This document shows positions 1-64,000 of a stretch of DNA of 64,000 nt, in pieces. Below the pieces are notes generated by a model. The model ran no database searches, had not been told where the DNA came from, and saw only the letters and a program-made list of their open reading frames with translations. Position 1 is the first letter of the stretch; every line of letters begins with the position of its first letter. The translations under genes and the position numbers were made by a program. Origin of the DNA: an uncultured Holosporaceae bacterium (GTDB lineage Bacteria > Pseudomonadota > Alphaproteobacteria > RUG11792); NCBI GenBank assembly GCA_946408175.1, contig CAMJRB010000002.1, positions 1 to 64,000 of the forward strand. Direction: 5' to 3'.

Positions 1-408
1 AACAACTCTATTAATATTAAAAGAAATAATAATAAATATCATGAAAATAGTAATATATTATTAACTAATAATAATAAAAAAATTGAATTAACAAAAATTA
101 ACAAATTAGCTGAAATAAAAAATAAAAGTATTAATTCTCTCAGTATTACTCTAATGGAAAATAATGATGCAGAGAAAGTTAATGACTTTATAGAAAATGG
201 ATTAGAGGAATTATATACCAATAATAAGCATATTAAAATAAAAGATAAGCTAATATACAATATGCATATTAGAACATTTGCTCCAGAAGTTAAGGAAGAT
301 TTAGCTACTAAATTTAGTATAAAATTATCTACTATGGATTTACTTAAATTAATAGATTATTTAAAAAGCAGAAATAAATTAGATAAAATTAAATTACAAA
401 GTAATTAA
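1..408 (+). CDS. C-terminal part of a secreted-type hypothetical protein (5' end outside window)
   Basis: Frame 1 is open from the first base to the stop at 406-408, so the gene begins upstream of the window. The visible part is an Asn/Lys/Ile-rich linker (about 50 residues) followed by a compact domain of about 80 residues. That domain aligns by eye with the C-terminus of the next gene: both have a pattern of D-x-I/F-x-x-G-L-x-E-L-(Y/F), then a His/Lys-rich turn, then K-(F/Y)-(S/N)-(I/V)-K-L-S near the end. I do not recognise the domain. The pair look like tandem paralogues. An internal ATG at 154 could be mistaken for the start, but the homologous region and the open frame continue upstream of it. 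Function unknown. Confidence 0.6.
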   Translation, partial: NNSINIKRNNNKYHENSNILLTNNNKKIELTKINKLAEIKNKSINSLSITLMENNDAEKVNDFIENGLEELYTNNKHIKIKDKLIYNMHIRTFAPEVKEDLATKFSIKLSTMDLLKLIDYLKSRNKLDKIKLQSN

Positions 409-418
409 TACTATCTTT

Positions 419-449
419 TATAGCATTGGTATTGCACATCAATGCTATA
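419..449 (+). terminator. Hairpin after the first paralogue
   Basis: A perfect 10-bp inverted repeat (TATAGCATTG at 419-428, CAATGCTATA at 440-449) with an 11-nt loop lies 11 bp after the stop codon. There is no strong T-run behind it, so its efficiency is uncertain. The same stem sequence recurs after the next paralogue. Confidence 0.5.
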
Positions 450-693
450 TAACACTAGCTTAAAATACTTATTTTATAATGTATTAGTACAATATTTATA
501 CTCTTTTTACGAAATTATATAATTGTAAAATTAATACATATAGAATTAATTACTGATAAAAAGAGTAAGTGGAGTATTTGTTATATTAAATTAAAGATAG
601 TTAAATAATAGATTTATATCATTTTTAATCATTTTTTAATAAATTAGTGTTATTCTGACAATTAATAATGGTTATTTAATTTGGAACTAAAAA

Positions 694-2233
694 ATGAAGA
701 TTAAACATATACTAAGTTGTATGTTATTATGCACAGTCTTGAATATTAGTAATGGATATACTGCAGACAAGTATATTTACATTCCGAATTCTGATAAGTT
801 AAATGGCAAAACCATAACAATTTACGATTCTTATGATAATAAATTCCATAATACCAAAATGTACATTTATACTAAACCAGATAAAGATTTTAAAACAATC
901 GAAGTACATAAATACTTCGGTGATCCAAATAGTGATACGTTAACAGTTACTAAAAATCAATATGGCCAATTCCAGCCAGACCTCGATGCTGATTTGCAAA
1001 AACGTCTATCAGACTTTAGCAACAAACACCATAATGTAAGGTATGGAATAGCTACATATAATGATGCTAATTATTTAATAAAATTATGTAACAATAGTGT
1101 AGTAGATGGACAGGTTTTTAGCACTGTAGTTTGTGGGGTAAAATGCCCACGATATGTACCTGATGGTAATTACAATGATATCTTTGCATTACAACGTGTT
1201 CCGATTACACCACATATACAAGATATAAAAAATATTGGAACAGCATATAAATATTTTTTAATTACAAATGATTATCCAACTTATCGGTATGCTGAAACTA
1301 TCCAAGATGGACCTATTACATTTTACCCAGAACCATCCAAAGATTTTGTATCAATGAAAGTACTGAAACAAACCTATTGGATGAGTACGGGTGCTTGGGC
1401 AGTACCAACACTCGATTGTTTTTAATGATCATGGAGAATTTGCTATAGATATCACACAACTCAACAAGGATGAATTAAAGAGATACACGCAATATCATAC
1501 TAAGCAGGTTAAATTGGGTATATTAAAATATAATGGTGCATATTATTTAGTAGAGTATATGAATAAAAATAATAATAAAAATGATGATGCAATACCATTT
1601 GATGTTTTTCCATTTACTTATGTATTTGATACTAATTTGCGTAAAATAAACGGTATTAAATTTGACAAATACAAACGATTGATTGCTGAGGATCCTACAA
1701 ACCTTTACAATGTTAAGCCTGGCGACTATAGTCCAAATGGTAATGAACCTAATAATGTACTTCATAATGAAATCGAAGAAGAAAATAAATATAATAAAGA
1801 AAAAGTAAATAATAATAATATTGACTTTAAGAAAAATAAAATAATAGAAGGCAAAAATCAATATAATAAGAAAGAATTAAATAATAACAAGATTAACGAT
1901 AATAAAAATGAAATTAATAATAAAGATACAAACAAAAACACAATTGAAGATGTCCAAACGCAGTTATTTGTTAATTTATACAATAACAACCGTCATGATA
2001 GCGCTGAGCAGGATATTCATAATTTTATGGATCATGGATTACTAGAATTATTTAAAGATCATAAACATAATATAATAAGAAATTATATAATGGATGACAT
2101 AACACCAAAAGAAACTAGATTGAACATACAAAAGTATATAAAAAAGCAATTTAATGTAAAATTATCATTATCAACAGGAATTGGTCTTCTCCAGCAGTAT
2201 TTTATATTAAAAAACAAGAAAAATACAATCTAA
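694..2233 (+). pseudogene. Frameshifted secreted two-repeat protein, paralogue of the preceding gene
   Basis: Two overlapping frames make one gene. The first (694-1425) starts with a signal peptide (MKIKHILSC..., likely cleavage near GYTA-DK). The second frame continues from about 1391 to 2233. The upstream part has a module with Y-G-Q-F...Y-G-I-A-T-Y-N-D-A-N-Y-L. The downstream part has the matching H-G-E-F...L-G-I-L-K-Y-N-G-A-Y-Y-L. The module is therefore duplicated, and the frame change falls inside the second copy, between about 1381 and 1425. After it come an Asn/Lys-rich linker and the C-terminal domain shared with the gene at 1-408. The intact protein would be about 510 residues. Alternatives to a real mutation are a sequencing indel or a slippage event. 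Function unknown; a surface or effector-like secreted protein is only a guess. Confidence 0.65.
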
Positions 2234-2247
2234 TTAATTAAATTAAA

Positions 2248-2286
2248 GTATAGTATTGTTTTTTACCTCAATGCTATACCTTTTAT
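2248..2286 (+). terminator. Rho-independent-type terminator after the frameshifted gene
   Basis: An 11-bp stem (GTATAGTATTG at 2248-2258 with CAATGCTATAC at 2269-2279, one G-U pair) is followed by CTTTTAT. The stem closely matches the hairpin at 419-449, so the terminators were probably duplicated along with the genes. Confidence 0.6.
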
Positions 2287-3167
2287 AATCAAATTATTTC
2301 GTTTGTATTATATACTGATGTGTATCTTGGAATATTTATTCAAGAGATATTGTTGTTATGATTATTATTTAGGTATGTTTATACTACATAATATTGGCTA
2401 TCTTAGAAATTAATACAGCACATTGTGGATGAAAATGTTTAACATTAATAATTAAAAGGCTATTTAAATTAAATTAATAGATATTTTACAAAACAATAAT
2501 TTTATATATTAATTCATAATACTGTGTAATATTACAGATCATTTTTGTATGTAATATACAATGGTTGTTATTTTTTTATATAACTATATTATAGAAACAA
2601 TAGTTTGTTTTGAATCTTCGAGAACTTTTTATACTAAGAAATACCTCTTACCAACAATAATCAAGTGCTTACTTATTCATATAACTATATTGTACAAGCA
2701 ATCGTTTATTTTAAATACTATAACAATTTTTATACTAATAAGCTTCTCTTGTCAACTCTCCTATCAACACCAATTTATTAAATTTAATTTTTCATAAAAT
2801 TGTATTGTATCAACACTCTTTTATTGTGACTATTATGGTACTTATTTACTAACTTGCTTCTTTATAGTAATATTTATTAATGCATTATTACTAAATAATA
2901 TTATATTTTCACAGTACTAATAATTATTTCTTATTAAGAATTGATTATTTATAAAATAGTTATATATAAAATTGAATAGTTCAATGTACTAGCCTAATAG
3001 AAGTGTATTATCCATAATAATGACTTTATATATTATATTATTTTAAGATTTAGTTTTTATTACCTGAACTTACTAATTTATATTATATTTTATTTATGAT
3101 ACTAATGAACACTGTTTGATAATAACAATGTTGTCATTTTTTACAGTAATATAAAACATTTACTATT
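2287..3167. other. Gene-poor interval
   Basis: About 880 bases of AT-rich sequence without a gene I can support. The longest open frame (2561-2797) lies largely on an imperfect tandem duplication and has no ribosome binding site or recognisable product. The rest contains scattered stops in all frames. Confidence 0.5.
2580..2780. repeat. Imperfect tandem duplication, period about 101 bp
   Basis: The segment beginning ATAACTATATT at 2580 recurs at about 2681. Matching blocks follow in the same order (A-CAATAGTTTGTTTT versus GCAATCGTTTATTTT, TTTTTATACTAA in both, and CTCTT-CCAAC versus CTCTTGTCAAC). The copies are diverged, so this appears to be an old duplication in non-coding DNA. Confidence 0.45.
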
Positions 3168-3671
3168 TTATAGTAATAAGTATCTTGTATCAATAACAAT
3201 ACATTTCTCTTGTATATTAATATCTATTATTGAAGTTTTATTAAATGCAATTGTTGCATCTTTATTATTAACTAATTTTATTTCTAAAAAATCTCCAGCT
3301 CCGTAGTTTAATACCGCTTTCACAGTACCTAATAAATTATTTTTATAATCAAATACTTTACTATTAATTAAATCATAATAATAATACTCATTATCACCTA
3401 TCTGAGGTAATTCTTCTCTGTTAATATAAATCTTCTGTAATTTATATTTCTCAGCTGTGGTTCTATCATTTACATCATTTATAGAAGCTGTAAATATATT
3501 ATTGTTAATTAACTTAATATTATTAAATTGAATCTTAGTATTACCTTGTAAAAACAGATTTCCATACTTAAACAAAGAGTCAGGAGACTCAGTATAAGAT
3601 ATTACTTTTACTTGTCCCTTGATTCCTATAGGTTTTGATATTATTCCAATACAAATATTATTATTATGCAT
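3168..3671 (-). CDS. rimM: Ribosome maturation factor RimM
   Basis: A 167-residue protein with the usual RimM order: an N-terminal beta-barrel domain beginning I-G-I-I-S-K-P-I-G-I-K-G-Q-V-K-V, then the PRC-barrel-like half with the E-Y-Y-Y-Y-D-L-I motif and L-G-T-V-K-A-V-L-N-Y-G-A-G-D. RimM binds the 30S subunit through ribosomal protein S19 and assists maturation of the 16S head. The length matches the family. The start codon lies inside the last codons of rpsP, an 8-base overlap, so the two are probably co-transcribed and translationally coupled, as in many bacteria. The usual trmD-rplS neighbours are absent downstream, where a gene-poor interval follows. Confidence 0.93.
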   Translation of the reverse strand: MHNNNICIGIISKPIGIKGQVKVISYTESPDSLFKYGNLFLQGNTKIQFNNIKLINNNIFTASINDVNDRTTAEKYKLQKIYINREELPQIGDNEYYYYDLINSKVFDYKNNLLGTVKAVLNYGAGDFLEIKLVNNKDATIAFNKTSIIDINIQEKCIVIDTRYLLL

Positions 3672-4020
3672 TAACTGTTGCTACGGCTGCTGCTTGTTTC
3701 GCTGCTAATCTTTCTTGAGCTTTTTTCTTAGGTGCAGATTTTTTTGGAGTGTCTCTTATTACTGGTTTTTCACAAATATTCTTAAAAGCCAGTAACTTTA
3801 ATACTCTTTCAGATGGTTTAGCTCCTACTGATAACCAATATTTTGCTCTTTCTTCATTTACTGAAAAATATCCTTCATTATCCTTTTCTACTAATGGATT
3901 ATAAAATCCTAATCTTTCAACAAATCTTCCATCCCTTGGAGATGTATTTTCAGCCACTACTAATCTATAAAATGGGCGGTTCTTTGCACCACCACGTGCC
4001 AATCTTATTCTTAATGCCAT
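3664..4020 (-). CDS. rpsP: 30S ribosomal protein S16
   Basis: 118 residues beginning MALRIRLARGGAKNRPFYR and continuing with V-V-A-E-N-T-S-P-R-D-G-R-F-V-E-R-L-G-F-Y-N-P. These are the defining S16 signatures. S16 is an early-binding 30S assembly protein. The C-terminus has a Lys/Ala-rich extension of about 30 residues, which is common in alphaproteobacterial S16. It heads a minus-strand pair with rimM (8-base overlap). The divergent gene on the plus strand starts 217 bp away, and this gap carries a candidate structured element. Confidence 0.97.
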   Translation of the reverse strand: MALRIRLARGGAKNRPFYRLVVAENTSPRDGRFVERLGFYNPLVEKDNEGYFSVNEERAKYWLSVGAKPSERVLKLLAFKNICEKPVIRDTPKKSAPKKKAQERLAAKQAAAVATVNA

Positions 4021-4085
4021 TTAAAAACTTTAAGTTATATAATAACATAATACTAATTATATTATATATTCAAATTAACTCGCAT

Positions 4086-4147
4086 GCAACTGTGGAATAT
4101 CCCATTGTTGTAGGTTGTAGAAATTGCGTTATTTCTTGCAACAGTTT
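4086..4147. other. Structured element in the rpsP / parvulin intergenic gap
   Basis: This block is visibly richer in G and C than its surroundings. An inner hairpin pairs AGAAAT (4119-4124) with ATTTCT (4131-4136), extended by GTTG (4114-4117) with CAAC (4139-4142). An alternative outer stem pairs AACTGT (4088-4093) with ACAGTT (4141-4146). The two pairings compete for 4141-4142. It could be a leader of the rpsP transcript (S16 autoregulation is not established here), a small RNA, or a protein-binding site. No known RNA family was recognised. Confidence 0.35.
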
Positions 4148-4237
4148 GTATGACCCATTAATTTAGTGAAACTATGTTTATGTTTTATGCTAAAATCAAT
4201 ATATATATGATGAATGCTAATGTTTGGATATTAAAAA

Positions 4238-6352
4238 GTGAAGAATATATTAAAGTCTTTATTATTGAGTACAGTACTTATTACTGCCGGAATTACTATA
4301 TATACTGAAGATACACATGCTAGTTTTTTCAAAAAAATGTTTGGGTCTTCAGATGATAAAACAGAAGAAACAAATAATAAGAAACAAGAAGAAGTGAAAG
4401 AAAAGCAAGAGAAAAAAGAAAAAAGTGCTAGTAAAAAGAAAGAACAGGCAAAAAAAAAGAAATCAAAAGAAGAAAAAGAAAGTAAAGAAACAGAGGCAAA
4501 AGATACAACAGATGTACAAACAGAAGATGATAATGCCTTAGATAAAGCTAGAGATGAAGATGATATAAAAAAGGAACTAGAAAAGCAAAAACAAGATGAT
4601 AAAGAAATGGAAGCAATTAAAAATGAAAGTAAAATTGCAATAAAGTTCAAAGATGGCACGACAATAACAAACGATAATATTTTAACTGAAATTGCCAAGA
4701 TAGGACCCATTGCTCAGAAAATGTCTTATAATGATCTAAGAATGTTATTGTTGTTCAAGGCTGCCTACGAAAAAGTAATAACTGATGAAGCTAAGCGACA
4801 AAAACTAGATGAAGATGAAGAATTTAAAAAGTCATTAGAAGATAGAATAACTGCCATGATAACTCTTGCATTCCTCGCGGAACAAAGTGACAAACTAATG
4901 ACAAAGCCAGAATTGAAAAAATTCTATGATGATCTTTGGGATAAAACAATAAAAGGAACTCATCAAGCATCATTAATAATGATTCAAGTGCCAAATAAAA
5001 AATTAGCTGATCAAATAAAGAGTGAAGTAAAAAGTGAAGCAGATCTTAATAAAATAATTAAAAAACTTCAAGAACTTGGTAATAAAAATATAGCTACATA
5101 TCCTTTGGATGATTATCCAGAACAGGCTTTACCAGCTGAAATAGCAAATGAAATAAAAAAGCAAGGGAAAAATGCTGTCGTCGGTCCATTTCAAATACAC
5201 GGTATATTTACTTTATTCTTTGTAAAATCTGTCCACAAAGCAAAGAAACAAGAATTGTCCGATGAAATGATTCCTAACCTAAAACAACTAGCAAGTAGCA
5301 AATTCTCAACCCAATATATTAATAACTTAATGAAAGAATATAATGTTGAAATATATGATTTAAATGGCGATAAAATAGACATTGAAAAACAAAAACAAGA
5401 CAAAAAAGATAAGAAGAAGAAAAAGCAACCTCCTATGTTATCCAAAATCAAGGACACTCAAGTAATAGCTGAAATAAAGGCTGATAAAGCAGGTAGAAGT
5501 ACTAAATTGACTGTTGCAGATTTATATAAGCTATTTAATATAAAATCTCTTGACAATGAAATATTTGGTTCGTTAGCAATGCAATTGAAAGTTAGTATAG
5601 AAGATGTAATACAACATGCAATACAGCTATGTGTTCAAAATAAATTATTATTATTAGAAGTACAAAAGGAAAATTATCGGAAAACTGAGCGAGCAAAAAA
5701 AATGGCTAAGGAAGTTACCAAACAGCATCTACGTAATGCTTACCTTGCTAAGAATGTTAAAATAACAGAAGCATTGATTAGAACGTTATATGATCAACAA
5801 AAGAAAAAGATGAAAGCAGAATTAAAAGATGATAATGAAATATCTTTGAAATTAATGTTCTATAAGAGTGCTAAGGAGGCCGAAGCTGCAATTAAAAACT
5901 ATAGATCAAATCCTAAGAAATTTAATGATGATTTTGCTGCACAATCGAAAAAGAGAGAGAATGTATTAGATGTAGGATATGTAAAGAGGCAGGATGTACC
6001 ACAGGAAATTTGGGACGTTATAAAGAAATGTACGCCAGGAACCTGTGTTAATACGGCACTGACATTAGAGGGTAGTTTATATGGATTCTCAGGACATAAC
6101 TTTGCAATTGCTTGGGTATCTGACAGAAGACATATACAATTCCCTGCTCTCAAAGAAGTTAAGGGTGTGTTTAGAAAATTAGCTGAAAAAATGCAAGCTG
6201 TATCGAAATGTGATGAACTAATGGCAGAGTATATTATAAGTATAGATGGTAAACAATACAGCAAAATACCAGCAGAGTTGCGTAATAAATTGTTAATGGC
6301 TATTATACAAGGAGATATGAAGTCAGAACAAATGATTAATAACCTAAACTAA
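4238..6352 (+). CDS. Secreted parvulin-type peptidyl-prolyl isomerase with two rotamase-like modules
   Basis: 704 residues with a GTG start; the in-frame stop at 4232 excludes a start further upstream. Residues 1-29 form a signal peptide ending T-H-A-S. A strongly charged Lys/Glu linker spans roughly 40-128. The remainder has two SurA/PrsA-like parts. The first has H-Q-A-S-L-I-M-I-Q-V and V-V-G-P-F-Q-I-H-G-I-F-T-L-F-F-V, the typical parvulin ending. A second charged patch separates it from another helical chaperone region and a degenerate parvulin fold (S-L-K-L-M-F-Y-K-S-A...L-D-V-G-Y-V...I-A-W-V-S-D). The family folds outer-membrane proteins in the periplasm. The charged insertion is unusual. 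It sits upstream of accBC with a 34-bp gap, probably by chance rather than function. Confidence 0.8.
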   Translation: MKNILKSLLLSTVLITAGITIYTEDTHASFFKKMFGSSDDKTEETNNKKQEEVKEKQEKKEKSASKKKEQAKKKKSKEEKESKETEAKDTTDVQTEDDNALDKARDEDDIKKELEKQKQDDKEMEAIKNESKIAIKFKDGTTITNDNILTEIAKIGPIAQKMSYNDLRMLLLFKAAYEKVITDEAKRQKLDEDEEFKKSLEDRITAMITLAFLAEQSDKLMTKPELKKFYDDLWDKTIKGTHQASLIMIQVPNKKLADQIKSEVKSEADLNKIIKKLQELGNKNIATYPLDDYPEQALPAEIANEIKKQGKNAVVGPFQIHGIFTLFFVKSVHKAKKQELSDEMIPNLKQLASSKFSTQYINNLMKEYNVEIYDLNGDKIDIEKQKQDKKDKKKKKQPPMLSKIKDTQVIAEIKADKAGRSTKLTVADLYKLFNIKSLDNEIFGSLAMQLKVSIEDVIQHAIQLCVQNKLLLLEVQKENYRKTERAKKMAKEVTKQHLRNAYLAKNVKITEALIRTLYDQQKKKMKAELKDDNEISLKLMFYKSAKEAEAAIKNYRSNPKKFNDDFAAQSKKRENVLDVGYVKRQDVPQEIWDVIKKCTPGTCVNTALTLEGSLYGFSGHNFAIAWVSDRRHIQFPALKEVKGVFRKLAEKMQAVSKCDELMAEYIISIDGKQYSKIPAELRNKLLMAIIQGDMKSEQMINNLN

Positions 6353-6386
6353 AATATTAATTAATAAGTATAGTTAAGGATTACCA

Positions 6387-6866
6387 ATGGACAATGATGT
6401 AAAAGATAACAATCTTGCTGTTTTGGAAAGTATTGTAAAAATATTAAAAGATAATGAATTGAGTGAAATAGAATATGAAACTGAAAATTTAAAAATAGAG
6501 GTAGTTGCTATGCAGCCAATACAAAATACAACAATTGTTAGTAGTAATAATAGTGGTCTCCCTAATACAAAGACAATACAATCAAGTAGTAATAATGATC
6601 CTATTGAAGTAAAACAAGATTTATCAAAACATCCAGGGGCTGTGATTTCTCCAATGGTAGGCACTTGCTATTTAGCTCCTGAACCAGGGGCTAAAAAATT
6701 TGTAGAGATTGGAGATACAGTAAAAAAAGGTCAGCCTTTATTAATTATAGAAGCAATGAAAGTAATGAATTATATAAGAGCTAAAAATGATGGTAAAGTA
6801 ATTAACATATTGGTAGAAGATTCTCAACCTGTAGAATATGGGCAATTATTATTAGTAATAGAATAA
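6387..6866 (+). CDS. accB: Biotin carboxyl carrier protein of acetyl-CoA carboxylase
   Basis: 159 residues with the biotinylation motif E-A-M-K-V-M-N; the modified lysine is K125. The C-terminal biotinyl domain begins G-A-V-I-S-P-M-V-G-T. The N-terminal alpha-helical segment and a Ser/Asn-rich hinge precede it, as in AccB. The biotinylated domain carries carboxyl groups from biotin carboxylase to the carboxyltransferase AccAD in the first step of fatty-acid synthesis. The start has an AAGGA Shine-Dalgarno. accC follows after 4 bp, the standard accBC operon. accA and accD are not in this window. Confidence 0.96.
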   Translation: MDNDVKDNNLAVLESIVKILKDNELSEIEYETENLKIEVVAMQPIQNTTIVSSNNSGLPNTKTIQSSSNNDPIEVKQDLSKHPGAVISPMVGTCYLAPEPGAKKFVEIGDTVKKGQPLLIIEAMKVMNYIRAKNDGKVINILVEDSQPVEYGQLLLVIE

Positions 6867-6870
6867 TATA

Positions 6871-8211
6871 ATGTTTAAAAAATTGTTAATAGCTAATCGT
6901 GGTGAAATAGCAATAAGAATATTAAGAGCCTGTAAGGAACTTGGTATTAAAACTGTTGCAGTTCATTCATTGATAGATGCATCATTAATGCATGTAAAAT
7001 TCGCAGATGAAAGTATTTGCATAGGTCCTAATAGTTCAGCTCAAAGTTATTTAAATATATCCTCAATACTAAGTGCAGCTGAGGTTACAGGAGCTGAAGC
7101 CATTCACCCAGGAGTTGGTTTTTTATCTGAAAATGCGCATTTTGCTAGAATGGTTTCAGAACATAATATAACATTTATAGGACCTAGTCCATATCATCTT
7201 ACAATGATGGGAGATAAAGTAATTGCTAAGAAAACTATGCAAAACTTAGGATTACCTGTCGTTAATGGTTCTGATGGAGCTCTAGATGACATTGAAATCG
7301 CTTTGAGAAATGCTGAAAATATAGGATATCCAGTAATACTAAAGGCTTCATTAGGAGGAGGAGGCAAAGGTATGAAAGTGTCTAATAATCCTGAAGAATT
7401 ACAATTAAACTTTAAATTAGCTAAATCAGAAGCTAAAATAAACTTTGGTAGTGATGCTATATATCTAGAAAAGTATTTAACTAATCCTAAACATATAGAA
7501 ATTCAAATAATATGTGATAATTACGGGCATGTATTATTTCTTGGAGAAAGAGAATGTTCAATACAGAGAAATAATCAAAAACTAATGGAAGAATCGCCAT
7601 CTACAGTATTGAATGAGGAACAGAGGTATCATATAGGAGAGATTATAGTAAAGGCTTTTAGACAATTAGGATATTCTGGTGTTGCAACTATTGAGTTCTT
7701 ATATGATAATGGACAGTTCTTCTTCATGGAGGTAAATCCAAGATTACAAGTAGAACACTCAGTGACTGAACAAACTACAGGTATAGATATAGTAAAAGAG
7801 CAAATAAAAATAGCTGCTGGAGAAGAACTATCAATTCATCAATCAGATATAAAAATAAAAGGTCATGCTATAGAGTTTAGAATTAACGCTGAAGACTCTA
7901 AAACATTTATGCCATGTCCAGGCAAAATTGAAGAATTGTATTTTCCAGGAGGGAATGGTATAAGAGTAGATTCTCATATATATAGAAACTACGTAGTTCC
8001 ACAATATTACGATAGTCTATTAGCTAAAATAATAGTGTATGCAAACACAAGAGAGGAATGTTTAAAAAAAGCTGCTTATGCTCTGGATGAGTTAGTAATA
8101 GATGGCGTTAATACAACAACTGAATTGCATAAGAAACTAATAAAAGAACAAGATATAATAGACGGTAACTTTGATATACATTGGCTAGTACGCAATATAG
8201 ATAGATTATAA
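6871..8211 (+). CDS. accC: Biotin carboxylase subunit of acetyl-CoA carboxylase
   Basis: 446 residues, the normal AccC length. It starts M-F-K-K-L-L-I-A-N-R-G-E-I-A, has the ATP-grasp glycine loop L-G-G-G-G-K-G-M-K, and has the M-E-V-N-P-R-L-Q-V-E-H active-site segment. It carboxylates the biotin on AccB using ATP and bicarbonate, in the cytoplasm. It lies 4 bp after accB and must be co-transcribed. No terminator was seen immediately behind it. Confidence 0.97.
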   Translation: MFKKLLIANRGEIAIRILRACKELGIKTVAVHSLIDASLMHVKFADESICIGPNSSAQSYLNISSILSAAEVTGAEAIHPGVGFLSENAHFARMVSEHNITFIGPSPYHLTMMGDKVIAKKTMQNLGLPVVNGSDGALDDIEIALRNAENIGYPVILKASLGGGGKGMKVSNNPEELQLNFKLAKSEAKINFGSDAIYLEKYLTNPKHIEIQIICDNYGHVLFLGERECSIQRNNQKLMEESPSTVLNEEQRYHIGEIIVKAFRQLGYSGVATIEFLYDNGQFFFMEVNPRLQVEHSVTEQTTGIDIVKEQIKIAAGEELSIHQSDIKIKGHAIEFRINAEDSKTFMPCPGKIEELYFPGGNGIRVDSHIYRNYVVPQYYDSLLAKIIVYANTREECLKKAAYALDELVIDGVNTTTELHKKLIKEQDIIDGNFDIHWLVRNIDRL

Positions 8212-8261
8212 TAGGAACTATGCTAAATAAAGCAATATATTACACATACTAAGTATATATA

Positions 8262-8414
8262 GTGGATACACGGGTATTTTTTAATACGTTAATATTTATA
8301 TTGGTTGTATATTTACAGATAAACAATAGAATTGATAGTTTGGAAAACTACTATTATATTACTAAATGTGTTGTTATCAAGTTGCATAGCAACAGTGTGA
8401 TTAAATTTATATAA
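8262..8414 (+). CDS. Possible 50-residue membrane peptide (doubtful)
   Basis: A GTG-started frame encodes a short protein with a hydrophobic segment near the N-terminus (V-F-F-N-T-L-I-F-I-L-V-V-Y-L) followed by a polar tail. It lies 50 bp after accC and has no clear Shine-Dalgarno. It could be a real small membrane protein, a decayed gene, or chance in AT-rich DNA. No family recognised. Confidence 0.22.
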   Translation: MDTRVFFNTLIFILVVYLQINNRIDSLENYYYITKCVVIKLHSNSVIKFI

Positions 8415-8429
8415 AACTATTTAAAATAG

Positions 8430-8641
8430 AATCAAAATATTACGAGTAGATCAGTGAACAGATACTTGTATGATAATATTTCTCAGAAGATAATGCTGTG
8501 TTATAAACTTGAAAAAGAATTAATATTATATGTAGCCCAACACCCTAGTTATACACATTAGAAAAATTAGCAGATTTATTGCATAGAAGTGCAAACAGAG
8601 CAATTCAAATGCTTTCTGCAGTTGATCTATGCAGGAAGTAG
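8430..8641 (+). pseudogene. Remnant of a gene with a helix-turn-helix-like tail
   Basis: Two adjacent frames read like one protein with a 1-base shift near 8549-8561. The first part ends K-E-L-I-L-Y-V-A-Q-H-P-S-Y-T. The second continues L-E-K-L-A-D-L-L-H-R-S-A-N-R-A-I-Q-M-L-S-A-V-D-L and then a stop. The composition is protein-like (balanced Leu/Ala/Glu/Arg rather than Asn/Ile/Lys) and resembles a winged-helix or helix-turn-helix segment. No start is visible and the upstream frame is closed at 8427-8429. I cannot name the parent family. Confidence 0.35.
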
Positions 8642-8934
8642 TAATATAATGTTTGTTATTAAAAAGAAATATAAATTATTTCAGAATTAAATAATCAGTA
8701 AAAATAAATAACAATCTACAACAGTGTATATAATATTAATATTTATTAAATATTTTAATGCTTTTATATTATTAATGGAGTAGTAATATATCAATCTACA
8801 TTGTCGTATATATAACATATAAATCATAAATAAATATAAACATTAGGAAATATATATTGTAAATGAAGTGTATTAAATTATAAAATTTTTACACTATAAA
8901 TATTAATTAAAAATTACATATGTTAAAATAATCT

Positions 8935-8943
8935 TGATATAAT
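8935..8943 (+). promoter_or_regulatory. Extended -10 promoter motif
   Basis: TGATATAAT matches the extended -10 consensus TGnTATAAT. It lies 17 bp before the ATG at 8961, with a GGGGG Shine-Dalgarno between them. The same arrangement precedes atpH. The leader would be very short. Sequence match only. Confidence 0.4.
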
Positions 8944-8960
8944 CAATTGGGGGTTTAGTT

Positions 8961-9764
8961 ATGCGTACTATATATGTTTTACAGGTTCTTTTAATTAATT
9001 TTATTATACAGAATAAAATACATTCATCATCTATTACTTTAAACTTAGCATATAAACAAGTAGCTGAAACAATTAATAATAAAGTAATTAGCAATAAACA
9101 AGAGAATAATAATAAAATACTAAATAATGTTCAACAAAATATTTCTCTTGAGAATGCTATTAATAAGTACAAACACAGTATTACGTACTCAAATTGTAAT
9201 GGAGTATCTAAAAATTTATTTTTTAAAGATTTCAATGCAAATAAATCGATTTCTAAATCTTTAAATGTTAATAATAAAGGTCAAGATTTTTTTTATAAAA
9301 TATTAAAAATAACAAATAATAATTTTGCTATTACTACTATTAAATCGTATCCTATTTCAACTAATGGCAATTGCATATTAGATAATGGTGTCACTTACAA
9401 TTTATACGACAATTTTGGCTTACCAAATAATGCTAGTTCTGTATTAATATTATTGGATAACGTTTTTATTAGCGCTAATGTAAAACAAATATCTATTATT
9501 AATAAGAATCATTTAAAGCCAGTAGTATTCATTAATTATAATAGTGAATATTTGAATAATATTAATTGTTTTCGTATTCCTTATCTAAAATTAAATAATA
9601 CTAAAAATGAATCAAATACTTGTTCACTCAATAGAATTAATGCTAATAGATATACAATATTAAACTCTAATAAAAAGTTTATTATGATTAATGGAAAATA
9701 TTATTCAAAACAACCATTAGTAATCAAAGGTACAAACGTGGAACATTATAAATTATGTAAATGA
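8961..9764 (+). CDS. Secreted or membrane-anchored Asn-rich hypothetical protein
   Basis: 267 residues. The hydrophobic N-terminus (V-L-Q-V-L-L-I-N-F-I-I) ends near H-S-S-S and looks like a signal peptide or anchor. The remainder is very rich in Asn, Lys, Ile and Ser. A more structured second half has a few Cys residues and patterns such as G-N-C-I-L-D-N-G-V-T-Y-N-L. The start is supported by the GGGGG Shine-Dalgarno and the -10 motif at 8935. Its stop codon overlaps the start of a 51-residue membrane protein in an ATGA arrangement, so the two are likely made together. No family recognised. Confidence 0.65.
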   Translation: MRTIYVLQVLLINFIIQNKIHSSSITLNLAYKQVAETINNKVISNKQENNNKILNNVQQNISLENAINKYKHSITYSNCNGVSKNLFFKDFNANKSISKSLNVNNKGQDFFYKILKITNNNFAITTIKSYPISTNGNCILDNGVTYNLYDNFGLPNNASSVLILLDNVFISANVKQISIINKNHLKPVVFINYNSEYLNNINCFRIPYLKLNNTKNESNTCSLNRINANRYTILNSNKKFIMINGKYYSKQPLVIKGTNVEHYKLCK

Positions 9765-9916
9765 TAGGAAAAGTAATTTGGTTATCTTGTGTATTACTTA
9801 TTAGTATTACTTTTATACTTAGAGCAATGCAAGGATTGGAAATAACAGCAGTATTTTACGAACAATCAGATATAGTTATTATTTCTGACATTTATAAGAA
9901 TGAAAGCCACTTATAA
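9761..9916 (+). CDS. 51-residue membrane protein coupled to the preceding gene
   Basis: The ATG at 9761 overlaps the TGA of the upstream gene (ATGA), a classic translational-coupling arrangement. The product has one clear transmembrane segment (V-I-W-L-S-C-V-L-L-I-S-I-T-F-I-L, residues 5-20), a positively charged residue at the end of it, and a short acidic tail (E-Q-S-D-I-V-I-I-S-D-I). It is too short for usual gene callers. The combination of overlap, coding-like composition and a proper membrane segment makes it more likely real than chance. Function unknown; it may work with the upstream secreted protein. Confidence 0.5.
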   Translation: MIGKVIWLSCVLLISITFILRAMQGLEITAVFYEQSDIVIISDIYKNESHL

Positions 9917-10906
9917 TAATTTTATATAATATTGATAATATATTTATATAGTCTGGAAACAGACAGTTGCACGACTAGAATAGAAAATTTGTTTTTGAAT
10001 ATATATTCTTCAAGATTAATTATATAATCATGTAATTTAATTTATATTACTATCTAATATTTATATATATATTAGAAAACATTATTCAGCAATACTATTA
10101 GTTGTTGTATTCATTTTGTTTAATAATTATTTATTAATATTGTTTCTGTTCTTTATAATATCTTTCAAGGACTGTATTATTTTGTTCAGTTTTGTAACAG
10201 ATGTTTTATGGGATAACACATTGTCTAATAATGTACCTACAGCAATACTATGTTTATCATTTTTTGCTATGTATCAGTATAGTTTTCCAGCATGTCAACA
10301 ATTTGTATTTAAATGTTCATCATTTGGACTTAACTCTAAAGCATTATAAAGTTTTATTTCACAGCACCAGTATTATTTATTAATCTCGCAATACTACATG
10401 CTATATTTATTTTAATAAAAACAATTGCTGGTTATAGCACATATTAATAATTTCAAACATTTTTTATTTATAATTTAGAATCCTGTTTATAAAACCAATT
10501 AATTATATGTAATATCACATTATTAACATCAAACTATTTTGATAAAACAAAATATATATAGCATAATATATATACCATTCTTGATTTGTTCCATACCAAA
10601 AATTCCAGTGTGTTTGTGTATAATAAATATGTTCTTATTAATAGAATTGTTACTGGTATTATATAGTGTATTTAATTTTATCACACTATCATTTATTTTA
10701 TATAGAGATATTCTATACATTTATTGCTAATATTTATTATTTTTTTAGATACATATATATTATATATCCGTAAAATAATTTATTATATGCCTTAATTTCA
10801 ACATAAGTGAATATATTCTATTGCAAAATACATATTAGTTCAAATAATGTTATAATACTTATTGTACACATAATGTTATTGTTTACGATATCTTCGTTGG
10901 TATTCA
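9917..10906. other. Gene-poor interval
   Basis: About 990 bases. The only notable frame (10116-10349, TTG start) encodes a hydrophobic Phe/Ile/Leu-rich peptide with no ribosome binding site, which I regard as chance or decayed. The opposing frames at 10529-10730 overlap each other and are low-complexity. Nothing else is recognisable. Confidence 0.45.
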
Positions 10907-12022
10907 ATGTTTTTAATAATATCTAAGCTTGCGGTAATTCAAATATTAAGTTTTTTATTTTGTTTGGGAATTTTATTTAATGTATTATTTGATATATTAA
11001 GAAATGCTTTTTTATATAATATATATATTAACTCAGTGATAGTATTCAGTTTTATTACTGGAATAGTCTTATGTATTATTAAAATATTTAGCTATGAATA
11101 TGAATATAAAAAGTTATTAAAATTTGATAGTTTGTCAAAAAGAGATATTAAATCATTAAAAATATTAAAACCAATCTTTTTATATATAAAACAAAGTTCT
11201 AAAATGATATCTAATTCTAAATTACAAATAATATTAGCAGATATTGAAAAAAAAGTAGATGAGTCCCAACAAATATCAAAATATATTGCTGGCATATTAA
11301 TATTTTTAGGTTTATTTGGAACATTTTGGGGACTATCTAGAACTATTGGTAATGTATCTTCAATATTAGATAATTTAGGAATGGAACAAGGAGACGCTTC
11401 TTTATCTTTCGTTAAGTTAAAAGACAGTCTAAAAATACCTCTAGAAGGTATGGGAGTAGCTTTTGGTTGTTCTTTATTTGGTTTATTAGGTTCATTAATA
11501 CTAGGAGTATTTAATTTATATCAAAAACGAATATCAAATAGATTTTTGGATAGAGTAGAAGAATGGTTAACTAAATATTCAGTAAGTATTAATAATATAG
11601 AACAGAATTCAGAATATCATGGACAGTTATTTTCTATGGGATTACTTGAAAAAACAATAGAAACTATTTATGCTTTTCAACATCAATTACATGATTTAGA
11701 TGAAAATAGAGTATCCTTATATAATATGCAAAGAGAAGTTAATAAAAGTATAGAAGATTTAAGTAATTCTTTATTGAAACATCAAGAAATAATAAGAATG
11801 CTAGGAGAACATCAATTAGAATTACAAAAAGCTGTAGCGACTTTATCTAATCAATTCTCAGGATCTATAGGAACAGATTTAAATAATAAACTAATTTCTA
11901 TAGACAATAGTATAAATAAACTAATTCAGAGTAATTTAGCTAATAGAGATTACTTAGTTAATAATTTAGGTTCAGATATACAATTGGTATCTAAAACTTT
12001 ATCATCATTAATAAGAGATTAA
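10907..12022 (+). CDS. MotA/TolQ/ExbB-type proton-channel family protein
   Basis: 371 residues. Two N-terminal hydrophobic segments (about 10-30 and 40-60) precede a cytoplasmic stretch. Then comes the family core: K-Y-I-A-G-I-L-I-F-L-G-L-F-G-T-F-W-G-L, and L-E-G-M-G-V-A-F-G-C-S-L-F-G-L-L-G-S, two helices with small residues. The C-terminal 120 residues are a predicted coiled coil. The family forms proton channels that energise flagella, TonB or Tol machines. A partner with an OmpA or TonB-type domain would be expected, but the next gene is rodA 33 bp downstream. An uncharacterised alphaproteobacterial subgroup with this coiled-coil tail fits best. Channel activity is inferred from family only. 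Confidence 0.8.
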   Translation: MFLIISKLAVIQILSFLFCLGILFNVLFDILRNAFLYNIYINSVIVFSFITGIVLCIIKIFSYEYEYKKLLKFDSLSKRDIKSLKILKPIFLYIKQSSKMISNSKLQIILADIEKKVDESQQISKYIAGILIFLGLFGTFWGLSRTIGNVSSILDNLGMEQGDASLSFVKLKDSLKIPLEGMGVAFGCSLFGLLGSLILGVFNLYQKRISNRFLDRVEEWLTKYSVSINNIEQNSEYHGQLFSMGLLEKTIETIYAFQHQLHDLDENRVSLYNMQREVNKSIEDLSNSLLKHQEIIRMLGEHQLELQKAVATLSNQFSGSIGTDLNNKLISIDNSINKLIQSNLANRDYLVNNLGSDIQLVSKTLSSLIRD

Positions 12023-12055
12023 CGTTTTGATATAAAATATCAAAAATAATAGTAA

Positions 12056-13150
12056 ATGAGAATAAAATTAAAACAAATACCATTATTACCAATATTAGTT
12101 ATAATTTCTTTATTAACGATAGCTTTACTTAGTTTATATTCATTACTAAGTTCTGGATACATGAAACCTTACATAATAAAACAAATTATTAGAATAGTAA
12201 TAGGATTTTGTATTATGTACTTAGTATTATTATTAGATATTAAATTGTTTAAAAAATATGCATACCTAATGTATTTTTCTAGTTTGCTAATGCTAATAGT
12301 AGTTGCATTAATGGGCAGAACAGCAATGGGTGCTCAGAGATGGTTAGATTTATATTATATATCTGTACAACCATCAGAAGCTATGCGTATATCATTAATA
12401 ATGGCTTTAGCTAAATATTTCAGTTGTATAAATAATGAAGATATAAGTAAAGTAGTTTATTTAATATTTCCCAGTATATTAGTATTAATTCCAGTAGGAT
12501 TAGTATTACAGCAACCAGACTTAGGAACTGCTATGTTATTATTATTAGTTTACTTCTCTATACTATTTATTATTGGAATAGAAATGTGGAAATTATTATT
12601 CGTTCCAGCTTGTGGATTGGCTCTATCTCCCATTATTTGGCAATATCTTCATGATTATCAAAAAGATAGAATATTAATGTTTCTAATGCCCGAAAAAGAT
12701 CCAAACGGTGCTGGATATCATATAATTCAGTCTAAAATTGCTATTGGGTCAGGAGGAATGTGGGGACAAGGATTTATGCAAGGATCTCAGTGCCAACTAA
12801 ATTTCTTACCTGAAAAACATAATGATTTTATATTTGCAGCTATAGCTGAAGAATTTGGATTTGTGGGATGTATTAGTATAATAGGATTATATTTAATATT
12901 ACTAATTTATAATTATACTATTGTTATTCAAACTAAAGATAAATTTTATAAGTATTTAGTATTTGGATTAAATGCTATGTTTTTCTTCTATTTATTTATA
13001 AATATCTCTATGGTATGTGGTTTATTGCCAGTAGTTGGTATTCCTTTACCATTCTTATCTTATGGTGGTTCAGCTCTAGTAGTTTTAATGTTCAGTGAAG
13101 CAATAATAATGTCTGTTGCTATTAATAATAAAACATTAACTAAATATTAA
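12056..13150 (+). CDS. mrdB: Rod-shape-determining peptidoglycan polymerase RodA
   Basis: 364 residues with about ten hydrophobic segments and SEDS-family signatures: Q-R-W-L-D-L-Y near residue 95, Q-P-D-L-G-T-A, N-F-L-P-E-K-H-N-D-F-I-F-A-A-I-A-E-E-F-G-F, and G-I-P-L-P-F-L-S-Y-G-G-S near the C-terminus. The aspartate in Q-P-D-L-G-T is the residue usually needed for glycan polymerisation. RodA works with a class B PBP (PBP2) and MreBCD in the elongation complex; mreC is at 33072. It follows the MotA-like gene by 33 bp and is probably co-transcribed. Confidence 0.95.
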   Translation: MRIKLKQIPLLPILVIISLLTIALLSLYSLLSSGYMKPYIIKQIIRIVIGFCIMYLVLLLDIKLFKKYAYLMYFSSLLMLIVVALMGRTAMGAQRWLDLYYISVQPSEAMRISLIMALAKYFSCINNEDISKVVYLIFPSILVLIPVGLVLQQPDLGTAMLLLLVYFSILFIIGIEMWKLLFVPACGLALSPIIWQYLHDYQKDRILMFLMPEKDPNGAGYHIIQSKIAIGSGGMWGQGFMQGSQCQLNFLPEKHNDFIFAAIAEEFGFVGCISIIGLYLILLIYNYTIVIQTKDKFYKYLVFGLNAMFFFYLFINISMVCGLLPVVGIPLPFLSYGGSALVVLMFSEAIIMSVAINNKTLTKY

Positions 13151-13174
13151 TATTTAGAGATTAATATTAATGTA

Positions 13175-13897
13175 ATGATATTAAATATATATATCACCTT
13201 GAATAATATATTAAAAATATTTGTATTAATAATGATAGTACATAACTACTGCTGTGCAATGAATAGTCAAAATAAATTATTTACTAATAACATAAAAGAA
13301 AGTAATAATAAAATTCTTAGTGACTGTATAATACACAACAATACATTAATTAATAATCATAATAATAAATATGAACCTAATACTATATACACCTCTACTC
13401 AATATTTAATTGATACTGATCCGATTTTAATACAAGATGAGAAGAAAATAATGCAATTGAGTAAAGATTTATGTAATTCTAAATCACAGAATAGTATTGT
13501 TTTTAATTTCAGTATTAATCAAAGTATAGCTAATATATTAAAACAGAATAGGAAGATAATATTTATAGATGAATTTAGAAGTATAATAGATTCTCTTATA
13601 AAATGCAATATAGGTGGATTACCAGAAAGAGCTGAAGAAGTGAATAATTTTAACAAAGTATTAACTAAAATTACATTAAATGCTTTATTAAATAAAGTTA
13701 TTGGTAATAATATTAATATAAAAGAACATAATATACTTTTAATGAAAGATAAAAATGATAATATAAATAGCATTTTTGGTAAAAACTACAATAGTAATAT
13801 AAAAGAACTAAATACTATAAAATATAAAAATAAGAAATGTTCATTTAAGATAACTAGTAAAAATAATGCTTCTTATTATACTGTAGTTTTACAATGA
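13175..13897 (+). CDS. Secreted Asn/Lys-rich hypothetical protein
   Basis: 240 residues. The N-terminal hydrophobic stretch (I-F-V-L-I-M-I-V-H-N-Y) ends C-C-A-M-N, consistent with signal peptidase cleavage after C-C-A with Met at +1. Several other secreted proteins in this window share that feature. A low-complexity Asn-rich region (about 30-80) precedes a more ordered segment with F-S-I-N-Q-S-I-A-N-I-L and G-G-L-P-E-R-A-E-E-V-N-N-F. It starts 24 bp after rodA and ends 65 bp before atpH. No family recognised. Confidence 0.6.
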   Translation: MILNIYITLNNILKIFVLIMIVHNYCCAMNSQNKLFTNNIKESNNKILSDCIIHNNTLINNHNNKYEPNTIYTSTQYLIDTDPILIQDEKKIMQLSKDLCNSKSQNSIVFNFSINQSIANILKQNRKIIFIDEFRSIIDSLIKCNIGGLPERAEEVNNFNKVLTKITLNALLNKVIGNNINIKEHNILLMKDKNDNINSIFGKNYNSNIKELNTIKYKNKKCSFKITSKNNASYYTVVLQ

Positions 13898-13935
13898 TAT
13901 GGGCTAAATCAAATTATGATTATTAAATGTTATTA

Positions 13936-13944
13936 TGATATAAT
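13936..13944 (+). promoter_or_regulatory. Extended -10 promoter motif before atpH
   Basis: TGATATAAT lies 18 bp before the atpH ATG, followed by GGGAG as Shine-Dalgarno. This matches the arrangement upstream of 8961. It would give a very short leader for the atpHAG transcript. Sequence match only. Confidence 0.4.
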
Positions 13945-13962
13945 ATATTTGGGAGTTATGAG

Positions 13963-14535
13963 ATGATTAATAATAGATTATATCCAGTATTAACGGCATT
14001 ATATGGAAGATATGCTAAGGCTTTGTTTGAAGTTGGAAATGATAATAAGTGCCTTGATATTTTATTGAATGATTTTAAAACATTAGAAAAATTTCTATCA
14101 GATAATATAAATTATTGTAATTTATTAAAAAATAGTTCCAATAAAAGCGTAAGCCTTGCAGTTTTCCCTGTAATTGCTGATGTTTTAAAATTAAGTAATA
14201 TTTTTAAATCATTTGTGAATGTTCTAATAGAAAACCGTAGATTCTCATTAATAAAGAAAATAGAGAGTACATTTAGACATACTTTTACTGATTATAAAAA
14301 TGAAAAGGAAATAGCTGTTTATACTCCAGTAAAAATGACTAAAGCACAAGAAAAGGAAGTTGAATCAGTAATACAACAGTTATTTAAAGGTAAAAAATTA
14401 ATAATGAAATACGGTATAAAGAAAGAATTATTAACAGGTATGCAAATATATTCAGATGGATTAATATATGATTTATCAGGATCTTCATCTATTAGACAAT
14501 TATCTAATTATCTTAAATCAGTGAGTAGTATATGA
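13963..14535 (+). CDS. atpH: ATP synthase F1 delta subunit
   Basis: 190 residues. The N-terminal helical domain has [11 protein letters not shown] and the C-terminal part has the typical [19 protein letters not shown] ending. Delta links the F1 head to the peripheral stalk. It heads atpH-atpA-atpG, overlapping atpA by 4 bases (ATGA), the normal alphaproteobacterial order. GGGAG lies 7 bp before the ATG. Confidence 0.93.
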
Positions 14536-16100
14536 ACAGTAAAGCATTAGAAATTTCTAAATTATTAAAAGAAAAGATATCAGATTTCGAATCTTATGTA
14601 GATGTGTCTGAGACTGGTTATATATTATCAGTTGGTGATGGAATAGCTAAAATCTATGGATTAGATGAAGCTAAATCTGGAGAATGGGTAGAAGTAATCT
14701 CTTCTAGAACTGGTAATACTATAAAGGGAATAGTTACTAATCTTGAAGCTGATAATGTAGGTGTAATATTAGTTGGTGATGATTCTCAAATAAAAGAAAA
14801 TGATGTAGTAAAACGTACTCATAATATAGTAAATGTTAATGTAGGTATGGGATTACTTGGAAGGGTTGTCAATGCTCTGGGAGAACCTATAGATTCTAGT
14901 ACTCCTATAGAAGGCAAGTTGTATCAATACAATATGGAAAATCCAGCTCCGGGTATTATGGATAGGCAAACCATTAATGAACCTATGTTTACAGGTATAA
15001 GAATGGTTGATGCATTATTTCCTATAGGTAGAGGACAGAGGGAATTAATAATAGGAGATAGACAAACTGGAAAAACCGCTATAGCTTTAGATGCTATAGT
15101 CAATCAAAAGAAATATAATGATATAGTTTCAGATAAAGATAAAGTATATTGTATATATGTAGCTATAGGTCAAAAGAGATCATCAGTTGCTAGGATAGTT
15201 AAAATTCTAGAAGAACATGGAGCTATGCCTTATACAATAGTAGTAGCTGCTACTGCTTCTGATTCTGCAGCCATGCAATATGTAGTACCTTATACTGCTT
15301 GTGCTATGGGAGAATACTTTAGAGATAATGGTATGCATGCATTAATAGTTTATGATGATTTATCTAAACATGCAGTTGCTTATAGACAAATATCACTATT
15401 ATTAAGAAGACCACCGGGACGTGAAGCATATCCAGGGGATGTTTTTTATTTGCATTCTAGATTACTAGAAAGGGCGGCTAAAATGTCAGAAGCCAAGGGT
15501 GGTGGTTCATTAACAGCCTTACCTATAGTTGAAACTCAGGCTGGCGATGTTTCAGCTTATATACCAACTAATATTATATCAATTACTGATGGTCAATTAT
15601 TTCTCGAGAGTGATTTGTTCTATAAAGGTATCAGACCGGCCATTAATATAGGTGTATCAGTTAGTCGTGTAGGGTCAGCAGCTCAAACTAAAGCTATGAA
15701 ATCAGTTTCTAGTAATATTAAAATACAAATGGCGCAATATAATGAATTATCATCCTTTACTCAATTTGGAAGTGATTTAGATACTGCTACTAAAGAAACT
15801 CTTGAAAAGGGAGCCAAAATTGAAGAAATATTGAAGCAACCTCAATATATGCCTTATAGGAATGCTGATCATGTAGTCATGCTATATGCAGCTATGAATA
15901 ATTTTCTCAAAACTATTGATATTAAACAAATAAAAAAGTTTGAAGCTAGCTTATTAGATAATATTAATAGAGACACAGATATTATTAATAAAATAAGAGA
16001 ACAAAGAGTAATAAGCAATGAAATAAAAGAAGAACTAAATAAATTCTTAACTAATTTTGTTAAGGAATGGCATGTAATTAATAATCAGAAAGATAAGTAA
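14532..16100 (+). CDS. atpA: ATP synthase F1 alpha subunit
   Basis: 522 residues, slightly longer than the usual 505-510. The Walker A loop is G-D-R-Q-T-G-K-T. Other alpha-subunit signatures are [11 protein letters not shown] and the C-terminal [14 protein letters not shown]. Alpha forms the catalytic hexamer with beta and binds nucleotide at non-catalytic sites. It overlaps atpH by 4 bases, and atpG begins 2 bases after its stop. The small extra length lies at the C-terminus. Confidence 0.97.
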
Positions 16101-16102
16101 TA

Positions 16103-16957
16103 ATGGAAAATATTCAGAGTATTAAAAATAGAATAAAAACTATAAATAATATTCAAAAAGCAGCTGATGCTATAAAAGTAATTTCTAGTATTAAATTATC
16201 TAATATTAGTAGAATTGATGTAGAGTCATTAAAAGCAAGTATAGAAATACTTAATAATACTTTATCAATAGTTGCAGCTGAGGCTTTATACTTTAATGAA
16301 TTAAATGATAAGCATTGGATAAGAAGAAACGCAGGTAAAAAATTATTAATAATATTATCAGTTGATCAAGGATTTTGTGGGTCTTTTAAACAATCACTAT
16401 CTGATTTAGCTATAGATTTTATCACTAAGAATAAAACATGTTATGTAGAAGTATTTGGGAAGAAATTACCATTAGTAAATAGTAATATAGTAATTGATAA
16501 TAATATCGAGAGAAATATAAAATCTAGATATAATTTAGAATTATTTTCTAATAAATTGAAGGAATTAATATTTCAATATGTTACTAAATATAATGTGCAC
16601 GAAGTATATGTAGTAAGTGGAGAATATAAAAGTGCTATGGTACAAACTACACAATGTTTTAAAATATTACCACTTACTATTAAAGACTTTAGAACTTTTA
16701 ATACTACTGAAATAAATACTAATAGAGTACAATTAATTGATTATTTATTAAATAGATATTTGTATACTTTATGTTTTGATATTGTTAGAGAACATTTATT
16801 GGCAGAATTATCAGTAAGAGTTTTTGCAGTGGATAAAACTTCAAAGAATGCTGATGATATGCAAAGGGAACTGACATTGCTCTATAATAGAACTAGACAA
16901 ACAAAAATAACCCAAGAACTAACTGAGATCGTTTCAAGTAGTGAATGCGTAAAGTAA
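16103..16957 (+). CDS. atpG: ATP synthase F1 gamma subunit
   Basis: 284 residues. The N-terminus S-I-K-N-R-I-K-T-I-N-N-I-Q-K-A-A-D-A and the central D-Q-G-F-C-G-S-F mark the gamma subunit. The C-terminal helix has E-L-T-L-L-Y-N-R-T-R-Q-T-K-I-T-Q-E-L-T-E-I. Gamma is the rotor shaft. In most alphaproteobacteria atpD and atpC follow. Here a repeat array follows directly, and the last codons (S-S-S-E-C-V-K) are encoded by sequence that recurs in the array (TTTCAAGTAGTGAATGCGTA at 16932 and again at 17001). atpD and atpC must be elsewhere or lost. Confidence 0.94.
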   Translation: MENIQSIKNRIKTINNIQKAADAIKVISSIKLSNISRIDVESLKASIEILNNTLSIVAAEALYFNELNDKHWIRRNAGKKLLIILSVDQGFCGSFKQSLSDLAIDFITKNKTCYVEVFGKKLPLVNSNIVIDNNIERNIKSRYNLELFSNKLKELIFQYVTKYNVHEVYVVSGEYKSAMVQTTQCFKILPLTIKDFRTFNTTEINTNRVQLIDYLLNRYLYTLCFDIVREHLLAELSVRVFAVDKTSKNADDMQRELTLLYNRTRQTKITQELTEIVSSSECVK

Positions 16958-17540
16958 TGTTACTAAACTAAAAATTGAAATGATCCGCGTTAGCAGATAA
17001 TTTCAAGTAGTGAATGCGTACGTTAGCATGCATCAAAGCTAATCGTTAGATTAGTTTAGTGTGTTAAGTAATTTTACTCTAGTATTACAAATAGAGACTA
17101 TTCGTGATAGCAAATTATTTCACGCAGTAAATACGTGCATTAGCATGCATCAAAGCTAATCGTTAGATTAGTTTAGTGTATTAAGTAATTTTAGTCTAGT
17201 ATTAAAATTGAAATGATCAGTGTAGGCAAATAGTATATGTATAAGATGACATTACATGTTAGCGTTAGGTATTATACGCTTAAGCAAATGATTTCAAGCA
17301 GTATACTATATATATAGTGTTATATATATATAACAAGGCTGAGCATTAGCTTAAAATAATATATTAAGTATTACTACTATTTATAAAATAGAATTTCCCG
17401 CGATAACAAATAATGCCAAGTAGTAATGAACATATAAGCAATTTATTTCAAGCATAGCAAGATACATGTAATATATAGCAGGCTAGGCATTAGCCTAGAT
17501 TAATGTATAAAGTATTATTACTATATTTATAAAATAAAAT
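16932..17540. repeat. Degenerate hairpin-bearing repeat array overlapping the atpG 3' end
   Basis: At least four related units. Units A and B are nearly identical from TTAGCATGCATCAAAGC to AGTCTAGTATTA. Units C and D are more diverged. Each carries a small hairpin at the same place: 17036-17057 and 17153-17174 (AAGCTAATC-GTTA-GATTAGTTT), about 17335-17352, and 17480-17496 (AGGCTA-GGCAT-TAGCCT). The stem sequence differs between A/B and D but pairing is kept. The TTTCAAG-AGT-A element recurs at 16932, 17001, 17118, 17292 and 17446. The rest of the 16958-17635 gap holds no gene. Confidence 0.6.
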
Positions 17541-17572
17541 AACATATTGTTACTGTATCTAAAAAATTTTAG

Positions 17573-17602
17573 TAAAAGGCACACGCTATATCAGCAGTGC
17601 CT
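17573..17602 (-). terminator. Terminator of the 17636-19888 gene
   Basis: Read on the minus strand, AGGCAC (17602-17597) pairs with GTGCCT (17582-17577). An inner GCT/AGC pair and the downstream TTTTACT complete a rho-independent-type terminator, starting about 34 bases after the stop codon. Confidence 0.65.
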
Positions 17603-17635
17603 AATATATTAATCATTTATATTACTATCTTCAGC

Positions 17636-19888
17636 TCATTTTATATTCTTGCTATTTTCACTTTGTGCAATATTATTAAGGGCTTCCCTGAACTTAATAA
17701 AGGATTCATTTGGTACTGAATTATTATCTTCTTTTGTTATCTTACTATCTTCACTTTCTTTTAAGATATCTTCATTTAGTTTTAGTAGTAAAGTATTACT
17801 ATCTATTGGATTATCATTTTCAATTTTTGTCATATTATTACGATTGTCAATTTGGTCACCATTATTAATAGCTTTACTTAAATTATAAAAAGAGTTATCT
17901 TGTAATGAATTATTATGTTCTTTTATTATCTTCTCATCTTCACTGTTTGGAATATTATTATTCTTTATAATTTGTGCACTATTATTAAGTTCGTCACGTG
18001 ACTTCAAAAAAGCATCATTTAGTATTGAATTACTATGTTCTTCTGTTATATTACTATCTTCATTTTGTTTAATATTCTTACTATTTTCACTTTGTTTAAT
18101 ATTTTCAATTGGTTCAATATTATTAAGGGCGTTCTTGAACTTAATAAAAGCTTCATTTGGTACTGCATTATTATTTTCTTTCTTTATATTATTACTGTTT
18201 TTATTATTATATTCATCTTTTATTTGTTGAAGTTGCTTGGTTGCATCTTTTAAATGCTCAATATAGACATTTAGCTTATAATTAATGTACTGTGCTAATT
18301 TGTCCGGCTTATCTTTAACATTATCATTTGTGATTATCATAGAAAGATAGTTGTTGCAATCAGATGATATGCTTTGTACCTTTGCACTACATGACATTAT
18401 TTGTTTAATAGTGTTTTGTGCAATATTTGTTGCATTCATAGTACTATTTTCTTTCTTTATATTACTATTTTCAATTTGGTCAACATTATTAATGTTATTA
18501 ATTGCATGCAAAATAGTGTTATTTGATAGTAAATTATTATGTTTGTCTATTATCTTACTACCTTCGTCTTGTTTTATATTATTAATCTTTTTATTCTTAT
18601 AATCTTCTTGTATTTGTTGAAGTTGCTCTGTCGCATCTGTTAAATGCTTAATATAGAAAATTAGAACCTTCTCCTCATTAATTTTCTTTGCTAATGCTCT
18701 CTGCTTATAGTCAAAATTAGAATTATTGATTATACTAGAAAGATATGCTTTCAAATTATCTGCTATGCGTAGTACTTTGTCACAACATACAATGGCTGGA
18801 TCAATAATTTTTTGTGCAATTTCTTTTGCATCCATAGTATTATTGTTAATTGACTGTTTTATATACTCTTCTATATACTCTTTTATATTTTGCATATCAT
18901 TTATAGTTATTAAGTGTATTTTATTTTGTAAATAATTAAGTAACTGTTGCCATGTAATAGTATTTATATTATCATTGTTAATATTAACTGTTTCTCCAGT
19001 TCCTTCCATAATATCAGTTAATTTTGCTATATTTTGTGAAGCTGATATATCTTGTAAGAAGTTGGCAAGATCATTGGCATGATTAGACAAATCAATGTCT
19101 AATTGTTGTAAACCTGAAATAATATTAGAGAGTTGTGACATTAATTTCTTTTTCAATATATCATGAATATTCTTACACTGATTATTATTACTAGAATCAT
19201 TATTCCCTAATAATTGTTGCAATTCTAAAATTTTCATATGAAGTTTTGAAATTAATTCATATTGTAAGACACTGTCGTACTTATAATAATAAGATACGTT
19301 CTCACTGATTTTTTGTAAGATACCAATAATATCATCACGTAGTAAATACGATCCTTCTATGAAATTGCTGTCATCATTATTATCAGCATAGTTCTGAAAT
19401 TCAGATAATTGGCGTAAGTAGGAATATTGATTAGAAATTAATCTCTCTATGTCTTGTGAACTGTTTTTTTTATAATTCAACCATACTTGTTGTAAGCTAA
19501 ACTCAATCCTATCACCTACATGTCTGCAGTATGTCATGCAACTATCAAGTTGTTGTATGATCTCATCAGAAACACCTACACTTTGTAACACTGGCTTGAA
19601 TGCATTAAAGTATACTATTAGTGAACTTCTTAACAAATCTTTAGTAAAGAAACTCTCATTCTCTATTGGTTGGCCATTCTTATCCACAATTATTTGGTTT
19701 CTCTTTAGCTCATCCTTAATATCTGCATCCATCTTTGATAATTCAGTTAATAATTTCTGTGACAATTCTTGATTTTGTGGAGAAAGAATCTTAGATTCCA
19801 TACAATAGCAACTACTACTATTTATAGCTGTTCCACAACTTAGTATTATTACTGAAGTTGTTAAAAAATTAAGGAAATTTTTACTCAT
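17636..19888 (-). CDS. Large secreted repeat-containing hypothetical protein
   Basis: 750 residues from the ATG at 19888, chosen because AAAGAAG lies just before it; the frame opens 8 codons earlier. The signal peptide ends S-S-S-C-Y-C-M-E-S. It is nearly identical, in DNA too, to that of the gene at 47522-48883, although the mature parts differ. The body is helical. A segment of about 95 residues is duplicated (about 350-440 and 480-570; Y-I-K-H-L-T-D-A-T-E-Q-L-Q-Q-I versus Y-I-E-H-L-K-D-A-T-K-Q-L-Q-Q-I). The C-terminus has four short degenerate repeats with an N-N-S-x-x-N-x-x-F core. No family recognised. A secreted effector or surface role is a guess from its architecture. Confidence 0.7.
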   Translation of the reverse strand: MSKNFLNFLTTSVIILSCGTAINSSSCYCMESKILSPQNQELSQKLLTELSKMDADIKDELKRNQIIVDKNGQPIENESFFTKDLLRSSLIVYFNAFKPVLQSVGVSDEIIQQLDSCMTYCRHVGDRIEFSLQQVWLNYKKNSSQDIERLISNQYSYLRQLSEFQNYADNNDDSNFIEGSYLLRDDIIGILQKISENVSYYYKYDSVLQYELISKLHMKILELQQLLGNNDSSNNNQCKNIHDILKKKLMSQLSNIISGLQQLDIDLSNHANDLANFLQDISASQNIAKLTDIMEGTGETVNINNDNINTITWQQLLNYLQNKIHLITINDMQNIKEYIEEYIKQSINNNTMDAKEIAQKIIDPAIVCCDKVLRIADNLKAYLSSIINNSNFDYKQRALAKKINEEKVLIFYIKHLTDATEQLQQIQEDYKNKKINNIKQDEGSKIIDKHNNLLSNNTILHAINNINNVDQIENSNIKKENSTMNATNIAQNTIKQIMSCSAKVQSISSDCNNYLSMIITNDNVKDKPDKLAQYINYKLNVYIEHLKDATKQLQQIKDEYNNKNSNNIKKENNNAVPNEAFIKFKNALNNIEPIENIKQSENSKNIKQNEDSNITEEHSNSILNDAFLKSRDELNNSAQIIKNNNIPNSEDEKIIKEHNNSLQDNSFYNLSKAINNGDQIDNRNNMTKIENDNPIDSNTLLLKLNEDILKESEDSKITKEDNNSVPNESFIKFREALNNIAQSENSKNIK

Positions 19889-20156
19889 TATTACTTCTTT
19901 AAAATACAACATACTTCATTATATATTCTAAGATAGATTGGCAAAATAATCAAGTTTAAAATGTTGATCTTATGTAAAGTAAATAAAATGATTAATAGAA
20001 TAAATAGAAAAATATATAAAATATAAAATATTAAATGAAATATACATTAACTATTCTCTATTAATTATAAAGTATATTTAAATAAAATGAACAATTGAAA
20101 AAAATTAACTATTATTAATAGCTGTAATTATACACATTATCCATTATACATAGTGG

Positions 20157-20394
20157 TATATTAGCAATTATATATAATGCTATATTAGCAATTATATATA
20201 ATGATCCATCAGCAATTATATAGGATTATATATCAGCAGTAATACATGATTATATCAGCAGTAATATATGATTGATATACCAACAATTATATATGATGAT
20301 GTATCAGTAGTAATACATTATTATATACCAACAACTGTATATGATATATATATCAGTAGTAATACATTATAATATATCAGCAATTATATATTGA
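20157..20394. repeat. Array of about ten degenerate repeats of about 25 bp
   Basis: Units follow a pattern near TATATCAGCAATTATATATGAT, alternating AGCAATTATATAT with AGCAGTAATACAT and ACCAACAATTATA variants. It lies between the divergent starts of the secreted-protein gene (19888) and lon (20535). The remainder of 19913-20534 is plain AT-rich sequence. It may be a decayed simple repeat or a protein-binding region. Confidence 0.55.
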
Positions 20395-20534
20395 TGAAAA
20401 TATATTATTAACAATCAAGTATGTTATAAATTCTTTAATGATTTTATTGTAGCATCTATTACATATTTAAATGTATAGACAACAATTACACTTTCTTATA
20501 AAATAAAGTAGTATACATAGAGTATTGAGATTTA

Positions 20535-22832
20535 ATGAAAGATATATTAACTATTCCACTAATTGCTTTGAGAGATATTGTTTTGTTTCCATATGCTATA
20601 GAGCCGTTATTAATTGGCAGAGTAAAGTCTGTAAACGCAGTATGTAAAGCCTATAATGAGCAAACTGATATAGTTGTTGTTACCCAAAGGGATCCATTAA
20701 TAGATGATATAACTGCATCAAATCTCTATAAAATTGGAACAGTCGGACATATTCATAATTTTATGAAACTTAATGACGGTACTGTAAAAGTATTAATAAA
20801 AGGATTATATAGAGTATCTATAGACAATATATCAGTTGATAATGATGTAACACAAGCACTATGCACAAAATTGCAAAATAAAGTTCGTGGATCAAAAATG
20901 CTAGAAGGATTAAAATTGGCTTTAATATCAGTTTTTGAATCTTTCTGTAAACATAGTAAAAAATTGCCTCCTGATGCATTAAAGACTATTTCTAACATTG
21001 AAGATGCTTCACAATTATGTGACATAATATCTTCGTATTTAGCATTAAAAGTTAGTGAACAACAAGAATTATTGGAATTAGTTAATGTAACAAAAAGAAT
21101 AAAAAAATTAATATTTATAATTGAAAGTCAAACTGAATTATTCTTAGTTGAAAAAAAAATAAAAAGCATGGTTAAAAGACAAGTAGAAAAGAGTCAAAAG
21201 GAATATTATTTGCATGAACAATTAAAAGCTATTAATAAAGAACTAGGTAATTCTGAAGAACAATCTGACGAAATAGAAGAATTAAAACACAAAATAAAAT
21301 CATTACCAATGAGTAAAGAAGCACATAATAAAGCTTTACAAGAATTAAAAAGATTAAAGAATATTCCAAATTTTTCTCAAGAAGGAGTAGTAATAAAGAA
21401 TTATATAGACTGGTTAGTAAATATTCCTTGGAAAGAATCTAAAGAAGAACTATCTATGGAGTATGCTGAAGAATTATTAAATAAAAATCATTATGGTTTA
21501 GATAAAATAAAAGACAGAATATTAGAGTATATAGCAGTATATAAACGTACAAAAAAGGTAAAATCTCAAATATTATGTTTCGTTGGCCCCCCAGGAGTCG
21601 GGAAAACTTCTTTAGGTAAATCAATTGCAGATGCTATGAAACGTCCTTTCGCTAGAATATCACTAGGAGGAGTAACGGATGAAGCTGAAATTAGAGGACA
21701 TAGGAGAACTTATGTAGGTTCTATGCCAGGAAGGATTATTCAAGCAATGAAGAGAATTAATGTAACCAATCCAATTATTATGCTAGATGAAATTGACAAA
21801 CTTGGTAGTGATCCAGAATCAGCATTATTGGAAGTATTAGATCCAGAACAAAATAGTACTTTTACTGATAATTACTTAGAAGTACAATATGATTTATCTC
21901 AAATAATATTTATAGCAACTGCCAATAGTTATGAAATTTCATTACCATTGCTTGATAGAATGGAAATAATAGAATTAAGTGGTTATACAGAAGAAGAAAA
22001 ATTAAATATAGCTAAGAATTTTATTATACCTAAACAAATGCAAGAGAATGGGCTAAAAAATAATGAGATGATAATTACTGATGATGCTATAATGGATGTG
22101 ATAAGATATTATACTATGGAATCTGGAGTAAGAAATCTAGAAAGGAAAATATCTAAGATACTCAGAAAAGTAGTTAGAAAGTTAGTATCTAATAATTCAG
22201 AATCAAATGAAGTAATGACCATTACTCAAGATAACTTAAAAGATTACTTAGGTATAAAGAAATATAATCAAGATATAGTATCTAAAGAACCCACTATAGG
22301 CGTAGTTAATGGACTTGCTTGGACTGAAACTGGAGGAGATGTATTGACTATAGAAGCTCTGAAAATACCTGGAACTGGTCAATTGGTAACTACTGGTAAA
22401 TTAGGAGAAGTAATGCAGGAATCAATGAAGGCTGCTTATAGTTTCGTTAAATCACAATATAAAATACTAGCTATAGAAGAAGAGGATTTGTCTAAATATG
22501 ATATACATGTTCATGTGCCAGAAGGAGCTGTACCTAAAGATGGACCATCAGCTGGTATTACTATATGTACCGCAATAGTATCTGCATTCACATGTAAGAA
22601 ACCAAGAGCAGATATAGCTATGACTGGAGAAATAACACTAGTTGGCAAAGTATTACCAATAGGGGGATTGAGAGAAAAGTTACTAGCTGCTAGAAGAAAT
22701 GGTATAAAAAATATTCTAATACCTTACGATAATGAAAAAGATATTGAAGAATTACCTAAAGTATTAAAAAATGAATTACATATAAAGTGTGTAAAACACA
22801 TTGATGAAGTATTAAAAAAAGTTTTGTTGTAG
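20535..22832 (+). CDS. lon: ATP-dependent protease Lon
   Basis: 765 residues. The N-terminal substrate-binding domain is followed by a coiled region, then an AAA+ module with Walker A G-P-P-G-V-G-K-T-S and Walker B I-I-M-L-D-E-I-D-K. The C-terminal Ser-Lys protease domain has catalytic S672 in P-K-D-G-P-S-A-G and K715 in G-L-R-E-K-L-L-A. Lon degrades misfolded and regulatory proteins in the cytoplasm. Length and motifs are typical, so it should be active. It stands alone here, with the repeat array upstream. A weak hairpin (TCTCA/TGAGA near 22895-22913) follows its stop. Confidence 0.97.
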   Translation: MKDILTIPLIALRDIVLFPYAIEPLLIGRVKSVNAVCKAYNEQTDIVVVTQRDPLIDDITASNLYKIGTVGHIHNFMKLNDGTVKVLIKGLYRVSIDNISVDNDVTQALCTKLQNKVRGSKMLEGLKLALISVFESFCKHSKKLPPDALKTISNIEDASQLCDIISSYLALKVSEQQELLELVNVTKRIKKLIFIIESQTELFLVEKKIKSMVKRQVEKSQKEYYLHEQLKAINKELGNSEEQSDEIEELKHKIKSLPMSKEAHNKALQELKRLKNIPNFSQEGVVIKNYIDWLVNIPWKESKEELSMEYAEELLNKNHYGLDKIKDRILEYIAVYKRTKKVKSQILCFVGPPGVGKTSLGKSIADAMKRPFARISLGGVTDEAEIRGHRRTYVGSMPGRIIQAMKRINVTNPIIMLDEIDKLGSDPESALLEVLDPEQNSTFTDNYLEVQYDLSQIIFIATANSYEISLPLLDRMEIIELSGYTEEEKLNIAKNFIIPKQMQENGLKNNEMIITDDAIMDVIRYYTMESGVRNLERKISKILRKVVRKLVSNNSESNEVMTITQDNLKDYLGIKKYNQDIVSKEPTIGVVNGLAWTETGGDVLTIEALKIPGTGQLVTTGKLGEVMQESMKAAYSFVKSQYKILAIEEEDLSKYDIHVHVPEGAVPKDGPSAGITICTAIVSAFTCKKPRADIAMTGEITLVGKVLPIGGLREKLLAARRNGIKNILIPYDNEKDIEELPKVLKNELHIKCVKHIDEVLKKVLL

Positions 22833-23064
22833 TAAATACAAAGTTCTTTTAATGTTTTACTTAATCAAATTATAGTGTGGTATTAAAAACAGCTCTCATT
22901 TGCTTAGTGAGAACAATATAATGTAATACAAAGTAGCATAATGCAAACATTCTCAACCAAAGTAATGTATCAAGTTGTTATACCACTTGTACTATACTAA
23001 AATTTATATTTTACAGAAGATCTTACCATACATGATGTGATGTAAGTATCTACACTGGCAAATA

Positions 23065-24312
23065 TTAAATTCCTTTTCTAAATTTTGATATAATCCTTTG
23101 AAGCAATGTATTATTATTGCCTTGTTTTATTTTTTTTTCATATTGACAATTATTTAATCCATAAAGTATAGCACCAGCAGTACTTGAAAAAGAAGCTGTA
23201 GTAACATAATCATTACTTCCAATTACACCAATAGGTTTGCCTAATCTAACTGAAGAACCCAAGAATAAATTCTTAGTTTTTATATATTCATTAAGGCAAG
23301 AAATTCGACTACCCCCCCCTGTTATTATTATATTCGTATAATATTTTTCGTCAATATTATTTTCTACTATGTGTTCTTTTATAAGATCAAATATCTCATC
23401 TAATCTTGAAGATATTATTAAATCCAAAGTACTTTTTGATACGTTTTGAATATGTTCCTCACCAAATTCATCAATACTTGATACTAGTATTTTCTCTTCT
23501 TCATGAGTCAATGTATTATTGTTAGAGGATACACCGTACAGTATTTTGAGCCGTTCTGCGTTAGTCGTATTAGTTCTCAATACTACTGATATATCTCTAG
23601 TTATATGAGAACCACCTATTGGTATAATGCCCATATATAAAAGTACTTTATTGGCAATACATGATATTGTAGTACTAGACCCTCCCATATCAATAATCAT
23701 TACTCCAGATTGCAACTCTTCATCGGAAGCTATTGCTAAAGATGCAGCATAGGAAGAACATATAAACTTATCAATTACTATTCCACATTGATTAAAACAG
23801 TTTTTTATATTATTTATTAATATATTCTTTACTGTTATAACATTAAACACTGCTGATAATTTACTACCTAACAAACCAATGGGATCTTGTATTCCTTCAG
23901 AATTATCAACTGTATATGATATAGGAAAAACCTGTATAATACTTGATTCTTCATTATAATTATAAGCATTATTCGAGTTAATTAATCTATCAATTTGATT
24001 CTTATCAATTGGATTATTACCCAAACTAATAGATTTATCAACCAAACTAGATTCTACTGCCCAATTTGGCAATGCTATTATTACGTTTTTTATATGCTTC
24101 TGAGCTTCTTTTTCAGCATTGGATATGGCACCTAGTAAAACACTTTCTAATTCTTCTATGTTAGTCAATGTACCATAAGTTAGTCCCTTAGCCATTTTGT
24201 ATCCTAAACCAAGTACTTTTATATCATTGCTTGTTTTTAACTTCTCACACTTCGCAAGTGCTACACGTATAGTATTAGTTCCTAAATCAATAACAGATAT
24301 TTCTCTTTTCAT
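23065..24312 (-). CDS. ftsA: Cell division protein FtsA
   Basis: 415 residues from the ATG at 24312; the frame can be extended 7 codons to a TTG, which is less likely. It has actin-fold signatures: V-I-D-L-G-T-N-T-I-R near the N-terminus, M-I-I-D-M-G-G-S-S-T-T in the middle, and I-I-I-T-G-G-G-S-R. A C-terminal basic amphipathic tail (L-L-Q-R-I-I-S-K-F-R-K) matches the FtsA membrane anchor. FtsA tethers FtsZ to the membrane. ftsZ and ftsQ are not adjacent. The T-G-G-G-S codons contain an 8-G run (8 C on the plus strand near 23312), notable in this AT-rich genome. Confidence 0.93.
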   Translation of the reverse strand: MKREISVIDLGTNTIRVALAKCEKLKTSNDIKVLGLGYKMAKGLTYGTLTNIEELESVLLGAISNAEKEAQKHIKNVIIALPNWAVESSLVDKSISLGNNPIDKNQIDRLINSNNAYNYNEESSIIQVFPISYTVDNSEGIQDPIGLLGSKLSAVFNVITVKNILINNIKNCFNQCGIVIDKFICSSYAASLAIASDEELQSGVMIIDMGGSSTTISCIANKVLLYMGIIPIGGSHITRDISVVLRTNTTNAERLKILYGVSSNNNTLTHEEEKILVSSIDEFGEEHIQNVSKSTLDLIISSRLDEIFDLIKEHIVENNIDEKYYTNIIITGGGSRISCLNEYIKTKNLFLGSSVRLGKPIGVIGSNDYVTTASFSSTAGAILYGLNNCQYEKKIKQGNNNTLLQRIISKFRKGI

Positions 24313-25149
24313 AATTAATTTACTACTTAGCAAAATGCTTAATAGTTCATTAATATTATAAGTCTATGTAGTTTTAAAATCTAGTACAATTTACTTGTAA
24401 ATAATTGCTAAAAGCTATTTATTTTTAAAATATCAGTTAATTAATACATTTTCTACAAGATAATTAAATATTCATAATATAAAATATTATTAATATTTGC
24501 AAATAGATAAGAATAATAGAAAGTGTATAGTGCGCTATAAACAGAAGAGAATCATAATAATACTCTAAGTCAACTCTATCAGCAATGCTTGTACAATACT
24601 AACGAAAAAATAATTTATTCATATTTTAATACTTGTATTAAGGAAGCACTATATATATATCAAGTAATATTGTACTAGCTTATTATAAAGATATTTTATC
24701 TATATTTTTTGTATGGCCATCAAGTCTAGTGTATCCAGTTTCGATACTTATTTACTTAAGTTGTTTATTACCGGTTCTCTATAAACATACAACCTTATTT
24801 GCCAATTATCATTATGTAATTCCGATATTATAAGTTTATTGGTGTATAAGCACATAATCATGTAATACAAATTACTGTGCAACTCTATTGTAAGCTAATC
24901 AAAATGCTTGTATAGTTACACTGTTCTATAAAAATTATTATTATACATCTATTACTTGGTAATATGTATCTATACAATTACATTATAATATAAATTATTA
25001 TACAACCTTATTGTATGATAAATATTAATTGATTATAATTATTGATTAAATATAATATTAAATTGCCTTTAAATACAGAATACTAATTTTTAGTAAATTG
25101 CATGTTATTGCAAATTATTTTAAACTGTTAAGGTGTAATTGTTAGTTCT
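24313..25149. other. Gene-poor interval
   Basis: About 840 bases of AT-rich sequence between the divergent ftsA and the DciA-like gene. I see no protein-like frame, no tRNA and no strong hairpin. It must hold the promoters of both flanking genes. Confidence 0.4.
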
Positions 25150-25479
25150 ATGTTTCATTTTATGCAAAAATTAAGTCTAATATTGCCGAAATTAATAGTA
25201 CCAAAAATAAATATGGATGCAATAAAAAATTGTATAATTGATAATTGGGACAAAATAATACCTATTGATATTATAGCATTAATAAAATTTAACAAACTAT
25301 TGTTAACAAAAAATTTTCAATTAAAAATATGTATTGATATTTTAAGTTGCTCAATCATTATAGTAAAAATGCATGAAAGTGAAATAATTAGTAATATTAA
25401 AAAGTTTACAAAAATGGAAAACATATATATTAATTATAAACAATTACTAATTCTTAATAATGAAATTACCAAAAATTAA
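25150..25479 (+). CDS. DUF721 / DciA-like protein (tentative)
   Basis: 109 residues. The order fits the DUF721 (DciA) fold: an N-terminal helix, then I-I-D-N-W-D-K-I-I-P...L-I-K-F-N-K-L-L-L, then L-K-I-C-I-D-I-L-S-C-S-I-I-I-V-K-M-H-E-S-E-I-I, resembling the W-x-x-I-V-G and V-x-V-x-S-x-x-W-x-x-E-L pattern of that family. DciA-type proteins help load the replicative helicase. The match is by pattern only and some key residues are changed. The 3' end overlaps the murB start by 20 bases, implying one transcript. Confidence 0.45.
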   Translation: MFHFMQKLSLILPKLIVPKINMDAIKNCIIDNWDKIIPIDIIALIKFNKLLLTKNFQLKICIDILSCSIIIVKMHESEIISNIKKFTKMENIYINYKQLLILNNEITKN

Positions 25480-26335
25480 AGGACAGTATTTATATAATTT
25501 CAACATCAGTAAAATATCCTTCATGAAAGTTGGAGGAATTTGTGATGTATTATATATTCCTTATGATATTAACGATTTAATTTACTTTATACGAAACAAG
25601 GATGAAAATATACCAATAACTATTATAGGAAATTTATCTAATACTATAGTAACTGATAAAGGAATACGAGGTATTTGTATTAGTTTAAAGAATTTAAGTA
25701 ATATTAAAATACTGGATAATACAATAGAAGTGGAATGTGGTTTTAACTTGAATAATTTTATACAATTTTGTATAAATAACAATATATCCTGTTGTGAACA
25801 ACTGTATACAATTCCTGGAACTATAGGAGGAGCATTAGCAATGAATGCAGGTACTCCAACCTTTGAAATTAGAGAAGTACTAGAAAATACAAAGTTATTA
25901 AACATAAGTAACTGTAATATTATAAATATAGATAGTAGTAAAATGATGTATAGAAATGGTAATTTACCAAATAATTATATTGCTATTTCTTGTATTTTGA
26001 AAACTAAATATAAAGACAGTAATAATCTAAAAGAAATAATAAAAAATATTGTAAAAAAAAGGATTGAAACACAACCAATATATACTAATACTTGTGGTAG
26101 TACTTTTAAAAATCCCATTGGTTATAAAGCTTGGCAATTAATAAAGGAGTCCGGATGTTGTGGCATGCAAATAGGTGCAGCTAGAGTTTCCGACAAACAT
26201 TGTAATTTTATAATAAATGAAGGAAACGCTACTGCCAATGATGTAATTCAATTAATTCAATTAATACAGGAAAAAGTATTAAAGAATACAGGTATATTAT
26301 TAGAACAGGAAGTAAAAATAATAGGAGAAAATTAA
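25460..26335 (+). CDS. murB: UDP-N-acetylenolpyruvoylglucosamine reductase MurB
   Basis: 291 residues. FAD-binding signatures include F-M-K-V-G-G-I-C-D, I-P-G-T-I-G-G-A-L-A-M-N-A-G, and the C-terminal C-G-S-T-F-K-N-P...W-Q-L-I-K-E-S-G. G-A-A-R-V-S-D-K-H-C-N-F-I-I-N and a final glutamate in L-L-E-Q-E-V-K complete the active site. It reduces the enolpyruvyl group to make UDP-MurNAc, the second committed step of peptidoglycan synthesis. Together with rodA, mreC and ftsA it argues the organism still makes a wall. It overlaps the DciA-like gene by 20 bases. murC and ddl, usual neighbours, are absent. Confidence 0.96.
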   Translation: MKLPKIKGQYLYNFNISKISFMKVGGICDVLYIPYDINDLIYFIRNKDENIPITIIGNLSNTIVTDKGIRGICISLKNLSNIKILDNTIEVECGFNLNNFIQFCINNNISCCEQLYTIPGTIGGALAMNAGTPTFEIREVLENTKLLNISNCNIINIDSSKMMYRNGNLPNNYIAISCILKTKYKDSNNLKEIIKNIVKKRIETQPIYTNTCGSTFKNPIGYKAWQLIKESGCCGMQIGAARVSDKHCNFIINEGNATANDVIQLIQLIQEKVLKNTGILLEQEVKIIGEN

Positions 26336-26902
26336 TAGTAGTAAAAATTACATTGGTAATACTAATGAATAGTGTAACATATACCAAATATGCTCTAGTA
26401 CAACAAATAATAATGCTTAGTTCAAATACAAAACGTATAAGACACGTTGCAATAAATAATTAAACAATTTTATTTTATTGTAATAAAATATTAGTATATG
26501 TTTTTTATTTGAATTCTTGCATTATTTTGCATAAATATTTTTGCCTGTTAGAAATAGTAAATATTTAATTTCGTTTCTAAGTAATTTATTTAGTAAAAAT
26601 TTAACAGATAGTGAACTCTATCGAATAGATACAACACAGCATAATATGTATTTTAGGAATTGCTTTTAACTACTATGGTCATATGTATCAGCATTGTGAA
26701 ATTTTCATGTTTAATTATCGAATATTTTATAGATGTCATTAATCTTAATGATATATAATATATTATTTTATAATAAATCTATATTACTTTTTCTATATTG
26801 CATATCATTGTAGATGAATCTTTTACAATTATTACAATGTTATTGACTAATTAATATTTTTAAAAACACTGTATTACATAATATATAAATTGTTTTAATA
26901 TT
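26336..26902. other. Gene-poor interval
   Basis: About 570 bases between the convergent murB and pepP genes. An A/T-only hairpin (ATTTTATT with AATAAAAT near 26469-26491) could serve as a weak bidirectional terminator. No gene seen. Confidence 0.35.
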
Positions 26903-28663
26903 CTATAAAGAAACAGTATTATCCAATATCCAATTTTTTATTATTTCAGCATTTTTGAAATAATCTATACATTTATTTCTAATACTTAAATTATATTCAT
27001 TTAACCATTGCATTTCTGCTGTAGAAAGCATATCTTTTATTATTAATTTTAATGAAAACGGTATGTAATTAATTGTTTCAAATTCATTATAATTAGGATA
27101 TTGAGATTGTTTTACCAATACCATATTTTCCATTCTAATACCATTATTATTAGTATATATTCCAGGCTCTATTGTTATTGTCATATTTTCCATTATCTCA
27201 TTATTTGAATTAGTGGAAATTCCTGGATACTCATGAACATTACCAAAAGCTGCTACTCCATGCCCTGTCCCAAAAGAATAATTATAGCCGTGTTGCCATA
27301 ATGGAGCTCTAGCTACAGCATCTATAGTATAAGCTTTAGTATTTTTTTGAAATTTCATTTTTGAGAAATTAATTATTGATTTTAATACTAATGTATATTG
27401 CTTTTTTATTTCATTACTAGGATTATCACCAATATATATAGTTCTAGTCATATCAGTAGTCGAGTATTTAAAATGCGCTCCACCATCGAATAAAAATAGT
27501 CCATTTCCAATAAAATTTGTATTATAACTAAATGATTTGGGATTATAATGTACTATTGATGAATTGTTTCCAAAAGCACTAATTGGATCAAAACTAAAAT
27601 CAACAAAATTATCATGCTCTTTTAAAGCATTATAGAAAACATCTATAGCCTCTAATTCAGAATGTATAATATGATTTTCAGCCATAGCTAGTACTTTTAT
27701 CATAGCTAAAGAGGTTGACAAAGCACCTTCTTTTTGGTTTTGTATTTCCTTATCACTTTTTATACTACATATAAAATTAATAGAATTATCATCGATAATA
27801 TTATAACCAAGTTTTTTCAAATTATAAATAAAACCTAAAGGAGTCGTTGCAAAATCACATTTTATATTTTGAATATTTAATAATTTTATATAGTTTTCGA
27901 ATTCATCTAAACTTTGAATATTAAAGTTATTCATACGAATATTGTCAGATAATTGCCTACTATGCTCAAGATGTAATTCTGCATCATCTAATGCTAAATC
28001 ACAAAATACTTGAGGTAAACTATAGGGATTGGATAACACAACAATTGCTGAAGGAATTATTGACTTTGTACTAGTAGTTTCAGACAATCTTAAACCAGTA
28101 ATCCATCCTACCATTGCTGGATCTGCTATTAATAATACTTCATTGTCTAGATTATCACTAACAGCATTAAGTCTATCTTTAATATAGTTCCCAGTATTAT
28201 TGCTATTTAATACTATCAATTCAGCTTTAGACAGCTCTCGTTTAATAATCGGCAAATCATCTAGTAATTTAATATTGAAATGTAGTTGCTTAGAAATCTC
28301 CAATATTTTCAAATAACTACTATATTTCAATGAATATTTACAAATACCTAAAGTAGTATTAGGGTGTACTACTTCTTTAATAATATTTATTAAATTAGTA
28401 TCAGGATAAGTTGCTACTTGCCATAACTTATTATTGACTTGGGTTTTAGCTTGTTTTACATATCTACCGTCAACTGATATTATAGCTGTATCGTTAGATA
28501 TAAAACATCTTCCATTAGAACCAGAAAAACCTGAGAAATACTGTATATCAGAAATATTAGTGTAATAATTGCCAAAGTAATTATACATTCCTAAAAATAT
28601 AGAATTTATTTCTAAATTATTAAAACTGTCTCGTAATTTATTTAAATTCTCATCATACGGCAT
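26903..28663 (-). CDS. pepP: Xaa-Pro aminopeptidase (aminopeptidase P family)
   Basis: 586 residues, the long three-domain form of M24B peptidases. The N-terminal creatinase-like domain has I-Q-Y-F-S-G-F-S-G-S-N-G. The C-terminal pita-bread domain keeps the metal ligands: Asp in L-F-D-G-G-A, Asp in T-T-D-M-T-R-T, His in G-T-G-H-G-V, Glu in I-E-P-G-I-Y and Glu in R-M-E-N-M. It releases an N-terminal residue preceding proline in cytoplasmic peptide turnover. The ATG at 28663 is the natural start. The gene stands alone, with gene-poor intervals on both sides. Confidence 0.9.
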   Translation of the reverse strand: MPYDENLNKLRDSFNNLEINSIFLGMYNYFGNYYTNISDIQYFSGFSGSNGRCFISNDTAIISVDGRYVKQAKTQVNNKLWQVATYPDTNLINIIKEVVHPNTTLGICKYSLKYSSYLKILEISKQLHFNIKLLDDLPIIKRELSKAELIVLNSNNTGNYIKDRLNAVSDNLDNEVLLIADPAMVGWITGLRLSETTSTKSIIPSAIVVLSNPYSLPQVFCDLALDDAELHLEHSRQLSDNIRMNNFNIQSLDEFENYIKLLNIQNIKCDFATTPLGFIYNLKKLGYNIIDDNSINFICSIKSDKEIQNQKEGALSTSLAMIKVLAMAENHIIHSELEAIDVFYNALKEHDNFVDFSFDPISAFGNNSSIVHYNPKSFSYNTNFIGNGLFLFDGGAHFKYSTTDMTRTIYIGDNPSNEIKKQYTLVLKSIINFSKMKFQKNTKAYTIDAVARAPLWQHGYNYSFGTGHGVAAFGNVHEYPGISTNSNNEIMENMTITIEPGIYTNNNGIRMENMVLVKQSQYPNYNEFETINYIPFSLKLIIKDMLSTAEMQWLNEYNLSIRNKCIDYFKNAEIIKNWILDNTVSL

Positions 28664-30156
28664 AATAATATACTGTCAATAATCTTACTTGTAATAAGTA
28701 TATAATAACTTTCAACATCATTTTCTAATATAAAATTTCAAATACAAAAATTGTAACAGCTTAAATGAACATGAATAATCAATACTTAAGAGGATATGAT
28801 TATTTTATAATATTATTGTTTGATCAATCTAAGATGAAAATACTGGTGCAACTACCAGCATATAGCAATGAATAATTCTCTTTGTATACTACTTGTATCA
28901 TGTTGTTTTAAATATTTTGCTAACCTAGGTTGATAATTATCAATATGATAATAGAAACTATTCCAATATTGTTTTTATTAATTTCATTTGCATTTTATAC
29001 ATTTTGACAGAACTTTACTAGGTAGTTATTAATTATTACTATAATATACAAAACAATTAATCGTTTTAATATCATTAATCGTTTAAAACACAATAACGAC
29101 TGTTATTTACTCAAGCTGTAAGATAAATAATATTCAAACATTTAACATAATTTATTATTAAAAGAATACATATCAACTATTAAATTAATAATGGCAGTAT
29201 CATCACTACAATATCACTTAAAATAATAAATTGTTCTCTATTTAATTTAAATAGTTGGCGTTTTATGAAATCACTAATACTAATTTAGAACCTGCCAATT
29301 AAAACCAATCCTAAATTAACTTATTCTTAATACATTTGTCGGATAGCAAATATTACCTTAAAGAAATAGAAAAATTTTAGGATATTGTTTTGTATGAATT
29401 GTAAATAAAATAATGATATATCTTATGTATAATTTAACAATGTTACTGATAGATTATATATACAGTAATGATTTTTTATATATAGTAATAGTATATATTA
29501 ATAGTATATTCTGTACTCACGATCACTAAATTGTATTCTAATTATATACAAAATAGATAATAATTTATTTTACGATGAAATATAAATGTATTAAAATAAT
29601 ATACTTTGTTGAATTTTACGTGCAATGGAGTTTATTATAAATGATCCATATTGTTGGAAATAAATAATTATATAGAGTACTAAATACTTACATAGTATTA
29701 TTGGATTATATTATATTGAATATTTTTCAATGGTATTAATATCTTCTAATATATAGCAGTGGCTAATATTAATGGATATGTAAAATGTAATTTGAAATAT
29801 TTAATAAATTAATAATTAATATTTCAAGTAAATTTAAATACTTTATTCCAAATAAATGTACGTCTTTATGAAGCATTAAAATTATATAGTGTGATTTATT
29901 AAGATAAAATTATAGATTTATATAATATTAGATATTTCAAATATCCAGACAATATATACTTTAATTTTAAATGTTTACATAATGTGAAATATATATATAT
30001 ATAATATTAAATATTATCAAAGTACATATGATATGTATTCAATCAACAATAAATATGATTGTTTTGTACTCTATTGATATAACAATATTTTTATATAATA
30101 TATGTATTATTTTAATTAATATTAATTTATTAATTAATACAAATATTTATTTAATA
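28664..30156. other. 1.5-kb gene-free stretch
   Basis: The longest gene-free stretch in the window. It is extremely AT-rich with stops in all six frames. I found no tRNA-like cloverleaf, no cluster of DnaA boxes, no long repeat and no protein-like remnant. It may be an eroded gene graveyard. Confidence 0.4.
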
Positions 30157-30606
30157 TTATGTTCCAGAATTCACAACAGTTACTTGAGGAACTGTTTGTT
30201 GTGACTTGTTTTGGATATTATTGTTATTTGAATTAAATTCTTCATTATTATTTTGCGCATTACTATTATTTTTATCATTATACTGATTATTATTATTATT
30301 TTGGCTTTGAGATTGTTGGTTAATATTGGGGAGTTGTGTAATATTAGTTGCATATTGTTGTACTTGTTGTTGCCTAGTGTCCATTTGTAATACTGGGTTT
30401 TGATTAAAATACGTTTGCATTAATGTACATTTACCATTTTCACATTTATTTAACATAGTACTTTTTTTATCAAATATATATATTCCATTGTCCTGAGTAG
30501 CAATTATTGAAAATCTATTAACGTATTCATTATAAGACATTACTAAAATACTAGTAACAATTATTGTTAAACACAATAAAATTGAAATCTTCGTACTATC
30601 TATCAT
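30157..30606 (-). CDS. Membrane-anchored hypothetical protein with Gln/Asn-rich tail
   Basis: 149 residues from the ATG at 30606; the frame opens 4 codons earlier at a TTG. One transmembrane segment (I-S-I-L-L-C-L-T-I-I-V-T-S-I-L-V) is followed by a small domain with R-F-S-I-I-A-T-Q-D-N-G-I-Y-I-F-D and a Cys pair in K-C-E-N-G-K-C. The last 70 residues are low-complexity Gln, Asn and Ser. The short domain resembles a periplasmic nucleus seen in other small alphaproteobacterial proteins, but I cannot name it. Divergent from the serine hydrolase gene. Confidence 0.55.
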   Translation of the reverse strand: MIDSTKISILLCLTIIVTSILVMSYNEYVNRFSIIATQDNGIYIFDKKSTMLNKCENGKCTLMQTYFNQNPVLQMDTRQQQVQQYATNITQLPNINQQSQSQNNNNNQYNDKNNSNAQNNNEEFNSNNNNIQNKSQQTVPQVTVVNSGT

Positions 30607-30679
30607 AAAATTTATCAAAAATTTACTATATGTTATGTTATCATAATAAAAAGATAATTCTTAATAACTACTTAAAAAA

Positions 30680-32416
30680 ATGATATCAAATATGCATAGG
30701 TTAATAATCTCCATATTTGCAATATCGTTAATAACTAATTGTTCAGCACTAAAAATAGAAGATACTAAAGTACAAAAAGCAATTGATACAATTATTACTA
30801 TAGTAAAAGAAGGGTTAAAAAAAACTAATATACCAGGAGGATATTTAGTAGTTACTCGTAAGAATAAAATCATGTGTATACAGTCATTTGGTAATACCAC
30901 AATACCTTCTAATAATCCTGAACTTGTGGATAATGATACTTTATTTCGAATTGCTTCGTGTTCAAAAACAGTTACTGCATATTTAGTAGGGGCATTAGTT
31001 GATGATGGTAAATTAAGATGGGAAGATAAAGTCCGTAAGTATGATAAGAATTTTTTTCTACATAATGAACAATTATCAGCTGAGTTGACTATTCAGGACT
31101 TAATATCTCACAGTACTGGATTTAAACACTTTTCAGCGGATTCATTATGGGCTGGAGGATATGCATGTAATAAAATAATAGATTCATTTAAATACCTCAA
31201 ACAAAAGCCAGGATCTTTTAGAAAATACTACGGATATCAAAACATAATATTTGGATTAATAGGTAGCGTTTTAGAAAAAGCAACAGGAGAGAAATATGAA
31301 GATTTAGTTAAAAAATATATATTTGATAAACTGGATATTAAAAATTCTAGTGCTATTGATTTAAAATATGAAGTCTCTAGAGTTGGATATATGAAGTATT
31401 TAGCTTCTAGATTTAAATATGATGTAAATAAAAATGGTTTCTTTAGTACTGTTTGGCATTTTATTAAATCTACAATACAATTCAAACCTAAAAAGATAGC
31501 AATATGTCATGCCAAATATAAAGATGAAGTATATCCAGTGGACATTAATGGACATTTTCATGTATTCCCTGCTACTTCTGGAATAGCATTTTCAGCTAAT
31601 GATTTTGCTAAGTTTTTGCAAATGATAGTAAGTGGCGGAGTATATAATAATAAAACGATAGTAAAACCAGAAACATTTAAGAAAATTACATCAAAAGTTG
31701 TTGAAATAATAAAAATTAAAGATAATGATTATCAATTTAAAATAGAAAGATTTCCAAGAGATGACATGTCATATGGTATTGGTACATTTATTACTAAATA
31801 TGGAAATAATGGAGAAAATACAAGAAGAATAATATTCCATATGGGAGGAGCCTGTGGAGCTACTTCTTTTTACGTAGTTTCTCCTGAAGATGATATAGGA
31901 GTTGCTTGTGTTGTCAATTTTGGCGGTACTGCCAATTCATTATTTACAGAGTATATGTGTAATAACTTCTTAGATTTATGTTTTAACTTTAAAGGAATAG
32001 ATTGGATACAAGCTGAATTAGATAGATGTGAAAAAAATAAAGAATTGCAAAAGTCATTTGAAAGTGATATGAAACAAATACTGGCACCAATGGAAAATAT
32101 TAATAAATATATAGGAACATATACTAGTGATATATATGGAGATATAAATATTACTTTAAATAAAAATAATAAATTAGTATTATCTTTAGTGTCCAATAAT
32201 AAGATTAGAAGTACTGAATTACAACACGTAAATGGTAATGTATTTAAATTCCCTAATAGAAATTTGTTAGATAATTATTTTGATGCTGATGAGTATGTAG
32301 GATTTAAATATGATAATTTTCATAATATTAATAAATTTTTTATATCATGTTTCTCAGAAGGAAATACAGTATTTAAAAGAAAGGATGAAAAAATAAATGC
32401 CTCAAACAAAAAGTAA
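30680..32416 (+). CDS. Exported serine hydrolase of the beta-lactamase / PBP4* family
   Basis: 578 residues with an N-terminal signal sequence (L-I-I-S-I-F-A-I-S-L-I-T-N-C-S-A). The penicillin-recognising triad is visible: S93-x-x-K96 in A-S-C-S-K-T, Y186-x-N188 in Y-G-Y-Q-N, and an H-M-G-G third motif near residue 390. A C-terminal lipocalin-like extension (I-G-T-Y-T-S-D-I-Y-G-D-I-N-I-T-L) matches DUF3471-type tails. Family members are esterases, D-aminopeptidases or peptidoglycan hydrolases rather than true beta-lactamases. It begins an operon with chpT (20-base overlap) and mreC, which hints at a wall-related role. This is an inference. Confidence 0.85.
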   Translation: MISNMHRLIISIFAISLITNCSALKIEDTKVQKAIDTIITIVKEGLKKTNIPGGYLVVTRKNKIMCIQSFGNTTIPSNNPELVDNDTLFRIASCSKTVTAYLVGALVDDGKLRWEDKVRKYDKNFFLHNEQLSAELTIQDLISHSTGFKHFSADSLWAGGYACNKIIDSFKYLKQKPGSFRKYYGYQNIIFGLIGSVLEKATGEKYEDLVKKYIFDKLDIKNSSAIDLKYEVSRVGYMKYLASRFKYDVNKNGFFSTVWHFIKSTIQFKPKKIAICHAKYKDEVYPVDINGHFHVFPATSGIAFSANDFAKFLQMIVSGGVYNNKTIVKPETFKKITSKVVEIIKIKDNDYQFKIERFPRDDMSYGIGTFITKYGNNGENTRRIIFHMGGACGATSFYVVSPEDDIGVACVVNFGGTANSLFTEYMCNNFLDLCFNFKGIDWIQAELDRCEKNKELQKSFESDMKQILAPMENINKYIGTYTSDIYGDINITLNKNNKLVLSLVSNNKIRSTELQHVNGNVFKFPNRNLLDNYFDADEYVGFKYDNFHNINKFFISCFSEGNTVFKRKDEKINASNKK

Positions 32417-33044
32417 CATAGCTGGATTATTAGCATCTAAAGTATGTCATGATTTGGCTGGTAGTATAACGCATATAGTATTCATAAAAGAAGACTTAAT
32501 GGATGGAACTATAAATCAACAAACATGTATTAAAGACTTAGTAGATGGCATAGATTTACTATGTTTAAGATTGAACTTTTTCCAGAATATTATGGTGCAA
32601 TCTAAACATATATCAAATTTATATGCAATATTAAAAGAGATATGTAAAAAGAATAATATAGAATTCACAATTACTTATGAAAATCCAGATTATGTAGATG
32701 AGAAATATTATAATGAGAATATAATTTGTGGTATATTATATATATTAATTCACAGTGCCATTAAATCAAAATCTCGTAATAAATTACAATTAATATTTGC
32801 CAAAGATGATAACATAGTAATAAGGATTCACAATACAACAATAGCTGAGTTACCTCAAGAAATAAAAGATATAGTTTCATCAGATGAAATACAACCTAGT
32901 ATAATAAATATATTTGCAGTTTACATAAAAAATATTATAAATGAGTATAACTATGTAGTTTATGCCAATGAAGAAAATATAAATGACCAATTTTTTGTTA
33001 ATTTAATAATAAAAAGCCTGGGCAATCATATTGCCAAATACTAA
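32397..33044 (+). CDS. chpT: Histidine phosphotransferase, ChpT-like
   Basis: 215 residues. The N-terminus has L-L-A-S-K-V-C-H-D-L-A-G-S-I, the hallmark of alphaproteobacterial ChpT-type phosphotransferases; the phospho-accepting His is H18. A degenerate ATPase-like C-terminal domain (I-I-C-G-I-L-Y-I-L-I-H-S-A-I-K) follows, as in that family. ChpT relays phosphate from the CckA kinase to CtrA and CpdR in cell-cycle control. Its presence in a reduced genome suggests that relay persists, though cckA and ctrA are not seen here. It overlaps the hydrolase gene by 20 bases and precedes mreC by 27. Confidence 0.75.
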   Translation: MPQTKSNIAGLLASKVCHDLAGSITHIVFIKEDLMDGTINQQTCIKDLVDGIDLLCLRLNFFQNIMVQSKHISNLYAILKEICKKNNIEFTITYENPDYVDEKYYNENIICGILYILIHSAIKSKSRNKLQLIFAKDDNIVIRIHNTTIAELPQEIKDIVSSDEIQPSIINIFAVYIKNIINEYNYVVYANEENINDQFFVNLIIKSLGNHIAKY

Positions 33045-33071
33045 AACCATGCTGCCAAATAATGATTTATT

Positions 33072-33878
33072 GTGAAATTACTAATATTAAAGAAAATCAA
33101 TAAAAAATCATACAAATACTTAGTTGTTAGTGTAGTAGCACTAGGTATTTGTGTATATTGTAGTACTAAACAATTAAATTTTACTGAAGTTAATGTAATA
33201 TTACCGATAAAAAAATTTATACATGAATGTATAGATTTGCCCAACACTATTAATACAATAATTAACATGCAAGAAACCAACAAAAAATTACAAAACCAAG
33301 TAATTGATTTAAACAAACAATTGCAATTACTAAAACAGCAACATAGTCTTTGTAATAAATTCAATACAAATACAAAGAAGAAGTTGAATGTATTAGAGAC
33401 AAATAATTTTGAACAAGTATTAGGGTTTGAACAGGGGTTATTTAATTCATCTTTAATAATATCTTTAAGTAATTCTCAAGACAAGAATGGATATATAGTA
33501 GTAACAACTGATGGACTAGTTGGCATAATTACTAATGTAGCGAAAAATATAGGACTAGTTAGAACTATTACTGATAGTAGATTATGTATTCCAGTAAAAA
33601 CTAAAAATGGTATTACTTTAGTAATAAGAGGAACTAATAGTAATGAACTTGTATCAGTAGCAATAAAACAACATGGAAAATTAAACATTAATATGGGGGA
33701 TATATTATATACTTCAGGAGAGGGAGGTATGTTTCCACCGAATATTCCAGTAGCGAAAGTAATCGCTATAGATTTAGATAAACACGAAATAAAAGCCTGT
33801 CCAGTAGTTGATATTCCAAATATTACACTCGTAAATCTTAGAAAGTCAGTGAAAATAATGTTGGATTTTACAGATTAA
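33072..33878 (+). CDS. mreC: Rod-shape-determining protein MreC
   Basis: 268 residues, GTG start. One N-terminal transmembrane segment (V-V-S-V-V-A-L-G-I-C-V-Y) is followed by a coiled coil (M-Q-E-T-N-K-K-L-Q-N-Q-V-I-D-L-N) and the paired beta-barrel domain with D-G-L-V-G-I-I-T-N-V, L-Y-T-S-G-E-G-G-M-F-P-P-N-I-P-V-A-K-V. MreC is the periplasmic scaffold linking MreB, RodA and PBP2. It is last in the hydrolase-chpT-mreC operon; mreB and mreD are not adjacent. A palindrome lies directly after its stop. Confidence 0.92.
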   Translation: MKLLILKKINKKSYKYLVVSVVALGICVYCSTKQLNFTEVNVILPIKKFIHECIDLPNTINTIINMQETNKKLQNQVIDLNKQLQLLKQQHSLCNKFNTNTKKKLNVLETNNFEQVLGFEQGLFNSSLIISLSNSQDKNGYIVVTTDGLVGIITNVAKNIGLVRTITDSRLCIPVKTKNGITLVIRGTNSNELVSVAIKQHGKLNINMGDILYTSGEGGMFPPNIPVAKVIAIDLDKHEIKACPVVDIPNITLVNLRKSVKIMLDFTD

Positions 33879-33887
33879 TTATCAGCA

Positions 33888-33905
33888 ATACTTTTAAAAA
33901 AGTAT
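33888..33905 (+). terminator. A/T-rich palindrome after mreC
   Basis: ATACTTTT and AAAAGTAT form a perfect 8-bp inverted repeat separated by two bases, 10 bp after the mreC stop. It lacks a GC core and T-tail, so it is at best a weak terminator. Confidence 0.3.
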
Positions 33906-34217
33906 AGTAATTGAAACATATTTGTAAGTAATTTCAAAAGTAATAGTACTATAAATTAATATTATTAAAAATAAATATAATATTGAAAATGATTACTAAT
34001 AAGTAGTTTGTAATAGAGCATTTATATTTTACTATAAAATGCAATAACTGCATATTACCAAATATAACAATTCGTGTATATTTCATGCTGAAATTTGCGT
34101 TTGCAATGCCAAAAATTTTCATAAAAATTTATTTGTTTTTATCATAATTTTTAAACAAAAAATTAATTATTCGAATTTTACACTCTAATAGAAAAGGGGT
34201 TTTCAAGAGAGACGAAC
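33906..34217. other. Upstream region of the beta-helix-like gene
   Basis: About 310 bases, AT-rich. The last 25 contain a strong AAAAGGGG Shine-Dalgarno-like run followed by AGAGAGA before the ATG at 34218. A promoter is presumably here, but no convincing -35/-10 pair stands out. Confidence 0.35.
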
Positions 34218-35930
34218 ATGTTAAATAAGGTATTTAACATAGTACTTGTTAGTACACTTGCATATTGCATACAACAGGAAAATGCAATAGCTCAAAATCC
34301 AGACAACATGATTGTAATGGCTGGTAACAGTAATGAAAATAATTTCACTTCATTTACTGTAAATTCCGTTTTACTAGAGAATAAAGAGCCTGTAGATGAT
34401 GAACTCGGCGGATACATGAAGTTATATAAAAGCGACAATAAGCTCAACAATGGACTAGCATTAATTGGTGAAAAGAATAATGATGATAAATTCAGATTTA
34501 GAGACTATGCAAAACTAGATATACAGGATGGCACGACATTCACATTAGGTGATAGTAGTACTTTGAGAATACAAAGAGATGGAAAATTAATAAATAATGG
34601 AGTATTAGTATTAGAAGATAATTCTACATTAATTGCTCCACCAATTGATGTTAAGACTAATTCTAAAGATTTTACTAGAAATCGCAAACTAAAACATGGA
34701 ATCAATAATGAAAAAGGAACTATAAAGATTAATAAAGGTAGTAAAGTATATTGGCAAGAAAACGACAATAGTCCTGCAGTCAAAACAACAATTAATAAAG
34801 GCAAAGTAGATTTTAGTGATTTTTTCGAGAATGAATTTTTAGACTTCAATGCTTTACCAGAACCAGAGAATTGGATGATAAAACTTGAAGGAACTACAAT
34901 AAGGCTATTTGACCCTACTAACCAAAATGTTAATGATGATGTACTTGATAGCATTGGATCATTTAAAAACGTTTATATTGGAGAAGGGTGTAAATTAGAT
35001 TATACACCATATATGTCAGCTGGTGTATATAAACTTCCAGAAAACAGACCGATCGGCAGAAAAATATTACTAAAAGACACTGTTGTGCGTGGTAGAACAA
35101 CTGACAACAACATTGACCCAGATTCGATTAAAAGGTTATTTGAAGATGACGGTCAAAACTTAATAATAGAACAGGCTCCTAAACAAGATGCTAGTAAGTA
35201 TTCGCTCAAGGATTTATGTAATGAATTTAATAAAAAAGGAGAAGTAACAATTTTCAATACTGATTATTACACTCTTACTAAGAATAATAAAGAATTTGAT
35301 CAAAATCTAACCAATGACTGGAATAATACAATAGGCAAAGGTGAATTACATTTATACAAAGATCAATTGGATACAAACAATTCTTATGATATGTATTTTA
35401 TATTTGATGGTACAAAAGAGGTATCATTTATATTAAATGGTTTTACATACGATATGATAGCAGATATAACAGACGATAACAAAAAACCCAAAGTGTATTT
35501 GCATGGGGACTGGTCAAATTGTGCTGTATTAATAAATGGACAAGTGAATAATCAGAAAAACGGCAAAGTAGTAATCAATAACTTTATACAAAAATCCGAT
35601 GGGCCATCTCCTCACCTAACAACAAATGTGAATACATATTATAGAACATATGATAATGCAAGCTTACGCTTTTATGCAGGTGACAACAATGTTGCCAGTT
35701 TAGATAAATTAGTAATAGGAGCAACTGACAGTCCATCAGTAGTAGAAATTGCTAAATCAGAAGGAGCAATAGATGATAATCCATATGCACAAAGTATTAG
35801 AGTAAATAAATTTTCTATGAAGAACAGCCAATCTAAGTTTACAATAAAATCTGGACAAACACTAGAGATTGGTCCAAAAACAGGAAATGAAATAATACCT
35901 GCATCAGAATTAGACAATGAAGATGATTAA
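34218..35930 (+). CDS. Secreted protein with a beta-helix-like N-terminal half
   Basis: 570 residues. The signal peptide ends N-A-I-A-Q-N. Residues about 85-150 show short repeats typical of parallel beta-helices in adhesins and autotransporters (K-L-D-I-Q-D-G-T-T-F-T-L-G-D-S-S-T-L-R-I, then G-V-L-V-L-E-D-N-S-T-L-I). Similar strands recur near the C-terminus (F-S-M-K-N-S-Q-S-K-F-T-I-K-S-G-Q-T-L-E-I). There is no autotransporter barrel and no LPXTG-like anchor, so it is either freely secreted or loosely surface-bound. Strong ribosome binding and a GC-rich terminator suggest high expression. Codon choice is less extreme than in neighbours. Adhesin is a guess. Confidence 0.65.
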   Translation: MLNKVFNIVLVSTLAYCIQQENAIAQNPDNMIVMAGNSNENNFTSFTVNSVLLENKEPVDDELGGYMKLYKSDNKLNNGLALIGEKNNDDKFRFRDYAKLDIQDGTTFTLGDSSTLRIQRDGKLINNGVLVLEDNSTLIAPPIDVKTNSKDFTRNRKLKHGINNEKGTIKINKGSKVYWQENDNSPAVKTTINKGKVDFSDFFENEFLDFNALPEPENWMIKLEGTTIRLFDPTNQNVNDDVLDSIGSFKNVYIGEGCKLDYTPYMSAGVYKLPENRPIGRKILLKDTVVRGRTTDNNIDPDSIKRLFEDDGQNLIIEQAPKQDASKYSLKDLCNEFNKKGEVTIFNTDYYTLTKNNKEFDQNLTNDWNNTIGKGELHLYKDQLDTNNSYDMYFIFDGTKEVSFILNGFTYDMIADITDDNKKPKVYLHGDWSNCAVLINGQVNNQKNGKVVINNFIQKSDGPSPHLTTNVNTYYRTYDNASLRFYAGDNNVASLDKLVIGATDSPSVVEIAKSEGAIDDNPYAQSIRVNKFSMKNSQSKFTIKSGQTLEIGPKTGNEIIPASELDNEDD

Positions 35931-35961
35931 AGCATTCTTGTACTAATTAATAAATTGAATT

Positions 35962-35986
35962 CACGGGATTAACACCCGTGTTTTCT
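35962..35986 (+). terminator. Strong rho-independent terminator
   Basis: CACGGG (35962-35967) pairs with CCCGTG (35975-35980) across a 7-nt loop, followed directly by TTTTCTT. It is one of the most GC-rich stems in this part of the window and ends the beta-helix-like gene. Confidence 0.85.
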
Positions 35987-36116
35987 TATAAAAATATCAA
36001 CTATATTTAAGTTCAGTATTTTAATCTTATTTGTGTTATTTATACTATTATACAAAATTTTCTGTTAATATTAAATTACTTTGTTTGTCAAATATAATGA
36101 TATTTTTTATTTAACT

Positions 36117-36254
36117 TTAATATATATTAATATTACTTTTTCTTTTATATTTTCTTTTTCTTCTTAAAATTTTTCTTGATTTATAATAATCCCAAATACC
36201 TCTTGGAAAGTTTGGAATAATATCTGCTAACAAATATAAATATTTTACTAGCAT
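36117..36254 (-). CDS. Possible 45-residue basic small protein
   Basis: From the ATG at 36254 it reads M-L-V-K-Y-L-Y-L-L-A-D-I-I-P-N-F-P-R-G-I-W and ends in a highly basic tail with many Lys and Arg. The first half is hydrophobic with coding-like composition. The frame extends another 20 codons upstream to 36314, but that part overlaps the tsaC start region. No Shine-Dalgarno is obvious. It may be real or chance. Confidence 0.33.
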   Translation of the reverse strand: MLVKYLYLLADIIPNFPRGIWDYYKSRKILRRKRKYKRKSNINIY

Positions 36255-36293
36255 TAATTCAAAATAATATATATAACAATTGAGTGGTACAAT

Positions 36294-37265
36294 ATGTATA
36301 ATGTAATATTGCATATACTTAAAAAAGTGAATAATTTAATATATGAAGCTGTTAAGTATTTAAGGCATGGAGATATAGTAGCTGCTCCTACTGATACTGT
36401 TTATGGATTATTCGGAGATGCTACTAATGACAATGCTATAAAGAAAATATACGCAGTAAAAGGCAGGCCTTCCTATAACCCATTAATAGTACATGTAGGT
36501 AATATTAAAATGGCTGAAACAATAGCTGAATTTAATAATGAATCTGAAAATATAGCTAATTATTTTTGGAATATTGTAAAGAAACCATTGACTATTGTTT
36601 TAAAATTAACCAATAATAATATATCCAAGTATGTAACTTCAGGTTTGCAAACAGTAGCTTTAAGATGTCCTTATAATAAAATAGCAATAGATTTAATTAG
36701 TGAATTTAATGGACCATTAGCAGCTCCCAGTGCTAATACTTCAAATAAAATTAGTCCTACTTCGTATTCAATGGTAAAAAATGATATAGGTAATAAAATA
36801 CCACTAATATTAGATGGAGGAGAATGTAATATAGGCATAGAATCGACTATCATAGATTTGACTAAAAAACCTTATATAATATTAAGACCAGGGGGAGTAT
36901 CTAAGGAAGATATAGAAGAGTTTCTACATACTAATGTATTATTTAATAATAATAATGAAAATAATACAATAATAGCTCCCGGTATGATGAAAAAACATTA
37001 TTCTCCAAATTTACCACTCAGAATTAATGCTAAGGAACCTAACACAGGGGAAGCCTTTATAGCTTTTGGTAATACTAATATAAAATACGATGCGAATTTA
37101 AGTGTTAATAGTGATTTATACGAAGCTGCTAGGAATTTATTTTATACATTAAGTAAATTAGATGATCCTAGAAAATATATAGGTATAGCTATTATGCCGA
37201 TACCAAATGTAGGAATAGGCGTTGGTATTAATGACAGAATAAAAAGAGCTTCTTACAAATATTAA
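36294..37265 (+). CDS. tsaC: Threonylcarbamoyl-AMP synthase (Sua5/TsaC type)
   Basis: 323 residues, the long Sua5 form with an extra C-terminal domain. The YrdC core has P-T-D-T-V-Y-G-L-F-G-D-A, K-G-R-P-S-Y-N-P-L-I-V-H, and P-S-A-N-T-S-N-K-I-S-P-T. A linker with I-I-A-P-G-M-M-K-K-H-Y-S-P-N leads to the Sua5 domain. It makes the threonylcarbamoyl-adenylate used to build t6A37 in ANN-decoding tRNAs, an essential modification. The ATG at 36294 gives a somewhat long N-terminus; M at a later codon is not available before the core. The two tRNA genes lie 130 bp downstream. Confidence 0.92.
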   Translation: MYNVILHILKKVNNLIYEAVKYLRHGDIVAAPTDTVYGLFGDATNDNAIKKIYAVKGRPSYNPLIVHVGNIKMAETIAEFNNESENIANYFWNIVKKPLTIVLKLTNNNISKYVTSGLQTVALRCPYNKIAIDLISEFNGPLAAPSANTSNKISPTSYSMVKNDIGNKIPLILDGGECNIGIESTIIDLTKKPYIILRPGGVSKEDIEEFLHTNVLFNNNNENNTIIAPGMMKKHYSPNLPLRINAKEPNTGEAFIAFGNTNIKYDANLSVNSDLYEAARNLFYTLSKLDDPRKYIGIAIMPIPNVGIGVGINDRIKRASYKY

Positions 37266-37395
37266 AATAATATAGTGATATTAACAAATAATTATAAAAA
37301 CACACATATAATTGCCAGTACCTGAGATGTTATATAAAGACAAATGGGTCATATTGTAATTATCCTGATGTTAGTATATAATATAGTTATAACAT

Positions 37396-37472
37396 GTCCT
37401 TGTAGCCCAGTTGGATAGAGCGTAGGTTTCCTAAACCTGAGGTCGTGGGTTCGATCCCCTCCAAGGACACCA
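37396..37472 (+). tRNA. tRNA-Arg (anticodon CCT)
   Basis: The acceptor stem GTCCTTG pairs with CAAGGAC, with discriminator A and an encoded CCA at 37470-37472. The D-loop contains AGTTGGATAGAG. The anticodon arm has loop TTCCTAA with CCT at 37430-37432. The T-arm contains GTGGGTTCGATCCCC. CCT reads AGG arginine codons. Confidence 0.95.
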
Positions 37473-37536
37473 TTATGTCTTCCAAAAAAAATATATAGAC
37501 ATGATTGGTGGAACATGTTATATTGTATTTGATAGT

Positions 37537-37612
37537 GCCCATATAGCTCAGTTGGTAGAGCAACAGACTGAAAATCTGTGTGTCACTGGTTCGATTCCCG
37601 TTGTGGGCACCA
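37537..37612 (+). tRNA. tRNA-Phe (anticodon GAA)
   Basis: The acceptor stem GCCCATA pairs with TGTGGGC (one G-U), discriminator A, and CCA encoded at 37610-37612. The D-arm is GCTCAGTTGGTAGAGC. The anticodon arm CAGACTGAAAATCTG has GAA at 37570-37572. The T-loop is GGTTCGATTCC. It lies 64 bp after tRNA-Arg, so the two may be one transcript. Confidence 0.96.
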
Positions 37613-38184
37613 TCTTTTATTTTCATCAGTACCTCTTGTTGGTTAGTTTTTGTGTGTTGCTTTTTTAGAGGTGTAGTTAGTTTTTTGTTTTCATATTAAA
37701 TGTTATAATTAATGTAGTATTTTGCACTCTTATACCTAATTATAAACAACAAGGAATAAAATTCTGTTTTAAACAGTATAATGAGATGGTATATTCAGAA
37801 TACAATATTATTGAAATTACTCAAGAACTAATTAAAAAATTGACTATCCATTTATTATTTTAATATGCATAGATTTTGAAGTTTTATAACGATTTATAGA
37901 TGCATTAATATAATTTTTATAAAATATACGATAACAAAAGTAATTGCTAATAATAAAATATTCATTAGTAATTAAATATTATTTGAGACTTAGTTAAATA
38001 TTAATATTTATTATTATAAATAACTAGTCTTTACTGTTATATTAAGTGTATAGTACGTTATACATTCTTTATTTAAAATAATTTTAATATACTGAAGATT
38101 TTTTCCAAGCGAACTAGTTAATAATATGTTAATATATAATTGAAAAGTAAATATTCTTGTAGTGTTATAGAAAGGAGTATAATT
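37613..38184. other. Gene-poor interval after the tRNA pair
   Basis: About 570 bases. A long-loop inverted repeat (ACCTCT near 37631 with AGAGGT near 37666) follows tRNA-Phe. A startless open frame ending at 37863 reads somewhat protein-like (Y-K-Q-Q-G-I-K-F-C-F...E-I-T-Q-E-L-I-K-K-L) and could be a gene remnant, but chance is as likely. The last bases hold the GAAAGGAG Shine-Dalgarno of the next gene. Confidence 0.35.
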
Positions 38185-39030
38185 ATGAAATTTACTTTTA
38201 CTAAATCTTTATTAGTAGCTTCTGTATTAGCAGTAACTACTTCCTATAGTTTTGAGCAACATGATGTGTTGGTGGAGAATTCCGTTATTAATAATTCTGC
38301 AACGCTTAGTAAGATTGGTCAGTTTGTATTGAATACAGAAGATATAGAAAATAATCAAGCATTGTGCAATGAGCTCGCTAAATATATAAACAATAATGAA
38401 TTACTTAGCAGTGATTGTCAACTGAGTGATATTAAGAAATTCCTTAATCAAATATCAGGTAAAGATACTAACTATAATAATATTAGTTTGGTATTTTCAA
38501 AAATAGCTCAGAAAAATGCCAAAGATGATGGTAATAGTAACAAACTGGTTCAGGATAATAAATTCAGTATACTAAGTAAGTTATTTGCTGCATTTAATAA
38601 TAATTTTAATCCGTTAAGTAATGATGATATATTCACTTATCAATTTGAAGAAATATTCTCTGCTGTGATTTATTATCTTTTGAATGATAACAATTCTACT
38701 AATGAGAACAATCAATCTACTACTGATACTAAAGCATTAAATTCCAAATTGGATATAATAAAAAATTTAAAAACAGTTGAAAATAAGAAGCAATTAAATG
38801 AAGCATTGGATTCAATCCAATATAGTAATTATTATAATAATGTTTATATAAAACAAGTTGAAGCCTCTGATTTGTCCAAGAAAGGTAAAGATTCAGTAGC
38901 TGATTTTTATAAAAAAGAACACATAGAGATAGAATCATGGAATCTATTTATTGAAGTAATACAAGATATAAAGTTATTAGAGACCTTCAACCAATTTGTA
39001 CACTTTATTAATATGTTAAAGATGTCATAA
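38185..39030 (+). CDS. Secreted hypothetical protein
   Basis: 281 residues from the ATG at 38185, which has a strong GAAAGGAG Shine-Dalgarno 11 bp upstream; the frame opens earlier at a TTG (38140) but that is unlikely. The signal peptide is M-K-F-T-F-T-K-S-L-L-V-A-S-V-L-A-V-T-T-S-Y-S-F. The mature part is helical, Asn/Lys/Asp-rich, with a low-complexity Asn/Thr/Ser stretch at about 185-200 and no cysteine motif. A hairpin follows the stop. No family recognised. The good ribosome binding site suggests solid expression. Confidence 0.65.
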   Translation: MKFTFTKSLLVASVLAVTTSYSFEQHDVLVENSVINNSATLSKIGQFVLNTEDIENNQALCNELAKYINNNELLSSDCQLSDIKKFLNQISGKDTNYNNISLVFSKIAQKNAKDDGNSNKLVQDNKFSILSKLFAAFNNNFNPLSNDDIFTYQFEEIFSAVIYYLLNDNNSTNENNQSTTDTKALNSKLDIIKNLKTVENKKQLNEALDSIQYSNYYNNVYIKQVEASDLSKKGKDSVADFYKKEHIEIESWNLFIEVIQDIKLLETFNQFVHFINMLKMS

Positions 39031-39045
39031 TTTTATTATTGTTTA

Positions 39046-39070
39046 CTAGGAGATAACCACTGTCTCCTGG
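39046..39070 (+). terminator. Hairpin after the secreted protein gene
   Basis: CTAGGAGA (39046-39053) pairs with TCTCCTGG (39063-39070), with one G-U, across a 9-nt loop. It begins 16 bp after the stop. The stem is GC-rich for this genome but the T-run is missing. Confidence 0.5.
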
Positions 39071-39460
39071 GTACTTAAGATTAATTATTTCATTGAACAT
39101 TATTGATTGTTACTTGTTTTAATTTATTACTATATTAATAGATAAATGATATATTTTATATCATAACAAGTTTTATGTATTATTACATACTCTTAAGTTA
39201 TAGTTATACAAATTGAATTAGTCACCAGACAGATTTACATATAATAACAAACTGTTATTTATGGTTATTATAACATACACATTTCTATTTGATTAGTTAA
39301 TTGAGTTTATATATAATATCTTTTTATAAAACGTATATCATATATAATATGGGCTACTATTATAATTAGATCCTTTGTTATAAAATATAGTAGAATTTAT
39401 ATAGGAAATCTAGTGTGAAGTTAGTAATATTAGATAGAATTTAATATAGGATTATTATTA
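39071..39460. other. Gene-poor interval before plsY
   Basis: About 390 bases of AT-rich sequence. No protein-like frame and no RNA gene seen. It must carry the plsY promoter. Confidence 0.35.
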
Positions 39461-40048
39461 ATGAAAAATATTGTATTAATCTTGTCTTTATTATCTGGAT
39501 ATCTTATAGGATCTTTTCCAACTGGTTATGTATTAACTAAATTCACTAGTAATAAAGACATAAGAACTACTGGCTCTGGTAGTACTGGAGCTACTAATGT
39601 TTTGAGGTCTTCTGGAAATAAAAAATTAGCTTTATTAACTTTATTAATTGATGTAACTAAAGGTTTTCTAGTCTCTAAATTATTTATAAATACTGGATAC
39701 TTACCAATTGCTGTAATTGCCTGTCTTATAGGGCATGTATATCCTATATGGTTAAAAGGACATGGTGGTAAAGGAGTAGCTACATCAGCAGGTGCACTGT
39801 TAGGAATCTGTCCATTCCTTACTCTTATATCTGCATCTATATGGGGAATGATGCTTAAAATAACTAAAATATCATCTGTTGCATCTTTGTCATTTATTGG
39901 ATCATTTTTTGCTCTTACACTATTAACTAATGCTTCATCAAGTTTAATTACATTGTCGGCACTAATACTTGGTTTTTTATTATTTACACATAGGAGTAAT
40001 TTGTTGAGATTAATAAAAAATCAAGAAAAGGCTTTCAACAGTAAGTGA
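39461..40048 (+). CDS. plsY: Acyl-phosphate glycerol-3-phosphate acyltransferase PlsY
   Basis: 195 residues, about five membrane segments. Family motifs are intact: G-S-F-P-T-G-Y near residue 17, G-S-G-S-T-G-A-T-N-V-L-R (about 38-49), and G-H-V-Y-P-I-W-L-K-G-H-G-G-K-G-V-A-T-S. It transfers an acyl group from acyl phosphate to glycerol-3-phosphate, starting phospholipid synthesis at the inner membrane. With accBC it indicates the cell still makes its own membrane lipid. It is 83 bp upstream of tssB, with no visible functional link. Confidence 0.95.
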   Translation: MKNIVLILSLLSGYLIGSFPTGYVLTKFTSNKDIRTTGSGSTGATNVLRSSGNKKLALLTLLIDVTKGFLVSKLFINTGYLPIAVIACLIGHVYPIWLKGHGGKGVATSAGALLGICPFLTLISASIWGMMLKITKISSVASLSFIGSFFALTLLTNASSSLITLSALILGFLLFTHRSNLLRLIKNQEKAFNSK

Positions 40049-40131
40049 AATATTTATAATTTTTAACGAATTTTTATTAAATCTTGTAATAAACTTATTT
40101 TTAATAATGTTAATGGGTTTGGGTTAAATGT

Positions 40132-40731
40132 ATGGCAAATAGTAAACAACACTGGTTAGATAGAATTAGAACACCTAGGGTTCATATAACATATGATATT
40201 GAAATAGGAACAGCAATAGAAAAGAGAGAATTACCATTTGTCATGGGAGTGCTAGCCGATTTGTCTGGGACTCCTGAAAAACCCTTACCTGATCTCAAGT
40301 TTAGAAAATTCGTTGAAGTAGACAGGGATAACTTTAATGATATTATGAAAATAATTAATCCTAGATTAGTTATAAGAATAAATAATCATTTATCTGAAGA
40401 TGTTCCTGAAACTAGTTTAGAATTAACTTTTAATTGTATGGAAGATTTTGAGCCTAGTAATTTAGCTAAAAATGTTCCGTCATTATCTGAGTTGTATAAG
40501 AAAAGAACTAATTTAAAAAACTTAATAACTAAATTAGATAACAATGATTTATTAGCACAATTACTAACGCAATTAATGGTAAGTGAAACTGAACTGGAAA
40601 GACTTCGAAAAGAATTATTAGATATATCAGATAAGACTGAAGAAGGTACTGATACTAGTACAGGAAGTGAAAATAGTCCTCCTCAAGAAGAAGCAAGTAA
40701 TTCTGAAGTAGAAACCAATAAAGAGGGATAA
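40132..40731 (+). CDS. tssB: Type VI secretion sheath small subunit TssB (VipA)
   Basis: 199 residues. The family core is clear: R-V-H-I-T-Y-D-I-E-I-G, F-V-M-G-V-L-A-D-L-S-G, F-V-E-V-D-R-D-N-F-N-D-I-M-K, and the C-terminal helical S-E-T-E-L-E-R-L-R-K-E-L. The final 35 residues are an acidic Ser/Thr/Glu-rich tail beyond the usual fold. TssB and TssC co-assemble into the contractile sheath in the cytoplasm. The stop overlaps the tssC start by one base (TAATG). No other T6SS component (TssJLM, TssK, ClpV, Hcp, VgrG) is within the window, so they must be elsewhere or the sheath belongs to a reduced system. Confidence 0.94.
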   Translation: MANSKQHWLDRIRTPRVHITYDIEIGTAIEKRELPFVMGVLADLSGTPEKPLPDLKFRKFVEVDRDNFNDIMKIINPRLVIRINNHLSEDVPETSLELTFNCMEDFEPSNLAKNVPSLSELYKKRTNLKNLITKLDNNDLLAQLLTQLMVSETELERLRKELLDISDKTEEGTDTSTGSENSPPQEEASNSEVETNKEG

Positions 40732-42194
40732 TGCCAGAGAGTATAATAATCCCTCAGGATGCTAAAATCTTAGATATCATATTACATGAATGTAAAATGG
40801 TACGATTTCCTAATCAGGAAAGCAGTGCTATTGAAATGCTTACTGAATTTGTAAATGAAGTATATGATAATAAAGATAAAATACCTGAAGTTAATATTAT
40901 AGCATTTTTAGTAAGAAGAATTGTAGAAATAGATAAAAAATTAGAAGCTCAAATTAATGAGATATTGCATAATGCAGAGTTTCAAAAACTAGAAGGTAGT
41001 TGGAGAGGATTTCAATACTTAGTAATGAATACTGAAACTGGCATTAGATTAAAAATTAAATTACTTAATGCTACTTTAGATGAATTACGAACAGACTTAA
41101 CCAAAGCTATAGAATTTGACCAAAGTAGTCTGTTTAAAAAAATTTATGAAGAAGAATATGGAACTTTCGGTGGTACTCCTTATTCTTGTTTATTGGGAGA
41201 TTTTTATTTCTCAAGCAATCCTCAAGATATTAGTTTTCTAGAATTAATGTCTGGATTGGCCGCTGCTGCTCATACTCCATTTATTACTTCAGTATCACCA
41301 TTGTTTTTTAATTTAGATAAATTTGAGGATTTGCCATATCCTAGAGATTTAACTAAATTATTTGAATCCCCTGATTATGTTAAATGGAATGCATTCAGGG
41401 AATCTGAGGATTCAAGATATGTATCATTAGTATTACCACGCATATTAATGCGGTTACCTTACGGTGATAATACTTGTCCGGTAGTTGGTTTTGATTTTCA
41501 AGAAGAAGTTGGAGTAGGGGAAACATCTAAATTCTGTTGGGGAAATGCAGTCTATGCTGTAGGTCAGAGAATTACTAATGCTTTTGCTTTATATAGCTGG
41601 ACTGCAGCTATTAGAGGTGTAGAAAATGGAGGAGTACTAGAAGGACTTCCAGCTTATGTATTTACTACAACTGAGGGGAACAAAGAAATAAAGTGTCCTA
41701 CAGAAGTAGCTATTACTGATAGAAGAGAAAAGGAATTAAGTGATTTAGGTTTTTTATGTATTTGCTATTGTAAAGGTAGTGATTACGCTGTATTATTCAG
41801 TTCTCAAACTACTCAAAAAACTAAAATGTATAATACTGATGAAGCTAATGCTAATGCTGCTTTATCTGCTAGACTAACTTACTTACTAGCCGCTTCAAGA
41901 TTTGCCCATTATATAAAAATAATAATGCGGGAAAAAATAGGGTCATTTTTAACTAAAGAGAATGTAGAAACGTATTTAAATAATTGGCTATCGGGATATA
42001 TACTACTTAATGATGATGCTTCAGCTACAGTAAAAGCACAATATCCATTAAGAGAAGGAAGAATTGATATATATGACGTTCCAGGTTCACCAGGTAAGTA
42101 TAAATCTGTTATATATTTAAGACCACATTTCCAAATGGAAGAATTAACAGCTTCTATTAGACTAGTAGCAACTTTGCCTGGGAAAGCTGGATAA
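40731..42194 (+). CDS. tssC: Type VI secretion sheath large subunit TssC (VipB)
   Basis: 487 residues, the normal length. Signatures: L-E-G-S-W-R-G-F-Q-Y-L-V near residue 85, E-E-E-Y-G-T-F-G-G-T-P-Y-S-C-L-L-G-D-F-Y, L-P-R-I-L-M-R-L-P-Y-G, F-C-W-G-N-A-V-Y-A-V-G. The C-terminal P-L-R-E-G-R-I-D-I-Y-D-V-P-G-S-P-G is the gp25-like docking end. Its sheath contraction drives the T6SS tube. It overlaps tssB by one base; an HtrA-like gene starts 6 bp after its stop, so all three should be one transcript. Confidence 0.95.
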   Translation: MPESIIIPQDAKILDIILHECKMVRFPNQESSAIEMLTEFVNEVYDNKDKIPEVNIIAFLVRRIVEIDKKLEAQINEILHNAEFQKLEGSWRGFQYLVMNTETGIRLKIKLLNATLDELRTDLTKAIEFDQSSLFKKIYEEEYGTFGGTPYSCLLGDFYFSSNPQDISFLELMSGLAAAAHTPFITSVSPLFFNLDKFEDLPYPRDLTKLFESPDYVKWNAFRESEDSRYVSLVLPRILMRLPYGDNTCPVVGFDFQEEVGVGETSKFCWGNAVYAVGQRITNAFALYSWTAAIRGVENGGVLEGLPAYVFTTTEGNKEIKCPTEVAITDRREKELSDLGFLCICYCKGSDYAVLFSSQTTQKTKMYNTDEANANAALSARLTYLLAASRFAHYIKIIMREKIGSFLTKENVETYLNNWLSGYILLNDDASATVKAQYPLREGRIDIYDVPGSPGKYKSVIYLRPHFQMEELTASIRLVATLPGKAG

Positions 42195-42200
42195 TACAAT

Positions 42201-44168
42201 ATGAATAGACTGTATATTGTATTTATTACATTATTATTATACTGTAATAATTGTGTAAATTCTTGGCAATTATTTGATAGTAAGGATATTTTTAAAAAAT
42301 TACAGGATTCATCAACAAAAGATATAAAAAATACTGATTGGAAAAGGATAGTTGAAAAAAAATCTTCAAGTGTAGTTTTAATATATACAATTAGCGATAA
42401 AGGCAAAGATAAATATAACTTTTATAATTCTGCAATACAACCACGTATTAATAAAACAGATTACAAATATGGAGTAACTAATGGAGTGATTGTGTCACCT
42501 GATGGAATAGTAGTAACAACCTATACAGCTACTATGAATTCAGATAAATACATAGTAGTAATAGATAGTGAAAAAAATCAAGATGATGAATCGTATGAAA
42601 TAAATGGGTATGTAGACGAAATAAATGAAGATAAAGAACAAATAGATTGTGAAGACGATATAGAAGAAGATTCAATAGAAACAGATGCTGAAACTGATAA
42701 TGAGGATGAAGAAGAGAATGAAGATGCAAAACCATCTTATACCATAGATAATTTGGATGATGAAACTACAGATATAAATTCAATGGAAACAGATGCTGAA
42801 ACTGATAATGAGGATGAAGAAGAGAATAAAGATGCAAAACCATCTGATATCATAGATAATTGGTATGATGACAATACAGAGCTAAATTCATTAGAAACAG
42901 AAGTAAAAACTGATAATGAAGATATAGAAGAAAAATCAAATAACAGTACTATAATAGAAACTGAAGAGAATATTAATAAAAGCAATGACAATAATAGTAT
43001 AAAAACAGATAAGGCGAGTATAAATCAATCAGAACAATTAAATTCTAATAGAAAAAAGTCACCTATAGTAGAAACTCGGCAATCTGATTCTGAACTAATA
43101 AATTTAAGTAAAGAATTAGAATTAATGAATAAGAAACTCAAAAAAATTAAATTAAAAAATAAAAATGGCATAATACATAACCATGACAATTGTAATAACA
43201 AAATAAATAAAAAGAAAAAATCAAATATACAATTGGATAATAATACATACTATGCAGAAGTATTAACTGCTATTCCTGAGTTAAATATTGTTGTTCTCAA
43301 ATTACAATGTAATAAAAGTGAAAAATTTAATCATTTTAATATAATTAATGATTCGTTTTTTCAAACAAAAACTGAAAAAGAAACAATTTTATTAGATAGT
43401 GCTATAGTAGTAGGAAAATGTAGAGGAGAACACTATGTACACGCTCGTAGACCCTATAATTCAAAAAATAAATTTGATATTACAAAATCAATGGTAGGAA
43501 GCATTGCATATAAAACAATAGACGGACTTCCTACCTTGATACTATATACTCCAATGGTCGGTAGTGTATTTCCAGAAAATCAAGGAGGCGCTATTATACG
43601 GAGTGATGGAGAATTAATTGGTATTCCTTGTGGAAATTGGAGTATTAGCAATTACAAGAATAATAAAAAATCTAGAATAATATACTATGATTGTTTTTCA
43701 AATATTCCCCAAAGTTATGCTATCCCAGCATCAACAATAAAAAAAATATTATCGCTAATATCTCTTAAATTGCCTGGTCCTATAAACCCGCATTGTGGTA
43801 TCACTGTTGAAAAGCTTGAGTCCCCTCAAAAGAAATTTTTAAAAGCATTCTTTGATAAGAGTCGTAAAGACTTAAAAAATGAATATTTAAAAAAATTACA
43901 GAATACTTATGGTTTCGAGAATTACTCATCCATTTCCAAATACATTAATAATGGCCAGCTTGGTGTTGCTGTAAGTAAAATTACATCAGAATCACCAGCT
44001 GAGAAGGCAAATATTCATACAGGAGATATTCTATTAAATCTCAATACAGAATGTATTACGAAGCCTAAAACTTTTTATAATCTTGAGGCTGACAATATTG
44101 ATAAATCTGTTATTAATTTAACATTGCTTAGAAAAAACGAACTTGTAATAATGGAAGTTAAAAGATAA
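42201..44168 (+). CDS. Exported HtrA/DegP-like protein with lost catalytic triad and a PDZ domain
   Basis: 655 residues; signal peptide ending N-C-V-N-S. The trypsin-like fold aligns by eye with DegP: N-G-V-I-V-S-P-D-G-I-V-V-T-T-Y-T (94-109), P-E-L-N-I-V-V-L-K-L (about 360), E-N-Q-G-G-A-I-I-R-S-D-G-E-L-I-G-I (from 459) and Y-A-I-P. The catalytic His position is T109, Asp is N362, and Ser is Q461, so proteolysis is unlikely. An acidic, repeat-bearing insertion of about 200 residues separates the first two catalytic positions. A PDZ domain (G-V-A-V-S-K-I-T-S-E-S-P-A-E-K-A, G-D-I-L-L-N-L-N) ends the protein. The gene is 6 bp after tssC. A chaperone or scaffold role is inferred; no precedent in T6SS loci is known to me. 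Confidence 0.75.
   Translation: MNRLYIVFITLLLYCNNCVNSWQLFDSKDIFKKLQDSSTKDIKNTDWKRIVEKKSSSVVLIYTISDKGKDKYNFYNSAIQPRINKTDYKYGVTNGVIVSPDGIVVTTYTATMNSDKYIVVIDSEKNQDDESYEINGYVDEINEDKEQIDCEDDIEEDSIETDAETDNEDEEENEDAKPSYTIDNLDDETTDINSMETDAETDNEDEEENKDAKPSDIIDNWYDDNTELNSLETEVKTDNEDIEEKSNNSTIIETEENINKSNDNNSIKTDKASINQSEQLNSNRKKSPIVETRQSDSELINLSKELELMNKKLKKIKLKNKNGIIHNHDNCNNKINKKKKSNIQLDNNTYYAEVLTAIPELNIVVLKLQCNKSEKFNHFNIINDSFFQTKTEKETILLDSAIVVGKCRGEHYVHARRPYNSKNKFDITKSMVGSIAYKTIDGLPTLILYTPMVGSVFPENQGGAIIRSDGELIGIPCGNWSISNYKNNKKSRIIYYDCFSNIPQSYAIPASTIKKILSLISLKLPGPINPHCGITVEKLESPQKKFLKAFFDKSRKDLKNEYLKKLQNTYGFENYSSISKYINNGQLGVAVSKITSESPAEKANIHTGDILLNLNTECITKPKTFYNLEADNIDKSVINLTLLRKNELVIMEVKR
42672..42950 (+). 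repeat. 108-bp in-frame tandem repeat encoding an acidic 36-residue unit
   Basis: Units start at 42672, 42780 and 42888, exactly 108 bp apart. The first two are almost identical at DNA level; the third is partial and diverged. Each encodes S-x-E-T-D-A-E-T-D-N-E-D-E-E-E-N followed by a D-A-K-P-S and I-D-N segment. The copy number could change by slippage without breaking the frame. Confidence 0.8.
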
Positions 44169-44443
44169 TGTAATTTATTACTATTTTTGTACTGAATAAT
44201 AAATATATAGGATGTAATATACAATATTGTGCAATGATTAATTATCAATGCTATTAATAATTTTTACAGTACAATACGATATCAGTAGAAAATAATTATA
44301 ATATATTACTTATTGATTATTTTTTTAATTAATTTCATTAGTATAAAATGTTTTAATAAAATTTTATGGGCTTATTTAAATTGTTACTGAATACTTTATA
44401 CATAGTATAATTAAATCATGTAGATATAGATACCTTTAATAAT

Positions 44444-45322
44444 ATGGATAATAGTAATTATATGTCTTTTCAAGATATTATATTTAATCTCCAGAAATAT
44501 TGGGCTGATTATGGGTGTGTAATAATGCAACCGTACGATACTGAAGTTGGAGCTGGTACTTCTCATTATTTAACAACTTTAAAAGCTTTAGGAGATGATT
44601 ATTGGAACGTGGCTTTCGTTCAGCCTTGTAGAAGACCTAAAGATGGAAGATATGCTGAAAATCCAAATAGAACTCAGTATTATTTTCAATTTCAAGTAAT
44701 ACTTAAACCAGCACCAGTAAATCCTCAGGAATTATACTTAAAAAGTCTAGAAGCATTAAATTTTGATTTAAATATACATGATATTAGATTTGTAGAAGAC
44801 GATTGGGAAAATCCCTCATTGGGAGCTTCAGGTGTAGGTTGGGAAATATGGTGTGATGGTATGGAAATAACACAATTTACCTATTTCCAGCAAGTAGGAG
44901 GACTACAATGTTCAGTAATTCCAGTAGAAATTACTTATGGATTGGAAAGAATAGCTACATTCTTACAGGGAGTTGAAAGTCACTTCGATATAAATTGGAA
45001 TGGAAGACTAGATGAAAAGAAACTAACTTACGGAGATGTATTGAAGAGATTTGAAAGAGAATTTTCATTTTATAATTTCGATGTAGCTTCAGTAGATATA
45101 TTACTAGATCACTTCAATGATTATGAAAAAGAATGTAAAAAACTATTAGCTCATAATTTAGTAATGCCAGCTTATGAACAATGTGTAAAAGCTAATCATT
45201 GTTTTAATCTTCTAGATGCAAGAGGAGTAATATCAGTAACTGAACGAGCTGGATATATCAGTAGAGTAAGAGCATTAGCCAAAAGCTGCTGCCAAGCATG
45301 GGTAGGAAAGGAAGTAATATAA
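44444..45322 (+). CDS. glyQ: Glycyl-tRNA synthetase alpha subunit
   Basis: 292 residues, standard length. Core motifs: [54 protein letters not shown]. It carries the class II catalytic site for glycine activation; the beta subunit binds tRNA. The stop overlaps the glyS ATG by one base. The interval before it (44169-44443) has no gene. Confidence 0.97.
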
Positions 45323-47358
45323 TGAATAATATAAATAATGATATATTAAATACAAGTAGTGAACTATTAATAGAATTCTTTACTGAAGATATTCCAGCTA
45401 AATTACAGAAGAAAGCTATTAGTGATTCTAAATATACTTTTTCAAAAATATTAGATAAATATAAAGCAGTATATAATACTGTAGAAACTTATATATCTCC
45501 TAGACATATAGCTATTAGAGTTGTTGATTTAAATAATAAAACTAAATCAATAAGTACATCTAAAAGAGGTCCTAAAGTAAATGCAGATAGTAAAATAATA
45601 GAGTGCTTTCTGCAAGCAAATAATAAAACATTAGAAGAATTAGAAATAAAAGATGATTACTATTATGTAAATAATATACAGGAAGGATGTAATATAGAAT
45701 CTATAATAAACAATATAATAGAAGAATTTATAAATACTATGCCTTGGGCCAAATCAATGCACTGGTCATTACCTAATACTAATGAATTAAGTGCTTTTTG
45801 GATAAGACCAATAAGATCTATCATATGTATTTACAATAATAAAACAATAGCATGTAACATAGAATCAGTTGGTATTACTACTAGTAATTATACTTATGGT
45901 CATAGATTTCTTTCTAATAAAAAAATTGAAGTAAAAAATTTTGAAGATTATAAAAATAAATTAGAAGAAAATAAAGTAATAATAGATTTTTATAGTAAAA
46001 GATCCTATATAGAAAGAGAAATGATTCAAAAAGCAGCGGCTATGGGCTTATTAGTAAAAATTGATGAAACATTATTAGATGAAGTGACAGGATTAGTAGA
46101 ATATCCATTTATACATATAGGTAATATAGATGAGAAATTCATGGTATTACCAGTGGAAGTATTATCAACTTCTATGAAAGTTCATCAGAAATACTTTACA
46201 TTAACTTATCCGGACTCTACAATAGCTCCTTTCTTTATCACTGTAACTAATGTTCCTGACACTAAAATAATGCATGATGGATTTGAAAGAGTCTTAAGGG
46301 CTCGATTAAGTGATGCTATGTTTTTCTATAAAGAGGACACAGATGTTACTTTAGAAGCTTATGCTCAAAGATTATCAAACATTGTGTTTCATGAGAAATT
46401 AGGTACAGTTTCTCAAAAAATAGATAGACTAATGTCAATAGCTAATAGTAATGAGGAACACAGAGTAATATCATTATGTAAAGCTGATTTAGTTACTCAA
46501 ATGGTAGGAGAATTTCCTGAATTACAAGGGATAATGGGAGATATATATGCAAAGGCCCAAGGAGAAAATACAAATATATCTATACCTATAAGAGAACATT
46601 ATAAACCACTAGGTGCTAAAGATAGCTTACCAAGTACTTTTACTGGTTCCAGAGTATCATTTTTCGATAAACTAGATACATTAGTAGGGTTTATAGGAGC
46701 TGGAATAAAACCTACTGGATCGAAAGATCCATTTGCGCTAAGGAGAGCAGCTTTAAGTATTATAAGATTAATCTTGGATTCTAATTATAATGTATTAGAA
46801 GAGACAGAGTTATCTTGGTATATAACAACTTTAATAGATTCTTATGCAGAGCAAGGAATAGCTTTGTCTCATAATACCTTAGAAGAAGTTAGCATGTTTC
46901 TAATAGACAGATTAGCCATTTACTTAGCAGATAAGTTAGGTATAAGTTCTGATATATGCTGGCAAGTAATTGACTCTTATGAACCATTACAGATTAACTA
47001 TAAGGAAGTAAAAGATAAGATAATTAAATTAAATGAATATTATACAAATGAAAAATTTGAAATAGTCGAAAATGCTTATAAACGAGTTAGTGGTATATTG
47101 AGTGAAGAGCTAAATATTGATATGGATTTAGAAAAAATAAGTACTAATAATGATTATATGTATAATTTAAAGAAAGCATTAATAGAATTAATTAATAAGA
47201 AATCAGATATAAATGATTTTATAAATATAAGTGAACTAGTGCTTAATGTTTGTGAAAATGTATTAATAAAAGATGAAGATATAAATATTAGGAACAACAA
47301 TTTACTATTACTGAATAAATACTTAAAACTAATACAATCAGAAATAGGAAAACTTTAA
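45322..47358 (+). CDS. glyS: Glycyl-tRNA synthetase beta subunit
   Basis: 678 residues from the ATG at 45322, preferred over an in-frame start 8 codons earlier because AGGAAAGGAAG precedes it and it forms a TAATG junction with glyQ. Motifs: L-L-I-E-F-F-T-E-D-I-P-A, R-G-P, G-H-R-F-L-S, H-Q-K-Y-F and the central L-A-D-K-L-D-type S-F-F-D-K-L-D-T-L-V-G-F, followed by K-P-T-G-S-K-D-P-F-A-L-R-R. The tail is shorter and Asn/Ile-rich compared with many homologues. The terminator at 47367 ends the pair. Confidence 0.96.
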   Translation: MNNINNDILNTSSELLIEFFTEDIPAKLQKKAISDSKYTFSKILDKYKAVYNTVETYISPRHIAIRVVDLNNKTKSISTSKRGPKVNADSKIIECFLQANNKTLEELEIKDDYYYVNNIQEGCNIESIINNIIEEFINTMPWAKSMHWSLPNTNELSAFWIRPIRSIICIYNNKTIACNIESVGITTSNYTYGHRFLSNKKIEVKNFEDYKNKLEENKVIIDFYSKRSYIEREMIQKAAAMGLLVKIDETLLDEVTGLVEYPFIHIGNIDEKFMVLPVEVLSTSMKVHQKYFTLTYPDSTIAPFFITVTNVPDTKIMHDGFERVLRARLSDAMFFYKEDTDVTLEAYAQRLSNIVFHEKLGTVSQKIDRLMSIANSNEEHRVISLCKADLVTQMVGEFPELQGIMGDIYAKAQGENTNISIPIREHYKPLGAKDSLPSTFTGSRVSFFDKLDTLVGFIGAGIKPTGSKDPFALRRAALSIIRLILDSNYNVLEETELSWYITTLIDSYAEQGIALSHNTLEEVSMFLIDRLAIYLADKLGISSDICWQVIDSYEPLQINYKEVKDKIIKLNEYYTNEKFEIVENAYKRVSGILSEELNIDMDLEKISTNNDYMYNLKKALIELINKKSDINDFINISELVLNVCENVLIKDEDINIRNNNLLLLNKYLKLIQSEIGKL

Positions 47359-47366
47359 TAAAAAGC

Positions 47367-47389
47367 GGGACAGATATTGTCCCATTTTG
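47367..47389 (+). terminator. Terminator after glyS
   Basis: GGGACA (47367-47372) pairs with TGTCCC (47378-47383) across a 5-nt loop, followed by ATTTTGT. It lies 9 bp after the glyS stop. Confidence 0.82.
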
Positions 47390-47521
47390 TAATAATAGTA
47401 AAAAACTACAAATATTTTACTTCGAGTTATACAATGTTATTTAGCAGTATTATACTACTATACTATAGGGCAATTGTTATTTTATTATGTCTACTATTCT
47501 TAATTCTTGAATACAATATAA

Positions 47522-48883
47522 TCAATCTCTTTCCCAAGAATCATCATTATCTTTATTACTTTTATCTTCGCTATCACTTGGTGGTTCAATAATTATATTA
47601 TATTTTTTCATATAACTAAAAATAATCTCAGGAACAATCCACGTTTGTCCATTCTCTAATTTATTTTGTAAATAACTGAGTACTATAGCTGGAATACCAT
47701 TTTGATCATCAAACAACCCTTCTGGAAATTTTTTATATGCAGCCAATGTTACCTTAAATGTTTCACCATTTTCAATATACTTATAAATATTATCGTGTAT
47801 ATGCTTACTCTTAATCTGTGCTAATAAATTGTTCTCTTCATTTTCATTATTATTTTCATACTTATTATTATCACAATTACTTTTATCCAGAATACGCAAT
47901 TTATCTATTTTTGACTTTTTAAATACTTTAGTTAACTCTTTTACTAATTTACTTTGCACGTTTTGTTCATCAAAGTACTTATTAACTATGTCTGAATAAG
48001 ACATATATGTTGGTATATTATCATAGGTTGTTGTATGTTTATCTTCTAATAGTTGTTGAGTTATTGGCAAATTATCAAAACAATTACATATATTGTATAT
48101 AGTATCTTCAATTTTACTTTCCAGTATATTTTTAGATATCCAAGTATTAGGATTATTTAATACAAAGTATTTATTAATTAAGAGTTTTGTAAAATACTTC
48201 AGTATATATTTTGTTTCTTCAGCTAACAAATTATTATAATGATCTCCTTCAACATGTAATGAATCAACAAACCACATTTTTCCATCAATAATTACTGGAA
48301 TTGGCATCATATTCCATTGGTAAACAGATTTATGTGTCCAAGCTTTTTTATCACTATTTTTTATATTAGTCATTATATTTAAAAACAAATTAAATACTAA
48401 TAAATCTTCACATTGATATGGTGTAATAATTTTTTGATTTTGCAATTTTGCTATATTACTTAGTACATTAGTTCTAAGTTGCCAATTATTATTGATAGTA
48501 TTATGAACTAATTGTATTAACCGTTGTAATATATCAGTGTCATTACTATTATAAAATTCCCGAATATTATAAAGATAATTTTTAATTTCTTGAGTTATCG
48601 CTTGTTTATTATTGTCTATTGAATAATTACTATTAAAAAGTTGCATTGTGGTTGCAACTAATTCAGCTCTATCATAAGTAACTTGTTTTGGGCGATTGTT
48701 AATTGTATTGCTAGTATGTGGAACATTATTAATAGGAATATTTTGTGCATTAATAATATTAGTACTAATATCATTAGTATCCATTTTACTTTGCATACAA
48801 TAACAACTACTATTATTTAGTATGGTTCCACAACTTAGTATTATTACTGAAGTTGCTAAAAATTTAATGTAATTTTTAATCAT
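47522..48883 (-). CDS. Secreted hypothetical protein sharing a signal-peptide cassette
   Basis: 453 residues from the ATG at 48883; the frame opens 8 codons earlier. The signal peptide (F-L-A-T-S-V-I-I-L-S-C-G-T-I-L-N-N-S-S-C-Y-C-M-Q-S) matches that of the 17636-19888 gene closely, including the DNA around the start. The mature sequence does not obviously align. The body is helical and Asn/Lys/Ile-rich, with P-I-P-V-I-I-D-G-K-M-W-F-V-D-S-L near residue 190 and an acidic C-terminal tail (D-S-E-D-K-S-N-K-D-N-D-D). No family recognised. Confidence 0.65.
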   Translation of the reverse strand: MIKNYIKFLATSVIILSCGTILNNSSCYCMQSKMDTNDISTNIINAQNIPINNVPHTSNTINNRPKQVTYDRAELVATTMQLFNSNYSIDNNKQAITQEIKNYLYNIREFYNSNDTDILQRLIQLVHNTINNNWQLRTNVLSNIAKLQNQKIITPYQCEDLLVFNLFLNIMTNIKNSDKKAWTHKSVYQWNMMPIPVIIDGKMWFVDSLHVEGDHYNNLLAEETKYILKYFTKLLINKYFVLNNPNTWISKNILESKIEDTIYNICNCFDNLPITQQLLEDKHTTTYDNIPTYMSYSDIVNKYFDEQNVQSKLVKELTKVFKKSKIDKLRILDKSNCDNNKYENNNENEENNLLAQIKSKHIHDNIYKYIENGETFKVTLAAYKKFPEGLFDDQNGIPAIVLSYLQNKLENGQTWIVPEIIFSYMKKYNIIIEPPSDSEDKSNKDNDDSWERD

Positions 48884-48907
48884 TATTACATATTCAAAAT
48901 GAAACAC

Positions 48908-49358
48908 CCCTCGTTATAAATTTGGTATGGATTGGAAGAATTGTCAAGTACTTGTAAACAAGATTTAGTTTGCTGTTATGTTATTAAATAATTATTTCCC
49001 TTTTAGTACTGTTATTGCATTCTAGTTATAATAAATTACTATAAATTAATTATTATTTAATACATTGTTATATTTTATTTAATAAATGTAGCCACAAAAG
49101 CTTGACAAGTAATTATCCTAATGAACATTGACTTTATTTTATTAAAACTCATTGACTAATTATTTTCCCCAAAAACCTCCATTTTATGAATTATCAATTT
49201 ATTGTTAGTAACAATAATTCATATGACAATTATATTATTATTTGTTATTACATAATAGTTTTATTAAAAATCATTACATATTTAATTTTTATATTCATAT
49301 GTATGGTACCACATATATTTAATTCTCGTAAAAAAAATTAGCCCATGATGTCAAAAGT
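48908..49358. other. Gene-poor interval
   Basis: About 450 bases between the secreted-protein gene and mlaF. One GGAGG-type run on the minus strand near 49175-49190 precedes only a few codons before a stop. No gene seen. Confidence 0.35.
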
Positions 49359-50135
49359 TCAATTAGTAAATGGTCCTTCTAATGATCCAGTAATGAATTG
49401 TTGTACATAAGGATTATCTGAATCCCACAAGTTTTGATTAGTGCCTTCCCATATTAATTTACCTCCAAATAATAATCCAACTCTGTCACTAATATGCTTC
49501 AAACTATTAATATCATGAGTAATAGATAATGCTGAGATACCTCTTTCATGAGTACATTTAACTATTAATTCATTTATAATACCACTGGTTATTGGATCTA
49601 GTCCTGTAGTTGGTTCATCAAAAAATATAATATCAGGATTAGTTGCTATTGCTCTAGCCAAAGCTACTCTCTTTTGCATTCCTCCTGATAATTCTGAAGG
49701 ATACTTATTTAATACTTCATCTTTAAGATTTACTTCATGTAATTTCTCCACAGCTACTTCTTTAGCCTCTTTCTTAGACCAACCATATCCATATATTAAT
49801 CCGAAAGTTATATTTTCCAGTACTGTTAAACTATCAAATAATGCTCCACTCTGAAAAAGTATTCCACACTTTATCATTAATTGTTCTCTTTCTTTATTAT
49901 TTAATTTTACCATGTCAGTACCATTGAATATTACCTGCCCAGAAGTAGGAGTTATTATTCCTAATATACACTTGAGTAATACTGATTTGCCTGAGCCTGA
50001 ACCTCCTATAACTACATACGATTCACCTTTAGATAAGTGCAAGGAAACCCCTTTTATTACATGATTATCACCAAAAGATTTAACTAAATTATTTACTTCT
50101 AATACGTATTTATTATTACTTAATTGATTTTCCAT
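49359..50135 (-). CDS. mlaF: Phospholipid-transport ABC ATPase MlaF
   Basis: 258 residues from the ATG at 50135, which has GAGGA 6-10 bases upstream; an earlier ATG at 50147 is also possible. Walker A is G-G-S-G-S-G-K-S, the signature is L-S-G-G-M-Q-K-R, and Walker B is I-I-F-F-D-E-P-T-T-G-L-D-P, with the H-loop in S-I-T-H-D. L-F-Q-S-G-A-L-F-D-S and the S-G-G-M-Q-K-R form are typical of MlaF rather than other ABC ATPases. With MlaE it moves phospholipid between the membranes to keep outer-membrane asymmetry. mlaD is not adjacent. Confidence 0.9.
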   Translation of the reverse strand: MENQLSNNKYVLEVNNLVKSFGDNHVIKGVSLHLSKGESYVVIGGSGSGKSVLLKCILGIITPTSGQVIFNGTDMVKLNNKEREQLMIKCGILFQSGALFDSLTVLENITFGLIYGYGWSKKEAKEVAVEKLHEVNLKDEVLNKYPSELSGGMQKRVALARAIATNPDIIFFDEPTTGLDPITSGIINELIVKCTHERGISALSITHDINSLKHISDRVGLLFGGKLIWEGTNQNLWDSDNPYVQQFITGSLEGPFTN

Positions 50136-50143
50136 AATAATCC

Positions 50144-50920
50144 TCAAAATAAAACAAAAGTAAGTATTCCATCTAATAATAATATTATAATAGAAGAAGC
50201 TACTACTGAATTAGTTGTTGCTCTACCAACTCCTTGCGCTCCTCCTTTTGAATTAAATCCTTGATAGCATCCCATAGAGCATATTACAAATCCAAAGGTA
50301 GCTCCTTTTATTAACCCAGAGGCTATATCCCAAGTAGTCATGGATATAAAAGTATTTTTTATGTAATTTGCTGAATTAAATCCTAAATAATACACACCTA
50401 CTAAGTATCCTCCAAATATTCCTAATATATCATCAATAAATACTAAGAATGGCACTAATAAAGTTCCAGTAATCAATCGCGGGAATACTAAATATTTCAA
50501 AGGATTGACTGAAAGAGCTGACAAGGCATCTATTTGTTCTGTAACCTTCATAGTGCCTATTTCAGCAGTCATAGAAGCTCCTAAACGACCAGCTACCATC
50601 AGTGAAGCTAATACTGGTCCTAATTCTCTAGTCATTGCTATCATAACTACTGATGGAATGGCCCCCTCAGCTGTAAAACTCGAAAAACCAGAGTAACACT
50701 GTAAAGTCATTGCCATACCAGTAAATATGGCAGTTAGACCAACAACTGGTAATGAAAAGTATCCTATTTGAATAGTCTGCAATAATATTTGTTTCCAATA
50801 ATAAGGAGGAGTAATACCAGTCAAAATACTTTTAAATATAAACGTGAAAATACTACCAGTAGCTCTAAGGAAACTAATAAAAAGGTTGCCAGTTTTCTCT
50901 AAAAATAAAGTTAATCCCAT
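50144..50920 (-). CDS. mlaE: Phospholipid-transport ABC permease MlaE
   Basis: 258 residues from the ATG at 50920 (the frame extends to a TTG at 50965). About five membrane segments. Family motifs: A-I-F-T-G-M-A-M-T-L-Q, M-T-R-E-L-G-P-V-L-A-S-L-M-V-A-G-R-L-G-A-S-M-T-A-E-I-G-T-M-K-V-T-E-Q-I-D-A-L, and G-A-Q-G-V-G-R-A-T-T-N-S-V-V-A-S. It is the inner-membrane permease of the Mla system. It is upstream of mlaF on the same strand and clearly co-transcribed. Confidence 0.92.
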   Translation of the reverse strand: MGLTLFLEKTGNLFISFLRATGSIFTFIFKSILTGITPPYYWKQILLQTIQIGYFSLPVVGLTAIFTGMAMTLQCYSGFSSFTAEGAIPSVVMIAMTRELGPVLASLMVAGRLGASMTAEIGTMKVTEQIDALSALSVNPLKYLVFPRLITGTLLVPFLVFIDDILGIFGGYLVGVYYLGFNSANYIKNTFISMTTWDIASGLIKGATFGFVICSMGCYQGFNSKGGAQGVGRATTNSVVASSIIILLLDGILTFVLF

Positions 50921-51103
50921 ACTATTAATTACTATAATTTGTATATAAACTATAATATAACACAATCCATTATATAATATACTCTACTATAAATTATAGT
51001 TTGTATCAAGTGTTATAATGGATTATTTCAATATATATAAATTATGGAATATTTAATATTTGTATGTAAAAATATAATCAAGTCGGTTTTATTAATGTTT
51101 ATT

Positions 51104-52303
51104 ATGAATAATAAACTTAAGATTTTACTGAATAATGTTGTATTTATTACAGCTTGTTACAGTAGTATTAATCTTTCTTATTCAATGGAAGATGATGAAT
51201 AGAATAACAACCAAAATGCCCAATATTTGGCTGAAACAGAGCAAGGAATTGTTCCTATAATGAATGATGACAATCCATCTCCTGAGATGATTCAATTAAT
51301 TAACACATGTCAACAACGTTTAAAGCAACTAGAAACAACATATAATAATCTGTGCAGTGATGGTGAAATTCAGGACTTTCTTTTTCTTAATAACCAATAT
51401 ATTCCTTGGAGTAATTTTTCAGTTAAAGGAATAAAGAATTTTATGCAAATATTGCACAAGATTCTAGATGATATTAAAATAATATTATCACAGCTAAAAC
51501 AAAATCATAAAAATAGGTATAGAGTTTACGCTAATAACACTAATACTACTAAGCATAGATTGGCAGATAATATAGCTTATTTTCGTTATATGCGACAAAG
51601 AATTGAGGAAGCATTGTCGGACAGACATTTGTTGTGTCCACAGAGTTTTATAAATGATATACATGAAATTTCAACAGAATTTTATAAACTTGCTAGATAT
51701 ATCGCAAAGTCTTATCCAAAAGTTAATATATTTGAATTGAATCAATTCTTAGCAGCAGTAAAATATTTAAGTAATCCCAGTTCTTACTATACAAATTTAC
51801 AAAAGCTGTCATTGAAGCTGTTGCAATTAGTAACACAATTGCAAACGAGCACAAGCAAACTAAATGAATATGGAATACTAACTGATGAATATGAAATACT
51901 AAAGAATAAAAATGAAGTTTCTTTACTATCTCATTGCAAGGATATGATAAAGCAAATATACGACACTTTTAACGATTTAAGTAGGCAAAATTCCAAATAT
52001 ACAGATTTACACGATCTATTATTGGATATATTGCCATTAGTACAACAATTACAAACGGAAACACGCAAACTAAATGAATGTGGAATACTAACTGATGAAT
52101 ATGAAATAGATCGTAACTTGATACTAATAAAAGATGAAAATGAAGCAAATTTAAGCTCTAATTGCAAGAAAATTATAAAGCAAATACACGATATTTTGTA
52201 TGACTATAATAACCATCATGTTGACAAACGTAGTCAAGCATTATATGCTGCATTCATGGACAAAGTATTTCCACAATACAGTTATATTTACAGGTCTAAA
52301 TAG
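51104..52303 (+). pseudogene. Secreted hypothetical protein interrupted by an amber codon after the signal peptide
   Basis: The ATG at 51104 starts a signal peptide ending N-L-S-Y-S-M-E-D-D-E. A TAG at 51200-51202 follows, after which the same frame continues uninterrupted (N-N-N-Q-N-A-Q-Y-L-A-E-T-E-Q) to 52303. A start at the TTG at 51227 would give a 358-residue protein without export signal. The body is helical and contains a duplicated segment of about 70 residues (K-L-N-E-Y-G-I-L-T-D-E-Y-E-I and K-L-N-E-C-G-I-L-T-D-E-Y-E-I, each followed by C-K-x-x-I-K-Q-I). Either a nonsense mutation has disabled it, or TAG is read through, or the base is a sequence error. Confidence 0.6.
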
Positions 52304-52640
52304 TAACACTGACAATATATCAGTAAAAAGTGAATTAAATAATAGTAAAACACGATAATACTTTCAAATATAATTTATATTTGCTAATAAATAATTGCTA
52401 TATGTTTCAGCTCTTAAATTTGTTAGCAAATATACAATATTAAATATTGTCTGATATATATACTGCAACTATACTGATGTTCATTTATCGAGTATAATAT
52501 CATGTGCTTTTTTGTCCTATATCTTTCACATTACAGATTAGTACATTATATAGTTTTGTGTTATTATTATGTTGATTTGGTATTGTATACCTTACCACTA
52601 TAATAACAGTAGTATTAGTAGTACTACATGTTACATATAT
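52304..52640. other. Gene-poor interval
   Basis: About 340 bases between convergent genes. AT-rich, no frame or RNA gene supported; a CTACTATT/AATA-type repeat near 52605-52625 is low-complexity. Confidence 0.35.
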
Positions 52641-54584
52641 TTATTGTTCTTGAAAATACTGCTGTAAATTGTTGATAAATTGTTTATGTATATTTTTTAA
52701 ATACTCATAACACAAATCATATACATGTTTATATATGTCAGCCTTAATCTTTTTGAAGTTCTTAAAATGCACATCATACACTAATTTTTGACAATATAAT
52801 GCTAATAAACAAGCTTTATATAATAAAATTTCATCTTTATTTAAAACACTAGTCTTGTATTTTACATATAATTTTGCTCCTATTTCTTGCAAATACCAAG
52901 GATTCTGTTTTATTTGTAAATTATTGTTAATATCATCTTTATTTAAAACATCAGTATTGTATTTTATATATGATTTTGCTTCTATTTCTGAAACATCCAA
53001 TAGATTGTTCTCATTTTGTAAATTATCATTATTTATTAAGTTATATATGTATTCTACTACTTTAGTAGTATCATTTAAGTCATTTTTAATATTTTCAATA
53101 AGATCATCAGTGTTATATTTGGCTACTGTATTGAATATGTTTCGTAGTTTTTTAAATAATGTAAAATATTCCTCTTTATTTATTTTTTCATATTCCTTAG
53201 TTTCTATTTTATTTAGTGGTATTTCCTGTATAGTTACATCTATTATCTCACTAATTGCTTGATATATGTCTTCTATATCATTTTTGTCTTTGGGGAATGC
53301 TGAATATGTATCATGAAGTACATTGTCCAATTTATCATATACGCCTTTTAAGACTGGAATGTTTTGTATCATATGCAATGCTGTATAGAGTACATGTTTT
53401 GAATCTGCAAAATCCTTATCATTAATTGTATGGAAAGTATCTAACATATTCTTAGTTTCAGTTGTTGCCTTTTGCTTAATTATGTTATTTGTTAAATTAT
53501 ACCAAAACATGAACTGATCTGCAGAGTATTGAGATTTAGGTATACATTTCATACAATCATTTATTGCGAAAGCCAATGGTTTATAAACTCGTAAACACTC
53601 TTTAAATGTAAGTTTGTCATTTGCCTTTTTATTCTGATCTTTTATTTTACTTTCTTTTATTGTATTTTCATTTGAACTATATTGTTCAATTGGAGCTGGA
53701 GGATATTTTATATTCTTTATCTTTTGTAATATATTAATAAAAACCTTATGATCATAATACAGTGTATTTTCATATTCCAGATAATTTGTATTAATTTTGG
53801 TATCATTATATTCCAGTGCTGCTAAGTCACTTATTAAATTATTATATGTATATTCTTCTTTTAATTCCTTAAGGCATGATTTAGTAATTTTTATATTGCG
53901 TTTAATTAAATTAAATAATTTATTTTCTTGTGTATTATTTTTTTTGCGTGGTATTGCTACATCACACTCATATTGATAATTATTCATTCTAAAATTTATG
54001 TGTTTTGAAAACCATTCCATATTTTCTATATCATTTATATCCAGCTTGTCTTTCTCATTTGTAATTAAATTATTTAAGGTAAGTTTTAAAGAAAAAATAT
54101 TACTGATATTTAAATGATGAAGATAAAAATATTTTAAATGAAAATAACTATTACGATAATTAGATATCTTTATTTCATCATCCACTATGTATTTATATAT
54201 AACATCCATTACTTTATCATCATCAAAATTATTATTGTTCTTTAATAGAAAAATATTGACATGTTCTAAATAGTTTTTAAATTGAATTTCATTACTACTA
54301 ACCTCTCTATAATTATTAGTTGCTAATTGTAAATCCCATAAATTTTTATAAGTATTAATAGTGTTTTCTTTTAAAGTGTCAATTGATTCATCATCTAGTT
54401 TTGTATTTTGTAAATTATTTAGATAATTCTTACTATTATTTAAACTAGTTTCGAAGTTTTTCTGTAACTGTACAGTAGTACAATTTACTTGATTTAATGC
54501 ATTATTTATATTACTATTAATTTCCATTGATATACATGAAGATAATAAACATGTACATATTGGTAATAATTTATTAATTAACAT
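52641..54584 (-). CDS. Secreted hypothetical protein with a C-terminal duplicated segment
   Basis: 647 residues; AAGGGGG lies 9 bases before the ATG. The signal peptide ends L-L-S-S-C-I-S-M-E. The body is helical and Lys/Asn-rich. A segment of about 32 residues near 540-600 is duplicated (S-Y-I-K-Y-N-T-D-V-L-N-K-D-D and L-Y-V-K-Y-K-T-S-V-L-N-K-D-E). A P-P-A-P-I-E-Q linker and the K-E-C-L-R-V-Y-K-P-L-A-F-A-I-N-D-C region lie in the middle. It is 48 bp downstream of the next minus-strand gene, so they likely form an operon. No family recognised. Confidence 0.65.
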   Translation of the reverse strand: MLINKLLPICTCLLSSCISMEINSNINNALNQVNCTTVQLQKNFETSLNNSKNYLNNLQNTKLDDESIDTLKENTINTYKNLWDLQLATNNYREVSSNEIQFKNYLEHVNIFLLKNNNNFDDDKVMDVIYKYIVDDEIKISNYRNSYFHLKYFYLHHLNISNIFSLKLTLNNLITNEKDKLDINDIENMEWFSKHINFRMNNYQYECDVAIPRKKNNTQENKLFNLIKRNIKITKSCLKELKEEYTYNNLISDLAALEYNDTKINTNYLEYENTLYYDHKVFINILQKIKNIKYPPAPIEQYSSNENTIKESKIKDQNKKANDKLTFKECLRVYKPLAFAINDCMKCIPKSQYSADQFMFWYNLTNNIIKQKATTETKNMLDTFHTINDKDFADSKHVLYTALHMIQNIPVLKGVYDKLDNVLHDTYSAFPKDKNDIEDIYQAISEIIDVTIQEIPLNKIETKEYEKINKEEYFTLFKKLRNIFNTVAKYNTDDLIENIKNDLNDTTKVVEYIYNLINNDNLQNENNLLDVSEIEAKSYIKYNTDVLNKDDINNNLQIKQNPWYLQEIGAKLYVKYKTSVLNKDEILLYKACLLALYCQKLVYDVHFKNFKKIKADIYKHVYDLCYEYLKNIHKQFINNLQQYFQEQ

Positions 54585-54632
54585 ATTTAAACCCCCTTTC
54601 TTTTGTTTTATAGTTAATTATTTACTAAATTT

Positions 54633-55760
54633 TTATTTTATCTTAAATAACTCAATAATTTTATCTAAATTCTTCTTTGTATTATTAAAATTATTTATAT
54701 CTTGAAAATTATTGTAAATTATTTGTTTTATTGATAATATATTTTGTTCACAGATATCCATAATAATTATGCAAATATAACTAAGTATATTAAAAATATC
54801 ATTATTGTTATGCAAATCATTAAAGGATTTATCATTTGCCTTCTTAATCAATTCATCTAGTAACGTCGATTTAATATCTAATGGTTTAGCTTTATAAAAA
54901 GCATCATTTGTTTGAATGTTATTGGCTTTCTTATAAGTATTAATTAAAGTATCATTAAGTATCCACTTTAATATAACTAATTGATCTCTTAAGCATTCTA
55001 AATTATTTTGTAATATTACTTTTAAATTATCATTCAAATTTACATGCTTTATAGGAAAACTAATCTTATTAGCGCAATCACATTTTAATATTGGTGTTAT
55101 TAGATTGTGCACATTTATATTCTCAAGGTTATTGAGTATAGGTGAAATATTATTCTGAATACAATTACATATTTTATTGTAATATTCTTTATATTCTGTA
55201 TATACATTAATATCTACTTCTGTATAATTGTTTAATAATTTTTTTTCTTTATTATTATTTAATAAATTTTTATTTAGTTCTTGAATGCATTTAAAAATAT
55301 TGCTATTTAGTATGCTACGTAATCTATCACTTAATAACATAAGTGTCATTTTATCTTTTGTTCTATCATCAAGATATTCGGCACAAGATTTAGAATTCAT
55401 ATTAACATTATCTTCGTTACTGCTATTGTCTGGTATATTAATTAGATAGTATATATTATCATCATGTGTCAAATTATTCTCTGAGTTTGCATGGCATTTG
55501 TTATAAGTTATCTCATTTATGCCAAGTATATGTAGCATTTCCAGTACATGATCTATATGGTTTTGATCAATTATAAATGCGTCACTTCTAATTATATTAC
55601 TGGGCATTATTGCATTGTCATGATTAATTTCTTCAGATTGTTCCTTAAAGTAATTCTTTATTATATTAAAATGATCGTCGTTATTATTAGGATCCATTGC
55701 ATTACTTGATAATATTAAGCAAGCAAAAATTGTTACTAATCCAAATATCTTTCGCAACAT
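54633..55760 (-). CDS. Secreted hypothetical protein
   Basis: 375 residues from the ATG at 55760, chosen because AAGGAG lies 10 bases upstream and a good signal peptide follows (M-L-R-K-I-F-G-L-V-T-I-F-A-C-L-I-L-S-S-N-A-M-D). Two earlier in-frame Met codons are poorly placed. The mature part is helical, Asn-rich, with several Cys residues (K-C-D-C-A-N, C-N-C-I-Q). It is the first gene of a pair with 52641-54584. No family recognised. Confidence 0.65.
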   Translation of the reverse strand: MLRKIFGLVTIFACLILSSNAMDPNNNDDHFNIIKNYFKEQSEEINHDNAIMPSNIIRSDAFIIDQNHIDHVLEMLHILGINEITYNKCHANSENNLTHDDNIYYLINIPDNSSNEDNVNMNSKSCAEYLDDRTKDKMTLMLLSDRLRSILNSNIFKCIQELNKNLLNNNKEKKLLNNYTEVDINVYTEYKEYYNKICNCIQNNISPILNNLENINVHNLITPILKCDCANKISFPIKHVNLNDNLKVILQNNLECLRDQLVILKWILNDTLINTYKKANNIQTNDAFYKAKPLDIKSTLLDELIKKANDKSFNDLHNNNDIFNILSYICIIIMDICEQNILSIKQIIYNNFQDINNFNNTKKNLDKIIELFKIK

Positions 55761-55799
55761 TACCCCCATTCTCCTTATTGAAATATGAATATACATCAC

Positions 55800-56217
55800 C
55801 CTATTAATAAATAATTAACTATTGCAATATAAAATGCAACACAAATTTAAACAAAATTAAAAATAATTTTTAAAAGAAATCTAGAACACTTTGTTACAAT
55901 GTCAGGTTTTAAATTTATGGCCAATATAAAATGAAAGCAATACAAATGATGAGACGTTGATACTATTTATATGCAACAAGTCGACTGAGAAATTTACAGT
56001 AGAATAAAAAATTCTTAAAACAACAGTTATATTATAGAGACATTTTAGTCAAATGCTACTATGTTTTGTATTAATAGCTAATAAAGAAACTGGTGTATCA
56101 AGGCGTATCGCGACAGAGAAGATTCATGCAATTTTTTGATACGCATTATGATAAGCTTGAAAATGAGGGGGCAATTTTATGAACTATTAATCAAGATTAA
56201 GAAGGGGTATAAATAAT
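55800..56217. other. Junction between native DNA and the restriction-modification island
   Basis: AT-rich sequence changes to higher-GC sequence near 56095. Frames at about 56078-56180 read V-L-I-A-N-K-E-T-G-V-S-R-R-I-A-T-E-K-I and, in the next frame, D-T-H-Y-D-K-L-E-N-E-G-A-I-L before a stop. This looks like the tail of a decayed helix-turn-helix gene such as those at the end of Fic-type proteins. No tRNA, integrase or clear attachment repeat was found. AAGAAGGGG before 56218 serves hsdM. Confidence 0.4.
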
Positions 56218-57876
56218 ATGTTTGCAGAGAGTATGCAACAAAGAGATGAACTTCATCGTGCTATTTGGGCAATTGCTGATAATCTGAGAGGTAGCATTGA
56301 TGGTTGGGATTTTAAAAATTATGTGCTTGGAACGATGTTCTATCGTTACCTTTCTGAGCGTTTTGCAACATTTATTGAAAAGAATGAGCATGATACTGGA
56401 AATACAGACTTTCGTTATGCAGACATTTCCGACGAAGAAGCTACAAGTATGGGTGACGATAATATCGCTGATGTTATTAATACGATTGGCTTTTTCATGA
56501 AGCCGTCTGAACTGTTCTGTAATGTCTGTAAACGTGCAGCAAAGGATGTTAATCTGAATATGACATTGGAGCATATTTTCAATAATATCGAGGAATCTTC
56601 GAAGGGCACGAAGTCTGAGATGTGTTTTAAGGATTTGTTTGCTGATTTTGATGTAAATAGCAGCCGACTCGGTGCTTCAGTCGCTAAGCGAAATGAACGC
56701 CTTGTAAAACTTCTTCAAGGTATCAGTGATATGAAACTCGGTACAATTAATGACCAAAATATTGATGCATTTGGTGATGCGTATGAGTATCTAATGACAA
56801 TGTATGCATCAGGTGCAGGTAAGTCTGGTGGTGAGTTCTACACGCCTCAGGAAGTATCTGAATTACTAACGCGTCTTGGCACTGTAGGCAAAAAGCATGT
56901 CAATAAAGTATATGATCCTGCATGTGGTTCTGGTTCGCTTCTTTTAAAAGTACAGAAGCTCTTTGGTGATGATAGTATAAAGAATGGCTATTTTGGTCAG
57001 GAAATTAACGTAACTACATATAATCTCTGCCGTATCAATATGTTTCTGCATGGCGTAGACTATGACAGATTTAATATTGCCTGTGATGATACGCTAACAA
57101 ATCCTCAGCATTTGAATGACGCGCCGTTCGAACTTATTGTTTCAAATCCGCCGTATTCTATCAAATGGGTTGGTGATGATAATACGCTGATGATTAATGA
57201 TCCTCGTTATTCACCGGCAGGTGTCCTTGCTCCGAAGAGCAAAGCCGATATGGCATTTATTATGCATGTTCTGTCATGTCTTGCACCGAATGGTGTTGCT
57301 GCTATCGTATGTTTTCCAGGCATTATGTACCGTGGTGGTGCCGAAAAGAAGATTAGAAAGTATCTGATTGATAATAACTTTATTGATACCATCATTCAAC
57401 TTCCTGGGAACTTATTCTTCGGTACTTCTATAGCCACTTGTATTATGGTGATGAAGAAATGTAAGACTGATAACAGTATTTTGTTTATCGATGCTTCGAA
57501 AGAATGCATAAAGGTGACGAATAATAATAAACTGACTTCTGAAAATCTTGATAACATAGTAAAAATGTTTACAGAGAGACAAGATATAGACCATGTGTGC
57601 CGGCTTGTTCCTTATGACTCAGTGAAAAAAGAAGGTTATAATTTGTCAGTTTCTACGTATGTGGAGCCCGAGGATACAAAGGAAAAAGTTGACATTATTA
57701 AGTTGAACGATGAGATTAAGAAGATTGTAGCTCGTGAGCAGGTGCTTAGGTATGAGATTGACAAGATTATCGCTGAGATCGGGGGGGGGGGGGTAAGCTA
57801 TGAGTCGATTAGACGAGTTGCTGAAGCAGTACTGCCCGAATGGCGTGGAATGGAAGCCAATTATATCGTTATGTAA
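56218..57876 (+). CDS. hsdM: Type I restriction-modification DNA methyltransferase HsdM
   Basis: 552 residues. The N-terminal HsdM helical domain (L-R-G-S-I-D-G-W-D-F-K-N-Y-V-L-G) is followed by the methyltransferase core: D233-P-A-C-G-S-G-S-L-L (AdoMet binding) and N310-P-P-Y-S (catalysis). It methylates adenine with HsdS and joins HsdR for cleavage. The 3' end contains 13 consecutive G at 57781-57793. With 13 G the frame continues about 28 residues over hsdS; with 12 G it would stop at once at TAA, 3 bases before the hsdS ATG. Base composition and codons (CGT, CTG, GCG) differ sharply from the genes before 56 kb, indicating transfer. Confidence 0.93.
   Translation: MFAESMQQRDELHRAIWAIADNLRGSIDGWDFKNYVLGTMFYRYLSERFATFIEKNEHDTGNTDFRYADISDEEATSMGDDNIADVINTIGFFMKPSELFCNVCKRAAKDVNLNMTLEHIFNNIEESSKGTKSEMCFKDLFADFDVNSSRLGASVAKRNERLVKLLQGISDMKLGTINDQNIDAFGDAYEYLMTMYASGAGKSGGEFYTPQEVSELLTRLGTVGKKHVNKVYDPACGSGSLLLKVQKLFGDDSIKNGYFGQEINVTTYNLCRINMFLHGVDYDRFNIACDDTLTNPQHLNDAPFELIVSNPPYSIKWVGDDNTLMINDPRYSPAGVLAPKSKADMAFIMHVLSCLAPNGVAAIVCFPGIMYRGGAEKKIRKYLIDNNFIDTIIQLPGNLFFGTSIATCIMVMKKCKTDNSILFIDASKECIKVTNNNKLTSENLDNIVKMFTERQDIDHVCRLVPYDSVKKEGYNLSVSTYVEPEDTKEKVDIIKLNDEIKKIVAREQVLRYEIDKIIAEIGGGGVSYESIRRVAEAVLPEWRGMEANYIVM
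57781..57793 (+). repeat. 13-G homopolymer at the hsdM/hsdS junction
   Basis: A run of 13 G directly precedes GTAAGCTATGAG, where the hsdS ATG is at 57800. Such tracts slip during replication and are a known cause of phase variation. Length calls for homopolymers are error-prone, so the true number may differ. Confidence 0.85.
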
Positions 57877-59014
57877 AATAAATCCTAAATCCGTGGTTGG
57901 ATCAAAGAAAGCTGAGTTGATGCAACAAGGTGATTTTCCGTTTTTTACTAGTGGCTCGAAAATATATTATGTTAATTCATATATGATTGATGGGGAGAAT
58001 ATTTATATCAATGATGGTGGTGTTGCTGGATTTCGGTACTATTGTGGTTGCGCAGCTTATGCTGATCATGTTATCTCGATTAAACCAACAAACGTTATTT
58101 CTAAGTTTATGTATTATTGCTTAGATGCAAAAACAAAGTTTATAAATAATACTTTTTTTCGCGGGACAGGTATTAAGAATATTACGCGCAAAGATTTCTT
58201 TGAAATGAAAGTTCCCGTTCCTCCACTGCCAGTTCAAGAGGAAATTGTCCGTATTCTTGACAAATTTACAGAGCTGGAAGAAGAGCTGGAAGAAGAGCTG
58301 GAACTACGTAAGCTACAGTATGAATGGTATAGAGAACAGTCACTGGTATTCAGTAGGGATGGTAACAATGATGTTCTGCCGTATATTCATAAATTGTTGG
58401 ATGAGCACTGCCCGAATGGCGTGGAATGGAAGCCTTTATGGTCTGTAACTGCATGGGATAAGAAATTTAATGCAGTACAACAAGAACAACAAAAAATTGT
58501 TACATCATTTAAGCATGTATCCGCGAAAGAATTGAAATCATTAGCTTGTGGTGGCAATGTCAAATTGTTATCTACTGGCAATTTTGACGGTTTTACTTCT
58601 CGTGATGTTGCCGGTGATAATGTCAATGAAGGAGAGGTTATTGCTATACCAAGTGGTGGAAATGCTAATGTAAAATATTACAAGGGGTGTTTTGTAGATT
58701 CAGGAAATCTATTGGCAACTGTACTTACTGGTGTTAATTGTCGATATTTGTATTATGTTTTAGATAGTAAACAAGATGTGATTGAGAATTATTATCGAGG
58801 ATCTGGGATTAAACACCCATCAATGTTTGAAATATTGCAGATAATGATTCCAATTCCGCCCCTGCCAGTTCAAGAAGTTATTGTTTCGGCTCTTGATAAT
58901 TTCAGTGCCATGGTAACTAATATTTCTTCAGGACTGCCAGCAGAGATTACTGCACGCCGTAAACAATACGAATATTACAGAGATAAACTTCTCCCTTTTG
59001 AGCCTATGAATTAA
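57800..59014 (+). CDS. hsdS: Type I restriction-modification specificity subunit HsdS
   Basis: 404 residues with two target-recognition domains, each beginning C-P-N-G-V-E-W-K-P and ending P-P-L-P-V-Q-E. The central linker contains T-E-L-E-E-E-L-E-E-E-L-E, encoded by a 12-bp tandem repeat. The final helical stretch is R-R-K-Q-Y-E-Y-Y-R-D-K-L-L. HsdS reads the bipartite DNA target and holds HsdM and HsdR. The start is 6 bases after the G tract, and its first codons overlap the extended hsdM frame. The C-P-N-G-V-E-W-K style is common in gut Firmicutes and Bacteroidetes systems (recalled from the family), fitting a transferred locus. Confidence 0.92.
   Translation: MSRLDELLKQYCPNGVEWKPIISLCKINPKSVVGSKKAELMQQGDFPFFTSGSKIYYVNSYMIDGENIYINDGGVAGFRYYCGCAAYADHVISIKPTNVISKFMYYCLDAKTKFINNTFFRGTGIKNITRKDFFEMKVPVPPLPVQEEIVRILDKFTELEEELEEELELRKLQYEWYREQSLVFSRDGNNDVLPYIHKLLDEHCPNGVEWKPLWSVTAWDKKFNAVQQEQQKIVTSFKHVSAKELKSLACGGNVKLLSTGNFDGFTSRDVAGDNVNEGEVIAIPSGGNANVKYYKGCFVDSGNLLATVLTGVNCRYLYYVLDSKQDVIENYYRGSGIKHPSMFEILQIMIPIPPLPVQEVIVSALDNFSAMVTNISSGLPAEITARRKQYEYYRDKLLPFEPMN
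57831..58434 (+). repeat. 28-bp direct repeat bracketing the first HsdS recognition domain
   Basis: The segments 57831-57858 and 58407-58434 are identical over 28 bp (both begin ACTGCCCGAATGGCG) and encode the C-P-N-G-V-E-W-K-P start of each recognition domain. They are 576 bp apart and in the same frame. Recombination between them would delete one domain. Confidence 0.85.
58271..58303 (+). repeat. 12-bp tandem repeat in the HsdS central linker
   Basis: GAGCTGGAAGAA occurs at 58271 and 58283, and nine more bases match at 58295. The in-frame product is E-L-E-E repeated. In EcoR124 a 12-bp repeat at the same place (T-A-E-L) sets the spacing of the DNA target. Confidence 0.85.
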
Positions 59015-59031
59015 GAAAGGAGACTAATAAC

Positions 59032-62000
59032 ATGCCTTACTTCAATATTGTCGCATCGACAAACGAAAATACTGTTGTTACAGAGTACAAGCCTGTAATA
59101 AATCGTTCTGACCAGTATCAAAGTGAAGCTGCTCTTGAGAAAGAATTTATCAGGATGCTAGTGGAACAGGGCTATGAGCACTTGCATATTCATACTGAAG
59201 AAGAACTTCGTAATAATCTTAGGAAGAAACTGTCTGAGTTAAATAGTTATGAATTCTCAGACACTGAGTGGAATCAGTTTTTGAATAATGTGATTGCTTC
59301 TCAAAATAGTGGTATTGTAGATATTGTAGAGAAGACACGGATGATTCAGGAGGAGCCTGTTCAATGCTTGAGGAGAGATGATGGTTCCAGTCAGAACATT
59401 CGCCTGATTGATAAGGACAATATCCACAAAAATTGTCTTCAGGTTATAAACCAATATGCTATATCTCAGGATGAGGGTGCAAAGCATAATAACCGCTATG
59501 ATGTTACTATTCTTATCAATGGTCTGCCGATAGTACACATAGAGCTCAAGCGTCGCGGTGTTGCTATTCGTGAGGCTTTTAATCAGATTGAACGTTATCA
59601 ACGGAACAGCTTTTGGGCTGGCTCCAGGCTGTTTAAGTATGTGCAGATATTTGTCATCAGTAATGGTACAAATACGAAATATTACTCGAATAGCACCCGT
59701 TGGAATACAATAAAAGATGCAAAAGCAGCGAAGACATGTATGGATAAGACAAGTAATAGTTTTGATTTCACTTGCTATTGGGCGGATGCTAATAATATTA
59801 TTATTCCTGATTTGGTGGACTTTACTAAAACATTTTTTGTAAGGCATACCTTGCTGAATATTCTAACAAAGTATTGTGTATTTACAGCTGAGAATATGTT
59901 GCTTGTTATGCGTCCATATCAGATTACAGCTACAGAGCGTATTATCAATCGTATTGAAATTGCTAGCAATGGTAAGAAATATGGAACAGTTGATGGTGGA
60001 GGCTATATTTGGCATACTACAGGTTCTGGCAAAACATTGACAAGTTTCAAAACAGCCAGTATTGCTTCCAAATTAGATTGTATTGACAAAGTAATGTTTG
60101 TTGTAGATCGTAAGGATCTTGACTATCAGACTATGAAAGAGTATGACCGCTTTGAAAAAGGCGCAGCAAACTCTAATTCTTCTACTGCTGTACTTACGAG
60201 ACAGTTATCTGACCCAAATGCTAAGATAATTATTACAACGATTCAGAAGCTGAGCAATTTTATTGCTAAAAACAAGAACCACGATATTTACAATAAGCAT
60301 GTAGTTATCATCTTTGATGAATGCCATAGATCGCAGTTCGGTGATATGCATAAAGCTATTACAAAAGCCTTTAAGAAATATCATCTTTTCGGTTTTACTG
60401 GTACGCCTATCTTTGCAGCAAATGCTGTCAGCACAACAAATCATAGGCTCATTACGACTGAAGAAATCTTTGGTAAGCAACTTCATGCGTATACAATAGT
60501 TGATGCAATCAATGATAATAATGTATTGCCCTTCAGGGTAGACTATGTTAAAACGATGGATATAGATGCAGAAGTGATTGATGATGAACCGGTAAAGGAT
60601 ATTAATCGTGAGCAGGCATTTAGAGCTCCTGAGCGTATCAAGTTAGTTACGAAATATATCTTGGAGCATTTCGATAAGAAGACGTATCGTGGTAGTAAGA
60701 CTTATACGATGAATGTGCTGACAAATATCAAAGATGTTGCTGCTTCGAAGCAACGTACTATTGACGAAATAAAACAGCAGCAACGTCTGTCTGGTTTCAA
60801 CTCTATCTTTGCAGTTGCTTCTGTTGCTGCTGCAAAGCTGTATTATGCAGAGTTTAAGAAACAGATGGCTGAAGATCCAACAAAGAAACTGCGAGTAGCC
60901 CTTATTTACAGTTATGCTGCAAATGAAGCGGAGAGCGATGATAGCGGTATTCTTGATGAAGAAAATTCTGAGGATACTTCTAACCTAGATGTGGATTCAA
61001 GAAAGTTCTTGGAAGATGCTATTAGCGATTATAATATTATGTTTCATACGAACTATTCAACAGATAATGATACGTTCCAAAACTATTATAAAGATGTGTC
61101 ACTTCGAATGAAGAATAAGGAACTTGATCTGCTTATTGTTGTTAATATGTTCCTAACTGGTTTCGATGCTACAACTTTGAATACATTATGGGTAGACAAG
61201 AATTTGAAGATGCATGGTCTCATCCAGGCATTTAGTCGTACTAATCGTATTCTGAATAGTATCAAGACTTTTGGCAACATTGTATGTTTTCGTAATCTCT
61301 CTGAACGTTTGAATTATGCTATATCACTATTTGGAAATAAAGAAGCTGGTGGCGTCATTCTTATGCGAAGTTTTAAAGATTATTATTTCGGATATGAAGA
61401 TGATAATGGCAAGAACCAGATAGGATTTAAGGACATAGTTGAGCAATTGGAAAAAAAATATCCTTTGTATGAACCTGATATCATTGGCGAACAGAACAAA
61501 AAGGAGTTTTTGAAGTTGTTCGGGGCGTTCTTGAGGATGAGAAATATCCTGTCATCTTTTGACGAATTTGAAGGCAAGGAAATCCTAAGCGAACGTGACT
61601 TGCAGGATTATATGAGCCGTTATCAGGATACATATCAGTGGATTAAGGAGCATAGAGAAAAACATGATAGTACAAATGTCATTGATGACATTGTGTATGA
61701 AATCGAACTGGTAAAGCAAATTGCTATTAATATCGATTATATTCTAATGCTTGTGGCGAAATATAAAGAGACACATAGCGAAGATAAAGATGTCCTGGTA
61801 TCTATACGGAAAGCAATGGATTCTTCCCCGAATTTGCGTAGCAAGAAGGCACTTATTGAAGAATTTATTGCTGGTCTAAATGATATAGATGATGTTGTGA
61901 ATTATTGGCAAGAGTTCGTAACCGACAGCAAAGAAAAGGCTTTGGCTGAAATTATTCAGGAAGAAAATTTAAAGCCTGAAGAGACAAGGAACTTTATTGA

Positions 62001-62160
62001 GGAATCACTCCAGAATGGAGAAATCAAGACGACAGGAACCAATATTGATAACCTTCTTCAGCCTGTTTCGAGGTTTGGCGCTGGGAACCGAGCACAAAAG
62101 AAGGGAAATGTCATTGAGAAGTTGCAGAAATTCTTCGAGATGTTTTTTGGCACTCTGTAA
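59032..62160 (+). CDS. hsdR: Type I restriction endonuclease subunit HsdR
   Basis: 1042 residues, normal length. The N-terminal nuclease has D157 and E171-L-K173 (PD-(D/E)xK type). The motor domain has Walker A G331-S-G-K-T, the D-E-C-H-R-S helicase motif II and G-F-T-G-T-P motif III, with later Q-A-F-S-R-T-N-R motif VI. The C-terminal region binds HsdM/HsdS. HsdR translocates DNA and cleaves at a distance from unmethylated targets. All motifs appear intact, so the enzyme should be active if hsdM and hsdS are in phase. GAAAGGAG precedes the ATG. Confidence 0.95.
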   Translation: MPYFNIVASTNENTVVTEYKPVINRSDQYQSEAALEKEFIRMLVEQGYEHLHIHTEEELRNNLRKKLSELNSYEFSDTEWNQFLNNVIASQNSGIVDIVEKTRMIQEEPVQCLRRDDGSSQNIRLIDKDNIHKNCLQVINQYAISQDEGAKHNNRYDVTILINGLPIVHIELKRRGVAIREAFNQIERYQRNSFWAGSRLFKYVQIFVISNGTNTKYYSNSTRWNTIKDAKAAKTCMDKTSNSFDFTCYWADANNIIIPDLVDFTKTFFVRHTLLNILTKYCVFTAENMLLVMRPYQITATERIINRIEIASNGKKYGTVDGGGYIWHTTGSGKTLTSFKTASIASKLDCIDKVMFVVDRKDLDYQTMKEYDRFEKGAANSNSSTAVLTRQLSDPNAKIIITTIQKLSNFIAKNKNHDIYNKHVVIIFDECHRSQFGDMHKAITKAFKKYHLFGFTGTPIFAANAVSTTNHRLITTEEIFGKQLHAYTIVDAINDNNVLPFRVDYVKTMDIDAEVIDDEPVKDINREQAFRAPERIKLVTKYILEHFDKKTYRGSKTYTMNVLTNIKDVAASKQRTIDEIKQQQRLSGFNSIFAVASVAAAKLYYAEFKKQMAEDPTKKLRVALIYSYAANEAESDDSGILDEENSEDTSNLDVDSRKFLEDAISDYNIMFHTNYSTDNDTFQNYYKDVSLRMKNKELDLLIVVNMFLTGFDATTLNTLWVDKNLKMHGLIQAFSRTNRILNSIKTFGNIVCFRNLSERLNYAISLFGNKEAGGVILMRSFKDYYFGYEDDNGKNQIGFKDIVEQLEKKYPLYEPDIIGEQNKKEFLKLFGAFLRMRNILSSFDEFEGKEILSERDLQDYMSRYQDTYQWIKEHREKHDSTNVIDDIVYEIELVKQIAINIDYILMLVAKYKETHSEDKDVLVSIRKAMDSSPNLRSKKALIEEFIAGLNDIDDVVNYWQEFVTDSKEKALAEIIQEENLKPEETRNFIEESLQNGEIKTTGTNIDNLLQPVSRFGAGNRAQKKGNVIEKLQKFFEMFFGTL

Positions 62161-62165
62161 TATAT

Positions 62166-62453
62166 GTGATGCAAATGAGTTATTTAGAAAATTATCAAGA
62201 TGAAAAGATGTTTAGAATATTTGATATTTGTAAATCTGTTATTTTACAGTCAGATATAATTGTGCAAGCGTTAGCGATGGGGATGTTAGTAACAGACTAT
62301 ATGCATAAATCTTCCATAGATGAAGCTACAAATAGCAAAGCAGAGTAGGAAATCATAGGCACTGAGGATAGCAATCATCTAACTAAGGAAAACATTCCAA
62401 TACTGAATTTGCAAAAACTATTACGTTTAGTGCTGGTTGACTGGAGAAACTAA
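62166..62453 (+). pseudogene. Short reading frame interrupted by an amber codon
   Basis: From 62166 a frame runs 60 residues (Y-L-E-N-Y-Q-D-E-K-M-F-R-I-F-D-I-C-K) to TAG at 62346-62348, then continues in the same frame for 34 residues (E-I-I-G-T-E-D-S...L-V-D-W-R-N) to TAA at 62451-62453. Composition is less GC-rich than the flanking restriction genes. Either a decayed small gene or chance; no family recognised. Confidence 0.3.
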
Positions 62454-62540
62454 GATAAAATTAAATATACAAATATGGTGAGACATTTTGGGATCGAACC
62501 AAAGAGGATGTTGAATAATGTCTAGAGGTGGAGTGATATT

Positions 62541-63197
62541 ATGAAGCAACAGGTGAAATCTAAAGAGCGTGTAGCAGAGTATGGTGAGGTTTTTACTAAC
62601 GAGCGAGAAGTAAATGCGATGCTTGATCTTGTGAAGCAAGAGACGGAACGTATTGAAAGCCGATTCTTGGAGCCAGCTTGTGGTGAAGGTGCTTTCCTCA
62701 AGGAAATCCTTCGACGTAAACTTGAAGTTGTAAAGAACAAGTATAAAAAAAATCCGTATGATTATGAACGTTATGCTATCCTGGCATTAACGAGCATCTA
62801 CGGGGTTGATATTATGGAAGATAATGCGGAAATTTGCCGTCAGAATCTTTTCAACATCTGGAATACGGATTATACGCATCACGCGAAGAAGCATGCAAAT
62901 AATCAATGCCGTGAAGTAGCAAAGTTTATCTTAAGGAAGAATATTATCTGTGGAGATGCTTTGAAGATGCGTCAGAATGACGGAAATCCTATCACATTTG
63001 CTGAGTGGAGTCTTGTTACTGGCGACAGTATCAAGCGTCGTGATTACAGGCTGCATGAATTGCTGGACGGTCATGTACAACAAATGAATATTTCTATGAT
63101 TGGCTGAGAGTACGATAAAGAAATTCAGGCGTTTATTCCGAGTCCTGTGAAGGAATATCCACCTACGAACTATAGGATGCTAAATGAATATGATTGA
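62541..63197 (+). pseudogene. Adenine DNA methyltransferase fragment with an in-frame TGA
   Basis: The frame starts at an ATG behind AGGTGGAG and has the AdoMet motif L-E44-P-A-C-G-E-G-A-F-L. It stops at TGA (63105-63107, codon 189). The same frame continues after it (E-Y-D-K-E-I-Q-A-F-I-P-S-P-V-K-E-Y-P-P-T-N-Y) to TGA at 63195. The full product would be about 218 residues. A TGG-to-TGA change would explain it. No N-P-P-Y motif is seen in this piece, so it may work with the next methyltransferase, which it overlaps by 14 bases. Confidence 0.6.
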
Positions 63198-64000
63198 TTT
63201 ACGTTATGCAACACACAATCCAGATGTGCTGTTGTGCCTCGCAAACCTATCTAATGATGAGGTGTTTACACCGCCAGATGTGGTAAATGCAATGTTGGAT
63301 ATGCTACCTCAGGAACTGTTTTCTGATCCAAAGACTACGTTCCTTGACCCTAGTACAAAATCGGGTGTGTTCCTCCGTGAGATTGTAAAGCGACTACTTG
63401 TAGGTCTTGAAAATCAGATTCCTGATCTTCAGCATCGTATTGATCATATTATGCATGAACAGATCTTCGGTATTGCAATTACAGAGCTGACAAGTCTGCT
63501 AGCACGTCGAAGTGTGTACTGCTCGAGATATCCTAACAGTAAGTATTCTGTATCACTGTTCAATGATATTCAAGGAAATATTAGGTTTAAGACTACACAG
63601 CATGTGTGGCAAAATGGAAAGTGTGCTTGGTGTGGAGCATCTGAAAAAGAATATAGGCGTGGAGATGATTTAGAAACGCACGCTTACGAATTTATCCACA
63701 CAAATAAATTGGAGGAGATTTTTGGGATGAAGTTTGATGTTATAATTGGTAATCCGCCCTATCAGCTTAGTGATGGTGGATTTGGAAAGAGTGCAAAGCC
63801 GATTTATCAACACTTTGTGGAACAGGCTAAAAAGTTAAAACCGAAATACATGACGATGATTATTCCTGCAAGGTGGTATACTGGTGGTAAAGGACTTGAT
63901 AGTTTTAGAAACACCATGCTACATGATAAGTCTATTAGGAAGATTGTTGATTATCCAAATGCTTCTGAAGTATTTAATGGTGTTGATATTGCAGGTGGTG
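63184..64000 (+). CDS. Adenine DNA methyltransferase / restriction-type protein (3' end outside window)
   Basis: The frame opens at ATG 63184 and is uninterrupted to the window end (272 residues seen). It has [15 protein letters not shown], a variant AdoMet-binding motif used by Eco57I-like enzymes, and the catalytic N190-P-P-Y193 near G-N-P-P-Y-Q-L. A C-x-x-C pair (K-C-A-W-C-G) lies between them and could bind zinc. It starts inside the end of the preceding interrupted methyltransferase (14-base overlap), as an operon would. GC-rich and transferred-looking like the rest of the island. It may be a type II or type IIG system independent of the hsd genes. Confidence 0.8.

Follow-up and report, generated by a model that had tools for sequence, protein, structure and literature searches.

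A repeat array behind atpG in an uncultured Holosporaceae bacterium as the probable product of tandem duplication of the gene's 3' end

Introduction

Behind the atpG gene of an uncultured Holosporaceae bacterium lies an array of hairpin-bearing repeats whose first element overlaps the last codons of the gene. An earlier note on this DNA suggested that the repeats form part of the protein end, that their hairpins are under selection and that the array marks a break in the ATP synthase operon. How did such an array arise, and does it serve any of these roles? The locus was analyzed within a window of 64,000 nucleotides (contig CAMJRB010000002.1, positions 1 to 64,000, assembly GCA_946408175.1). 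The genome of the window (G000) was compared with one other genome of the same genus (G001, the sister genome), with two genomes from another genus in the family (G007 and G021) and with atpG loci across the family. The results indicate that the array very probably arose when the 3' end of atpG was repeatedly duplicated in tandem and the copies wore down, and that it is one case of a habit seen in both genomes of the genus.

Organization of the repeat array behind atpG

The spacer behind atpG is 678 bases long and ends at the stop codon of a convergent ORF. The array, which spans 16926-17553, consists of four long and about three partial units arranged head-to-tail on the + strand (Table 1). 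The earlier note had described a hairpin-bearing repeat array that starts with an element inside the last atpG codons, and this description was confirmed. The atpG tail at 16926-16951 is repeated at 16995-17020, 69 bp downstream, with 24 of 26 bases identical. A 153-nt stretch starting 11 nt before the end of the atpG stop codon is repeated 114 bp downstream with 81% identity (153 columns). At 17334 and 17478, the diverged units carry 37-nt cores that share 73% and 70% identity, respectively, with the reference core.

Table 1. Coordinates of atpG, the repeat units, their hairpin cores and the convergent ORF in the window.
Feature	Position	Strand	Description and basis
atpG (F1 gamma subunit)	16103-16957	+	284 aa, standard C-terminus; Pfam PF00231 (ATP-synt), E 1.7e-46, and alignment with relatives
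Unit 0 (source)	16926-16994	+	last atpG codons, stop codon and first 37 nt behind; tail recurrence, unit-model match E 0.02
Unit 1	16995-17111	+	hairpin-bearing insert between tail copy and stop-codon region
Unit 1 hairpin core	17039-17054	+	6-bp stem, 4-nt loop
Unit 2	17112-17227	+	85-89% identical to unit 1
Unit 2 hairpin core	17156-17171	+	letters identical to unit 1
Putative partial decayed unit	17228-17285	+	boundaries by eye from aligned unit heads
Unit 3, diverged	17286-17407	+	
Unit 3 hairpin core, weak	17339-17354	+	1 of 6 pairs broken
Putative partial decayed unit	17408-17439	+	boundaries by eye
Unit 4, diverged	17440-17553	+	second part shares 80% identity with unit 3
Unit 4 hairpin core	17483-17498	+	2 pairs changed on both sides relative to units 1-2
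758-aa ORF	17636-19912	-	convergent with atpG, internal repeats, no Pfam match

Aligned with the spacer, the atpG tail scores 42, while the best score among 500 dinucleotide shuffles is 27. Similarities between units were evaluated against 300 dinucleotide shuffles per pair. Unit pairs 1-2 (score 141, best shuffle 34) and 3-4 (score 74, best shuffle 49) are both clear, and pair 2-4 is marginal (score 37, best shuffle 36). Pairs 1-3, 1-4 and 2-3 stand only at the top of the null distribution, equaled by 3, 1 and 1 of the 300 shuffles, respectively. The kinship of units 1-2 with units 3-4 draws partly on the shared order of their pieces and on the sister genome.

The atpG tail as the source of the array

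An overlap between a gene and a repeat can be read in two directions, and the earlier note had taken the AtpG C-terminus to be partly made of repeat sequence. Comparison with relatives returned a standard C-terminus, an outcome that had been named beforehand as speaking against that view. The motif ITQELTEI and the residues before it are invariant in the AtpG C-terminus of 10 aligned relatives, and the AtpG tails are alike, with small changes only, in all 21 family tails that are readable. No copy of the tail was detected downstream of atpG in 19 other family loci (scores of 14-20, whereas the window reaches 42 and the sister genome 36). Conservation of the C-terminus in family members that do not have the array rules out a repeat-made protein end. 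Taken together, the standard C-terminus and the 19 loci without a tail copy argue that the coding tail of atpG is the source and the array is the copy. Judged from these alignments, copying ran from gene to spacer, the reverse of the direction first proposed.

Comparison with the sister genome

The AtpG of the sister genome is 79% identical to that of the window, and a related, decayed array lies in the same place behind its atpG gene, with three diverged units and repeats at 71-73% in the spacer. The atpG tails of the two species differ at 5 of 26 bases, and the sister spacer copies the tail of its own atpG (18 of 18 bases). The first junction of the window's array aligns with the sister spacer at 72% identity over 71 columns. 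The arrays differ in make-up between the two species, each represented by one genome. Since the sister genome has a related array in the same place, the array is probably older than the divergence of the two species, each of which would then have undergone copying or exchange of its own.

Further units were sought with BLAST and with a covariance model built from the four long units, which scored 150 of 2562 first-look candidates in the genome of the window and 150 of 2288 in the sister genome. The model matched five places in its own genome, all of them within the array and the atpG tail, and no match was found elsewhere among the 150 candidates scored. BLAST of units 1-2 against the same genome gave only weak matches outside the array (E 0.2 or worse). 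Further units, for which the earlier note had proposed a genome-wide search, did not appear; as far as BLAST and the model looked, the units are unique to this place. The two best matches of the model in the sister genome are the atpG end and the atpG spacer (E 1.3 and 1.7), and the next ones lie elsewhere (E 2.2 and 7.8). Their support therefore comes from position and not from score.

These searches bear on a possible mobile origin of the hairpin insert, as a small palindromic element of the REP type or of the kind known from Rickettsia that inserted into a tail copy. In units 1 and 2 the insert is flanked by the tail copy and the stop-codon region, and it has a matching place in the sister genome, which would suit such an element. 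However, no second location emerged: BLAST matches outside the array were weak (E 0.2 or worse), and the model matched five array places only (150 of 2562 candidates scored). We consider this origin highly improbable, and a dispersed palindromic element is rejected as far as the genome was searched.

Hairpins and folding of the array

The earlier note had also reported a hairpin at the same place in four units, with stem bases that differ among them. This holds for units 1, 2 and 4, whose cores are more stable than their shuffles (z of -3.67, -4.32 and -2.71, respectively), and does not hold for unit 3, which shows no stability above shuffles (z -0.39). In the best common register, the stem reads CTAATC/GATTAG in units 1-2 and CTAGGC/GCCTAG in unit 4. 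The pair AGGCTA/TAGCCT, given previously as one of the stems, lies in a different register in which 235 of 500 shuffles are equally good, and it was rejected as a conserved helix.

The differing stems had been taken as a hint of selection for pairing, and the signal found here is weak. In the alignment register 6-11 with 16-21, two of the six pairs are doubly changed (T-A to G-C and A-T to G-C) and one cell is broken; 21 of 500 shuffles match this covariation, which comes from four sequences, two of them nearly identical. Covariation is not clearly absent. When four random substitutions were placed on the 12 stem positions, all six pairs survived in 1.2% of trials, a figure that leaves the choice of helix unaccounted for. 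Template switching at quasi-palindromes can yield such double changes without selection.

Selection could nevertheless act on the hairpin units as RNA structures, either as 3'-end stabilizers of an atpHAG transcript or as terminators between the convergent atpG (+) and 758-aa (-) genes. Stable hairpins in units 1, 2 and 4 and the two doubly changed pairs are consistent with such a role, and the whole atpG spacers of both species fold better than shuffles (z -4.35, 0 of 20 shuffles; z -3.29, 1 of 100 shuffles). In addition, the - strand has two terminator-like sites where 0.2 are expected. Both lie downstream of the 758-aa gene, and one of them (17497-17479) overlaps the unit 4 hairpin. However, no terminator-like site was found on the + strand, and in the sister units neither inspection by eye nor minimum-energy folds revealed a clear matching hairpin. 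In the sister genome, the next ORF runs in the same direction as atpG. Moreover, the pairing signal comes from four sequences including the unstable unit 3, and the double changes could have arisen unselected. An Rfam search of the window at the gathering score returned two tRNAs only, neither within the array, so the array matched no known RNA family. Selection of the units as RNA structures is on balance unlikely, although room is left for a terminator or 3'-end role of some of the hairpins.

Neighboring genes and the operon break

The earlier note placed the array where atpD and atpC are usually found and suggested that it marks the break of the operon. The first part is borne out for atpD, which follows atpG in 14 of the 21 family loci whose downstream DNA is readable. 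In both genomes of the genus, atpD is located on another contig and the array sits at the break, as would be expected if the array marked or caused the separation of atpG and atpD. However, atpD is absent from this position in the other 7 of the 21 loci, and in five of these, all from outside the genus, a tail copy is missing (scores of 14 to 20, vs. 42 and 36). The genes behind the array also differ between the two species, with a different ORF, in the same direction as atpG, following the array in the sister genome. The five loci that have the break and no copies indicate that break and array are separate matters; a role of the array in the break is therefore very hard to sustain, and the array is rejected as an operon-break marker. 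At another locus (L059:882-2877), the position of atpC behind atpD is taken by a 137-aa ORF that matches no Pfam family at E 0.001.

Gene-end duplications elsewhere in the genus

A gene-end survey compared the last 60 nt of ORFs of at least 150 aa with the spacer behind them in samples of the genomes, using a score cut-off of 36. Downstream copies of 3' ends scoring at least 36 were found at 4 of 152 genes in G000 (0.47 expected from swapped spacers) and at 7 of 99 in the sister genome (0.17 expected). For 5' ends, the corresponding counts are 2 of 148 (0.53 expected) and 1 of 101 (0.20 expected). No 3' end with a copy was found in the samples of G007 (0 of 27) and G021 (0 of 46). A looser gene set gave 5 of 176 and 7 of 117 3' ends scoring at least 36, with controls of 0.2 and 0.0 and reverse-strand controls of 1 and 1. 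Pooled, 11 of 251 3' ends and 3 of 249 5' ends carry copies (p 0.054), which is no more than suggestive of a bias of gene-end duplications toward the 3' end.

Among the 13 best 3' cases, the two atpG genes included, 11 contain a direct repeat, one copy of which begins within the coding sequence, and the other two were not reproduced as tail-spanning repeats. Ten of these genes were scanned for domains and encode ordinary housekeeping domains. Genes with end copies include those for an rRNA methyltransferase, a lysyl-tRNA synthetase, an amino acid kinase, a radical SAM protein, a pseudouridine synthase, an M16 peptidase and an MFS transporter, among others. At L067:11379-11514, a fresh-looking tandem duplication (78 columns, 88% identity, shift 61) spans the stop codon of a gene resembling an rRNA methyltransferase.

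The atpG gene is the sole gene-end case shared between the two species among those compared. None of the four G001 genes examined (M16, outer membrane efflux protein, Tim44-like and MFS) has a tail copy in its orthologue in the G000 sample, and this lack of sharing points to fast turnover.

Repeats also occur in the spacers at large. Self-repeats scoring at least 40 were detected in 8 of 132 and 8 of 91 spacers of at least 200 nt in the two genomes of the genus, and in 1 of 57 in the relatives; one shuffle of each spacer set gave no self-repeat at this score. The comparison genomes have higher G+C contents (0.316 and 0.334, vs. 0.261), and their spacers are fewer and shorter, so that composition and length account for part of the contrast.

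Other repeats occur in the window. An AT-rich minisatellite-like array with periods of 22-95 nt occupies 20136-20391, between the 758-aa ORF and lon, and further tandem arrays lie at 42670-42931 (period 108 nt) and 52827-53026 (period 102 nt). The segment at 20035-20066, some 470-500 bases upstream of lon (start 20535), resembles the initial codons of that gene (score 35) and may be a gene-start counterpart of the gene-end copies.

Proposed origin of the array

We propose that a stretch containing the last ~9 codons of atpG, the stop codon and DNA behind it would first have been copied downstream. A copy bearing a palindrome-rich insert of 40-60 nt would subsequently have multiplied as a unit of ~117 nt, and the units would then have diverged and, as we infer, partly exchanged sequence. 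Slippage or unequal recombination may have driven the copying. More generally, DNA behind genes in this genus would grow via tandem duplication across gene ends and then decay. The first copy keeps the stop codon and the protein is therefore untouched, so such duplications should be close to neutral. The repeats are probably without a function of their own and would represent unstable and largely neutral intergenic DNA.

The locus provides an example of noncoding DNA behind genes growing from a gene's own coding tail, in an uncultured lineage whose genomes are reduced and AT-rich. It also calls for caution in annotation, since such repeats can pass for a protein end built from repeats, for a regulatory RNA or for the marker of an operon break. 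A bolder extension would make gene 3' ends in this genus preferred birthplaces of noncoding tandem arrays, with hairpin units then kept for ending or protecting transcripts and with 3' untranslated regions growing from the coding tail. We hold this extension to be quite unlikely; if gene 3' ends were indeed preferred starts, they would offer a simple route to new 3' untranslated regions.

Comparison with known systems

The units resemble REP and RPE palindromic repeats in having palindromic cores in intergenic DNA. However, those repeats exist as many copies dispersed in the genome, and the units of the window are not dispersed (BLAST; unit model, 150 of 2562 candidates scored). Hairpins behind a gene and the two terminator-like sites on the - strand recall intrinsic terminators and 3'-end stabilizing hairpins, but none is present on the + strand here and the hairpins are not clearly kept in the sister genome.

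On the best reading, the array comes closest to the intergenic tandem repeats of Ehrlichia ruminantium. The repeats of E. ruminantium are described as including gene pieces, and those found here likewise include them (the atpG tail copies and 11 of the 13 best gene-end cases). The array of the window, like the repeats in other spacers, consists of head-to-tail repeats in noncoding DNA, as in E. ruminantium. The E. ruminantium genome has a coding density of ~64%, and tandem repeats in its long noncoding regions expand and contract (PMC10710844). E. ruminantium would share with the present genus a small AT-rich genome whose long noncoding regions grow through tandem repeats. In E. ruminantium the copy number differs among strains; here, with one genome per species, the arrays of the two species differ in make-up. 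By a simple ORF caller, ORFs cover 0.787 and 0.716 of the samples from this genus and 0.829 and 0.864 of those from the related genus. Unlike E. ruminantium, the present bacterium belongs to another lineage, and its repeat units are diverged, several of them starting from gene 3' ends.
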